From NCBI GenBank assembly GCA_963971425.1, contig OZ020514.1, forward strand, positions 44,607,527 through 44,671,526: a DNA stretch of 64,000 bases, read 5' to 3'. How positions within the stretch are numbered: the first letter of the stretch is position 1; each line of letters opens with the position of its first letter. The stretch is from Bryoerythrophyllum caledonicum (lineage: Eukaryota > Streptophyta > Bryopsida > Pottiales > Pottiaceae). The translations under genes and the position numbers were made by a program. Below are positions 1 through 64,000 of this stretch, piece by piece. Below the pieces are notes generated by a model. It searched no databases and had not been told where the DNA came from. It was given only the letters and a program-made list of their open reading frames with translations.

Positions 1-2056
1 TTGTAGTCTTGGACCCGAACGCTGAAATCATGAATATACTCGTGATGTTGCACAAATGCCTGGATCGCCTCGCCCATCTTCTGCGAATTTTTGCCCTGGA
101 ATATGTTGACGACACCTCTGAGGGCCTCCAAGTCACGTGCGGTGCAAGATGCCTACAAACAAAAAGTCCAAGAAAGTTGGCACATATTAAAAAAACTCAA
201 CAATACGAAACTAAAGCCACAGTGACCATCTATGAAATGGATAGTGGTCTAAAAAATTCATCAACGCATTCCAAGTATTGAAAACATATAAAACAAGGAA
301 GCCACTCCTGTATATCAAGATCGTAATGGATAGCACCCCCAGCACAAAAAACCTTCTTTGCTAAACGACCCCCTCCATGTAGAGCCTCCATCACTAAGGC
401 AACAGAAGTGGGCTCCTAAGATAGGTCGATGGGGAAAACATCTTCAGTGAGCTCCACGAGAAGATATAGGCCAGGAGGAGGTCCTGGCCTAACAGGCATG
501 GTGGCCGGATCCACCACTGGAAATCTCTCGGCTGCCTCCGCGATGGCCTTCGCTCGATGATGGGCACGGAGAACCGCAACTGCAGTCATAGGAGTCCCCT
601 GCGGAGGTGCTGGGCTCTCAAAAGGGGGCGGGGGGGTCGGAGGGGCTGGGCTGTTCGGAGGTTCCGGGCTGTCCGGAGGTGCTCGACTCCTTAGAGATGC
701 CTCTCCAACGTCTGGACTAGAGACCTCACGTGACATCAACGCCTTGCTACTGCGGGCACGTGGTGGAGTTACCAAATTAGCATGCCCTTCGAAAGGATCC
801 AAAATAGGGTCTTCACATCCTGCCGGATTCTTCATAGTGTCCCGGGTAGCATCTGGAGCTATGGGAGAGGTCCTACAAATAGGACCAACCACCGCCTACG
901 TTGGCCCAAGGGAAGAACTTTCCGGGCTGCAGTGTGATCACGTTGAAGTCACCCCACTTTGCTGTAGATGTGATCGAAGTAGTGGGTTGGCCTGGCCAGT
1001 GCGTGAAGGTAGCACGAAGGCGTCATCAGAACCAGCCGCCATGGCTGCCGACCTCGTGAATGTGGGACGCTTCCCAACTGGTATTGAGCTCCGCGGATCG
1101 TCCACGTCACTCACTTGACCTGTCCGCTTCGAACGAACCGGTCCATCTCCAGACAGCTTCTTCCGCGCAAAGTGTGTCAATGGCTGATCATCGTCATCGG
1201 AGCTCGGAATGTGGATTGTGTTGTCCTGGAATTGGCTGCAGACAATGGGTGTGTCGTGGTCAGGCACAATGACCAAAGATGTGGCCGCAGACTTCTTCCC
1301 ACTCATGGCCTCCGGAAGTGGAAGTCCATATGCCCTCAAGATCGTCCTGGCCTCCTTGTTCCCATCCAAACCACAAGATGGGAAGATCTTCAAAGGTCCC
1401 AAGTCGTCGTACGGGTACTTCTTGCACTGCCCCCCTTGTCAATGGTACCCCAACGCAGACTTATCGACGAAGTCTTGGCTGTAGTACCTACAATAAAACG
1501 GCACCTTGGTCCTCCTCGTCTTTGCTAGCGCCCCTCTGGCCTCCTGCGATGCCAAATGGTGTTCACCTCCACCATCAAGTATTCATACTCACTCTAGGAG
1601 TATGTACTATGATTTGGATCCTGGTGGAGATGCTTCGATTTGCACACGATGACGCTCTCCAGCCCGAATTTGCCATCAATGGTAAGCTGCAAACAAGATA
1701 GCCTAAGATAAGAAGTGATGTCTTGAAAAAATAGATTACTGAAAATCAGTAGGGAACTTACTCCAAGGACAAGACCCGGCTGGATGGTCTGAATTATGTG
1801 TCGCCACTATAGAGGGAGTGAGGACTCCTTCAGTATAGTTGCCCGTTGCTTTAACACCTCCACAGCGTCATCATAGCACAATTCACCCAAGTTCGGCGTG
1901 GTCTGACACTCAACCTACAATGAAAACAACCAGAACTTAGTTGAAATGAAATGTCATTGGCAAAACTAAGCCCAAAATAAATAAAGTCCCTCCAAATGCC
2001 ATGGATAACCTAAGAGGTTGTAGTATACTTACATAGCGGTCTAGATTCGCAATCAT
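1..2056 (-). pseudogene. Decayed multi-exon gene of unknown function, runs off left edge
   Basis: I do not recognise the product. A candidate start codon at 2056 opens a short exon (MIANLDRY) with donor GTAAGT at 2032. A second exon (about 1762-1914) lies between a ...TTGTAG acceptor and another GTAAGT donor and reads VECQTTPNLGELCYDDAVEV. A third begins at about 1686 (LTIDGKFGLESVIVCKSKH) and runs through a Pro/Ser-rich stretch to about 300. A last exon at about 3-152 follows a TTTGTAG acceptor and reads EALRGVVNIFQGKNSQKMGE. Reading text is protein-like across frames, but there are several in-frame stops (one after FPIDLS near 416) and frame changes, for example near 1440 and 940. It is a pseudogene of a host or transposon-borne gene. 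The exon-intron layout is clear; the function is not. Confidence 0.5.
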
Positions 2057-2089
2057 GGTGGAATCGTCGTGTCCGCGCTTCAACTGAAG

Positions 2090-2220
2090 ACCCTAAATCT
2101 ACCACCCTAAACCCTAACAAACAAACGTTGAACAGTGACTAGCCCTAAACTATCCTAACATCCTACCCTAAACCCTGAATTCTACAACACTATACCCTAA
2201 AGCCCTACAGAACTATGTCG
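2090..2220. promoter_or_regulatory. Telo-box-like CCCTAAA cluster upstream of the minus-strand gene
   Basis: Five CCCTAAA or ACCCTAAACCC motifs fall within about 120 bases just upstream of the minus-strand start at 2056. AAACCCTAA elements are common in plant 5' regions, where they are called telo boxes. An interstitial telomere-repeat remnant is the alternative, because the copies are spaced rather than tandem. Confidence 0.3.
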
Positions 2221-2939
2221 CTGTCACGCTGGTGTCTTCATGTCCTCCACGAAGAAATGCTTGTATGAAGACCTGGGGATTCAGATTGGGAGGCAATTAG
2301 AAGAGGAAACGCAAAATTGGGAAAAAAAAAATATCCAAGAACAAACAAACCCTGAATTGGGAAGGAAGAGGAGGCCAGACCCTAAACCTTGAAAAATCTG
2401 CAGCGAAAGTGCCCTCCTCTAGAGATTATCGGAAACTCACCATAGTCCAGAAAAGGGCAAGCTCCCGGCGCCATTTGTGTCTACCACATACCAGTCTCAC
2501 CAGAACCTGGAAACCAGCAACCAAACCATGTTCATCACCAACCCCATCTCTAGTGTAACTCACTGTGCACATGAAACCGCACCGGTTTACAACTAAACCA
2601 ACGATCCATCTCTAGCTCCTTCCCTGACACCACTCTCAATAATCTCGCCACATCCGGTTAGGATTTTATGACTAACACAAGCTGAAGTAGGCAATCGGAT
2701 TTGCCTTACCTGAACCGCGGATGGTGTTGTAGTTAGATTAATTTCTTTTTTCCTCTATTGGTGACTTTTTGTGGTTAGAGTGGTGGTGTTACCAATAGGT
2801 AGGATTCTGGTAGTGTAACCGGCGGCTAATAGCAGTTAATTTCCCAATAGGTTAGAAACAGTGCGGTTAGGTGGTTGGTGGTAACCAACCAAACCAATCG
2901 GGTAGTATAAGTCATGACAAACCCGATTGGAAAAACAGT

Positions 2940-3720
2940 CTCTTTGTGTGTAGTGCAGGAGCTCCTTCCTGGAGATAGGGAAGTATAAGTTGAGTTTTTA
3001 GCTTTCTTTTGTGTGACTATGGTTGTGATGTGTGGAACTATTGGAGAAATGGAAATATGATTCTCGAAATCTGTGTAGTTGGAGTTTGATGTTGATGTGG
3101 AGTAAATTGTGAATGGAGAAGATCTAAAGCTAATTGGAATTTACGAACGAGCATGGATGCATGCCATGGGCTGGTTTCCAATTGGTGAATTGTGCTGAAT
3201 GTGAGTAATATCCATGGGAATCTGAATTGCCCATGGGAGGAAGAATTGATTGAGGGATAAGTTGGTTGGAGCATAATCAGACTTGTGTCTGATTTATAAA
3301 ATTATGAAAATCAACAAAAAGGGTGAGTGAAGAGAATGTGATTGAGACTATTGGAGAATAGTGATTGGAGGACGGTTGAGGGAGTGTCGTTGTAGACAAA
3401 TTGGAGAAACCAATGAGGAAGCCACGCTGAGTGTGTGATTGTAAGTGAGTAATTATCAATGGGAAGCTATGTCACCCATTGGTAATTGAACTGACTGGAG
3501 TTGACTATGTTAGAAGAGTAGATTGAAACCAATTGGAGAAGTTGAACAGGCATGGGTGCATGCCATGGCCATATTATCAATTGGTACGATGTATGCTAGA
3601 GTTGATTGAGGCCAGATTGGGAAGTGTTACCCCATTGGCTCTTAAGACCATTGAAGAAAAGTTAACAATTGGAGAGTAATCAGACCTGCGTCTGATAAGA
3701 GAAAAATAAAATAAATAAAA
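2940..3720. repeat. Degenerate repeat modules rich in CCAAT/CCATGG palindromes
   Basis: The same blocks recur at about 3150-3295 and 3425-3700: a GCATGCCATGG block, a GAGTAAT..C(C)ATGGG...CCCAT(T/G)GG inverted repeat, and ATCAGAC-N-TG-N-GTCTGAT hairpins at 3277-3294 and 3681-3698. ATTGGAGA is scattered about ten times between 3030 and 4210. This is a diverged tandem structure of about 400 bp, not coding on present evidence. Confidence 0.45.
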
Positions 3721-3911
3721 TAATAAATATAATAAATAGAAAAATAAATAAAAAGAGAAGTGTGGATCAATAAAATAAGAAGAAGTGGAAAAGGAAATGA
3801 AGAAAATTAAAGAAGAAGAATAATTGGAAAATGGAGAAAAAGATGTCATTAAATGAATGAAGCATTGATTGCGGAGATGGGAGCAATGTCGTGAGGTGGT
3901 TATTAACACCT

Positions 3912-4151
3912 ATGCCGAGTGTGAAATTAACCAATAGGGAATTAATAGACAAGTTGAGAGAATTGTTAAAACAAAAATATGGAAGAGCGCATTATCTAGG
4001 AGGAATTGTGAAATCGGTAAGTTTGAAGACTAAGAAGAAGATCTGTGAAGAGATTCACATCTTGTTGAAGACCAACAAAGACACACCAATTGGAGCGGTG
4101 CTAAGGGAAGAAGATTACCAATGGTTGATCAAATTTGAACCTGAGTACTAG
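3912..4151 (+). CDS. Small hypothetical Lys/Glu-rich ORF (79 aa)
   Basis: The ATG at 3912 opens MPSVKLTNRELIDKLRELL and the frame ends ...WLIKFEPEY. Composition is ordinary for a soluble helical protein, unlike the purine-rich low-complexity DNA before it. The frame is open upstream to 3861, so this may be the last part of an exon. I do not recognise it. A second short ORF starts four bases after the stop. Confidence 0.3.
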   Translation: MPSVKLTNRELIDKLRELLKQKYGRAHYLGGIVKSVSLKTKKKICEEIHILLKTNKDTPIGAVLREEDYQWLIKFEPEY

Positions 4152-4154
4152 TGG

Positions 4155-4247
4155 ATGGGAACCATACGAGAGCCTTGCAGCATTGAAGCAATGATGTTCT
4201 TGCAACTTGGAGAATATTATGAAGACGATGGAGTAGAAGATTATTGA
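4155..4247 (+). CDS. Very short acidic ORF following the 79-aa ORF
   Basis: MGTIREPCSIEAMMFLQLGE... ends in an acidic EYYEDDGVEDY tail. The CSIEAM string also occurs at the exon junction of the acidic-tailed gene at 33.8-34.8 kb (QCSIEAM, donor at 34432). The match is only six residues, so common ancestry is a guess. It may be the continuation of the 3912-4151 frame after a frameshift or splice. Confidence 0.2.
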   Translation: MGTIREPCSIEAMMFLQLGEYYEDDGVEDY

Positions 4248-5094
4248 AGATACATCTTGCACCAATAAGAGGTTAGCTTTTGGTTTTACATATGAAAATT
4301 GAGAGATTGGTACTGTCACCAATGAGGTGTTATGGAAGCATGGGTACTTGAGTTAAGTCTGGATTGAGCCATCCCATGGGTGTTGAATTCATAATCCCAA
4401 CTCTTTAATTACATACCTCCCCAGTGAACGAATCAGACCACATTGGATTAATTTTCAATTGGTCAAAAATACTACTTTACAGATGGCAACGTGGTCGCCG
4501 CACAAGGAGCATCTCAGCCTCGCTCAAATCCCAACACGCCGACACCCTCTAGATCCGCCAACCGCACTAGGTCCCGCATGCCCGCCACCATCGATCAAGA
4601 CCACACGTGCCGGAGCAAACGCCCAATCACAGGTAGCCAAATCATTGATACCCTGGACATAACTGCTTGTTGGATGTCGAATGGCCCTGTAAAAGAATGG
4701 AACGACGTTACCAACGGCCATCAAATAAGATAACAGCAGCATCTTGCAACTAAAAAACTGGAGTTCACTTCATAGTCTAGTTTAGGCTGCTTGCTTCGAA
4801 CAACGATAACAGAAAAATAAGTACGTGACTAAGAAAGTGGGATTTATCACATCAGACTACTGATCTGGATGTGAGAAGATCGGCATACCATATATACAAA
4901 ATGCGCTTCAAGGTGGACTGGAAAATTGAATCTTGAATTTTCGGCATTTTAGGCAGTATTCTTGGCGCATCCACACCAATCTGCAATTCAACAAATAGCG
5001 AGAATGTTATCAACAGGTCTTAGTCCTAATGTTCTTGCAATTTGCCAAATGAAGCCACTGTGGCCTGAACTTGCACGACGATCTTCCCTTCGAA

Positions 5095-5265
5095 ACACAC
5101 TATCAGCTGCGCCTCTTCTCGCACCGCCTCCTTCAGTTGCGCCTCCTTCACCTGCGCCTCCTTCAGCCAACCTCCTTTAGCCAACTTCCTTCAGCCAACC
5201 TCCTTTAGCCAACCTCCTTCAGCCAACCTCCTTCAGCGAACCTCCTTCAAACAACCTCTTTCAGC
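5095..5265. repeat. 14-bp minisatellite (CCTCCTTCAGCCAA)
   Basis: Consecutive near-identical 14-base units CCTCCTTYAGCCAA run from about 5150 to 5245. Related GCGCCTCCTTCA units precede them. Confidence 0.7.
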
Positions 5266-5369
5266 TGCACCTCGCGCCTCTTCATCAATAGCACGCCCCG
5301 CGCCTCCAGGAAACCCAGCACGCGCCTCTCCGACGTCTGGACTAGACACCCTATGTCCTCTTACATTGG

Positions 5370-5940
5370 CCTTCACAGCAGCCCTCCTCACAACAGCCCT
5401 CCTCGCCCACGTGACATCCACAGGCCTCCTCGCGCCCACCTCCACCGCAGGCCTCCTCGCGCCGTCCTCTTGCGCTCGCCCTCCTTGCACCGCAAACCCT
5501 AAATCGCTGACCTCTTGCGCTCGCCCTCCTTCCCCGCTCGCAACCCTAAACCGTCCTCCTACGCGATCCCTCGTCGCTCTGCAAACCCTAAATGGCTGAC
5601 CTCTTGCGCTCGCCCTCCTCCCCCGCTCGCCCTCCTCCGCCGCCCTCTTTCCCTCCTCCATCCTCGCGCCGTTCGCCCTCCTCCGCCGCCCTTTGGCGCT
5701 CGCCGTCCTTGCGCCGCTAACGTACGTATGCTGATCTCCAGGCCTCGCCCTCCTTGCGCCGCTCGCCCTTCTCCGCCGGCCTCTTGCACTCGCCCTCCTC
5801 GCACCGCACGCCCTCCTCCGTCGCCCTCTGGCGCTCGCCCTACTCGCGCCGCTTGCCTTTCTCCGCCGCCCTCTTGGGCTCGCCTTCCTCCCCCGCTCGC
5901 CCTCCTCCGCCGCCCTCTTGCGCTACCCTAAACCGACAGA
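5370..5940. repeat. GC-rich degenerate minisatellite (GCGCTCGCCCTCCTC...)
   Basis: About 570 bases of strongly pyrimidine-biased units of roughly 18-24 bases, built from GCTCGCCCTCCT and CCGCCGCCCTCTTG. Long ORFs on both strands here are by-products of the repeat. The flank at 5320-5350 shares a GCCTCTCCRACGTCTGGACTAGA block with about 695-725 of the left-edge pseudogene. Confidence 0.6.
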
Positions 5941-6929
5941 TATCTTTGCGCCACTATATTGCGCCACGCCTCTTCCCGCAATGCCTCCCGCCACGCCCCC
6001 TATGCCCTCTCGCGCCGCGCCTCTTCGCAGCCCTCAAATCCCACCTCGAAGATCGCAGCACTTGGATCCCACTCCATGAGATCGCAGCACTCAAACCCCA
6101 CCCCGAAATCCAAATCCGCGTATCACTCAAGGGAAAGCGCGGCGGAGGCACTCTAGACACACAACGTACACACCTTAAACATAAAATCCTAAACCCTAAG
6201 CTGCAATCACGCAGCGTACACTTGCGTGGAACCACACTCCAAACCCTAAGGTGCTTCAACGTTGGGCGTTCTGGAGGGAGGAGGAGAGACCGGGCGGGCG
6301 GGAGAGGGGAGACCGTGCAAGAGAGGGAGCGCGGGGAGAGGGAGACCGGGCGTGCGGCGGAGGAAGACTAGGCGGGCGGGCGGTTGAGAAATTTTGCGAG
6401 CGCAAGAGGGCGACGGGCTGGCGGGCTCAGGCCCGGCCGCCGAGCCTTTCACCCCGACGAGGATGCGGCGCCGAGCCACGCTCGCCGGGGTAAAACAACG
6501 TCATCTCGTGCCTTGCCTTCATGCGCATACTTGTCGGGGCTCAATGCCTTGGTGGAAATGTTCTAAATTTAAGAGAGTCAATTTAAGTGGTTGATACACT
6601 CTTTTAAATTTGAGCCAGCTAGAAGCAAGTCACAAAAGACATATTTGAAGTGATCGACATGTCCATCAACACCATGATGTAGTCAAACTCATGTATGATG
6701 ATGGAATATGTATGTATACAAATAAGTTTGTATGTATTCATACATGCATGTATATATAATGAGATGAGCTTATCATTGTATGTATTATGTGGTCAAATCC
6801 CTCAATATGCACTCTTTTAATTTCACATGACCAAACATGTTTATATGAACTCATATCACCATGGATATTTTAAAGAGCATGGATTTGTTTTTGACGTGAA
6901 TATAGATTAATATACGTGGTGACTGCAGA

Positions 6930-7166
6930 TACTATCTACAGTCTAGCAAAGCCTAAAATAAAAGTGACAAAGAAAAAGTTTGTAAAATAAAAATATTAGA
7001 ATATAACCCTCATGTCTCCAACATGATAATTTAATTTTTTCAAATTAGAAGTTTGTTAAATATAAGCCTGAAATTGAAAGCATGAAATCTTCTCAATATG
7101 TAGAGAAGGTTCACCGCACGGACAAACAAACGGATGGACAGAAACCAATTCTATTATCGACTAATG
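6930..7166 (-). mobile_element. Helitron-like fragment, family H3 (5' part)
   Basis: On the minus strand the 5' end TC(G)ATAATAGAATTGGTTTC lies near 7166. The sequence then runs through a TTACAAACTTTTTC block shared with copies near 10.5, 25.7, 28.0 and 28.5 kb. It abuts another Helitron-type 3' end (GTTCGGAGGACATAGA...TTAG) head-to-tail. No replicase is present. Confidence 0.4.
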
Positions 7167-8109
7167 GAATCTATGTCCTCCGAACGCAAAGTTGGTTTAG
7201 TTTCCACTTCTCCGTCCTCGTTCTTGTTCCTGTTCTTCTGCCAATCCCCGTCTCCATCCCTCACTTTCGTCCTTCCCCCTTGTGGGAGTCTAAAACTCCC
7301 ACTTGGTCGCCCTTACCAAAAAAATTAGTTAAAATAGGATTTTTAATATTTATTAACTAGAGAAGTAGTTAGTATTGTGTGAAATTAGATTAGATAGCAA
7401 ATAGAGAAAATAGGAAAATGCTTAAGTAGTTAATTAGGTTTATAGTGGTGATAAAACCGGGTCTTAAAATCACTAATTTAAGTCCCGGGAAACGATTTCA
7501 AAAGAGTCCCGGAAGATATCCCGTGACGTAAGTCTAAAATCACCACTTAAATCTAAATTAACTATTTATGTTTAGGAGGTAGTTAGAAGTAGTTGAGTTC
7601 TACTAGATGCTAATTCTTGTTTGAATTAGTAGTAGTGGTAGAGAAAAGAAAAGAAAAGACAAAAGAAAAAGATAAAATAAAAATAAAAAGAAAATAAAAA
7701 GATTTTAAAAAATATAAAAAATAATTTTTTTGGAAGAAAATACATACCCAGGTATCAACCCGGGTATGAACTAGTCCGGGTACCAACCCGGGTATGGACA
7801 TGATACTCGGGTACTTGGGTATCACCCGGGCAGCAGCCCGGGTATCTCCAGCCGTCTTGGCCGACCCCTTCTCCCTGAAATTTTTCCCTTCTGTCCGGAA
7901 TTCTTCTTCTCTCCCCTCCAGAGCTCTTCTCTCTCCCCATCCTTCTCTAAAATCTTTAACCCTCCCCCATATTTTCTCCTCTATCTCACTCTCTAGTTTC
8001 TTCTCCCTCATAAGTTCTCCCTCTCTCTTTATGTAGTCTTTATTTGGAGTTGGGGTTTGAAGAAGTAGTCAAAGAGGTGGTGCAACAAGGAGTTACAACT
8101 AGGGTTTGA

Positions 8110-8225
8110 AGAGGAGGTAGCGCGGGCTAGGGTTTGGTGGAAGAGGTGCGCGAGCTAAGGTTTGGTAGAAGAGGTGCGCAAGCTAGGGTTTGGTGAAAGA
8201 AGTGCGCGAGCTAGGATTTGGTGGA
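8110..8225. repeat. Tandem repeat, unit about 36 bp, inside unit A
   Basis: Three to four units of GAGGTGCGCGAGCTAGGGTTTG lie in the leader region of unit A. Confidence 0.6.
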
Positions 8226-9444
8226 CATTTCTAGGATTTGTGGAAGTGGAGGAGATTTGTGGCCAAAGCAAGAAGATAAAAGAGACAAATGAAGGAGGTT
8301 GCGGATGCAACAACAAATGTGACTCTTGCCCATGTTGGATTTCTTTTGTTTGTAAGAATTTCTTATATGTGAGTCTTTTCCTCTCATGTCTACCAGGGTG
8401 ACTCCTTGGTAACATCCTCCCCGGTCTAGAGAAAAAGTCCCCCAGGGGACTTCATCTAGACCTTATTGTGTTGTTGACATGTACAGTTGTTGTCGATTGT
8501 CCTAGCCTTGTGGCAAGTTGTTATTTTGAGTTGTCTCCATCCTCCTATCATTTTAGGTCTTGCCCACAATTCCTATCTTTTTCCCGGTCTTCCCGGTCAA
8601 CCGGAAAGAACCTCTTTCTAAGCCCTTGTCTCCAAAGTCCTCTCCTAGTTACAATTATATGTGCCCTTGTGTTATTAGTATGTTGCTAGATGTGTGAGAC
8701 ACCTATATCCACATATTTCAACAAAGTGTTTCGGAGTTGTTTACCGGTTGACCAATAGACTTGTGTTTCCGGGCCGGACCGGAGTTTGTGACAAGTTAAT
8801 AGGGAGATTGGTAGAAGTACAGGCATTTTGAGAATTTTGTCCACCCGGGACAACATAGCTCTCCGGTGAGTCAGGTGGATTCCCCATCCTCCAAGGAATG
8901 GGGCTTGAAGGTCTATGAGACAAAAAGAAGCCTCCCGATAACTTCTACCGGGAAGGAACCGGTAGACCTTCCTTCCTCAATCCCGGGGTCCTTGGTGGAG
9001 TCCTCTGTGGCTATACTAATCGAGCTTAAAGAGACTCCACAAGTATCTATAGATACACCCAACCTTCCAGTGGATACCGCCACTCCACCGATAGACCTCT
9101 CGGTTGAGACATCCGACCTCCTGGGGGATTCTCTTGACCATGTTGGTACTTCCAGACGTGGTGACAATCTCTATACGTCTCAACCGGAAGAGTCTTTGTT
9201 ATATGTTATGTGTTGATTTACCTCACCGGTTGGTGGGATGTTGTTTTAAGTTGCTAGAATTAAACACTAGGGTGAGAGTATTGATGTTGATGGGGCCCCA
9301 TTGCGCACCTGGTAACTACCACTTGAGTGGTTTCTCCGGCTACTTACTTTTGTTAGGGAAAGGTTCACCGGTCCCGGAACCGGAAGTCTTCCGGTTTACC
9401 GGTCTATCGGTAATCCGCCAGTGACTAGGCTACCCTTGATTTTA

Positions 9445-9640
9445 GGATCTAGATGTCATTTTGTCCTTTAGTGGATGTACTTTTGGAGGGTAGCTATTGA
9501 CTTTAGTGCACTCCCTAGATGCCATTTTGTCCTTTTGGGGTCTAGTTTTGGAGCGTAGCTATTGACTTTAGTGCACTCTTAGATGCCATTTCCACCTTTT
9601 GGGGATCGAGTTTTGGAGGGTAGCTAGTGGCCATTGTGTA
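9445..9640. repeat. Tandem repeat, unit about 73-80 bp, inside unit A
   Basis: Three diverged units carry TAGATGYCATTTTGTCCTTT and GAGGGTAGCTATTGACTT. Unit B carries a different tandem repeat (37.94-38.09 kb) in a comparable position. Confidence 0.6.
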
Positions 9641-10530
9641 CTTAAGGGCCTTGGACTCTTGTGTTAAGTACTCTTCTTTTTGTTGATGTGCTCGTGTCTT
9701 GCCTTCATTGCTAGTGTCTAGAGTCTTTGTTGAGCTTGTGTGAGTAGACCGGGAGAGAGTTGAGTCCTCCTAGTGTGTCTTTGCTAGGTGTGCAAGGTTG
9801 TGACTTGTTGTGTGTTAAGTGATTGAGTGTGAGTAGAGACATCCCGAGGGGCTAGGATATCCGGGTTAGATAGGTTGAGTGAGGTTCGCGACTTATACTC
9901 TAGATTTTTACCGGTGGGACCGGGAAGAGTTGCTTTACCGGATGGGATCTGGGAAGCCCACGGCTTTCAAGGTGTAGGGTTAGATTGTGGATATTGTAGC
10001 CTCTGGACTGCGAGAACGGAGGGCAGTGACTTTCTGGGCACTGTAAAAATTTACCGGAAATCTACTCTGACGTTCAACAGAGTTTAACTGAAATACATGT
10101 GGTTACTTGTTACCGGTTACTAAGGTACCGGGGAAGCCATCCTCCGGGATGTGCCGAGGTATTATGTGTGGATTGTTGTTAAGATTTAAAGAGTTTGATG
10201 CACGATAAAAATCCCTGGAAATGATCTGGTAAGGTGGGCTTGTTTAAGATTAATTTTGGTTAATTTTGAAAATAACGAACCACTAGACTACGACACCCCT
10301 TTCCTCCATGTCCCTCGTGCCATTCATCCTATCTAGTCCCCTGTTCCTATCCCTCATTTCCATTCCCTAAAATCCTTCATCCTAAACCCAAATATTGATA
10401 TTTTTGCCTTCTTCTTTTTAGGGTTCACATATTTTAAGAAGAATAACTTTGTTGTTAAAAACATGACATGTATAAAACTATAAAATAAAAGTTGAAAGTA
10501 AAAGTTTGTAAAATAAATTTTATATTCCTG

Positions 10531-10786
10531 TAAGAGTGTTATCCGTGTCCTCCGGACACAATATTTTTTTGTGTTGAGTCCCCACCTCCCCGTCCCCTAG
10601 CCCTTTCCCTCCAATCCATCGTCCTCCCCGTCTTTGTCCCCTTGTCCCCCGTTCCCCGTCCCCCGTCCCCGTCTCCGTCCTTTTATCCAAAATCCTAACT
10701 TTTAGTTTTTCATCCAGAAGCATTTTTCATCCAGGTGTTCATCCACTTGACGTGTTCTTCATCCTATATTCTTTTATAGATATAGA
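10531..10786 (-). mobile_element. Non-autonomous Helitron, family H1 (copy a)
   Basis: Read on the minus strand it starts TCTATATCTATAAAAG at 10786 and ends with a GTGTCC-GGA-GGACAC hairpin about ten bases before a degenerate CTAG. It holds a GGGGACGG-rich low-complexity stretch and no ORF of substance. Its 5' TC directly abuts the CTAG of the next copy at 10787, head to tail. Confidence 0.65.
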
Positions 10787-10990
10787 CTAGTAGGGTACCC
10801 GTGTCCTCCAGACACAACATTTTTTTGTGTTGAGTCCTCACCTCCAATCCATCGTCCCCCCGTCCCTCGTCCCCGTCCCCGTCCCCGTCCCTGTCCCCCG
10901 TTCCCGCCCCATCCTTTTATCCAAAATCCTAACTTTTAGCTTTTCATTTTATCCAAAATCCTAACTTATAGCTTTTCATTTTATTCAAAA
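10787..10990 (-). mobile_element. Non-autonomous Helitron, family H1 (copy b, truncated)
   Basis: The 3' end is CTAG at 10787-10790 preceded on the minus strand by the GTGTCTGGAGGACAC hairpin. The recognisable 5' end is missing, and homology stops near 10990 where a short tandem repeat begins. Confidence 0.55.
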
Positions 10991-10992
10991 CC

Positions 10993-11065
10993 CTAATGTG
11001 CCCTTTGGATGAATCCTTTGAATGTGCCCTTTGGAGGAATCCTTTGAATGTGCCCTTTCATTAGA
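10993..11065. repeat. Short tandem repeat, unit about 30 bp
   Basis: Three units of AATGTGCCCTTTGGAGGAAT type. Confidence 0.6.
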
Positions 11066-11587
11066 ATTTGGATGTGATAAAAAATAATTAAGTTTTAAAA
11101 TGCTATCATGCACCAAATGTAAAAAATAAGTGCTACACATACAATTCAAAAATAATGATTTCTACCTATTGAATTATTTGGATGAAACTACAAGGTATAT
11201 AAAGTAAATATGGGATATCTAAAGTAAATAAGGATATATAGTAAATAATAAATACACCCATGATGCTTCTCCGCAATTGTATGCATCAAATGGATCATAT
11301 TCTCGCACGATATTAATTGTGCATTGGTGCTCAGTAAGAGTGTTTCAGGCGAATGTCTTTACATGCGATCGTGCGGGGTACATAGCATTGATACCACGGA
11401 TTCCTTTGATTTTTGAGAGCGTTGGGCTTCTTTTCTCAGAACGCTACGCGAAGTTTCTAATTCAAATTTTAAGTTTTCATCTACGTACGTTTGTTTGACT
11501 CAAGATTGCCCTTGGCCCGTCGGTTTCGAGAGGGGTTCTACTCGTATTTATATATATATATATACATTATACCACTAAAATCATAAT

Positions 11588-11690
11588 CTACGCAGTAAAT
11601 CACGCAGTGAATCGTGTAGAGAAATATAGAAACGCTGCAGTCAACCGTGCAGTTAATTGCGCACTCAACGTTGCAGAGAATCATGTTACC
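11588..11690. repeat. Degenerate 13-16-bp CGCAGTNAATC repeats
   Basis: Variants such as ACGCAGTAAATC, ACGCAGTGAATC, GTGCAGTTAATT and TTGCAGAGAATC follow each other. No coding function is seen. Confidence 0.4.
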
Positions 11691-11772
11691 TTTTTCTTTT
11701 TATAGTTTGTAATATAGACACTACATTAAAATGGTTGGACTAATGCATTGCAAAGCAAGCGCCACTTGCTTG

Positions 11773-11862
11773 TTTATATATATATGTATATATGTATGTA
11801 TGTATATATATGTATATATATATGTATGTATATGTATGTATATATATGTATATATATACAGA
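11773..11862. repeat. (TA)n/(TATG)n microsatellite
   Basis: Alternating TATATA and TATGTATG tracts of about 90 bases. Confidence 0.85.
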
Positions 11863-12127
11863 TAAGAACAAGTAAAAACATTGTACTCCCCGATAGGCTG
11901 TTGTAGTACGTGTTGGCAAGTATTTACATTTTAACACAAAAGATATCCTAAGGTATTCGTTCCCATAGAAAATCCTCCAGAACTACAATGACTAATAACA
12001 AGCCTAGATCTGTACAATGCTTAATATACCACAATAGATACATAAAAAGAAAGAAAAGAAAAGTTTAGACTTCAAGGTCTGAGCGTTAATTAGACCAACC
12101 ACCCCACTCTCCGTACAAGTGCTTTCC

Positions 12128-12240
12128 CCGGGTTGGATCCTACTTGGCCCGGATGGGAGAAGGACCTCTAGGTAGGAGCCTATTCGGCCCGGATAGGAGA
12201 AGGACCCCCAAGTAGGATCCTACTTGGCCCGGATTTGGTT
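12128..12240. repeat. Tandem repeat, unit about 50 bp (CTACTTGGCCCGGAT)
   Basis: Two and a half units of GATCCTACTTGGCCCGGAT followed by GGAGAAGGACC. The stretch from 12240 to about 13050 holds nothing I can identify. Confidence 0.6.
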
Positions 12241-14309
12241 AGTCTAATCTTATAGCTTTATACATATGTACACTATAGACGGGTAGAAGTCCACTAAGGT
12301 TACTCACTTTTGGGCAAAAAAAATATACTGTAGAGTATAATTGTTTTAGAGCCCTTTGTTAACTTGTTGTTGAATGCCAACCGTCCATTGATTAGGTGTA
12401 AAGAAATCATGGCCAATAAAATGTTAGGTGAACAGAAAATATCTTGAAGAAAGTGTTGATTTTTTGGACTTTGTGTTGTCATAACACATGTCATTTTATA
12501 GGTGATCCAACCCTTTCCCGAGATGAGTACATTGCATACTGCAGAGACTGAAAATATACCAAATATGCTACGCAGTATATATGTTGAATCAAGGCACCAA
12601 AAACTAGGTTTTGAAGAAAATGATGGAAGAAAAAAGTTTTTTTGAAATTTTTTTATGTACCAAGATAGATTTTTGTATACTAATGAAGGTTGGATAAGAA
12701 TTTGGAGCAAAAATCAACATTAATTTCTTATTTAGGCTTCTTGAAAAAATAGCTTATTTTTTATCAATAAAAGCCAAATTAAGTTTTGGATCTAGAATTT
12801 TCAATCATAATGTAGGAGCACATTATATTATGAATGCCTTCCAAAAAAATTCGAAGTATTTTACCTCCTGAAACTCTAAAAAAAAGTATATTTGTCTGAT
12901 TTGAGATACCTGTGACATGTATGTAGTAATGAAAGATATACTTCTATTGGCCAAACCATGGGCCGGAACTCTAATTTTTTAGGATTCTCATAGTGCTATT
13001 GAAGTAAGAAACTACATTTCACTAGAAGAATTCCAAAATCAATCCTACATTGGCACTAGGTAGCAAACGAAGGCTCGTGACTTGTCCCGACACCATTTGT
13101 GACAGGTTTTTCATACTAGCTTAGTCGACCGAGACCCAGACGTCCGGCGTTCGTTAGCACCCGGATAGGATATATCACCACTACCAATGGTCCGTGGACT
13201 TACAGAGATTTCAGTGTCGACACAAGTAACGGAAGGTGATGATAACCAAATTGGAAAACATTCCAAGTTGGATTTACTTCGCCGTAAAGACTCTGACCAA
13301 CACCAACGAGAGGGAGAAGCGCCGAAACATCATCAACGAGGCTGGAGGGTGTCCGGTAGTGCATCCAGGGATCATTAGACTTGCGTACATCCACCCGAAA
13401 ACTATGGAAGGGTACACGCTTTGGTGGAATGGGGGATCTCTCCAGAGTATTTGGTCCAACTTTGACTCGAAAGTGGACGAAGCATTGCCATTTGAACAGA
13501 TTGAGATGCATCCGAATACCGGGTTGTCGATCCAAGAGCTTCGGTGGGTAAAAACTTACCGCAAACATCGAGTGAATCTCGCGCTATCGTTGCTTATCAT
13601 TGTGGGGAAATGCCACGACGCCAATTATATACACAATGACATCTCTCCATCGAATGTTTTGCTCCATTTTAATGAGTGGAAACCCGATACGGTGTACATC
13701 CGAATTTGCAATTGGGGGCTTTCTAGTTGGGTTGTGGCGAATGAGCCATCAATGTATGATTATCAATTCAAGGAGCAGGTTCAAGAAGAGAGAGAGCGGC
13801 GACGGTTTATTGCACCAGAACTATTCTATGTTTTTGGGCCGCGGGACTCCACCAACTCGCTTGAAGTCATGCAACGGTCACACCTCTACTCCAAGGCAGC
13901 AGATGCATTTGCGGTGGGTTGGATTTGTGAAAAATTTGGAAAGAAGATTAAGACACTTCGTATTTCACGACCAAAAACACAGAGCAATATGTAAACCTGA
14001 AGCTAAAACTTAGAGCGTTGCAATAACAACTGATCGAAGAACGGTCTTCTGTGCCAGATGTTTTAGACACATTAATGAAACCCCCCCACAACTAGACTAT
14101 CCCTCTATGTTGTTACCGACAATAGTTTTTTGTTAATTAGCTGCATTAGTTTTCCATGTCGTGGTTAAATAGGCAATACGGCATCTTCGTAGAAGAATAT
14201 GTGTACTTGGCAATTGCCATATGTTACATTTTAATCAATATTGGATACGTCCAAATCTTAAATTTTCAATCCGAGATTTGCATTTGTTCAAGCACAAATA
14301 ATTATTGAT

Positions 14310-14515
14310 ACACTATTGATACACTAAATGTGCACAAGTGAAAGAAATAAATTTATTATTTTTATAGAAATTGATACATAGTGTAGTAAATGGCATTTAG
14401 TGTCCGGTTATGTCACTACACTAAGTGCCTCATTTGCAATTGGTGTATAGGTTCACATTTAGTGTATACTACAGTAAACATAAATTTTAGTATACCAACA
14501 TAGTGTTAATAGTCA
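14310..14515. mobile_element. Partial TA-type MITE (TTTAGTGTA family)
   Basis: CACTAAATGTGCACAAGTGAAA and repeated TTTAGTGT/ACACTAA blocks match the interior of the complete MITE at 26506-26823. Clean termini are not seen. Confidence 0.45.
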
Positions 14516-14529
14516 AACACTATTAACTA

Positions 14530-14804
14530 ACTCATGAAGGGGTGGAGACGTCCCCGCCTTTTCATAGGCAGGGGTAAGGACGTCTTCGCCCCACCTCCCT
14601 CTTGCCATTAGTCCCTGATCCTACTCAAACATGACCCTCTCCTACGTGGCAGCGATGTGGTGCCAACATGGCTGCCACGTCGCCTGTTTTTTACCTAGCG
14701 GGTAAGTCAACCCTCAATTGACTGTATCGGACGGGCGAGAGCTCTACCGGATGGGCGGATCGGACGGACGGGCGTATCGGACATCCGTCCAGTTGACAAC
14801 CCTG
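14530..14804. mobile_element. hAT element, right end only
   Basis: It ends ...GTCCAGTTGACAACCCTG, matching the right end of the hAT at 49670-51016 over about 170 bases, including the GACGGGCG...GGACATCCGTCC block. The left terminus is missing. Interior GGAGACGTCCCCGCC-type palindromes are those of the full element. Confidence 0.6.
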
Positions 14805-15779
14805 ACTACAGACAGGATATGCGTAAGTGTCATCCTCAGGGATAATGTCTGGAATGCCAATGACGTCATCGAGCGAAGCACAGTTGCAAGCATGATTGCG
14901 AATCCAGTCTGAAGTAGGCTAAAACCCTTAATGGAGAGACTCCCGATTTATTGGCAACGGACCAAAAATGAGTTGGTGGATACACTCCCAGTACAAAATT
15001 TAGGAGGCCATATTTTATGCATACCTCTTGTCCCGCGACATGCCGGTGTCCTGATATAAATATTTACAGTGTGTAAAATTTTTTCTTGTTTACCTTTTTG
15101 GAAAGATCTTTGATTAGGAGGACAAAACTTATTGGTGACGCTTCCAGTAGCTTCAAGGTGACGCTTATTGCTCATGGAATTGTTTAAAAGGCGAAATATT
15201 CACCAATTCGAAGTATTCCTTTACGTTCTTAGAGTTTGTGTTTGGATTTGAAATTCGAACTAATATGTCGAACTGGAGGGTTTTTATGGAGTCACAAGAT
15301 CTAGAGCCTGAACCGGAGGTAGATTTACAGCTTTCCTTGTCTCAGTTGCCAATTCAACCATCCCAGCTGGCGGTTTTTACACCATTGTCATTTCACCCGC
15401 ACGATGAAGTTGGGTCTTCTCGACCGCTAAAGTAGCCCCGTGTTGAGCAGCGTTGGCATGGTAATCTCCAAAAGGACGCTCGTGTTTTAGTAATCCTACT
15501 TTAAACTCGATATGTTGAACCGGGCACCCGTGAAGTGACATTTGAAGGCAGTTTCGAGGGCCTGAACGAAGACCATTATTTCTGTATACCTAGGCCAATC
15601 GAGCTAAGCGCTGGCCACCATCATTGGTTAGAAGGGCCAGTGAATCCTTTGACAAAGACTGAACGTGCAGATTACATCGCAATTACTATCAAGCGCATCC
15701 TCAAGTTCTTGCAGATGGAATAGCACTGTTCCTTGACTTTAGTTTTTACCTCTACTTGATTTTGATTGAAGCTTTGTAC

Positions 15780-17330
15780 TAAATTTAAGTGTTTTGTATT
15801 TTATTTGAATGTTAGAAGTTATAAGATGGTAGATAGAGGGTAGTTTACCTCCTAGTTAGAACTCTAAAGGTTTGTTGACCTTTAAAGATAAGTAGATACT
15901 TATCTTTTGAGTTTTCCTAGGGCCAATGGGTATTTTGAGGCCCATGTGATATGCACATGGGCTGATCTTATCCACCTTAGGGGTCTAGAGGGTAGGTAGG
16001 CATCTTCTCTCTCCCCCCTAGTCGGGTTTTGGGGAAAAATGAAGTTCGTGTGCTTGGGAGTGAAGTGTGTGTGGGTGTGTGTAGAAAGCCGAGAGTTTGA
16101 GGGGTGATACCTCGGGTTGTAAGAAACAATTTGGAATGAAATTTTGAGGATTTCTTCCTCTTTGAGATGCGCTTTTAGAGAGATTAATTTTGTTTGATTT
16201 GGAGTTGTAGACAAGAAGTTACAAGCGTGTGAGTGGAGGAGGGTCTGCTGCCACCCAACGGAGAGGAGCAGAGATTCGGGCGACCACAAAAGTTTGTAGT
16301 TTCTGTGTTTCTCTTTGAGAATTTCAGGAGTTGTAGAGATTTTTTTTAGCTTTCCAGAAACTTATCATTGAAGTTAATTGAAGTAGTATTTGAAAAGTTA
16401 CAAAGGTTTGAAATTGTGAAAACCCGAGGCCATCCATTGAGAGGGCAGAGGTTTCAACAAGCCATAACTTTTGGACAGTAGTTTAGAACTGTTTGAGAAT
16501 TGGAAGGTACGTGAACCATTGTCATAGCTCTTCAAAAAATATTACAATTGAGATTCGGAGGTTTCAAGAAGAAGTTATGAGCGATTGAATATCTAGGGGG
16601 CAGAACTTTGAACTCGCATTACTTTCGGACAATAGTTTAGAATGACTTGAAATTTGGAGGAGTGTCAGTTGTCTGTATTAACTCTCCAGAAAGCTATTAC
16701 AATTAGTATTTGGAGTTTTGAGTCATCTGTGGCACCTGTTTGAAGGTTACAGCCTTGGTGGAAACTTTTCCATTGTGTTTTTTAACACTTCTTTTGAGTT
16801 TCTTAGTGTTTTTAAACACTTGAAGACTTGAAGACAAGAAGACAAGAAGACAAGAAGACATGAAGACTCGTGTGTTGTGGCTTGTGGCTTGTTATTCCTA
16901 GCCGGATTTGGAGGCTCGTTGTCTTTTATTTGTTATTCCCAGCCGGATTTGGAGGCTAGTTCTTTTCAATTCTGCTTCGTAAATTTTGTTGCGGCAAAGT
17001 GGGGTTGATCACCCACACGGTCGTATTTATGTTGTTCCCACCGGTGAGGCGCGATTGTTGGTCACCGTGGGTTTGAATTTTAGGAGCCAATCTTTCGGAC
17101 GGTTTCAGCTTGTGGTCTGGCCGTCCCGTTTTACCGGTCCGAGGCCGTGGATTCTTATCACCTTACGTTTACCCTTAACCCGTTTAGAGCCACCATAGAA
17201 TAGGCCAACGGGGAGCTGTTTGAAGAGTCGAAGAGATGAAGATATGAAGATTTGAAGAACAGAAGAATTGAAGACACGACTGGACTCTCCTGCCATCTAT
17301 TCCGGTTGCAGCCAGATTCCCCGTGAATTC
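15780..17330. other. Gene-free stretch with internal duplications
   Basis: No convincing ORF. It contains a palindrome AAAGATAAGTA-GA-TACTTATCTTT near 15884, a diverged duplication of an ACTTTYGGACARTAGTTTAGAA block (about 16470 and 16622), a GAAGACAA microsatellite (16818-16865), and a 44-bp tandem duplication of GTTATTCCYAGCCGGATTTG (16891 and 16935). TGTTAG at 15810 could be an LTR start, but no matching end was found. Confidence 0.5.
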
Positions 17331-20300
17331 TCAAAGCGCTCTCCTCTCTACACGACACCGGTCTTCTAGAACTCAATATATTTGGCAATCCCATTCTTGA
17401 TGAAGGATTGCTACTTGTTGACTTGAGTGGCCCAAGCGTCCTCCCTCTCAAGGGTTCTTTTTTTTTGTTAACATAAGCGTCTCTCAAAGGGCCTTGAAGG
17501 GATCTAGCTTTGGATCTCCAACAGGAAGGCGTGGATTTTTGTGTTCAGCTACGGTCTACATGTTGAGAGGGTTACCTAAAGGAGCACAAGGAGAGTCAGT
17601 TGCATAAATAAAATGAGAATATAAACATGAAGCACATCGATGGCATGAACGTCTAAGTCCATTGGCGGGCCGCCGATGGAGAAGGTTGACCAAAGAAGGC
17701 AACGAGAGATGCATACTAGATAGCTGACCTTGAATGGCTTATCTGGAGGAAGCGAGGATGAATCAGTCGCACACTTCTTGTATCTCATGACTGGCCATTA
17801 AGTGTCATCTTCTTCTTTCTCCATGTAAAACTTCAATAGATGCATCTCCCCAAGTTCCACAATTTTGTTACTGTTGCGTGATGGTAGCCAGCAATGTAAC
17901 TCTAAAAATCTACAACCTCCCGGACAAGTACATGAATGAACGGGTCAATCTTCTACGAGTCCATAAAGGCTTTCATGAGGTCAGCCAAATAGTAATTATT
18001 CTTCCATTTGATGAGTTTTGAAAGGTAACTAAAATGAGCGTCAATATCCTCATGAGTGTGGATGACAATCAAGAATCTCACAGTAACCTCCTTGAAAATT
18101 CTCCTAGCTGTAGAAGCAAGCTAAACGCCATGAGAAAGCAATTTTCGTTATCCTCGGCGGAGTTATCAAGCTGGAGAAATAACTTTCGGAGAAGTGGAAC
18201 TTGCGGTCTTCCGTGGGGTGCATGTGGAAATGGATCCCCTTTAGATTTGAGAATGGAAGAAATATATCTGGACTTTCTATGAAGTAGAGCATCAAAAAAT
18301 GGATTTCGAGGTAGAGAGGTGAAAAGTTCCCTAGACTCTTGCACAGGGCTGCTCTCTAGAGCTCTCAGAACACGGCAGAGTGAGGAAATGGTGAAATAGG
18401 AGTCCCGGGCCATAACGACGTAAAGTAATGAGCGTAGGCTCCATTGTCGTTTCCATGTGTAAACATGCCAGTACATGAAATCGGAATATGACTGAGCCGT
18501 GCGGTGGCCTTGGTAATCCTCTGCATTCTAAGAATGGTCGTCCTTGAGGTATCCATTTTGTCATGAATTATGCAAAGGAACTCAGAGGGGTATCTAAATA
18601 GACTGAGCAGACTAGCTAGAGTAAACATTTCTACACAATCTTTGGTAGTTTAGGTGCATGTTCTTGTCATCTTTGAGTGCGGATTAGATATTTTGCGATA
18701 AACTCAAGAAGAAAGTTGCACTCTGTGCATCTGGAGAAGTTGCTACCCACAGACTTAACTTCTACATTCCTGAAGAACGTCTTCTTCATGTTACTCACCG
18801 TGGCTTGCAAAATCAGCTCGGCATTGCATTCAAAGTTTACCTAGATGGGGCATTTTCAAGAAAGATTTAGAAATACATAAAGACGATGGTGTCGAAGGTA
18901 TGGGCATGAGACAATGAATGAGCTCTGCTCGTGGGCTGCCGACGAAGCTTGATGAAAGAAACAGAGAAGACAAACCATGCAATACGCATTAACAACAGGA
19001 AGTAAAGACAATACTTACAAAGTTGGCCATGTCACGTAAGTGATTCCAATTCATTGCCCTAGGAAGCACCTTCAACGCCACGACCATTTTTTTTCCAATG
19101 ATACGAAATTCATTTGGCATCTAATCCGCACTATTGTTGATAATGCTGGATATAGTCCCATGTGCCTAAACGGTGTGATGCCTGAGCCGCATAATGCCTG
19201 CGTTACCGTGGCTGCCATTCACGCGATTGATCTTGGAATCATATTTGTAGTTGTAATATGCAAGCTTGGACACGCCATGGATGTGGTACCAAGCGACTTC
19301 ACAGACATCGGCACCCAAGAGGGTGATGTACGACATGCTGAATCTCTGAATTTGGTGAAGCTGGTCCGCAACAACATACGCCGTCTCACATCGATGTTCA
19401 AAGCTAGACGCGTAGTACTTCTTTCGGATCCTTTGGCTGCCCTCCCAACAAAACAATTGGCAGCACCGTTTCTTACAACACCTTTTCGAGCTAACTAGCT
19501 GACACTCATCTTGGTCCTGAAGGCGCCAAAACTTCGAGACCGATACATCGTCTTTTGGCAGAAGCTTTCGACAAACACCTCTATAAGGATCCTATGGCAC
19601 TCCTTCTAGCCCATCACCCTAGCATGCATGGAAATTGTGCGCTAAGCAGAATGTAAGGCACTCAGAAAGAAGTAGACCACCTTCAAAGTGCGTGCGAGTT
19701 ATCCGCCAATGCATGATTGTTATCTGAAGATCCTTATTCACTTAGACAAAGAGGACCTCAACATTAGTGTTCCCCAAAATCTTTGAATCGCATGCCTCAT
19801 ATGGCAAACGCACTTGGATCATGGCATGCCAAGCTGTAGCAAAGTTGTCATCTAGGAGATGGCAGTATTTGTTCCTCCATTGAGGTCAATCTGGAAACAA
19901 ATTTGAATCCCGTTTACAAATGTGGATTGCGGATGGATCATCAGAAGAATGATTATTCTGTCGTCTACGGCCCACCGATGAGATGTCCTTATCACTGCCA
20001 CTGCCCATTTCAGTCTCCGATTTGGATCCCTTCAAATAATAAAGGCCCCTTGATTATGATTGTCCTCATACACCCTATCGTGACGATCGTCGTCGTCAGA
20101 TGCTTCCATGTCATTGTCACTCAAAGAATAGTCATCTTGCAATGCATCAACAGAGCCGACATCAAGAAGAAAGGGACCAACTCAGTAGCCACTCTATAGG
20201 ACTAGCTAGCCCACCGACTCACTAAGAGCGTCGATGCCGGGAATCTCGCAATGTGCGGAACGACCGGCGTACTAGGCATTGACAGGCTGAACTTTGACAA

Positions 20301-20910
20301 CCACAAAGAAGTTGTGAGGAATGAGAAACCCTTTCCACGTTCCCTTCAGTGATCATATGTAGATGACCCCAACTCCTGCGCATCGCTTCAGGTTGTCGCT
20401 GATATCAAGTAGGGCCACTTTCATGTCGTCAAGAAGGTCTAGAAACTCTTGGACATGCATAATATCTTGAAATAATAGGGAAGGATTTTCCGTAGGCTCC
20501 ACCGGTAAATCATTGATGTTAGCATAAGGCCTAAGTTCAGCGGCCTCTCAGCTAATTGACTGGCCTTTGCAGTCGCACAACATGGATACGCCATCCACTA
20601 GAAATGAAATGGGCATCTCTAGTGCATCGGACAATTCAATCACCTTCACATGAATAATCCATGGATCCCTAAGTATGACTCGCTCAACAATCACTCAACC
20701 AACAAAGTAGAGGCCGGAATGAGTGAGAGCAACAAAAACACCTTTGCATGGCTTCCATTGTCCGGACTTCCCGTTCTTTATGAAGGCCAAAATGGGTTCA
20801 CGGTCCATGTTAACATCAACGAAATAAAATCACTTTCAACGACGGATGATAGAATTGCAGCAACAAAGATTTCGTTAGCGACCCACCTACGAGGATGGCT
20901 TTGAAAGCCC
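17330..20910 (-). pseudogene. DUF7869-type gene, decayed, multi-exon
   Basis: From high to low coordinates: an N-terminal part at about 19.2-19.5 kb reads AWYHIHGVSKLAYYNYK followed by GNAGIMRLRHHTV. A donor GTAAGT follows ...WNHLRDMANF near 19020, and an acceptor ATCTAG near 18845. Then come HDKMDTSRTTILRMQRITK, QLDNSAEDNENCFLMAF and IHTHEDIDAHFSYLSKLI (about 18.03-18.56 kb), then WPVMRYKKCATDSS (17.75 kb). The THEDIDA block is, from memory, the hallmark of DUF7869 proteins, a multicopy plant and protist family of transposase-like character. The text switches frame several times and has many stops, so this copy is dead. Text upstream to about 20.9 kb (DMKVALLDISDNLKRCAGVG) looks like its 5' portion. 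Confidence 0.6.
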
Positions 20911-22043
20911 ACGGTCGGTAAACAAGTCCAACAAACCTTTCACTGTTTAATCAACTATCGGGTTGGTGGGCAATGGGACCCTTGCTAAAAACCGTCGGTT
21001 GTACGTCGACAGTTAGAAGCTTTGGATATTGTCTACCACATGAAGGATGTGTGAAACATCCGCCGATTGGATTTCATTAATAGCCGAAAAACTTTGGAAC
21101 AAAGAACAAGAGTGTTAGGGGCATACTCAGTCAAACTTGAATTCTAAACTAAAATTCCTAGTATATTATCTGCCAGAAACATGAATGAGTTTTCAATTGA
21201 ACATATGATGGAAAACAATGCAATGAAATTAAAAGAAATTGTACAAGAATTTCCAGGAAGTAATGATAGAAGCAAAACTAGGAAAAGTGTTGGATTTGTG
21301 TAGGATCTGAAGAGATAATGAACTCGTGCAGGACATGAAATAAAAGACTCGTGTAGAACCTGAAATGCTAGACTCGTGCAAAAAGGACTTCTACAGAATT
21401 AGTACCTATTGCAAGCGTTAGAGGGCAAAAGCATTGAGGAGGAGGTGTGACAGTGCAGAAATAATAGAAGAATTTTTGGGGTTGAGGTCATATCCCCAAC
21501 CTCGTCCAACAAATCCGCGCAAATTTGAGGTTTGAAATTGCCCGCCAACATCAAATGAGTCAAGATTGCGCCTTTTTTCTAAAATTAAATTAGCCGAAGT
21601 GACATCGTAGGACTAGGACCCTAGACCCTAGGCCCAATGATAGCCTAAGTGACATTCAAGTTTTAGATGTCACTCCATACCCAAGTATGATGGCTCTTGA
21701 CCCTAGATTCAATGATTACTTCGATTTGACCCTTTGAGTTGGCATGTCACATGGAAATTGATACATGGATCAAACTTGAGAACCCCTAACAAGTTTTGAC
21801 CGTTTGTCTACCTTCCAAAGAAGATAAATCGATCGCAACGGTCCGCCTAATTCAAGTATAAAATCCTATTGTCCTCCTATTTCTGGCCATTTGTGCTTGT
21901 GCTCTTCTTGATTTTGAGTTCTTGATTAGTTAAGCGCAATTAGTGTTGGTTGTTGGAATTTGGGGCCATTTGCTGAAGCGTCGATTACTACCAGCTGACA
22001 GACATCGGAGGAGAGTAGAGGCGCTAGAGTAGAAACCATCCAT
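20910..22043. other. Intergenic region between two decayed genes
   Basis: No ORF of substance. It includes AACCGTCGGTTG-type short palindromes near 20990, similar to those in the flanking genes' introns, and a pyrimidine-rich stretch just before the plus-strand start at 22044. Confidence 0.5.
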
Positions 22044-22105
22044 TATGGAAGACATTCCACCCGCCGACGAAATGGCGACATCAATGAGGTATGTACACTA
22101 TCATC

Positions 22106-22331
22106 GTTGGCGGCCACCCAACTGATTTCAAGGTTGGTCTTGTGGAAGCCCCTAGAGGTATATGGTAATCCATCAGCTGCCCGTAGGCAGATGTTGCATT
22201 CAGTCCTGTTGAAATTCTTATAGCATATTATATTCCGTCGGCGGTCCACCGACAGATGCTTTCTTTAGTCATGATATATTATACTCATAGTTCTAAAATA
22301 TTGTGTTTCGTTGGTTGGCCGCCAACGGATG
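22106..22331. repeat. Array of short imperfect palindromes (YGGCGGCCNNCCRAC) in intron
   Basis: GTTGGCGGCCACCCAACTGA (22106), CATCAGCTGCCCGTAGGCAG (22171), CCGTCGGCGGTCCACCGACA (22236) and TTGGTTGGCCGCCAACGGAT (22310), spaced about 65-75 bases apart. Related copies lie at 22461, 23942 and, in the neighbouring minus-strand gene, 17660. Confidence 0.55.
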
Positions 22332-24817
22332 TTGAGTTTAGTCATATTGAAGTCCAATTCTCTTAAAATCTCTAAAGTCTTGGAAGCATTCAAAGTCATG
22401 TCATGTTGTCATGTTATGTCATGCACCCCTGTAATGTTCCATCCGCATTTGGCAGTGGTTGTCGGCTGTCCACCAATGAAGTGTATGGCAGAGGATCTGA
22501 TCAAAGGTCCGCTTCATTGTTGCGCAGGACTCGAATTCCAATAGGCCCAAGTGTCTGGTAGGGAGTATTGTGGACCAAAAAGCGGACATGGATTGGTCGG
22601 CTGAATGCAAGCCGCAAGTCACAAGTGAGGTACATCTACAATTGACTTTGTGGGGCATCTCTTGGAGAAAGGAGAGCGTAGCGGAGTTGGATATAAACTG
22701 AATCCACAACATCAAAACATTTGTGGATGGCAGCCTGGTGTCGGTGTTGGACATGAAGGAAGACCCCAACGACAAGTCTAAAATCAAACTTCTACTTCAA
22801 GTGAAGGTCAAAATGGCGGATGATAATCCCGACATCATTGCGGTACAAATCCCTTGGCAGAGCTGCAGTCACAAGCTATGGATCACCGCGTAGGAGAACG
22901 GTATGTAGTTCCTTGATGAGACTCCTGAAAGCAGGGAGGATTTGCTTACTTGTTTCTCCAAAGCTAAGGACCTGAGGGATGCGGAGAATGACAAGGCCGG
23001 GATCACGACTTCCAAGCCAAAATCCGAGAGGAAGCTTGAAAACTCCAAGAAAGCGGCTAGCGGCACTATGATTGAAGTTTCTGGAACTCCCAAAATCGGA
23101 GAGTTGTCTTTCAAGGTGTCCAAGATGAGGGCATCAAAGGAGTGGAAGGTGAAGTCAATGGCTACTGCGTTATTGTTTGTAAACCACCTGACGACCAAGA
23201 CAAGTGGTCAAGAGCTGGACGTAATGTACAAGGCACTAGAAGATGGTCTTAGCGCTTGCTATCCATTTGGGCAAAAACCTCTGCCAAAAAAAATTTGTCA
23301 TAAAAAATCCACGTTGCTCTCGATTCGATGAGGTAACGATCCATCATATTGAAGCGCACAGAGCAACCCATCCTCTTCTACAAGGGTTTGGGACCATGGC
23401 GGGCAAAACCGCCTCTATACTGTGTACCTTTGCGAGGACCTCCACGAACAAAGGAGAACGGGAAGAAATTGCATGGGATAGAGCTTGTGCTCTCAAGGAC
23501 TCACGCAAGCATGGACATTGAGGTTGTGCTTGACAAAACACACCACAAATGGTGGAATTCACCAACGTGCCACTTGTACATTATTGGTGGCCAACACACA
23601 TACTTGGCGTGCAAAGCTCTCGGTAACGCGGAGCTCGAGGATTTGGACAGGGCCCGTTACTTTTTGGATCACAACATTATCCCATTGTAGTCGAAGGATC
23701 CTGAAAACTTCATAAGGATCTCCAACCTCTTGAACATTGAAATAGAGGATAAGAAAGCGGAAGAGACCTTCGTATCGCAGCTCAAGAAGATGAGGGAGAA
23801 GTGGATTGAGTATGGTCGGCTCAACAAGAGAACCGACTACAAGAATGGGAAGGTAATGTTATACTTCAACAAGTGATTCTGCTCTTCATTCCACACTGGT
23901 ACATCACTAAGCTTGGTAGAATGATGTTATGACTTTCATTTCATCGGCGGCCAACTGACAACATTATAGTTGATCTCAAGTACATGCGTTTTATGTCATT
24001 GTGCAAGATTGAAAAAATTGACAAACTCTCGAAGGAAGTTTGGGTTGACTAAAAACCCCGACCCAAATTTTGTTTGAAAATTTGTCGCCTTGGCGCCAAA
24101 ACTCTCCAAAAGTACTGTCATATAGGCACATTGGAAGACAACGGCCTTTGGACTTTGGCCATTCAAGCAATCTCATTGGTGGAAACCAGCGGACTCTCAA
24201 CTCGGGCGTTAGGTGTGAAGTAGCCCTAAGTGGCAAGAAGTCTTTGAGGCATGGAATCGGAGCAACTTGATTGGTGAAGATGAGAAGAAGCCTCAAACCA
24301 TCCTCAAAATCCCTTAACACTACCTCACCCTCCACGACCTCTAACACATTCTTAGGCTCCGCAATGAGGAATCCATGAAGCTTGCTCATGAAATTCTCGC
24401 GGCGAAGGTATACATGAAGGTCACGGGGGGCCGCGACAAGCATGTAGATGGCGTTTCATTGAAATCCTGGTGTCAGGATAAGAAAATGAAATACCTCGTC
24501 AAGAACGAGCTCATAGCCTTATGTTGATGTTCCAAAAGTATCCGTAAAAGAAGGCGGGAGATAATACCTATATCCCTTGGCTGATTGCGGAATACGAGGA
24601 GTTTGTAGACGAGAAGGGCATCACCAACAAATCCATCTTCAATATCCGACACGAGCTTGAGTTTAGCCATCAAAGGAAGGTTTTTCTCAAAGGGAGGTAC
24701 AGTGGAATTACTCCAAGTACCACCCTCGCTCCACAGGAGTTCCATGCGGTGTTGAGAAAGTTTTCTCTCAATTGCACTACTGCTCTGGTTGAATATACAG
24801 TGCGCTATGATGTTCAG

Positions 24818-24989
24818 GTGGTGAAGGAGCTTGAGGACGTTGTAAGCATGATCAACCAATCCGGAGCCTTCAAGCTTGAGAAGGCAGCACGCAAGATGTT
24901 TGGGTGGTGAAGGAGCTTGAGGATGTGGTAAGCATGATCAACCAATTCGGAAACTTCAAGCTCGAGAAGGCGGCGCACGAGATGTTTGT
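24818..24989 (+). repeat. 86-bp tandem duplication
   Basis: A GTGGTGAAGGAGCTTGAGGA unit starting at 24818 is repeated from 24904 with about 90% identity. The length is not a multiple of three. The two copies differ at about ten positions, so the duplication is not recent. Confidence 0.8.
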
Positions 24990-25609
24990 GTCTTTTGCTT
25001 TGATCAGAATGGAGATCCGATCTATTGCAACAAAGAGGGACTCAAAGCTATTGCGGAAAGATTTTTGTAGGGAGAGGGGGAGGATAGGGAACTATTTGCT
25101 CCTTTACTTCTTATAACAGACAACAAGTCCAGTTTCGTGATTGAGACCAAATGTCGTGCTAAGAAGCTGGATTGTGCCGTCCATACTATCCACTACCTTC
25201 TAGGCTCTAGCAGAAAATTGTGTCCCTCCACCATGGATGAGAGACCAATCGTGCAAGTAGGCATCGTCTTCAATTAGCCGGGAGCTCTCCATAATAGCTT
25301 GCACCAGTTCCAAAAGGTAACTAGATTGATGAAGCCTCTAAGTCCAGTCTGTGACAACACTGCCTCGGCCTCACCAAAGAATTGGGCCGGAGAAGAATGT
25401 CATCCGAGTTTAAGGTTGCTCTCGACAATTTTGCAACCCACACTGCTGAAGGTTGATTAAAGTCTCACCTACTTCAACACTTGGGGCGGAGGCAATGTGA
25501 CTGCTATGGCCTTAGTAAGGCTCCTTGAACCTTTCATCCTTTCTTGTTGAAGTCCATTTACATGTTTTATTTAATTATATATATATATATAGATACTCTT
25601 GCCATCTTC

Positions 25610-25911
25610 TTTTGGAAGTTCACATATCCTAAGAAAAACAACTTTGTTGTTGAAACATGGCATTTATAAAATTATAAAATAAAAGTTGCAAAGAAAAGTT
25701 TGTAAAATAATAGTTTTTTTCTTATACTATAACATGCTTTTACTTCTAATGGAAACTTTTAATGAAAGTATCAAACCAAAGTAAAAAAAATCATAATAGT
25801 GCTAAAGTAAAAATATAAAAATAAAAGCGCCAAAGTAAAAGCATACAAACATTTTTAATACATAGATAAGCTTAACAACGCAAACGGAAATCAATTCTAT
25901 TATTATATAGA
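25610..25911 (-). mobile_element. Helitron-like fragment, family H3
   Basis: On the minus strand a 5' end TCTATATAATAATAGAATTG at 25911 abuts the CTAG of the next element (25912-25915). The interior shares ACAACTTTGTTGTTGAAACA and AAAGTTTGTAAAATAA with 10.4 and 28.5 kb. Confidence 0.45.
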
Positions 25912-26115
25912 CTAGTGGAGCCCGTGTCCACTCAACACAATATTGAGTTCCCACCTCCTCGCCCTCGTCCTCGACCCATTTTTTCCAATCCTCCGTCATC
26001 ATGTCCCCATGTCTTGGTCCTCCTCCGCCTCCTTGTCTCCATGCCCGTTCCCCTCCCTAGTTCCCCTTGTCTCCATCCCGGTCTTCGTCCACGTCCCCGT
26101 CTCCTTCTCCAATCT
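25912..26115 (-). mobile_element. Helitron-like fragment, H1-related 3' part
   Basis: CTAG at 25912-25915 is preceded (minus strand) by GTGTTGAGTGGACACGGGCT and the CG-rich, GAGG-rich low-complexity body typical of H1. A clear 5' end is lacking. Confidence 0.45.
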
Positions 26116-26201
26116 TTTTTTAGAATGTAAGCGTAGGATTTTTTAATTTTATATGAGATGAATGATGTGGTAAATATATAGTGTTGTGAAGTATATATTA
26201 A

Positions 26202-26502
26202 CTAGAGTGTTAACCGTGTCCTCCGGACACAACATTTTTTTGTGTTGAGTCCACACCTCCCCGTCCCCTAGCCCTTTCTCTCCAATCCATCGTCCCACCG
26301 TCCTTGTCCCCTTGTCCCCCATCCCCCGTCCCCGTCCCCGTCCCCGTCCCCACCCCCGTCCTTGTCCCCATCCTCGTCCTTTTATCCAAAACCCTAACTT
26401 TTAGCTTTTCATCGACGCATAGTTTTTCATCTACGTGTTCATCCATCGACGCGTTCATCCATTTGACGCATCCTTCATCCTGTATTCTTTTATAGATATA
26501 GA
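26202..26502 (-). mobile_element. Complete non-autonomous Helitron, family H1 (copy c)
   Basis: Minus strand: 5' TCTATATCTATAAAAG at 26502; 3' GTGTCCGGAGGACACGGTTA...CTAG at 26202, followed by T as Helitron insertion (A^T) predicts. It is 301 bp and has no coding capacity. Confidence 0.75.
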
Positions 26503-27105
26503 CTACACTAAAAATCACATTTAGTGTAGTCACACAAATAGTGTAATTACCCTACTACACTATTTGCGAACTTGTTCACAATTAGTGTTAGTTGCGGCAA
26601 GCTTTTTCATACACTAATTGTGATTTTATTCACTGTGGCAAGTTTTTTCATACACTAATTGTGCACAAGTAAAAATAAAAAAACACCCATTTTTACTGCC
26701 ATTCACATATAGTGTAATGTTTCACATTTAGTGTAATGTTGTGTCGTTACACTAATTGTAATTCTTCCTTTTAGTGTAAGAGTTCGTATTTAGTGTAGAC
26801 GACACTAAATGTGATTTTTAGTGTAGTGGGGTACCCGTGTCTTCCGGACACAACATTTTTTTGTGTTGAGTCCCCACCTCCAATCCATCGTCCCCCCGTC
26901 CCCCGTCCCCGCCCCCCATTCCCGCCCCATCCTTTTATCCAAAACCCTAACTTTTAGCTTTTCATTTTATCCAAAACCCTAACTTTTAGCTTTTCATTTT
27001 ATTCAAAACCCTTACTTTTAGTTTTTCATCCAAAAGCTGATTTTTGATCCAAAAGGATCGTTCATCCATTCGACGTGTTTGTCATCCTGAATTCTATTAT
27101 ACCAT
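26503..27105 (-). mobile_element. Non-autonomous Helitron, family H1 (copy d), split by a MITE
   Basis: The body at 26826-27105 matches H1. Its 3' CTAG is interrupted between C-TA and G by the 318-bp MITE. The 5' end near 27105 is degenerate. It lies head-to-tail with copy c. Confidence 0.65.
26506..26823. mobile_element. Complete TA-target MITE (CACTAAAAATC ends)
   Basis: Terminal inverted repeats start CACTAAAAATCACATTTAGTG and extend about 24 bases. TA duplicates flank it at 26504-26505 and 26824-26825. The empty site is visible in the same window: 10783-10800 reads AGACTAGTAGGGTACCC where this locus reads AGAC-TA-[MITE]-TA-GTGGGGTACCC. TA targeting and the TTTAGTGTA motif link it to the DD36D transposons at 44.8 and 61.0 kb. 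Confidence 0.85.
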
Positions 27106-27699
27106 TTGGGTCAACTCAAATGTCACTTCAACCTGATCCTCAATCCATGAGTGCCCTTTATCTGTACCTGAACTATACGCTTTTGCAGCAAATAGACTTT
27201 AGAAATTAAGTTTTTCAGCACTTAAAAAGTCAAAACATCGACTCATTGACATGCTAGTATCCTATGAACAGTGTCGAAATGCATATAAAATATGAAAGTG
27301 GTACACGCCGAGTAGACTATGCTCATAGCCTACTGTGTCTGTCCTTGACTCGTAGATTCAATAGAAATACGTGCACCCAGGTCCCAAACAAAGTCAGGCA
27401 CTACTTTTCGCGATGATCTATTCTCCACGGTGCATTGTTCGAAGCAGGGGGCCGAGCTTTTTGAGAGTTGATTCTTTTTACTTGAGGGGCTTGAACCGCT
27501 CATATGTTTTGTTGACCCAAAGCAAACCTCTTGCCATCTTGGCATAATAAAACAACTTCAGACTCTTCATTCACTCCATCTTCACTGGACCCCCAGCTTC
27601 TTCACTAAGGTCACTCTCAAGTTCACTGAATCAGCACCTGATCCGCTGCAGGGTGAGTACCCGAGCTTCACGATGGAAGTCACCGGAGGAGCGGTTAGA

Positions 27700-27785
27700 G
27701 TTACTCTCTGCGTCTGTGTCGTGAGTATGGCGCTTGCCTACGGAGCATGAGATTATGGGTTTGAACCCCAGCATGGTCGTCGCAA
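27700..27785 (+). repeat. Arginine-tRNA-like SINE head or tRNA relic
   Basis: GGCGCTTGC-CTACGGA-GCA is an anticodon-arm look-alike with the loop CTACGGA (T33 present, anticodon ACG, Arg). A B-box-like GGGTTTGAACCCC follows at 27757-27770. The D-arm is poor and there is no acceptor stem, so a SINE head or relic is more likely than a working tRNA. Confidence 0.5.
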
Positions 27786-28084
27786 AAGCTACTTTCTCGG
27801 GTACTTTTCTCAAGTCGTTTTTCAACGCAAGTATTACTTTTTCATCCAATATCGGTGCGTTCATCCATCCAACGTGTTTTACATCCGACGTGTTCTTCAT
27901 CCTAAATTCTTTTTTAATAAGGGATATTTTAATAATATTTGTAAGTAAAATTTAAAGTGTCATTCAAAATGTTATAAAGTAAAATTCTAATCATAAAAGT
28001 TGCAGAGTAAAAGTCTGTAAATCAAAAGCCTCAAGGTAAAAACATGAAATCTTCTCAACACATAGATAAGCTTGAACATGAGTC

Positions 28085-28793
28085 TTCCGGACACAATATT
28101 GTTTTGTATAAGCCCCCACTTCCCTATCCATGTCCTAGACCCCTTTAACCCCTAAAGTTCCTTGACAATTTCCCTCAAAAACTATAAGTGGTACTAACTT
28201 TCAAACCACAAATCCAAAAAATAAAATAAAAATATGTCCACGAAGCTCTTATCAAAGGCAATCTAGAATAAAAATTTCAGAGAAAATTGATTTTTTTCGA
28301 ATTTTAGAAACCTGCCCAAAAATCAAGGAATCCCCCCGAAGGAGACTCTGGTCCTTTAGGGGTTAATCCAATTCTATGTCCCCATGTCCCCGTCCCCGTA
28401 CCCGTCCCCCTCCTCATTCCCGTGCCCATTCTCCTCCTTCGTTCCCGTTTCCCTCCCCTAAAACCTTAAATCCTAAACCTTAAACCCAAATATTGATATT
28501 TTTGCCATCTTCTTTGAGGGGTTTGCAAAGAAAAAGTTTGTAAAATAATAGTTTTTTTCTTATACTATAACATGCTTTTATTTTTAATGGATATTTATAA
28601 TGAAAGTATGTAACCAAAGTAAAAGAATTTTTTAATGAGGGTATCAAACCAACATAGTAGAAAACCATGAAGTGCTAAAGTAATTATCTAAAAATAAAAG
28701 CCTCTATGTAAAAGCGCCAAATCTTTCCCACATGTAGGAAAGCTTGACTGTACGGACGGGCACACGGAAACCAATTCTATTATAAATATAGAA
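28085..28793 (-). mobile_element. Helitron-like element, family H3 (longest copy)
   Basis: 5' TCTATATTTATAATAGAATTG at 28793 on the minus strand; 3' region near 28085 with a GTGTCCGGAAGACTC hairpin. It abuts H3 5'-type sequence to the left (27900-28080). No replicase ORF. Confidence 0.45.
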
Positions 28794-28796
28794 TAG

Positions 28797-29093
28797 TATA
28801 CCAACCCGTTGTCCTCAACAGATTATGTAAATTTAGGGAAGTTAACTAACATTGTAATATTAAAAGTTAAAATAAAAGAAATAAAAGTGAATGCCACATG
28901 CCATCGCCTCCTACAACGTGTATCAACTAGGTATTTCTGGTTTCCATCACCAGATATGTCTCTTCCTCTTTTACCTAGCTATTACTACTTCTCAAGGAAG
29001 GCCAATATTGGGATAGGCCGCACATTGCCATGTGGCATAATGGATTGCTAGGATACCGACCGGGTATTGGCTTGTCTTCTTTTATTATATCTA
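28797..29093 (-). mobile_element. Helitron-like element, minor family
   Basis: The left boundary reads (minus strand) GAGGACAACGGGTTGGTATA then CTAT directly before the TCTATA of the previous copy. An A/T-rich TAGATATAATAAAAGAAGAC lies at the 5' side near 29093. Assignment is by position and end similarity only. Confidence 0.35.
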
Positions 29094-29099
29094 GTAGAT

Positions 29100-31990
29100 G
29101 TGGTAGATATATATACTAGTAGAGCTGCCGTCGTAACCAACAAGCCAAGGGTAATCCTAAGAGATTGGATCAAAGCCATCGTAATATAGTTCCTTCTCTA
29201 ATCACAACTTGAGGTGTTTGTCACTCAACCCACAAATATACCTATGGATCACAAACTCTAAAATCATTGCATCATACCTGTGAAATGCACCTTACCACAT
29301 CCCATAATATGTAGAGCTTCTGACTTACAGAGCTACTAGCTAATCTTATAAGCCATCAAGTAGAGGTAATGAGCTGAGTTCTCATAAACAGAACAATTGA
29401 AACTTAACCCCTAAATGCAAAAAGTCCCGAGGTGGGCTTCTAGTGATTTCGGGTAGCTTACATCGGTGTCACTTTAGACCATGAATTTTTGAATTTTTTA
29501 TCATAGATGTGTATAAATAGTAGCTTTGTGGGAAAAAAATCTTTAAAAAATTCACAAACTAAAGTCATTGAGGTTCAGAGTTTGAAACGAAGAATGCGGG
29601 TAGGGCGGGCAAGGCTATAGAGTTGAATAGTACTACTGTAGAGCTTGAATAGTACCAGTGTAGAGTTTAATTGTGCACTTTTGTATGGCAGGTAGCCATG
29701 AAAGAAATTTCTTAGCAACCTTCATTGTTTTTACCTAAAAACGCATAGAAATTAAGGATTTCACTTTTTTTGAATTTTTTTTCTATTGATTAAATAAGGC
29801 ATGATGGTTCTATCCACCGGTCAAATTTTAGATCTATTTAAAAATCTATTTAAATAATTTTCTATATAAAAAATAAATTGCTTTCGTCAGTAAATGGCTA
29901 CTTTCTATACCCCTCATCATTGCAAGTTTTTTTTCTTATCCTAAACACCTCCATTACTTTTGATTTCTTGCGTGCAATGACCTAATACGAGGTAGAACAT
30001 AGATTTTATGAATATATGTTCTACCTTTTATGATTTACATAAATTCTATGAAATTTTACGAAATTAAGATATTGACTTACTTTTCATCATTACTTTTGAT
30101 AAAATTTCATAAATCTTTTATGATTTCACATAAATTTTATGAAATTATGAAAAGTATGCCAATATAGTATTTTTGGTGTGAAATTGTCAAGGAAATTTTG
30201 GGGTTAAATCAAGCTCTTTCACCTCTTTCACCTCAGTTCAAACTTGCGCAAGACTTTGAAACTGGGAAAGGCAGTGGGCACTTGTGTGACTCCGTGTTTT
30301 TTTTTTTGTAGAGAAACAATCAGAGCCGTAATGTAGCAATTGGAAATTCCCCCTGAGGCATTCATTCGACGCTTCCAGGTCATGTTGCGTCTGTAGCTCA
30401 GATCAGCCCAGAGAGAACAACACCATGCTTAGAGGCTCTAAAATCTTATCCATTTCTTACTTGGAGCTCAACAGTTGGCGCCTGGTATAAATTTTCTACG
30501 CACAATTCTCACGCAACTTTCCAATTTTTCAATCTGCGATGCGGGGGCCGCGAACTCAGGTACCACGATACCACTTCTCCATTGCTGGATTCTCCATCAA
30601 ATACTTTGACTTTAGGGTTTGAAGTTGGGGGGATAGTGGAGGCCTCGATTGCTCGATGGCCTGCAATTGCCCGAGCTCCAGGCTTCCTAGGCCCAGCCTG
30701 CACTCTCTCGCATCGCTTTATCGTGTAGTGCTCGGGTAGGACCCAATCTCTGTACGTGTGTGAGTCCATTCCATCATCAATGCCGGGAAGCAGCGGAGCA
30801 GCAGAGAGTCGAGAGAAACAGAGTTTAAAGAGAAACAGAGGCACATGGGCTTCTCCACCAGCCCTGCATCGAACATCGACAGTCACTCAATATTTGTCTC
30901 TAGCAGCACGCCGAACCTCTGATTCTCCTTCTTGGGATTGTAAAGAGCAGGTCCTAATTCTTGCGAAAACTTCGTCGTCTCCTCCCCTGTCCTGAACTTC
31001 TCTCCAACAACCACAAGGGTCGCAGTTTGCACCCGCGTTGTCAACCTCTCAGAGGATTCTTTGTGTTGACCTCTCTCACTCTGCTTCTGGCCCTGTTTGC
31101 CTTGGGCTTCAATGGAAGGGCGGAGATCTGGTGGACCCTGCGCGCCTTGGGAAGCTCGCTGGCGATGATTCTCGTCTCCTAGGCAGCAACATGCCTTAAA
31201 TTTGCTTTTCAGTGTTGTGCAGGTTGTGCACAAAATCATACCCACATGTCTCCGGGTATGTTTTGGTAAAATACTGGTGGACCCTGCATCCTACGTATTT
31301 TACCAAAACACAAACCGATGTTGTGCAGGTTGCGCGTAACCCGCCGGCTCTCGCTCTTCAGCTAGTGCACCTTTCCCTTGCAATCGCCTCACCTACAGCC
31401 GCAATCGCCCAGATCCAGATCGCACGAGCGTAAGATCGTTGCAACGACCTTTTTCTTCGCACACACCATTCCGCAAAGATTCATGATTAGGGTTTCAGAA
31501 TTCATTCAACGGGCCAAGTGCACCTCCCATGAAGGTGGTAACGTATGTGAATGCAAATTCTAAATTACTTCACAAAGCTACACAATTCCATGTCCATGAT
31601 TCACAAACTTCATCTCTCAATCTCTCGAAAACTCCAACTCTCAAGTTTTCAAAAACTTAAACATCTCAATCACTTAAACGACTTTATTCTAGAATAATTT
31701 CTCAGAACTTACATTTTCTGTTCCAACTTAGCTTCTCTTGCAAACAACTCGCCTGCTCATCTCCAACCTCGCGGGGTTGCTGCTGCATCCTCACAAAGAT
31801 CATCGTGAGTTTCTTGTGATGGTGATATTAACCTGATGTAAGGCCGGACCTGATGATAGCCAGGTAATAAGCTTCACGCACATGTGTGCGGATGAGGCCC
31901 AGGGCGAACTGACCCCCTCGTTGGAACTTGGGATCAGCCCACGAACGGAGGCCAACCGCCCTCGTCGGACTTCATCCGATGCCGAGACCG
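29100..31990. other. Gene-poor region, no confident gene
   Basis: The stretch is AT-rich to 30.4 kb with ATAAATTTTATGAAATT-type repeats (30.0-30.15 kb), then GC-richer to 31.5 kb. Short ORFs on both strands at 30.5-31.4 kb lack support. A perfect 16-bp inverted repeat (TGTTTTGGTAAAATAC) lies at 31259-31274/31295-31310, flanked by duplicated GTTGTGCAGGTTG at 31214 and 31319. Confidence 0.4.
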
Positions 31991-31998
31991 GGCCCCAG

Positions 31999-32546
31999 TA
32001 CGGTGTACCAAAAAGGCCATGCCTCAACGGTTTAGGGTATTCTCTTAAAATATGTAGGCCACCCACGGTTTACCGTAGGCGACCGTCGCACATGCACAGG
32101 CTCCCCGCGCTGGAGCGCAGGCCACCTGTGATCCGCATCCCCGTTTTTTCAATCATCCGCCCGTTCTTCTTTCATCGTCTGCTCGATTTTTTATCATCCA
32201 TTGCAGCCAGGTGTGCTCTGTCGCAGCAGTTCGCGGCAGTTTGGCCACTCGACTCCCACTCTCCCAGGGATTCTTCCTGGCAGCGCTCTCGTTCTCTCTT
32301 CTCCATGGCATCGTTCTTAGATTTCTCTCATGCCCTACCCTGCAATGGATGATAAAAAATCGGGCAGACGATGAAAGAAGTACGGGCGGATGATTGAAAA
32401 AACGAGGATGCAGATCGCAGGTGGCCTGCGCTCTAGCGCGGGGAGCCTGTGCATGCACGACGGTCGCCTACGGTAACCCTGGGTGGCCTACGTATTTTAA
32501 GAGAATACCCTAAACCGTCGAGGCATGGCCTTTTTGGTACACCGTA
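31999..32546. mobile_element. Foldback MITE, 548 bp, 6-bp target duplication
   Basis: Inverted arms of about 208 bases (31999-32206 and 32340-32546) begin TACGGTGTACCAAAAAGGCC and are about 93% identical. They surround a 133-bp unique centre. CCCCAG flanks both sides (31993-31998, 32547-32552). The superfamily is unresolved. Confidence 0.8.
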
Positions 32547-32639
32547 CCCCAGCCCCACACCCACCCCGTGCATTAGACCCCCGCTCGCCCAACCCAGCTG
32601 TTCCCGTGCTCGGCAGCGCAGGCCGACCCGACCCCGCGC

Positions 32640-34764
32640 CCGACTGGCCCACCAACCCAAATGCACCACGTGCAGGCAGCGCGTACTCCGCCAGTCTCAA
32701 CGCTCAGCGTGCATAACCCCCCATACCCGTCCCGTACCAGCCCCCCAATACCAGCCCCTCCCGATACCCCCGACCCCAACCACTTCGAGGTGAACGGTTC
32801 AGATGATCCTCGCCCCCCTATCGCCGTGCGTCGCCCCCCATTGCCATGGAAAATTGCAGACACAACACAACGAAGAACTTGTGCAGACAAGATTGTGAGC
32901 TTCAAGTCATTAGAGAATGTAGGAGGTGAAGCATCACCACGTGCACAACATCCACCATCGTCATTCAAGTAAGACTTAACCTTCTCCTTTGTTTTTATCC
33001 CACCAAAATGATGCATTTTAATACATTTTTCAAATTTGAAAGTAGGTTTTTTTGCATGATTAGTCAATGTGTATGATTTTGTTGCAACACAAATTGTGAG
33101 TGTATATTTTAGAATCTTGGGTTTTCTTTGGGTATTGCAATAGGAGAGGGTGTGACGTTTTTGGGGTTCTTATTATGGTGACGGATATTTGAATGGGAGA
33201 GAGTGAGGTGGTTTAAATATGCTTCGTTGAAGTAGAACTAGTGCGTGACATATTTTGGGTGCTTGTGATGGTGACGCGTATTTTAATGGGAGAGAGTGGG
33301 ATGTATTAAGTATGCTTCGTTCAGGTAGAAGTAGTGCGTGACATGTTTTGGGGAAATATAACGGTGACGGGTACTTCAATTTTGTCTAGTGACATTTTTT
33401 ACATGTTTTTCTTGTTGTGAAGGGTATTGCATAGTTTGGTGTGCACATTGGTGAATACTTTGTTTTTTATGTGTCGTGACGGGTATTATAGATAGAACCA
33501 GGGACGTTTTTCCATTCTTTTCATGGTCATGATGGATATCGCACATTTTGGAGTATTTAGGAGTGACTACTTTTATCATTATAGGTCGTGATGGGTATTT
33601 AGAGTGGACCTAAGACGTTTTCTTCATCCTTTGCATAGTCGTGACGGGTAGTACATATTTTTTAGGGATTAGGTGGTTGTTTCTTATTTCTTTATAGGTC
33701 GTGACGTATATTAAGATTCATGTATGCTTATTGTATTTATACTTATTTGTTGATGTTTTTCTAGCAATGGTGCTCTCTGGCTTACCAGTAGCCGTTCTCA
33801 ATTGTGACTTCAAGGAAGTCACCATCACGACTAGGCCATGGCACTCTTTGGTGGAGAATTGTGCGTTCCGGCCTTCGAAGCATCGAAGACACCTAGGTAA
33901 ATATCTACGTGATCACCATGCCATGGAAATGACTGCTTTGTCTCTTGGTCGTCCGTCTAAGGTAGAACGAAGACTCCACAATATTAACTCCCGGCGGATG
34001 AACGCGAAGATTTTGACCAATCATTTTAATAGAAAAAAGGAGTTCTAGAGAAGGCTTAAAGCTTGGAAGGACGCGGCGGAGGCTTTATGGGCGACTGTGG
34101 AGACAAAGGCCACTGGAGATAAAATGGCCAAACCATTAATTGTCATGTTGTTGAAGAAGAAGAAGTATTGGACGTACCTTGGGGCAAAGAAAGAAGGGCT
34201 TGGGGAGTTGGATGCGATGATGGTTGATGCACTTCCGCGCAATCTCGATTTTTCCACGGTTGTTATGAAGTTGGAGTGTGGCCGTCGTGCTGAGCCGGTA
34301 GATATTGCTTGGTTGAAGGGCGTGAAGGTTGCATTTGATGAGCACAAAAATTGAAGAAAGTATTTGCGGAGGAGAGCTTGGACCGTGAAGGAACTCGTAG
34401 AATGGCACCGCCAATGTTCCATTGAAGCCATGTAAGTGTAGTTTTTTCTATTCTCATGTGTGTTGTAATCCTATACATGTTGAATTCCACATGTTTGAAT
34501 TTTCATTTATATTCATTTTTTATTCTAACGCGGTGTTTTTTCAATTATAGTTACAAGGAGGGGAAGAAGGCGTTTATTGAACGCTATGTGGATGCGGAGA
34601 AGAGTGTCTTCCACTTGAAAAATATTCTTTCTATGGAGCGTGTTGGGACATTGTGTTCCGTGTACAAAGACACACATGCCAAAGATCTTGACAACGACGA
34701 AAATGAAGAGGAGGAAGAAGAAGAAGATGAAGGACATGATGATGCCGAGAACGATGAAGATTAG
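32640..34764 (+). pseudogene. Unknown acidic-tailed gene convergent with the MULE transposase
   Basis: A main exon begins after a TTTTTCTAG acceptor at 33765 and has ATG at 33767 (MVLSGLPVAVLNCDFKEV). It reads on in one frame through DKMAKPLIVMLLKKKKYW and WTVKELVEWHRQCSIEA to a donor GTAAGT at 34432, then re-enters at 34551 after TTATAG with matching phase (YKEGKKAFIERYVDAEKS). It ends in a Glu/Asp-rich tail. Two in-frame stops (TAG near 34046, TGA near 34352) are the only visible lesions. A possible upstream exon ends at the GTAAGA donor near 32968. Not recognised. It ends about 540 bases before the stop of the MULE transposase gene on the other strand, like the convergent gene pair of maize MuDR; a shared element is an inference. 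Confidence 0.5.
33120..33715. repeat. Degenerate repeats with GTGACGGGTATT core
   Basis: About eight copies of CGTGAYGGGTATT-like blocks at 60-120-base spacing, plus longer near-duplicates (TATGCTTCGTT...AGTGCGTGACAT at 33220 and 33312). It fills the presumed intron upstream of 33765. Confidence 0.5.
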
Positions 34765-35304
34765 TGTGTTATTTATGAAGTCTTTGGTTGTAATAGACTT
34801 CTATGGTTTCCCCTTCTTTATTCATTACATATTTGCATATTTTGTGTTCTTGTACAATAGTGTGAATGAGTTTAATAAGTTGTTGTATCTTTTATTTGAA
34901 TCTTTGAGTATCCGATTTCAAATGGATAAGAAATAATCTTTGATAACATTTATCACACGCTCAATTAGGAAAATACTCTTCCAAGTATATAAAAAATGTG
35001 TATGTTAGTGTTTCATATGCAATTGCAAATATATAATGCAAATCACGTGGTGCTTATGAAATATATTCCCTCATAATATTAAAAAAATGATCCATGCATA
35101 CTACTTTGATGCATTTGTTTCAAATGTGAAAACAATGGTTTCAAAAGTAAATACTTACAAATACTCACTATAAAAGCAAGGTATTTTCTATTTTACGTGG
35201 ATATTATTCCTTCTCCTCTTTCGAGATTGCGCAATTTTTTCTCGCCAGTCTTTTTTCCTTGCTACGGAATTTCCATCTTCAGTGTATACAATTTTGAGTG
35301 ATGC

Positions 35305-36899
35305 TTAAGGATGAGAAATATCGTCTTCTTGCAAAGTACGGATCCGACGTATGTCACTTAGCATGGTAGACATCATCGATTGCAAGTGGTAAAGGAGGGC
35401 ATCACCACCATTAGAAGCTTCAAGTATTGCCTCCTCCACCAAACTTCTAATCATACGTATAGTACCCTCGGTAGATGTTGGAGTACTCTTAGCTTTGTTT
35501 TTGCCAATGTTCTCATTTGGTAGAACATCTTTTAATACATCAAGATTTTCAAATTTTGGCACAATGTCATCCCTCGATACATTATCGTCTCCGCGTACAT
35601 CATTGTCTTCCGTTATGTCTTCGTCATTGTCGCATTCACTATCCCCAGTTTCAAAAAGATCACTTGGAACATTGTGAGTGAATATAGGTTCAAGTCCCCC
35701 TCGAATTGAACCATAATAAGTTCCTAGAAATTCTTACATAGCTTTCCATGACAAATCACTAGAAACTTTGAGAATCGCAAGTTGATGCTTACATATATTC
35801 CCCCGTATACTCCATTCATATGAGCAACACACATATGAAGTGAATGGTTCGCAAATGTTATACCAACCGTGTTTAATTGATTACGATTTTACTTTCCATA
35901 GTAAATCCCTTTCTTTCGGTGGTAGAATATCTTCAAGAAGAATCGTTTTTGCTCGTGCGATTCCTCTTTCTACAATTCCTTCGAGTGATTTGTTTGGAAT
36001 ATAACCGTTTATCTTTTGCCCTTGCATGTACATGTAGTGGTTAACAACGGGGTTTGTCAACCGCCATACTAGGAAATTCAATCTTCTTCTCCGCCTATCT
36101 CGATTATTGACTAACATCCACTATTTAAGAGCTCCATGATAACTTTCAGTATTAAATTGAGTATCTTGATTTGAATGATGATGCCGACGGTGACCAATAA
36201 GGTATAATCATGGGACAATGTAAACATAACACATTGAGCACATATAATGACATCATAGGCATTGTCGGCTTTCTAAATCTAAGTAAAGAATTGAATTACA
36301 AAAAATTCAAAACTAGGAAGTATCAAGAAGAATACATATACCTTGATGCTTGTAGTGAGTTTCAAAGTATTTTTGAAATTTATCCACGTAGACGTTTTGG
36401 AAAACAGTTTCACCAATCTTCTTTGCACGTTCCAAGAAATTTGATTCTTCTTCTTTGTACTCAATCTGTAAGTAAAAAAAAAAGTGGAGAATTTTGAATA
36501 CAAGATCTTGTAACTTTCCCACATTTAGGAGCTTGAGGATAATATGATTCTTCGAATTCTTAATAATGTGAAACGCACACAAGTAGATGGGAATATTGTC
36601 CTCCGGCCAAAACACGCTTAATAGCGTTTCGGATCTTTGAAGCATCGTCAGTCATGAAACATGAAGGTAGAAATTGAGGCATATCTTTTTCGATTTGCCG
36701 CCGTAAAGATTCTAACCACATCGTCAAATCCTCTTCTGTGGATCAACTTAAAAGCATCCAAGCAATAAGAATTTTGTTATTCTAGTCATCAAGCACAAGT
36801 AGAGACCACAAAAGGTAGTTAGGGATGTTTCTACTATGAGTTGCGTCCATAGAGATTCCGCCGATGTTCTTCGAATATTTGAAGAGATGTGAATCCTGC
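35305..36899 (-). pseudogene. MULE transposase gene, C-terminal two-thirds (split by unit B)
   Basis: The catalytic core reads GGISMDATHS (first Asp), then CFMTDDASKIRNAI (second Asp), then LCAFHIIKNSK, as in Mutator-like transposases. A SWIM-type zinc finger (CCSYEWSIRGNICKHQLA, about 35.8 kb) follows, and an acidic then helical C-terminus ending ...RTLQEDDISHP at 35305. Several stops and frame changes occur, for example near 36770 and 36120. The N-terminal part lies beyond unit B at 41383-41760. It would cut and move the parent MULE; this copy is dead. Confidence 0.7.
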
Positions 36900-37939
36900 T
36901 GTCGTAGTCCAGTAGTTCGTATTTCTTAAAATTAACCAAAATTAACCTTAAGAAAGCCCCACCTAACCGGATTAGTTCCATGGATTTCTATCGTGCGTTA
37001 AACAATTTACTTCTAAACACAAAGCCATTTCAAAATACCTTAGCACATCCCGGAGAATGGCTTCCCGGGCATTTTCATGACCAACAAATAGCAACCGACT
37101 TGTTTAGTTTAAACTCCGTTGAGCGTCGGAGTAGATTTCCGATGAGTTTTTATAGTGCCCGGAAAATCACTACCCTCCGTTCTCGCAGTCCAGAGGCCAT
37201 CAAAAATCCACAAGCTAAACTACCCTTAGATTTAGACAAAAGGTTGTAGTTAGTTTCCCCGGGTTTCACAATCTCCCGGAAGGCTACCCCGGGGAGGTTT
37301 TCCCGGAAAAGCCTTCCCGGTGAATAGGTCACGCAAACCCGGGTTTCCCACCACAACCACACCTAATGAATCAAAGCAAAAATAATGTAAGAATCATAAC
37401 AAGCTAGTGTCATACAAACAAAATGAGCAAGACTTCCTTCTACGGGGATTATGGAGCCTCATCCGCCGCAAGGGTAGAAACCTTAGAATACTCTAAGATA
37501 AGGCTTAACCGGCGCCTCTACCGGCGTACCAAGAGTGGGGATATCACCCCTCCTCTCCTACCAATCCAAGCACTTCCCACTTAAAGAACGCTATCATTAA
37601 TAGCGGTGGGTTTTCCCGGATCCCGGATCCGGTGAAAACAACCCTTCCCGGTCCCGGACCGGTCTCTAGGGTTTGAAGTAGGTCCCGGACCTCCCTTCAC
37701 CTATTCTAATTTGGATGCCCTACACCCTCCAAAAGCCTCGGGCTCACAACACACACTAGCAAGTCACAACTTCACATCACCTAGGCAAAGACACACTAGG
37801 AGGACTCACCTCTTTCTATCTTCACTTGCAACAAACTCTACAAAAGTCAAGACAACATATCAATGAAGACACAAAGAAAAGAAAGAAGACACAAGGATAC
37901 ATATAAGGACACCAAAGACATGAGCAAAGACATAAACAT

Positions 37940-38090
37940 AAGCAAAGACACAAAGAGGGAGAGTGAAGATACAAAGGAGTATAAAGACACAAAAACACAA
38001 GCAAAGACACAAAGAGGGAATGAAGATACAAAGAAGGAGTGTAAAGACACAAAAACACAAGCAAAGACACAAAGAGGGAATGAATTAAAA
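37940..38090. repeat. 66-bp tandem repeat in unit B
   Basis: Units of AAAGACACAAAAACACAAGC followed by AAAGACACAAAGAGGGAATG, about two and a half copies. Confidence 0.75.
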
Positions 38091-38477
38091 GGAGCACCAA
38101 GCCCCCCTTAAGTACACCAAGGCCACTCACTAAACTACGAAAACCTAGATCCACAAATCATGGAAAAAAGAATCTAGATCCTATAATCTAGGGTGGCCTA
38201 GTCACCGGGACACCGGAAAATCCCGGTTTCCCTTCCCGGTAACCATATCCTCAACAATAAGAGGAAAATGGAAGAATTCACTTAAGTGGCAATGACCGGG
38301 TGCACAATAGGGCCCCATCGACATCATTACTCTCACTTAGTTCAATCAACCACCTTCCAAAATCTTCCCACCAATGGTAGGAAAATTACATAACAAAACA
38401 TAACATTTAACAAAAAAAACATAACGAAACATAACATGACATAACCAGTAGCATTGAAACATAGACTTCCGGTAAGT

Positions 38478-39950
38478 CTAGTCGGAGAAATAATAAACAT
38501 CCTCCTCTTCCTCCGATATAGGAGAGACCGGGAGGCTGTCCCGGAAAAGCTTGTTGTCACCGCATCCCGGTGGTTGATAAACCACCATCCGAAGCTCCTT
38601 AGGCTTGTTCTCCGTAATGTGAGTATCATTCCTCAACTCTTCAAGTATAACCTTCGAAGACTCCCCCAAAGAGGAAGAAGGGTGTCCCGGGACTTTCCCG
38701 GTGGAATTTCCCGGAAGCCCTTTTTGCCTCTTGTAAACTCTTGCCTCCAAACCTTTGGAGGACAATGAGCCTACTTCACTAATAGAATAATTTGGAGGAG
38801 AATTACCTTCCTCCGAAGAGGATGATTGTTGAGGAACATACTTCCTCTTGTCTTGCACAAGATCCCGATGTTGAGCCCGGACAAGACCCGCGGGTGGACC
38901 TCCGGTAATGACCTCCTTTCCTTCCACATACATCTCCGTGAGTTTGGCCATGGTCTTGCTTGTCTTCTCTTGGGCCTCCTTCGCTGTTTTGAGGTCCGTC
39001 ATAGCCTTCGATAATTTCTGATGTATTTCTCGGGAAGCGGCCACGATGTCCCGGTTGTCCTCCACTTCAAAAATTCCCCGGAGCACCCGGAGAAGACTTC
39101 TAGTTTCAAAGAGCTCGTTTTCTAAATCATTCACCTTGCGAGCACACTTGTTTAAGGTGTCTCTTAAAGTGGATGATCCAGAAGAACGGGGAGACTCCTC
39201 CGGTGTAGGCTGGAGCGGCCGGGAAGACTCCCCGGGAAGAAGTAAAGGAGAGGTCGTCGGTAAGTTTACCGGTAGAGTCACCCGGGAGGTTTTCCCGGGA
39301 AAAGCTCCTTGAGATAATGAGGCTAGCCTCCAAATGTTTTTCTCTTCCTCCTCTAAGCATTCAAAATGCTCGTAAAGGTGAAATAGGTATGGCGTGAGGA
39401 AAACTTTCGTATTCTCACCTTCTTGAATGGCACGAATTTGAGGTGTTAACACTTCTTGAAGAAGAAGTGCCCAATCCGGAGAGGAGACGTCGAAATAAGC
39501 TTGCACATAAGCCGTTGCCAACCTCACCGGGATTCGCTCCTTCCGGTTGGGATGGAAAATCGAGTTTAAAAACTCAATCACCCTTCTCAACCTTAAATCG
39601 ATGAAGCATGAGCTATGATATCCCTCGGAGGAATCATAGCTCCGAGAGGTGTGAGAATCTAGCAATACCTTGTTATTTCTCGGCTTCCAACCCTCCCGGT
39701 TTTCGAATGAGTAGACCTTCCTCCATTTCCTTCGAGTCCATACCCGAGGCTTGGCCCGGTAAGCTCCCCGGGAAGTCCCGGGTGATGCCAATTCTTCCAC
39801 TACTCCACCTCCCGCCAACTTCCAAGGCTTCTCGTATAATCCTCCACACCCCATCCAAATGAGATCCTCTTCAAGTTGCCTTCCTTCTTCCGTCCCTTCC
39901 CGCTTGTTGGGATCCACTTTCAACAACTTGAAAGTAGCCGGTAGAGCCAT
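38478..39950 (-). CDS. 490-aa ORF of LTR-type unit B, gag-like or plant-mobile-domain-like
   Basis: The start at 39950 gives MALPATFKLLKVDPNKREG. Residues about 130-220 form a helical globular segment (RIPVRLATAYVQAYFDVSS; TPYLFHLYEHFECLEEEE) that recalls the capsid-like or 'putative plant transposon protein' domain of plant elements; this is an impression, not a match score. Residues about 260-345 are predicted coiled coil (LENELFETRSLLRVL...). The C-terminus is Ser/Pro/Glu-rich. No zinc knuckle, protease or polymerase motif is visible. The related copy in unit A is broken. Confidence 0.55.
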   Translation of the reverse strand: MALPATFKLLKVDPNKREGTEEGRQLEEDLIWMGCGGLYEKPWKLAGGGVVEELASPGTSRGAYRAKPRVWTRRKWRKVYSFENREGWKPRNNKVLLDSHTSRSYDSSEGYHSSCFIDLRLRRVIEFLNSIFHPNRKERIPVRLATAYVQAYFDVSSPDWALLLQEVLTPQIRAIQEGENTKVFLTPYLFHLYEHFECLEEEEKNIWRLASLSQGAFPGKTSRVTLPVNLPTTSPLLLPGESSRPLQPTPEESPRSSGSSTLRDTLNKCARKVNDLENELFETRSLLRVLRGIFEVEDNRDIVAASREIHQKLSKAMTDLKTAKEAQEKTSKTMAKLTEMYVEGKEVITGGPPAGLVRAQHRDLVQDKRKYVPQQSSSSEEGNSPPNYSISEVGSLSSKGLEARVYKRQKGLPGNSTGKVPGHPSSSLGESSKVILEELRNDTHITENKPKELRMVVYQPPGCGDNKLFRDSLPVSPISEEEEDVYYFSD

Positions 39951-41382
39951 GTTGTCCCGGGAAATTCACCGGGACACCTATGTCTCAAAAATGCTACTTG
40001 ACTTACACAAAAACAACACTTAAGTACAACACCCCTTTTGAAGTAAAGAGGTTTCTCAAGGATTTACCGGTGACCACCGGGAGACCGGGACGAACTTAGA
40101 ATTTGTGCAAGACAAAGTTATGCAAAATTTGCATAACTCTTCTCACAAATCCAAACAATCACAAGCCTTCTTACAAAAGAAGAGAAACAACAATAGAAGT
40201 GAGAGTAGGAGTTTTTATGACAAACAAGGAGATTTTACAAACAAGCAATTGTACAACTAGAAGTTGCACATACACAAAAGATGAAATTTACAAGGTGGAG
40301 GCACTTTGCTTACAAAGATTCAAGTGCCTTGGAGTTGCTTCCGCCACTCCTAGTCTCTTTGCGCTTCTCGCACTCTTACAACCTTCAAACCCCAAAAACC
40401 CTAATCTAAAATAGATTTAGGTTTTTGGGTTTTCTTCCGTCTTCTTCTTCCTTCAAGCTCCAAGCTCCACCAAGGTTTTTAAGATTCAAACCCTAACTCT
40501 AAATCTCTCAAAACTTAGTTTCCTCACTTCTAAAATTTAAAGACACAAAAGAGGAAATCCTTCCTCTTGTAATTGTGCAAGCCTCTTTACTCACAAACCC
40601 ACCAATTGTATCTACCCTAGACACTCCTCGGTCTCTTACTTCCTTGCATCAAAGAGGACAAGAAAAAGGAGAGACAACCCAAGAAGAACAACAAAAAAAA
40701 ACAAACAACCTCTCCTCCCCTTGGTGTCTTCGCGGCCCTCCTCTTCTTCCTCCTCTATTAAAATAAAAGCTACTGTCCGGGCCGGGGGATAGGGTCCCGG
40801 TCCCGGTCCTTTTTTTTTTTTTCTTTTTTTTAAATTTTTTTCTTTTTTTTTAATTTTTTTTTTATATTTAAAAAAAATCTAATTTATTTTATTCTTTTCC
40901 AATTAAATAAAAATCTAATTCATTTACAAAACAAAACATAAAGACTAACTAACTGACTAAAAGAATTTGAAAAAAAAACTACAATTACTAATATAACTAA
41001 TCTATCTTCTTACTAATCTAGTTAAATAAGGTATTAACTAATATGTGAAAACCTTAACTATAAAAATTTGATTAGAATGGTGGTTCCACATAAAGAAGTA
41101 CCGGGAAGGTTTTCGGACTATCCCGGGAAAGGTTTTCCCGGCCTCCCGGGCATCTTTCATAGTGTTTCCGGGTATAGGAATTTACTAGTTTAAGACCCGG
41201 TATTATTACCATTCTAAAACTAATTAAGAAGTTAAGCATTTTCCTATTTTACCTAATTCTTATACTAACTAATTATATGTACAATTAACTACTTTCTAAC
41301 AACAATTAATCAAAACAAATACTTTTAACTCATTTTTTTAGTGGGGCCTATAAAGTGGGAGTTTTCACACTCCCACACCTGC

Positions 41383-41760
41383 GCTTAGTTTCCGTTCAAT
41401 CCAGACCTTCATTTCGGCACTCATTCTAAATTGATAAGCGGTTTTTCTTCCAATAGAATCTGGATCACTAGGGCCGTGAGTAGGAGTTCGATCCTCTCGT
41501 GTGTCATCGACGTGGTAATATACAACTTCTGCAATATCCGGATATAATTGCAATTGCTTAACCGAGAACTCTGCAATGCATCCTTGTTTATAGAATTCAT
41601 AAAAACGTAAATCATTCCTGTGATCTTCCGGGCTGTATGCACATTCAAACCGCACATGCTCAATAAATGACAACATACGGCCTCTTCTTTTGTTCCCCTT
41701 TCTTTCGCTCTTTCACATTCCAACCAACTAATGAGCCATCCTCACAGGTCTGACCTTGTA
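41383..41760 (-). pseudogene. MULE transposase gene, N-terminal part
   Basis: This part reads HVRFECAYSPEDHRNDLRFY, then QLYPDIAEVVYYHVDD and AEMKVWIERKLSAG up to the unit B insertion site. It is collinear with the C-terminal part at 35305-36899. Frame is lost near 41690. The text reaches to within about 25 bases of fragment C. Confidence 0.5.
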
Positions 41761-41784
41761 TGAAAAGCACACACCTTTTTCTAC

Positions 41785-42451
41785 AAAGAAAGAGAGGGAG
41801 ATACTATGAGAGAGAGATAGAGGGGAAAATTTGAGGGGGAGGAGAAGAGTTCTGGAGGGCGAATTTCGGGCAAGGGTCTTTGAGGACGGCTGGAGCTACC
41901 CGGGCTGCTGCCCGGGTAATACTCCGGTACCCCGGATATGGTATGGGATACCATACCCGGGTATGCATTTTTTAAATTTATTTATTATTATTTATTTATT
42001 TATTTATTTTTCTTTTATTCTTTTCTTTTCTTTTCTTTTTCATATTTTTTTTGTTTTTTTGTTTTTTTTGTCTTTTCTTTTCCACCTACAATTAATTATC
42101 AACTCTTTCAAACAAGAATTAGCGTCTAGAAGATCTAAACTACTTCTAACTACCTCCTAAACTTAACTAGTTAATTTAGGTTAAGTGGTGATTTTAGACT
42201 TACATCCCGGGGTCTCTTCCGGGTCTCTTTTGAAATTGTTTTCCGAGACTTAAACTAGTGATTTTAAGACCCGATTTTATGACCACTATCAACCTAATCA
42301 ACTACTTAAGCATTTCCCTATTTTTGCTATCCGCTATCTAATGTAATTCCTCACAACACTAACTACTTTTCTAGTTAATTTACACTAAAAATCCTATTTT
42401 AACTAATTTTTTTTGGTAGGGGGAACCAAGTGGGAGTTTTAGACTCCCACA
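41785..42451 (-). mobile_element. LTR-type fragment C (5' part, same family as A and B)
   Basis: Starts TGTGGGAGTCTAAAACTCCC at 42451 on the minus strand and matches the first 700 bases of unit A. Homology stops at a CTTTCTTTGTAG tract near 41783, where MULE-like text begins. Truncated; a CCGG-rich hairpin region is retained. Confidence 0.6.
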
Positions 42452-42472
42452 TGCATGCATAGTTAGAATATA

Positions 42473-42901
42473 CTAGGGTTGGTACCCGTCGTCCTGATAG
42501 GGAGAGCAGAGGGTGGTGTGTTAAATTTATGTTTGTATGTTTTGTATTTTAAAACCTATAAGCTCAAATTGAATCTAAATGGAAAAATACTTATATTTTT
42601 GGAGTGCATGTAAACGTTATCCTAGTTTAAACCCATTCCAAAAATAAAGTACTTTTGCTTTACATTTGCATTTTGATCAACCCTTTGTGCACATAAGTAT
42701 CACTTGCCTAATATAGGAGGAGAAAATCCTTCACATCAAGAGGTCAAAATCAAGAGTCATTGGGTTACTACCTAATATCAAGAATCAAGAAGAGTGCATC
42801 ACCGTGCCTCACTCTACACATCAAGAGGTCAAAATTAAGAAAGAGAGGTTATGTGACCAGGAGCGGCGGACTGACAGATTGACACCTTTTATATAGGTAG
42901 A
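42473..42901 (-). mobile_element. Complete non-autonomous Helitron, family H2
   Basis: Minus strand: 5' TCTACCTATATAAAAGGTGT at 42901, preceded by A; 3' ...GACGGGTACCAACCCTAG at 42473, followed by T. It is 429 bp with no ORF. A second, truncated copy starts at 57738. Confidence 0.7.
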
Positions 42902-43325
42902 TGAGTCTCCTGTTAGGGTTTTTGTATTACTTGTGTGCACAACTTGTGTCGGTCTTTCTTGTTTTTTTGCCTTTGTTGGTTGAGTTTTGTCAATGTTGTA
43001 CTTGCATATCTAGATCTGGTTTTGATGGTTGAGATCGGAATGGACAGCTGAGATTTCTTTTCAGCATGGTTGTGCTTGCGTTTTGGTTAGATATGTAAGT
43101 GATTGCATTTGTGCTCAAAGCTTAATGCCATTTGCCTGCTTTGCATGCTTGAAATGTTCGCGGGGTTTATGGTCTGGCGCTCAAGTCGTCATTATCAATC
43201 TCCTAAGCTATATTCCCAGCATTGTTTCTTCAGTTTTACTTGTGTGGACTTGAAGAATATAGGTGGGAGCGCGCAATGTATGTTCTTGTGTTTTGAATTT
43301 AAATTCAAACTCATGGCTTCTATGG

Positions 43326-43335
43326 CTATAAATAG
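43326..43335 (+). promoter_or_regulatory. TATA box of the Crypton-like gene
   Basis: CTATAAATAG stands about 180 bases before the ATG at 43513, with a T/C-rich stretch where a transcription start would lie. Confidence 0.5.
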
Positions 43336-43512
43336 GGCGTTTCAATCTCTAGCTTAAAGTTTCTTATATATCTTTCTAGTTGCTGCATTTCAATGTACTT
43401 AGTGCAAGAGTGATTCTCTTGAGTTTGTAGTATTTTTCAATGCTTTTTGATATCACGATGGTATATTTGCTTGGCATTTGAGAGAAATTTTGTTTTTTTG
43501 CGGTTTTTAGTG

Positions 43513-44788
43513 ATGGAGTCACCTAGTTTTAGCTTAGGGTTCAGCCCCATTGCAAAAAAGCGACGATCTAAGAAGTGTTTGACTTTTCAGAATTCTCATG
43601 ATTCAGCGTTGATGTTGGGGATATTGAGTGGTGCTCCAGATCCTTCTAATGTTGTCGATGTGTTCGCCGAACCTCTTTCTTCTATTTTCCCGTCGACTCC
43701 ATCATTCCTCCTTGACACGGGAATTGACGATGAAGATGTTGAGAGCGTAGCGTCTGTCGCAAATGATAAGTGATTCCAAAATCGTTTAAATGAATTTCTT
43801 GGACACATTAATCATACTCCTTTACATCCCTCAGTGTTTATATACACTTGGCAGGAGCTTGGTACTGATCTGCTGCCTCGTTTCTTTGAGTGTTTGTTGA
43901 AGAAGGATGGGTAGAGGTATCCTTCTGGTTCAATCAACAACCTGCTCAACGCCTGCCAGCGTATTTTGCGTAAGCACCAACGATGTGAAGTTCCTTCAAG
44001 ATTAGCTACAGATTTACCTATCTTACCTCAATCAAATATTCGGATCAATCCATTGTTTTCTCGAATAGTGGATTGCTTTGAGTATGCAATGCGGAATTTA
44101 GTGAAAGAGCAAGGTAATCTGCCGAGGCAAAAGGTAGATATATTCTCGGAATTTGAAGAACGTTTCATTCTTGATCATCCGGAGCATTCAATCCACCATC
44201 ACTTTGGATTGCAAAAGCGTTGGGCATATTTTTGCTGTAGTGAGTTCATTGTCCGCGGTCAAGGTCAACTGCACAAGTTGGAGGTCGGACAATTTTCTGA
44301 AGCGGTTGTTTATAATGTTCCAACAATTTGGTAAGCTTTCTTGTGTTTTTTTATTCTAATTTTTTTCAATTGAGTTACATGTTCATATCTTAAATTTTTA
44401 TGTCAGATCTTAATTCAGAATAGTGTATTTACTTTGAGCTTGTTGCTTTTGATTTTTTGCAGTTACGTGGAAATAAATTCCAAAAACAACCACGTGGATT
44501 TATGGCATATGCAACAGGGGGATTTTCGAGAGCCGTGTTACTCCAATAATCCTGATGTAGTTCCTTGTTATCAGGCCTTGATGGCTCACATGCCGCCTGT
44601 TGGGAAAAATAGTCACATATTCCTGCACCCAATTTCTAATCCTATTAGTATGACTTAGTATAAGCAAAATGTGAATGTTTGCAAGGCCGTTTGTCCACTT
44701 ATGTAGCCTCTATGGCTGTGGAAGTTGGTTTGCGTGGTGACTATACCAACAAGTTTTGTAGATCCACGGCTATTTCTCGTATGATTGC
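43513..44788 (+). pseudogene. Crypton-like tyrosine recombinase gene, 5' part
   Basis: ATG at 43513 opens MESPSFSLGFSPIAKKRRSK with a basic nuclear-signal-like patch. The recombinase core then reads RYPSGSINNLLNACQRIL (compare YPPxTLxxLLxGLQRxLR of Crypton/DUF3504 proteins) and FSEFEERFILDHPEHS. A splice donor at 44331 and acceptor at 44463 join in phase (PTI-CYVEINSKNNHVDLW). Further text reads LSTYVASMAVEVGLRGDY and TNKFCRSTAISRMIA, matching the Crypton TNHSLRATAxxRM box. Lesions: TGA at about 43771, TAG at about 43912 and 44656, and a +1/-1 shift near 44680. The gene continues at 54304 beyond a 9.5-kb transposon. Confidence 0.65.
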
Positions 44789-45066
44789 TACACAAATAAT
44801 GTTCATTAGTGTTTGCAACACTATTTACAAATCTAAACGCTAAATGTCAATTATTTTACTAATGTAACAACATTAGTTGTCAATTTTAACACTAATTGTC
44901 AATTTTTGTAATTTTTACCCTTGTTTCATTTTAACATGTTTATATTTAGTGTTAGTTATGTAACAAATCATTGCAAGTCACCAAATCTTGCCACATGTCA
45001 AAGGCAAACATTCCATCTTTTTGGAGTGTTCCATCCAACAAATTCTTCATTTGTTCATGCTCAAAT

Positions 45067-45500
45067 TCATTCTTCATGCTCAAAAAGAAAATTATGAGGA
45101 AATGGAGGAGAATCAACAATATTATTCAAGTTGAAAGCTTGCACCATACTTGCAACTTTCAGCAACTGGGGCAACTTCAGCACTGTCTTGGTGGACAACA
45201 TTCGACACGTATCACAGCGTCCTTGCAAACAAAACTTCTGGGTTGTACAAGAGTTATCACGTTCTTTACAACCCCTAGAAATCAATAGATATTTGAAGCC
45301 AAAAGATATTTTGAAGAAAGAATACAAAGTTAAATATATACAAGTCACTTACAATTGCAAAGGAAGTTTAAAAGGTCTTAGATAGGTACAACTTTGCCTC
45401 AAAACTATGGTTCATGTTTTGATATAATCTCCTGAAGATTGGGGAACAATTGACCGACACTCCATGTGCCATCAATTGCCAAAGACAATCCACATCGAAT
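45067..45500 (-). pseudogene. C-terminal exons of the P1 transposase gene
   Basis: CGLSLAIDGTWSVGQLFPNL (about 45.4-45.5 kb) is the counterpart of CDLALDVDGIWSTNQLFPQL in element P2 at 61.7 kb. A Cys-rich segment (CTTQKFCLQGRCDTCRM, about 45.2 kb) follows and may bind zinc. Confidence 0.5.
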
Positions 45501-46901
45501 CATTTATTTTCTAGCATAAGAAATATTATTACAATCTATCTCTTTATTTACATCCTCGACGCTATCAGCAGCCAATTGTAGGAAGTATAGTTACCAGGAT
45601 TTGTCAACTTTCCTGACCATTGTCCATCGGCTCGGGTTGAATTTTGCCATGATTCTGTTTGAGTCAATTCGATATTTTTAGCCTCCCATCGCCTTGTCCA
45701 CGCGTCCTTTATTTTCGAGATGATGAAAGTGTCCGCAAGTTGACACAAATGCCTCGAACATGGCGGCAGATACTTGAGTGTTGTTTGTTTCGCTGCCAAT
45801 ACAAATGACAATCTAGGTGTCATGTTTTGGCTGCTGCAGTTGTCCACCCACACAAACTTAGTACGACCGAGGGTTGTCATAACGGATGGGTTGAGGTGAT
45901 CAGACGAGACAACCGGACGGGCGGTCCAGACGACACGGACGGACGGTTTGGACGGATTGCCTGAAATGCGTCCAGTAATTATTTGCAAGTAAGAAGTTTT
46001 TACTATGATCGCCACGTCACATACAAACGTGTCACGCCATCGTGGCACTAGGGAGGGGACGTCACCTCCCCTAAATGGTAGGGGCGGAGACGTCACCGCC
46101 CCTCCCCGCCCAATTTTGGAATCAGGATCTTTGAACGGCAATATCTCAATCAAAAATAGTCCAAGTTAAGCATGTGATATGTTTTTTGGCATCTAAGCAA
46201 AATTCGGATGTCAAATCTCACCTCAAACGCTTGATTTGGGCTATTTTTGAGTAAATTATGCCCATCCAAACATTCTGACTCCTAATTTACGCGGGGAAGG
46301 GGCGGGGACGTTAGGGGCGGGGACGTCTCCACCCCAAAATGGTAGGGGAGGAGACGTCACCGCCCCTTCCCGCCCAATTTTGGAATCAGATTCTTTGAAC
46401 GGCCATATCTCAGTCAAAAATAGTCCAAATTAAGCGTGTGATATGTTTTTTGGCATCTACAAAAAATTTAAACGTCAAATCATACCTCAAATGCTTAATT
46501 TGAGCTATTTTGGAGTGAGTTATGCCCATTCAAACATTCTAACTCCAAAATTAGGCGGGGAAGGGGCGGGGACGTTAAAGGCCGGGACGTCTCCGCCCCA
46601 AAATGGTAGGAGCGGAGACATCTCCGCCCCTAAATGGCACGGGCAGAGACGTCCCCGCCCCTAAATGGCAGGGGCGGAGACGTCACCGCCCCTCCCCGCC
46701 CAATTTTGGAATCATGATCTTTGAGAGGCCATATCTCACTCAAAAATAGTCCAAATTAAGCGTGTGATATGTTTTTTGGCATCTACAAAACATTTAGATG
46801 TCAAATCACACCTCAAACGCTTGATTTGGGCTATTTTTGAGTCAGTTATGCCCATTCAAACATTCTAACTCCAAATTTAGGCGGGGAAGGGGCGGGGACG
46901 T
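45472..46901. repeat. 1,430-bp exact direct duplicate (first copy)
   Basis: Identical by eye to 49273-50702 (offset 3,801), including the transposase segment and most of the hAT element. Its partner starts on the first base after the 200-N gap. Likely an assembly artefact or two alleles placed in series. Confidence 0.85.
45548..45860 (-). pseudogene. DDE transposase segment (second and third catalytic Asp), first copy
   Basis: FVWVDNC (second Asp) and HLCQLADTFIISKIKDAW (third Asp) are separated by 36 residues, typical of the pogo/Tc1-mariner side of the DDE class. It is cut at TLGR by the hAT element. Identical in sequence to 49349-49661. Confidence 0.7.
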
Positions 46902-47500
46902 GAGGGCGAGGACTCAGCCCTTTGAAGGTTGTAGAGGAACAAAGTTGGGCAAACTCCATTCTCGCCTTGGCAAAGGCCTTCCTCATTCCCATGCGTTAGA
47001 GAAACGATATTTTTAATGTAAATTTAGTTTTCCTTCCAACTTCTAGGGAATGACATGATTGCCGTGATGATTGAGGAATACAAAGATCTTGTCGGAACCA
47101 AATATAGCGGCTTTTTGCTCTAAATGATTCTATTGGACTTGAATTAGGAGAAGAAGAAGAACTACGGTCTTCCAATGGGACCGGCGTGAATGTAGTGTTC
47201 GTTCATTCTCTTCACTAAGCATATGGCCATGGAACATAGGCTAGTGTGTATAGAACTACTTCCTCCTCTCGAGGGTAAACACTTTTCCACACTAAGTGCT
47301 TCCCTACACTAATTGCATTAAAGATAACCGACATGTCATCTCCCCCAAGGGCTTTGTGGGTTCCCATACAACGGAGCCGTGGGACCCTCTATCATAATTG
47401 GGTGGACTATGGTGGTACTTGAATTAGAATGTTGTATTACTCTATAAACAACAAATTCTTTTTGACATTTTCAAAGAAGGTAATATTCTTTGCACAAGTG
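46902..47500 (+). other. Sequence following the duplication break, with one exon-like stretch
   Basis: After an acceptor-like TTCTAG near 47042 the text reads NDMIAVMIEEYKDLVGTKYS then a stop. The upstream text (FEGCRGTKLGKLHSRLGK) may be an earlier exon. The product is unknown; it may be host sequence or part of an inserted element. Confidence 0.3.
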
Positions 47501-47628
47501 AAACCTCCTTTATTATCGACGGACAAATACCATTGAGCAATGTGGTTTTAATGTAAAGATGTGTTCTTAAATGACTCATCTTGAGGTCATATTCAAAATT
47601 TTGAAGCATAATGTCGAATCATCCAATG
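47499..47628. repeat. Left arm of a long inverted repeat
   Basis: About 128 bases are the reverse complement of 48945-49072 with few mismatches. The right arm runs straight into the 200-N gap, so the palindrome may be longer. Confidence 0.8.
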
Positions 47629-48929
47629 TGTAACAACCCCTTTGGAACAATCCACGAATAACTCTTCATAACCGTAGGGTCGATGAAATATCTATCTTTA
47701 AATTGTTGAGGTTATGATTATTTATCGCTTTATTCAGTCATAAAGAAAGATGATGCAAATAAAAGCATTCTCTAAAGGCCACAATGTTCCAAAGTCGAAG
47801 TGGTTCTCTCACAGCACTTCTTACTAAATGATGTCAATTTAACTTTAAATTGATTAAACCTTGCAAAGGTTAGATGAAACTCCAAAAGGCTTTGCAACTA
47901 AGGGTGACACCTTCAAAAGGTCACATTAAACATGTCTATTGTAAAAGCTATGGATGTAGGGGAGAGACACACGACCAAATGTTTTTTAGTATACATATAG
48001 ATGTACAAAAAATATAAATGTCAATAGAAGCTCGAGTAAAATTTCTAGCAATATAGGACATAACTATTAACTTCTTTCTTGAACTCATGTCTATATACAA
48101 TAACGATAGAACTTTGTATGGTTTGCATGAAATTCTTTTCCTAAATAAATATAATTTTGACATTGTGATGTACTATACATATGCCGTATTTATAGATTGG
48201 GAATGTCAATTTCTTTATGTTCAAATGGAAACTATTACATTTCCTCTAATACGTGCAAACTATTTATATGTTCCTTAACTTTTTTGTTTATCTTTCCATG
48301 CCCCTTCTTAACATTGGATTCAATTGTAGAATACTTATATATAAAGTGTATTACCTTCTTCTAAGATTCCAAAAACAAAGTATTTTCTTTATTGTTAAAA
48401 TACATTTTAACCCAAGTAGAGCACGTTTACACTTTTTGGGGAAGTTGGGAAAAAAAGTAATCTTGAAGGGGCCACTGGCATAAATTGTAGAAACGACGTA
48501 CGATAAAGAAATAGGGGCAAATATATTCACTTTGGATAAATTTTATAAAGAAAGTACATGAAACATACATTGCTTTAAAAGTGTGAAATATGGTTATAAG
48601 TAATTTATAAATAGATATAATGTCAAAGAACTATAAAATTGATACATAAAAAATATCATGGAAAAAATAGGTACAAAATTTGAATGGTAGATTATACTGA
48701 TTTAGGTTCTCACTATTTCTCAATGGATGAAAAGGGGGTATTTATTGTGGGGCACTCATGCAACGTTTTATTGTTGGGTAACTTGTACATTTCCTCCGTG
48801 GTTAGAAGTTTACACGAGCCCTTATGTTTGGGGATATATATATTTCTCTCTCATTGCATGTTTAAATAATTTGTTTGTAAAGTTAAGTTGCATAATTCCT
48901 TTGTAAAGTAAAGTTTAAGGGTTGTTACA
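47629..48929. mobile_element. 1.3-kb insertion with TGTAACAACCC inverted ends
   Basis: The segment starts TGTAACAACCCC and ends GGGTTGTTACA, perfect 11-base inverted ends, and lies between the two inverted arms. It is AT-rich with no good ORF. The flanks are inverted rather than duplicated, so a normal target duplication cannot be shown. Confidence 0.45.
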
Positions 48930-49072
48930 CAAGGGATATATGGACATTGGATGATTCGACATTATGCTTCATAAATTTGAATATGACCTCAAGATGAGTC
49001 ATTTAAGAACACATCTTTACATTAAAACCACATTGCTCAATGGTATTTGTCCGTCGATAATAAAGGAGGTTT

Positions 49073-49272
49073 NNNNNNNNNNNNNNNNNNNNNNNNNNNN
49101 NNNNNNNNNNNNNNNNNNNNNNNNNNNNNNNNNNNNNNNNNNNNNNNNNNNNNNNNNNNNNNNNNNNNNNNNNNNNNNNNNNNNNNNNNNNNNNNNNNNN
49201 NNNNNNNNNNNNNNNNNNNNNNNNNNNNNNNNNNNNNNNNNNNNNNNNNNNNNNNNNNNNNNNNNNNNNNNN
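49073..49272. other. Assembly gap of exactly 200 N
   Basis: The round length suggests a placeholder of unknown true size. It lies between an inverted-repeat arm and the start of a duplicated segment. Confidence 0.98.
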
Positions 49273-49348
49273 TCAATTGCCAAAGACAATCCACATCGAA
49301 TCATTTATTTTCTAGCATAAGAAATATTATTACAATCTATCTCTTTAT

Positions 49349-49661
49349 TTACATCCTCGACGCTATCAGCAGCCAATTGTAGGAAGTATAGTTACCAGGA
49401 TTTGTCAACTTTCCTGACCATTGTCCATCGGCTCGGGTTGAATTTTGCCATGATTCTGTTTGAGTCAATTCGATATTTTTAGCCTCCCATCGCCTTGTCC
49501 ACGCGTCCTTTATTTTCGAGATGATGAAAGTGTCCGCAAGTTGACACAAATGCCTCGAACATGGCGGCAGATACTTGAGTGTTGTTTGTTTCGCTGCCAA
49601 TACAAATGACAATCTAGGTGTCATGTTTTGGCTGCTGCAGTTGTCCACCCACACAAACTTA
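49349..49661 (-). pseudogene. DDE transposase segment (second and third catalytic Asp), second copy
   Basis: Same sequence as 45548-45860. In this copy the upstream half of the gene follows on the far side of the hAT element at 51025, so this is the version in proper context. Confidence 0.7.
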
Positions 49662-49669
49662 GTACGACC

Positions 49670-51016
49670 GAGGGTTGTCATAACGGATGGGTTGAGGTGA
49701 TCAGACGAGACAACCGGACGGGCGGTCCAGACGACACGGACGGACGGTTTGGACGGATTGCCTGAAATGCGTCCAGTAATTATTTGCAAGTAAGAAGTTT
49801 TTACTATGATCGCCACGTCACATACAAACGTGTCACGCCATCGTGGCACTAGGGAGGGGACGTCACCTCCCCTAAATGGTAGGGGCGGAGACGTCACCGC
49901 CCCTCCCCGCCCAATTTTGGAATCAGGATCTTTGAACGGCAATATCTCAATCAAAAATAGTCCAAGTTAAGCATGTGATATGTTTTTTGGCATCTAAGCA
50001 AAATTCGGATGTCAAATCTCACCTCAAACGCTTGATTTGGGCTATTTTTGAGTAAATTATGCCCATCCAAACATTCTGACTCCTAATTTACGCGGGGAAG
50101 GGGCGGGGACGTTAGGGGCGGGGACGTCTCCACCCCAAAATGGTAGGGGAGGAGACGTCACCGCCCCTTCCCGCCCAATTTTGGAATCAGATTCTTTGAA
50201 CGGCCATATCTCAGTCAAAAATAGTCCAAATTAAGCGTGTGATATGTTTTTTGGCATCTACAAAAAATTTAAACGTCAAATCATACCTCAAATGCTTAAT
50301 TTGAGCTATTTTGGAGTGAGTTATGCCCATTCAAACATTCTAACTCCAAAATTAGGCGGGGAAGGGGCGGGGACGTTAAAGGCCGGGACGTCTCCGCCCC
50401 AAAATGGTAGGAGCGGAGACATCTCCGCCCCTAAATGGCACGGGCAGAGACGTCCCCGCCCCTAAATGGCAGGGGCGGAGACGTCACCGCCCCTCCCCGC
50501 CCAATTTTGGAATCATGATCTTTGAGAGGCCATATCTCACTCAAAAATAGTCCAAATTAAGCGTGTGATATGTTTTTTGGCATCTACAAAACATTTAGAT
50601 GTCAAATCACACCTCAAACGCTTGATTTGGGCTATTTTTGAGTCAGTTATGCCCATTCAAACATTCTAACTCCAAATTTAGGCGGGGAAGGGGCGGGGAC
50701 GTCTCCGCCCCTGCCATTTAGGGGCGGGGACATCTCCGCCCCTACCATTTAGGGGCGGTGATGTCTTTGCGCCTACCATTTAGGGGCGGACACGTCCTTG
50801 CGGCCAATATATTATTTTATGTAGTCAACTATTCATTTTTTTAGTTTTAATCATGCGTGGCAGCACTTTAGTTCATACGTGGCTGCCACGTCGCATGTTT
50901 TTTACCTTGCAGGTAAGTCAACCCTATGTTGACTGTATCGGATGGGCGAGAGCTTTATCGGACGGGCGAATCGGACGGACGGGCGAATTGGACATCCGTC
51001 CAGTATGACAACCTTG
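49670..51016. mobile_element. Complete non-autonomous hAT element, 1,347 bp
   Basis: The ends GAGGGTTGTCATA and CAAGGTTGTCATA (reverse complement of the right end) are near-perfect inverted repeats of the CARGGTTGTCA type. They are flanked by 8-bp duplicates GTACGACC (49662-49669) and GTACAACC (51017-51024). The interior is three roughly 230-300-bp tandem units, each with GC-rich palindromes centred on GACGTC. No transposase. It interrupts the P1 transposase gene just before its second catalytic Asp. Confidence 0.85.
49858..50800. repeat. Internal tandem units with GGGGCGGRGACGTC palindromes
   Basis: Three units share GCCCAATTTTGGAATCA, CTCAAAAATAGTCCAA and CATTCAAACATTCTAACTCC. Between them GGGGCGGAGACGTCACCGCC-type palindromes are repeated. 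At least six contain exact GACGTC. Confidence 0.8.
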
Positions 51017-51024
51017 GTACAACC

Positions 51025-52250
51025 ATGAATATCCGCTTGAAATAAGAGAGGTTCTTAAAAAATACTCAAGGATCAAATTTTGATCCATCCACCCCTTCGA
51101 TCCCGTCTTATACGATACATCTGGGATGTTATGAAGAAGAGCTCGCATTAGATAACTGCGGTTGGCGTTTGTGAATATCAACATTGGAGCCTCAATCATT
51201 GCTTGACGGCCTCCAGAACTACGGACCACCATCGTCATTGATTCTCCACCAGAAACCATGTCCGCTTACTTCACCGTATCATCCCCCCGAAAGCCCAATG
51301 TACGGCCATTGTCCATATTCACCACAAAGTGAGTTTCGTTGAGGTTCTCCATGAGATTCTCATCAAAAATCCCACTTTGAAAACCTCTTTGCAACACTTC
51401 CAAGTGAAATGTTGTATGCATTTCGATCTGCACTTCTTTGTCTGGACTACATGATAGCCTCCCACGTTGCATCAACAATACAATGTTATGGACGTTCATA
51501 AATTGTTGTATCCAACAATGTGTTAGTTTGTCAACGATCAGCCTATTGTCTTTAGGATCTCTTGACTCTACCGTATAAAGAGATGTCTGATAAAAAAATA
51601 TTGAAAGTGCTAACTCAATGAGTAGTTTTGATGAAAATTTAACACCTATTTTTTTGTATTGTTTCAAATGCAGTTAGAAGTCTGGGATAAATCCATAATA
51701 CCCAGTCCAACCATTTGTTGCCACGTCCGGGCGCTGCCTTGCTACGTAGCCGCTTCCGGCTTCCACAGCGACTCCTCGTGGTTGTCACAATCATAGGTGT
51801 CTCCCCCTCCCCTCCTTCGTTACAAAATTCACCTCGCATCTCCCACCAACGAGAAGCTCGTACAACATTTGCTGATGTGAGACCTAGAAAAATGCTCTGG
51901 AAATGCATGAATTGTGCGTTGATAAAGGCCTGAAAGGCCATGCACCGATTCATCTTGAACCATCCAAGTTATGACAGTCTTTTGAGTTGCAAGAGTAGAA
52001 ACCTGTTGGAGACGACGAGGAGTTTGGGACTCGAAATTGTCCATGATAGGCTTGTATGAAACAACAAGTATAATTTTTATTCTTTATATAAACCAACTTG
52101 GATTCTCTCAAAGCACCACAGAAACACATGACTTCTTCGTTGAATGTGTAACCTACAACCGTAACCGCGCACAACTTTGGAAGGACCGACTGAAAGGCAA
52201 CATCGATGGTAGAAATAGTAACCACAAGAAATAATGACGACCGCACTCAT
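51025..52250 (-). pseudogene. DDE transposase gene of P1, N-terminal half
   Basis: From high to low coordinates: a helical N-terminus (ANVVRASRWWEMRGEFCNEG), then QGRLSCSPDKEVQIEM-type text, NETHFVVNMDNGRTLGF with the first catalytic Asp (about 51.3 kb), AMIEAPMLIFTNANRSY, and GSKGWMDQNLILEYF up to the hAT insertion. The same order is seen in P2 at 62.0-62.7 kb. The frame changes near 51640 and 51260, and splicing may explain some of these. The residue order D, D, D is intact in this copy. Confidence 0.6.
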
Positions 52251-52651
52251 CTTCAGAAAGAAATCGCAAAGGGTCAGACAACGCACCTAATGCGGACAAC
52301 TATGGCATGGAGTTCCTTGAGAAAGGAGCTCGTTCCCGATGCACGTACTCTATCTTGGAGGGTAACACACCAAAAGAATCAGGAGAAAGAACCTGAGCAA
52401 CTACACGGTTAAAGCACTTGCGCTTAGCGAAACAGAGGACACGCAATAGGAGCGAGATGGCGAAGGAAAGAAGCCTCCATCCTCAACCTCCATTCTATTG
52501 ATCTTTGGTTTTTCTCCTCCGTGTGTTGTGGTTCTGTAAAGCGCAGTAGAGCAAGATTTTTAAATTAGAGAAGTCATCTGTAGCGTTCCATCTCACCACT
52601 ACTACGCCGCTTACTAAGACACCAAAAGAAGCAAGATCCGGAACCAATCCC

Positions 52652-52830
52652 CTAGAACTCCAAAAATAGAGCTCCAAAATCAAGAATCCACACCTTCATT
52701 GCATACTTTGAATCGGTGAAGTGTTGGCCTTTGCAGATGCAAATGGACGCATTCACTCCATCTTCTTGACAATTAGTAGAACACGAGCATTGAGTACCGT
52801 AAGTGTTGTCGATGGAATGGCTAAAGAGTG
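52652..52830 (-). pseudogene. Cys-rich exon-like stretch in P1
   Basis: NTYGTQCSCSTNCQEDGVNA followed by CICKGQHF and a donor GTGTGG near 52700. Possibly a 5' exon of the transposase gene; not recognised. Confidence 0.3.
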
Positions 52831-53079
52831 AGTTTGCGATGTGTTTTCTAGTTACCAACAATGGGGTAACATAGAGATTCTTAACTTACAGTGGTGTAAA
52901 AGTTATAGACCGAAGGTAATGAACGAAGCCAAGCGCCTCCTGTCGTGCGCCACAAGCTTTCAAAAGTACTCCTCCGACACCGTTAAATTGCTCCCGCTCC
53001 CACCTCGCCACCAAGTAGCCGATTCACCAAGCTCGCTCTTTCGATAGCAACCTGCAGGTACCGGAAGCGGAGAATGGTG

Positions 53080-54180
53080 AGATCCAACATGCAAACGTAG
53101 TAAGATCCACTGCATTGCTGCAGCTGCATGCGACGAAGCAAGATCCACTGCACTGCTGCTGCACCATATTTACTATGGTAGACGGTTGTGTCAACATGCA
53201 ATTAAAGTAAGATCCACTGCATGATAACTCTCTGGATTCCTTCAACAAAACCGCACTAATCTCCAAACTTGCTTCAAAGAACGCGCTTAATTCCTACTTA
53301 CGAATTTTCTCGGCAAACAAACTAAAGCTGTCCTTGCATGAAGCAAGATCCACTGCACTCCTGCTGCTCCACCATATTCATTATGGTAGGCTTCTGTGTC
53401 AACATGCAAATGACGTAAGACCCACTGCATGCAACGAAGCAAGATCCAGTGCACTGCTTCAATGCCGCAAAGAAAACTTCGATCAAAAAGCACAAACCAA
53501 GAGAATACTCTCACAAAACTTAAACAAAACGAGTCTCTAAAAACAAAGTCTTACACGAACACCTTGTCAACCAAATAGAAAAACCACGCACACGGGTGTC
53601 GGAGCTCCGTCGCCCGCACCAAATAGAAAAACCAAGCATCCTACGAAGGCCTACCTTGTTAAACATCTCAACAAAGTGCCTGATGAAATTTCTCATTCCA
53701 CCTAAATGGTAACTTCAACTCCGGAGAGTTCAAACAGAAAAATATAATCGAAATGTACATATCACCGTCTCAGGGCACAATATGAGAAAATGGTGCAATC
53801 AAACTAAAGGCACAACAGGCGTGAATAGCAGAATATAACCAAAAGCAAACTGTAGTCCAGTGCCATTCTCACGGCTCTTGTAACCAAAAGCTAACTTTGT
53901 CTTACGTGCTAAATGGCAACATTCACAGCTCAGAGTTAACAAGAAGTAATGACAACCTGGAAAGAGTGCCCAAGTGGCACCAGCAGCGATGAAATTGACA
54001 ATCTCGTAGTGTATAAAATCACTCTCTATATGCCAAACAAGCTGCACCATATTCATTATGGTAGGCGGCTGTGTCAATATGCAATCAAAGTAAGACCCAC
54101 TGCATGCGACGAAGCAAGATCCACTAGACTGTTGCTGCTACATCATATTCATTATGGTAGGCGGATGTGTCAGTGAGATG
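53080..54180. repeat. Subterminal repeat modules of P1
   Basis: Blocks AAGCAAGATCCACTGCACTG, CACCATATTCATTATGGTAG and GTGTCAACATGCAA recur in the same order at 53.10-53.22, 53.33-53.46 and 54.04-54.18 kb. CCATATTCATTATGG is a small palindrome. Confidence 0.75.
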
Positions 54181-54303
54181 AGCGTGACATCGTGACACTT
54201 GGCACTAAACACCAAATGTAAACAAATTGACATTTAGCGAAAGTCGGGTCATAGGGGTCGTTACACTATTGGTGCCATAACAATAATGAACATCATTAGT
54301 GTA

Positions 54304-55703
54304 GCAGAGTTCCTGAGGAAGTAATAGTTACTGTAACCGGCCACAAAAATCCAAAGAGCCTGAAGCGTTGCGACCGTGTAGCGATTGTGAGGCACATTTC
54401 GGCGCAACAAGCTTCTCATCAGCATGTAGGTGTACCCTATCAAGATATTCTTGCTGAGAATATGGATTTTTGGAGAAGGAAAAATGGATTTCGGCAAGGT
54501 GGTAGTATCATTCTAAACCTATCTTAGTTGTTTAATAATTGCTTAAGTCAGAGTCAAAGTACTTCCCTTTGAGAAGAAAGTTGTGGCAGAGATTTTTCTA
54601 ATTCTGTTGCTGCCTCGTTGTTCAAATCCAATCTTGCTCGGCAATTAGATAAATGTCCGTTTGATAGTGGTGATCATCTTGTCATATGTCCTGGAGATCC
54701 AGTTAATGAGCAGTGGGATCAATTAGATTCCCATTTTCCTTTGAGGTCACGCTTGTCTTCCAAGAATCCTCTGAATTCTCCTAATAGGTCTCCTATCCAA
54801 TGCTCTGACCTTGTTGCTTCTACTAGTAAGAATCGTCTTTCTAGATCTGAGAGAAACCTCATTATAGCACAGAAGAAACGAGTTGTGAGTTCTCATTCTT
54901 TTGAGAATACAACTATTCTTCACGGTATGCAAAAAAATTATAAAGATTTTGCTTGTGTTCAACCTTTAAAGTCTAGTCGTTCTTTTTCTGTATCTAGTGG
55001 AGATTATAGAAAGAGAAAAGAGAGTGAAACTGCTTTGATGTATGAGCAGATAAAAAAAGAGTCAGCTTGTGTGAAGGCTGGTTGGGATTGTGAGAGTATT
55101 TTGGCTTGTTTTTCTGACGATTTAAATGGTGTGGACAACGTTGCAGCTACTTTTACATATATCATGATTGCTCAACCGAATGCGCCTTGGATACCTCAAC
55201 TGAACGCTCCTCGGATTCCGGAGCTAAATGCTCCTTAGATTCCTCAGCTGAATGCTCCTCGAATTCCTTACCTGAATGCTTTTCAAAATCCTCAGCCTTT
55301 TGTGTCTCATACTGCATCAAATGTTCAATCACGTCCTCTTCTGTCATCATGTGTTTCTCCTAGTGTTACTGCGGTCTTAAGTGCACCTGTACTCAGTGAT
55401 AATATGCTTCCGCAGAAGTGTGTTCCTGCCATTGGCAGTGAAGGTTTGTTGCGTAGTAGCAGTGTTCGTGCTCTGAATGAACAACCTCAAGCTAGTCATT
55501 TAGATCAAAACTATCATTTCTCTGGTCCAATCCAGTACTTTTTCAACATTGGAAGGATCAACTGTGATCCAACTGTTTCTATTGGTGACTTTCTTACAAG
55601 TCTTTCACGTGTAGCATCTTCGCAAGGAGCGACAAGTATTGCTGAACCTGTTTTGCAAGGCGGGATTGGAGGATCTGGCAATATCCATAGAGGACAAGGT
55701 TGA
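54304..55703 (+). pseudogene. Crypton-like tyrosine recombinase gene, 3' part
   Basis: Directly after the TA target site the frame resumes as SRVPEEVIVTVTGHKNPKSL, the GH box of tyrosine recombinases, then KRCDR where Cryptons have the catalytic Tyr (YxR). That Tyr is Cys here. A second exon from about 54590 (acceptor GTGGCAG) reads NSVAASLFKSNLARQLDKCP and continues through a basic region and a PQLNAPRIPELNAP repeat, with one TAG at about 55216, to a stop near 55703. The disordered C-terminus is unlike short fungal Cryptons. Confidence 0.6.
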
Positions 55704-57326
55704 GCAATTTGGTATATGATGGGTGCAGTTACTTGTTCATATTTTTTGAATCAGTTTACATATTTTTTGGAGCGGTGTATTGATAATAGAGTTGAAAAAT
55801 GATTAGAGTAGTGACAAAGTGTAGGTTGCAGCAAGCTTTCCTGGATTGAGTCAACCGGGTTTTAAGGCGTTGAGCCTCACTTCTGTACAAAACTTCAATT
55901 TTGAATTCAAAGTTTGCATTCAATATATAAATCCAATTGTGTTCTGTAATAATTTGAATTGAAAATTTACAGAACTTAGTTTTGTCTTATGTGGTAAAAT
56001 TCAGCAAAGTGAAAAATTGGAGGAGAGCCCTCTATCATGCCATAATGTCATCTCTCTCATCCAATGGTTCGATGACACGTCAATTAATCTGGTCTTGGCC
56101 AGCACTACGAATCTGTAATCGAGAGTCAAATTCGTGAGATGGCACTTCTCAGAGCGCAGACAATGCGGTTCTCTTCACCTCCGTTGTTATATGTGCTTCT
56201 TTCTTCAACTCCGTTGCTCTCCGTGAGACCGGTGCAGAAAATTTTTTTTCTAGGAGAAAAAAAATCCCCCGTAGCCATTCCAATTGAGAATGGAAAAGAG
56301 TGGCCAAAAGCAAGTTTTAGCGCAAGTGCAATAGCCTGCAAAACGCCTGCGATGGGAAATTACAGTCCTATCGCTAAAGGCATTGACAATTTAGTTGTTT
56401 CATCCTCTGTAATATCATCCAAAACAACAGTATTGGATGAAATCTGTCCGTTTTGAAACTAGTGGATGTACTGGACAAACACATGACAAATTGTTCTGTT
56501 TTATACATTGAGACAAGTGGAACCCTGTTGTAACCGACGATTCAAAGGAGAATTGAAGAATTGGAGATTTGTTGGAGAATTAATTTATTTTTTGAAAAGC
56601 CTGTCACTTACTTTTTGCCTCATTTTTCTCAGACTCATTCTTCTTCAGCAAATCATTCGAAGCAATAATATTTCACCAGAAACATCATCTTTGTAGGATG
56701 TAAATTTCCTTTTGAATAAAAAACTTTGTTGCATATTTAGGAAATTATTATAAATTTCTTCAAGAACAACTAAGAACAAAATGTTGACATGGACGGGAAT
56801 GCCTGAATTAACATATGGAGGGGCACATCACACAACAAAGTAGTGGCAATGAAGCTACTACTCTTTCCCTTTGAGCACCTTCTTTCCTTCTTCTAATAAA
56901 ATCTTGGTGTATAATCATAATACCAATTTTTGAAATAGCAAGAATGAGATTGTATACCCGCCATTTACTACAAATATCCATCAATTACTTTAAATACCCA
57001 TTATTTACTCTATATTTGGGGTAGTACACCCCATAGTATCATCAAAGTAATTAAATTTTTTTGTCCAAAAATGTTCATCTGGGTGTCACCTAATTTCATT
57101 TAAATAAAATGGCTATCCAAATTCAAATGAAAGGGTAAAATTTAAAGACTCTTCTACAGGGCACATGTAGTTTATAAGGCACAATGTTCAAAAGACAAAG
57201 TGATTCCTCCAAAAGGGTTTGTTCTAAAGAATGTCACTTTGGAACAATGAGATGAAAACTCTCCAACACAAAACCGGTGGATGTTCCGGATAGACACATG
57301 ACAAATTGTTTTCTTTTATATATATA
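55704..57326. other. Downstream region without a supported gene
   Basis: AT-rich. A 105-codon frame at 56139-56456 lacks support. A block GACACATGACAAATTGTT occurs at about 56484 and 57293 as a direct repeat. Confidence 0.4.
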
Positions 57327-57737
57327 CTAGAGTGTTACCCGTGTCCTCCGAACACAACATTTTTTTGTGTTGGGTCCCCACCTCCCCGTCCCCTAGCCCT
57401 TTCCCTCCAATCCATCGTCCCCCCATCCTTGTCTCCTTGTCCCCCGCCCCCCGTCCCCCGTCCCCCGTCCCCTGTCCCCCGTCTCTCGTCCCCCGCCCCC
57501 CGTCCCCCGTCCCCTGTCCCCCGTCTCTCGTCCCCCGTCCCCCATCCCCCGTCCCCGTCCCCTCTTTTTATCCAAAACCCTAACTTTTAGCTTTTCATTT
57601 TATCCAAAACCCTAACTTTTAGCTTTTCATCCAAATGTATTTTTCATCTACACGTTCATCCATTTGATGCTCCTTTTTCATCTACGTGTTCATCCATTTG
57701 ACAGATTTCTCATCCTGTATTCTTTTATAGATATAGA
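57327..57737 (-). mobile_element. Complete non-autonomous Helitron, family H1 (copy e)
   Basis: Minus strand: 5' TCTATATCTATAAAAG at 57737; 3' hairpin and GGGTAACACTCTAG at 57327, followed by T. It is 411 bp, expanded by a CCCCGTCCCCCGTC tract. It abuts H2 copy b. Confidence 0.75.
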
Positions 57738-57890
57738 CTAGGGTTGGTACTCGTCATCTCGACGGGGAGAGCGGAGGGTGGTGTGTTAAATTATATGTTT
57801 GTATGTTTTGTATTTTAAAACCTATAAGCGCAAATCGAATCTAAATGGAAAGTACTTATATTTTGGAGTGCATGTAAATGTTATTTTTAA
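57738..57890 (-). mobile_element. Helitron family H2, truncated (copy b)
   Basis: CTAG at 57738-57741 and the next 150 bases match 42473-42620 at about 90%. Homology ends near 57890. Confidence 0.6.
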
Positions 57891-58022
57891 TTTAAATTTT
57901 AAATCATGTTTGTTAGTTAGTTACTATAGTCTTAATTTTTATTGAATTAATATATATGTACTTAGTAAAATACTAAAACCATTACAACCAAATTTTGTCA
58001 ATCACACAAGGATATATTACTT

Positions 58023-59523
58023 TCATATAACCTCAATTTCAGATAAATTTGGCACGGATGTTGATTTTGGCACAACATACTCACATTCCTTGGCACTCTT
58101 CCCTAGAACCTGTGCTAAGAGAAGTCATATTAGTAATATTTGAATTAATATTCCTCATTGTGTCTCTTTTGTAGATCATTTGATGAAATTAAACAGATGG
58201 TATTTCGAAGCGGAGATGCACAAAACGTTAAAGAAGTTATAATGTTTCGTTTCTAACAAACAATTTATTTGTATTACAAAAATACTTTCATAAATTGAAG
58301 GTCTTTAATTTTACCTCTTCACGAATGGTCTCTAGATTGGTAGGTCGCGATCTCAAGCGGAACGGTTGATACCTAGGATCTGAATATTTTTCTTTTAGTA
58401 ACTTACGGTTATGCTTGAAGATTTGAGAGACTCTTTTCATCTCTAAGGTACGTCCCTTGTCCCAAACTGGAGCAGGCTTTGCCTTGTATTTGTACTGTAA
58501 AAAACCATTTAGGTTACTGCCATCAGATTTTCTCCATGTGATTGTGAAGATATGCATATGAGAAATCATTCCTTTCATGACACTCTAGATGGAAAGCAAC
58601 ACACCAATTCTGGTTCTTCAGTGATATTATGTGCATAATTGCTGATGGAAAGGGTAAAAGGAACAACAGTGGTTGGAGGAAGAATGTAACGCAAACCTGC
58701 ATCATATCCATAAACAGCCTCTGCTAATCTATATCAAACACATGAAGAACCATTTGAAGGGATTCTGAAGAAAAAACTGAATAATATTGAAAGTTTATCA
58801 TTTTTAAAAGTCAAATATATACTATGCATTATATTGAACTTCTTTAACTTTGAATCAAGTTAGAGATGATATTGTGTACATTCTCTTTCTTGCAAACTGT
58901 AGTTTTCATTACTTTAATTATTACAGAATAGGCAATCCTTTTATGTACATTTTTGTGTATGCCTGAGCTTCTTGATAAAAGAGTCTTAAACCTTGTAAGA
59001 GGTCGTTGACAAACTGCACAACAGACATGATGTGGTAAAAGTGTTTGGATTTGCATTGTAGATGTTATATGTTTTAATATATATTTTAATTTCCATTGAA
59101 CATATATAATTTTGTCCTTTAATTCTCTTCCTCCACTTCAACTATTTTTTCCTTTTTGTGCTGCAGCTATATTTCATGCTGCTCTTGATGTTACCATTTT
59201 TTTCCATCCGTCTCTTCACCTCCTTCTTCTCCACCTTATTATCCTCTTCTTCCTATTTCTAAGCATCACTTGTACGCCAATGACAATGTCCATTAATATC
59301 TATGTCTGCTTCTTCTTCAAATGTTGGTAATTACATGGCCAAAGAAGTTTGCTTCCAACTTTGGTTATCAATTGCTACAAACGTAAAGGTCAACAAACTC
59401 ACCAGATGATCATATATTTTGAGCCAATCTTCCTTTGCATATCTAATAGTTAATTCTTCAACAAAAATGGCTTGCAAAAATGGTAAGACCTTCACAGGTA
59501 TCTGACTTGAACAAAGGCGCCTG
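58023..59523 (-). CDS. Multi-exon host gene of unknown function (partial)
   Basis: Five exons, minus strand: 59403-59523 (PVKVLPFLQAIFVEELTI...WLKIYDHL), 58925-59013 (FVNDLLQGLRLFYQEAQAYT), 58605-58728 (LAEAVYGYDAGLRYILPPTT), 58316-58494 (YKYKAKPAPVWDKGRTLEMK...), 58023-58109 (VLGKSAKECEYVVPKSTSVP then stop). Every junction has AG acceptor and GT donor bases and the reading phases fit at all four joins, with no stop inside. This is the only gene in the window that looks undamaged. The upstream end is open and more exons may lie above 59.5 kb. I do not recognise the family. The last exon may instead end at a donor at 58031. Confidence 0.6.
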
Positions 59524-59539
59524 CTGATAGACATGCCCT

Positions 59540-61020
59540 TTATGACAATTTAAAAACATATTACAGATTTGATTTTGTCAAATATGGCATTATTAAATTA
59601 GGAAGGCAGTTGATGTTTGATAACTTTTCAAACTTGCACAACAAGCAATAATTCATACTATGCAGGATTTTGATGAATTTTACATTATTGGATTATAGTT
59701 TATAAAAAAACTAAAAACTTATTGGTCTTAACTAGAGAAGTAAAAGGAAATAAAACCAACTTCTTCTCACCGTCAATTACAAAGTCTTAAACAAGACTAG
59801 TAGAAGATTAAAAGAATTATTTCTATTTTAATTTTATTCATTTCTCTTTTTATTCTATATTTAACATTCCTGCATAACTTTTTATTGCATGATTTGGAAG
59901 TTTTATTGTTTTCATTGAGAATTTTTATTTTCTTGCAGAAGCAGATCTTATTTTATGTAGCTTTTATCATCTTCAATTAGTGAAATTAGCTACATTTGTA
60001 TCAAATTTAGTATGAAGCATTTAAAGAAATTTCTTCCGAGTGAATGGAATTAAAACATGGATTATACACTTTTTTTTGTTATTATCTTTCTTTGAAAGAT
60101 CAGATTTTCAATATGTTTAACTAGTCAGAATTTTCTAAAGCTCCAAACTACTAAGGCAGGCTTTCACAAAGCCCAAGTAGCTTCAAACAACTACGATATA
60201 ATTTGAATTTTTGAATTTTTAGAATAAAGATACAAGAAGGTAGGATCATATTGGGAATAAACTTGTTTTTCTCTCAAGACTTATTTAGAAATAATCAAAT
60301 ATTTTATGTGATTTTTGTTGAAGGCAATCAGAAAGAATTGGGTCAAAGAAATTTTTCTTTATGTTTTCCTTAAACAATAGTGATTTTAGTCTATTTATTA
60401 TTTTACTTATTTTTAAATAAATAATATCTAATGAAAAAAATTGGATTGGATTCCTTAGGTTTGCATTTATAAGCAGTTGGAAATTCAAACTATTGACATG
60501 AAATAAAATCTTTTGTTGTCTTATGCAACATTAATGGAAGATTTTAGAATGGTTATTGGTGAAAAAGATTCAAGAAATTTTTAGACCAAAGTATCCATGA
60601 AGTAGCATATTTGCACCATTGCAAATTAGAAAGAGCACAAAGTATGTGCACTCTTTTTTAAAAATAGATAATAGGTGCCCTTTCTACCTTTCATACACTT
60701 ATATGATGTGTCTATCTCTCTACACATAATTCTAAAACCCTAAAACATTGTAGACTAGTGCCACCTTCCTCTTTGTAACATATAGCATTATGGAAAAATA
60801 TAGGGTAGAAAAATAGGCCTGCATCTAGCCCACCCTCCTCTTCCCCTTAAATAACAATAATTAATGAAGGACGGTAGGCCCTCCTTGCCTACTCCCTTTC
60901 TAACCACAAATCTCAAAAGATTGCAAAAATCAGAGGAAGTTAGGCCAATAATCACCCTCACCTTTGTAAAAATAAAGCTATAGAGTTATTTTTAGAAAAT
61001 GAAGGAGATAGGTAATTGCC
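59540..61020. other. AT-rich region without a supported gene
   Basis: Probably intron or upstream sequence of the minus-strand gene. Only short, low-complexity frames. Confidence 0.4.
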
Positions 61021-61522
61021 TATACTAATATTGATGTTTAGTGTAGAGGAAAGTAAATGCAAACTAGGGCACTGATTGCACACTATGCATTTAGCGTAGG
61101 GACAATGTGGTACACTAAATGCCAACTCCAACACTATATGCCAATTTTAACACTATATGCCAAATTAAAATTTATTTTTTTGACAATTAGTGTATTGATT
61201 TGATATTCAAGTAAAAGTGGGAAACGAAAGTACAGAAGTAATGTTGGTTGTATGCTAAGGGCTATGAAAATATCAGCAACCTTTTGAAGGTTTTAAATCA
61301 CTCAAAGTTTGTTCAAATTGGACAAATGAGGTATTTTTGACATCTATGAGTAATGAAGATGTCAAAAAACACCTTACATGTCCAATTTGGACAAAATTTG
61401 AATGAGTTAATGGCATTTGGAAAGCCACATCTGGTTCAATATCAAATGAGAGTATTGAAAGTGAATAAGATATTGAACATGAAGAAAAGAATTCATTTGC
61501 AATAAAAATACTAGAAAAAACA

Positions 61523-62760
61523 TTAAAGTTCAAATATGGAAGAAAAATAACATTGCAATTTTACAAAAAAAAAAAAATAATATAGAAAACCTTGATGTAC
61601 GTTGGGTAATTGTGGCACTTCTAAACCTTTAAAATATGGTCGATGTCTTGCAACAATATCTTGAAGCTGCGGAAACAATTGATTTGTAGACCAAATGCCA
61701 TCTACGTCTAAAGCTAAGTCACATCTAAATATAGATTTTTTAGGAGAAGACATGTTGATACAATTTTATAGCCAATTAACATCTTCAATTGTATTTACAT
61801 CAAATACAAAAAAATAAATTGTTTATCCGGATTGGCAATTTTGCCAAACCATTGACCATTACCGTTGGGTTGTTTTGCGAAGCATTTTGATGAATAAGCT
61901 TGGATTTATTGGTTTTCCCTCCCATCGTCCACGCATCCTTGATCTTTAAAATTATAGTAGTGTTTGCCGGTTGGCAAAGGTGGGTGGCACATGCACGCAA
62001 ATAATTCAAAATAATTGTTGTTGAATTAAAGCTGCTGCTAAAGTAGGGGTGATATTGTATTCAAAACAATTATCTACCCAAACATATTTAGTGCGGTTAT
62101 GGATGTCTAGTTGATAAGCCCGTGGTTCCTCAAAGTATTGGAAAAAAATGATTTGGTTCATCCAACCTTTTAGGCCGGTATGGTAAGAAATCCTTGGAAT
62201 ATTATCTTCTAATCCGCAAATGGGGTAATTTTTGTATTCATTGGTGAAACTCAACATAGGGGCTTTTATGATGGATCTACAACCCTTGGAGATGCAAACG
62301 ACCATGTTATTAGCATTGCTAACAACACCGTTAACAACATTGGCGTATTAGACAGTGGAATTTCTCCAAAAACCTAGTGTTTGCCCGTTGTCTATATTCA
62401 TGGAAAAATGGATTTCATTGAGGTTTTTGAAGAGATTATCATCAAATGTGGCAAGGTGGAAAGCTGCGTTGTAAACTCCTAAGTGGTAAGCAATGTTCAT
62501 TTCATTTGTGTGTTGTGTTTCAGGGCTACAAGGTAAGCGGCCTTGTTGTGATAATAAAATTATATTAAAAACACCCATGAATTGAGTCACCTAAAATGTT
62601 GAAAGTTTTTTTTTGGTAAGGACACTGTTATTTCTGGGGTCTCTAGATTCGTAAGTGTAAGGTGAGCTGGGAGCAATTGAAATAGATAAGGCAAGCTCAA
62701 TGATAAGTTGCAGGGCATCCGTAGTATGTTGGTGTTTTTTTTTTTGCAGTTATACCCCTT
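61523..62760 (-). pseudogene. DDE transposase gene of P2
   Basis: From high to low coordinates: LQLIIELALSISIA, GRLPCSPETQHTNEM, NEIHFSMNIDNGQTLGF (first Asp), SIIKAPMLSFTNEYKNYP, YVWVDNCFEYN (second Asp), THLCQPANTTIILKIKDAW, then CDLALDVDGIWSTNQLFPQL. It is collinear with P1. The third catalytic Asp is Asn (QPAN), which alone would disable it. Stops also occur near 62345 and 62005 and a frame change near 62590. Confidence 0.65.
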
Positions 62761-63440
62761 TCATATCATAGTCTATCATGTGAATCCAACACTTCAGTAC
62801 ATAAAATGTCTAACTTCATTTCATGAGTACAAATTGCAAGCTGTGTACAGCATGATCTTGGACAACAATCCATGGAGGCACTTGTGCAAGCATGTGGAAG
62901 TCGCATCCAAATGCAGTTTGAGCTTTCAAATTGTATAAAGGAAGGGCTACACCAATTCAATAGATAACCCCACATTCAAACTGAAATTCTGTAAATAAAG
63001 GTTGGAACTTCGTTATGCATCAAGGTCCTTTTTGTATGGGTACTAATCAAGTGTTTTATAGTGTGTCAAAAATCCAACAATAAGGTTTGCAAGAATAAAA
63101 TATCTAAACAAATGAAAATGAACCAATTAGAGGTTAAGCTGCAACCAACCAAATTTTCACAAAACTGACTCCTACTATGAAGCTAACTTGCATAATTTAT
63201 AATTTATTCATTCTAACTGATTGGAGCATTCTATGTGACATTGGAAAGATTATGACCAGATCTATTGATAAAGATTACATATTAGAGGAATTCAAAATCT
63301 GATTAGAGCGTGACTGCAGCTAATTGGATTTTCACAGAATTGATACTTAACTTGAAACATTCATAACTTACTCATTCCAACACCAATTGGAGCGTGCTAA
63401 ATGGCATTAGAATGGTGATGACCAAATTTAACAATTAAAT

Positions 63441-63689
63441 GTGAGAAATATGTCACCTTTACTCACAGCGGTAGGTTGCTGCTGGTGGACCTCCACATGC
63501 CTTGTCAAGGTTGATTGCAAGCAGCTGCTCGCAACCCCATCCTATAAGGATTGGTGGTTGTTCACCTCCTCAGCAGGTCAAGTACAAGGCCCCCCACTGA
63601 TCTATGCAAATACTCTCCAGGCCAAACCCTCCAGGCATATATGTAATTGGCCTGGAAATTTGAAGAATGGCAATTGCTTGGGAAGATAG
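63441..63689 (+). CDS. Short ORF inside P2, unknown
   Basis: An 82-codon frame (PLLTAVGCCWWTSTCLVK...) in a locally GC-richer patch between the transposase gene and the right end. It could be a captured fragment or chance. Confidence 0.15.
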   Translation: MRNMSPLLTAVGCCWWTSTCLVKVDCKQLLATPSYKDWWLFTSSAGQVQGPPLIYANTLQAKPSRHICNWPGNLKNGNCLGR

Positions 63690-64000
63690 ACCCAAAAACA
63701 AATTTGGGAAGAAGAGAAGCACGAGGACTGGAAGCATGGTGCCTAGAAAGAGAAGGCTGGGCTGAATTTGGCGGCTAAAGTTGGTGGTATTAATGGAGCT
63801 GACAATTGTTCATGATGTGGCATATTGACACTAATCATCAACTTTGTGATAAATAGGGAAGTCAGGTGACTACACTATACTAAACATCAAATTTACAATA
63901 CCTTCCCTCTTAATTACAAAAGATAATAACGTAAAAAGGAGTTTGTTGTGTAAAGAAAGATCGATAACCACAACAGATCGAGACTCCTAACCAACATCAA

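Follow-up and report, generated by a model that had tools for sequence, protein, structure and literature searches.

Introduction

Kojima and Jurka (2011, PMC3212892) describe Crypton DNA transposons (CryptonF, S, A, and I) in fungi, animals, and stramenopiles; Table 1 of that paper lists fungal, animal, and oomycete hosts and a diatom. Most fungal Cryptons carry 6-bp direct repeats and animal Cryptons have no terminal repeats. Our literature search found no report of Cryptons in land plants, although this is a weak test, with Repbase and most subscription papers outside its scope.

The window analyzed here, a 64,000-nucleotide stretch of the Bryoerythrophyllum caledonicum genome, had been predicted from its letters to contain a Crypton-like, intron-bearing tyrosine recombinase gene in a streptophyte. 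This is borne out, and the same genome contains a LEAFY gene. We consider it likely that an autonomous DNA transposon with a Crypton-type tyrosine recombinase left this dead copy in the window, and that it belongs to a large lineage of plant, probably moss, elements. A plant lineage with this many loci (at least 64, see below) would widen the known range of Crypton-type elements. With Lys replacing the catalytic His across the lineage, and with hairpins at the ends, end recognition and integration become a directly testable question.

Results

The decayed copy in the window

The decayed copy lies on the forward strand at ~42898–56108, as do the element's own features described below, and homologous DNA is present in copies on C10, C6, C8, and C1. 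DNA comparison with these copies places the beginning of homology at ~42898–42903 and its end at 56108; the extent originally proposed (43326–55703) is close, with the repeat unit being longer. The left ~330 bp, including a hairpin, is absent, and the right end is kept, with a terminal inverted repeat (GGCCAGCACTAC, 56097–56108). A subterminal motif (CTCAAGTCGTCATTATCAATCTCC, 43180–43203) resembles the hairpin arm of complete copies, and its score was equalled by 1 of 1000 shuffled arms. In the three complete copies (c10a, c6, and c10b), the corresponding subterminal region comprises three tandem units of ~85 bp.

A putative TATA box (TATAAATA, 43327–43334), identified by sequence reading, precedes exon 1 (43513–44330), which encodes the N-terminus, the core-binding part, and the box-A Arg (IVRGQG). 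A GT-AG intron of phase 2 is predicted at 44331–44462; its position in the protein and its phase are identical in the distant TNKTPR clade. The first part of exon 2 (44463–44790) contributes the SKN lysine and KxxR (TNKFCR), and the second part (54304–55700) contributes TGHK, KRC (Tyr to Cys), and a long C-terminal region with 24-bp tandem repeats coding PNAPxIPQ-like units (55166–55296). The boxes in Crypton order were read directly (RYPSGSINNLLNACQRIL at 43915, TNKFCRSTAISRM from ~44745, TGHKNPKSLKRCDR from ~54336), and these, the intron, the TATA box, and the repetitive C-terminus are found where the original prediction had placed them.

The reading frame is broken by in-frame stops (43771 and 43912 in exon 1, one in the first part of exon 2, and several in the second part), one frame change in the first part of exon 2, and an insertion. 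The exon 1 frame is uninterrupted over 283–290 residues in c10a, c6, and c10b. The window copy is dead, having lost Tyr, frame, and left end, and is split by another transposon. It carries 62 C-to-T or G-to-A changes, compared with 14 in the opposite direction; as this excess is present in other copies too, it is not a mark of the window copy alone.

The nested insertion (44791–54301) is ~9.5 kb long and pogo-like, with a TA duplication and inverted ends (CACAAATAATGTTCATTAGTG / CACTAATGATGTTCATTATTG). It holds decayed DDE_1-like pieces on the minus strand, both DDE_1 matches being below cut-off. Because it spans a gap in the assembly and includes a 1,430-bp segment that is duplicated exactly, its true length is uncertain.

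Family A

The window copy is one of six copies of a multicopy DNA element of ~4.17 kb with sharp ends, referred to here as family A. Within the 437-Mb genome, three copies have both ends, all on chromosomes other than that of the window (c10a, 4171 bp; c6, 4138 bp; c10b, 4167 bp); they are 94–98% alike and their flanks are unrelated. No family-A copy is fully intact, and the box-A Arg is changed to Cys in c6. A 139-residue piece of the window protein matched 33 places in the same genome; five of these matches reach 83–88% identity (E 1e-79 to 2e-67). For the C-terminal piece, 21 places were matched. Since its pieces match many places in the same genome, the recombinase reading of the window is not a chance one.

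The recombinase is the sole recognizable enzyme, from c10a and from frames on both strands of the three complete copies. Five other c10a frames (at least 100 residues, both strands) had no match in Pfam at an E threshold of 0.1, so c10a has no recognizable reverse transcriptase or DDE enzyme. Across six copies of three end types, neither a consistent target-site duplication nor a constant short direct repeat was found in the flanks; the longest flank identities are 1, 3, 1, 3, 5, and 2 nt, and the single 5-nt match tells against our explanation. No empty site was found when copy flanks were compared with sequences already collected in the analysis.

The recombinase lineage

The same genome contains at least 64 other loci with related recombinases, and five of the 64 belong to family A. 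The catalytic positions of the lineage are Arg, Lys, Lys-x-x-Arg, His, and Tyr. In alignment A4, the rows extending over the box-A position have its Arg (RG). Lys occupies the His position of HxxR in 61 of 64 loci; the exceptions are His at C7:2702278 (with stops), Glu at one locus, and Thr at another. The second Arg is kept in 59 of 63 covered loci and the catalytic Tyr in 56 of 59, including all five other family-A copies. The Tyr-to-Cys change is private to the window copy within its family, and Cys also replaces Tyr at one diverged locus (C14:2982484). In the original prediction, both His and Tyr looked replaced in this copy, and it turned to the same genome for copies keeping Tyr and HxxR. 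The Tyr replacement stands, and relatives with Tyr abound; a loss of His at this locus does not, Lys being the norm of the lineage and His occurring at a single locus.

The Phage_integrase profile (PF00589, cut-off 27.1 bits) is passed by the C9a and C12a subfamilies (28.9 and 29.3 bits), which exceeded it again in a further search; the C9a protein has a frame of 489 residues. Family A itself stays below both Pfam cut-offs (PF00589, 18.9–25.0 bits; DUF3504, PF12012, 13.4 bits against 29.7), which counts against our explanation. The best DUF3504 match in the lineage covers model positions 19–160 of 162 (23.7 bits, E 5.5e-5), and the DUF3504 relationship anticipated by the original prediction is thus seen only below cut-off. 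With an E limit of 1, neither c6 nor the pieces from the window matched DUF3504; a search of the whole genome with the model gave no match, and its own controls gave none either. As many as 10 of 14 members matched PHROG integrase families when E was allowed to reach 1. PDB searches with a single sequence and with a profile gave no significant match (IntI4, E 0.6), and a search of viral contigs with a single recombinase protein gave no match.

The dN/dS ratios between subfamilies are 0.23 and 0.31, with dS near saturation. Within families, 16 of 17 comparisons give 0.28–0.88 and the remaining one 2.85 (11 differences); the c6/c1 ratio is inflated by a misaligned tail.

Hairpins and inverted repeats at the ends

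A long hairpin is present at the left end in three unlike end types, an unexpected feature of the moss elements. In eight of nine elements no 170-nt stretch folds better than the leftmost one, which ranks second of 20 in the ninth; its z scores run from −3.3 to −14.6, compared with −1.6 to 1.0 for the right edges used. The nine are copies of only three end types. In family A, the hairpin arms pair without mismatch in c10a and c6 and with one mismatch in c10b. Covariation was assessed in the C14-type hairpin only: 21 of 59 pairs are changed on both sides, against 6.0 ± 1.9 in shuffles. The alignment used (A5) includes 10 of the 15 hairpin loci collected. The other five (L091, L096, L098, L099, and L100), omitted from it, are short, fold less well, or have an arm missing, so that the pairing percentage in A5 leans upward.

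In two of the three end types, an inverted repeat of 14–20 bp is shared between the DNA just inside the hairpin and the right end. It is 14 bp in family A (one mismatch in c6) and 20 bp in C14 and C6b (one and three mismatches, respectively), and its left member begins 71 bp (family A) or 149 bp (C14 and C6b) inside the edge. In two end types, the hairpin, the DNA next to it, and the right end all contain a half-site motif. No inverted partner was found between the left and right ends of C9a and C11/C12a; the C11-end search matched only C11 and C12a, and likeness to the C9 end was judged by eye. The left end of the TNKTPR clade was searched for and not found. The left homology edge of the C3 subfamily has no hairpin, and this, like inverted terminal repeats unlike those of described Cryptons, speaks against our explanation.

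Discussion

The original prediction left the copy dead or domesticated, and only the former is supported. A Crypton-derived host gene kept for DNA binding, like ZMYM2 or QRICH1, would fit the sub-cut-off DUF3504-like signal, the missing Tyr of the window copy, the intron, and the long C-terminus. It is very improbable given a sharp-ended repeat in six copies with its many further lineage loci, the Tyr kept at most of these, the within-family dN/dS ratios, and the stops and C-to-T-type excess of the window copy. A domesticated single locus under selection without mobility features was rejected, the copies being multicopy, bounded, and decaying. The inverted repeats could instead mark an ordinary DDE transposon with the recombinase gene as cargo, as in MarCry-1_FO (PMC3212892). 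This too is improbable and was set aside: c10a has one recognizable gene, no consistent target duplication was found, and the left repeat is internal. DIRS/Ngaro-type elements occur in green algae. A remnant of one that had lost its reverse transcriptase would account for the enzyme, since these elements also use tyrosine recombinases (PMC3212892). Such an origin is most unlikely; three copies of 4.1–4.2 kb share their end points, the recombinase is the sole recognizable c10a gene, and the first and last 400 bp share one direct 10-mer (c10a and c6) or none (c10b), and the reading was set aside.

It is conceivable, if on balance unlikely, that the element is Crypton-like and its left hairpin a by-product without function as a site, arising from an inverted duplication or a nested palindromic MITE. 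Gene conversion may homogenize the arms, so that their likeness also tells against our explanation; a 1.36-kb derivative (C6:16540526–16541885) retains only ~9 nt of the hairpin, and C3 does without it. Against this stand the edge hairpins of three unlike end types and the half-site motif recurring in and beside the hairpin and at the right end.

For the autonomous Crypton-type transposon that we favor, the recombinase would bind half-sites resembling GTAGTGCT at three places: within the hairpin, immediately interior to it, and at the right end. Tyr would cut the DNA, and the element would be excised, probably as a circle, and reintegrated without target duplication. With less certainty, the palindrome may be a recombination or assembly site, acting either in double-stranded form, as inverted half-sites, or as one folded strand. 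It is tempting, although doubtful, to go further and see, in plants or at least in this probable moss, a deep, expanded lineage with a topoisomerase-IB-like KxxR, whose left palindrome is a folded attC-like site and whose integration is asymmetric, joining a hairpin end and a single half-site end.

Comparison with known systems

For the ends, integron integrase and attC offer a possible parallel: there a tyrosine recombinase goes with palindromic sites whose sequence varies and whose folding is conserved. That system is bacterial, and the IntI4 profile match is not significant. Type IB topoisomerases have KxxR at the active site in place of HxxR, as does the moss lineage; they are not recombinases, and the PDB searches gave no such match. 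With the animal DUF3504 genes (ZMYM2, QRICH1, and KCTD1), the lineage shares a sub-threshold match over nearly the whole model. Those genes have lost Tyr and the second Arg (PMC3212892), whereas most loci of the moss lineage retain the two residues, and the lineage forms a multicopy repeat.

Like the Cryptons of PMC3212892, the moss elements have a tyrosine recombinase as their only recognizable enzyme, a weak DUF3504 relationship, few copies per family, non-autonomous derivatives, and no consistent target duplication. Unlike them, they live in a plant host, replace the His of the R-H-R-Y tetrad with Lys while mostly keeping the other residues, and bear a left-end hairpin with inverted repeats of 14 or 20 bp; an intron common to separate moss clades may be a further difference. 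We take these elements to be a Crypton-like lineage of plants, marked by KxxR at the active site and by its unusual ends.

The window copy and its family

Direct reading of the window sequence confirmed the boxes, intron, TATA box and repetitive C-terminus originally predicted for the gene at 43326-55703. The window corresponds to C1:44607527-44671526 of the source genome (437 Mb, 894 contigs). Two protein pieces of this gene match 33 and 21 places there, and six loci, the window copy included, make up family A (other copies are named after their chromosomes, as in c10a). The family A repeat is sharply bounded by unrelated flanks in c10a (4171 bp), c6 (4138 bp) and c10b (4167 bp). Copy c10a is 97.9% identical to c6, 94.8% to c10b, and 91–92% to the window copy over two long blocks. 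By comparison with the family, the window copy extends from ~42898 to 56108 and lacks the first ~330 bp. Sites at which the other aligned copies agree show 62 C-to-T or G-to-A changes versus 14 in reverse in the window copy, which also contains stops and an insertion and therefore reads as dead. Every family A copy carries some defect; in c6 the box-A Arg is replaced by Cys, and in c10a exon 2 contains a stop. A further family A right end lies at C9:2871090-2871193 (chromosome 9). The truncated copies c8 (about C8:7487780) and C6:16541885 have breakpoints at or inside the TCGTCATTATCWATC motif, and look as if recombination had used it.

A second element interrupts exon 2 of the window copy at 44791-54301, a point at which c10a is uninterrupted. 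It is flanked by TA on both sides and has inverted ends CACAAATAATGTTCATTAGTG and CACTAATGATGTTCATTATTG. Minus-strand pieces match DDE_1 at 20.8 bits (E 0.0003) and 14.1 bits (E 0.035), both below the cut-off of 22; together with the TA, these would fit a pogo-like transposon as the identity of this 9.5-kb insertion. A 200-N gap (49073-49272) separates exact 1,430-bp copies (45472-46901 and 49273-50702), close to an inverted 129-bp match of 98% (47501-47629 and 48944-49072). This arrangement around the gap, inverted match included, is probably an assembly artefact, and the true length of the insertion is therefore uncertain. The window also contains a protein-kinase-like frame at 13230-13991 on the plus strand (PF00069, E 6.9e-9, above cut-off).

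Profile matches, intron and active site

The Phage_integrase profile (PF00589, cut-off 27.1) scores 28.9 bits against C9a and 29.3 against C12a, two related recombinase subfamilies of the same genome, and 18.9–25.0 against family A. Since C9a and C12a exceed the curated cut-off, profile evidence identifies the lineage as tyrosine recombinases. Of 14 members, up to 10 matched PHROG integrase families, with E of at most 1. The DUF3504 (PF12012) search proposed with the original prediction did return matches, all under the cut-off of 29.7, the best with 23.7 bits (E 5.5e-5, model positions 19–160 of 162) and family A with 13.4 bits (E 0.081). A Crypton/DUF3504 relation of the lineage is supported at this level, passing no curated cut-off.

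Exons 1 and 2 of c6 are both open and separated by a predicted phase 2 GT-AG intron. It is probably old, because the intron of the distant TNKTPR clade shares its phase and protein position; in the C9a subfamily the frame is continuous without an intron.

Sixty-four loci were scored at four C-terminal positions (36 from one genome search and 28 new among the 61 of a second). At the first position of HxxR, 61 of the 64 have Lys and the other three His, Glu and Thr; as the query of the second search carried His, Lys found there is not query-derived. Type IB topoisomerases have Lys at the position corresponding to this His. The Arg of KxxR is present in 59 of 63 covered loci, the later His in 61 of 63, and the catalytic Tyr in 56 of 59, with Cys, Phe or a stop in the rest. 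Tyr has become Cys in the window copy and also at one diverged locus that does not belong to family A; the other five family A copies retain Tyr. Of the two replacements predicted for the window gene, that of Tyr thus holds for this copy, and that of His is a property of the lineage; among the loci scored, Tyr is usual and His stands at a single one. In the well-studied recombinases described in PMC4381057, the catalytic pentad carries His at this position.

Within families, dN/dS is 0.28–0.88 in 16 of 17 comparisons, the outlier of 2.85 resting on 11 differences; C9a against C12a gives 0.23 and 0.31, with dS close to saturation. Outside the recombinase gene, c10a frames of at least 100 aa on both strands gave no Pfam hits with E of 0.1 or less. 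The element is best read as a transposon and not a host gene. Hence, of the suggestion that the copy was dead or domesticated, the first part stands, on the stops, insertion and mutation bias, and the second finds no support.

Element ends

At its left end family A has a hairpin, 3 nt inside the edge, formed by a 32-bp inverted repeat around a 4-nt loop. This hairpin is perfect in c10a (z −15.1) and c6; in c10b a single pair is mismatched. In c1 it is interrupted by a ~215-bp MITE with a TA duplication and CACTAAAGATGACATTTAGTG inverted ends (about C1:3833020-3833235); these ends are similar to the termini of the 9.5-kb insertion described above. Adjoining the hairpin, at base 72, is GTAGTGCTGGCCTG, whose inverted copy forms the right terminus (exact in c10a and c10b, with a single mismatch in c6). 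GTAGTGCT is also found within the loop-proximal arms, and the arm motif is found again within the internal repeats of 85 bp (of 1000 shuffles, one was equally good).

Ends were bounded for three more subfamilies outside family A. By eye, C9a/C9b and C11/C12a have in common the edge TGTACTAGGTAAT and, after it, a long hairpin; a genome search with the C11 end found C11 and C12a only. C14/C6b have a distinct nested hairpin of about 140 nt at the left end and, at base 150, a 20-bp stretch whose inverted copy stops 4 nt short of the right edge, with one mismatch in C14 and three in C6b. Among nine elements that represent the three end types, eight fold best in their leftmost 170 nt, and in the ninth this window ranks second of 20; the right edges used show no special folding. 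The left homology edge of the C3 subfamily lacks a hairpin, and for the TNKTPR clade no left end could be located.

For the six copies that have both edges, comparison of the flanks within 3 nt of the edges gave longest matches of 1, 3, 1, 3, 5, and 2 nt; the 5-nt match (C6b) is mildly unusual, with ~0.1 expected by simple count. Neither a constant target duplication nor a consensus target is visible among these six.

A genome search with the C14-type hairpin gave 33 matches at 19 places, five of which are followed, at most 7 kb downstream, by a recombinase match of the same orientation. Ten of 15 C14-type loci (13 of the 15 being additional places) were aligned, the five omitted being broken, short or worse-folding. 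On the C14 structure, which the RNAalifold stem much resembles, 91.5% of 542 cells pair. Both sides have changed in 21 of 59 pairs versus 6.0 ± 1.9 after shuffling (none of 500 shuffles reaches 21), and slid structures give at most 9. In the aligned sequences these paired changes show conservation of the palindrome but do not give its cause, because gene conversion between the arms could have produced part of them.

Host genome and comparison with Cryptons

A LEAFY gene (E 1.3e-27) is present in the source genome, with KPKMRDYVHCY in its DNA-binding domain. Asp at LEAFY site 312 we take to be a mark of type II. According to PMC6588583, three sites including 312 set the LEAFY types, type II being chiefly moss, and homologues are present in streptophytes and missing from many chlorophyte genomes. 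A streptophyte host is thereby well supported, and a moss is probable. All seven matches of a SAM_LFY search exceed the Pfam cut-off, one being LEAFY itself. Gene pieces at C12:14410522 and C7:26862901 carry a SAM_LFY-like domain and, nearby, a BED-type zinc finger lookalike (by eye).

The window gene represents a genuine but dead copy of a Crypton-like element, which belongs to a large lineage in plants. The dead gene itself is not new; new are the KxxR found across the lineage and the hairpin at the left end. Cryptons are described by Kojima and Jurka (PMC3212892) from fungi, animals, oomycetes and a diatom, and one transposon review states that none have been described in Arabidopsis (PMC7385966). 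Kojima and Jurka give the catalytic tetrad as R-H-R-Y, and report 6-bp terminal direct repeats in most fungal Cryptons and no terminal repeats in animal ones (PMC3212892). The present lineage probably works like Cryptons but differs in two described features, the His and the type of end, and is therefore a variant rather than a plain member.
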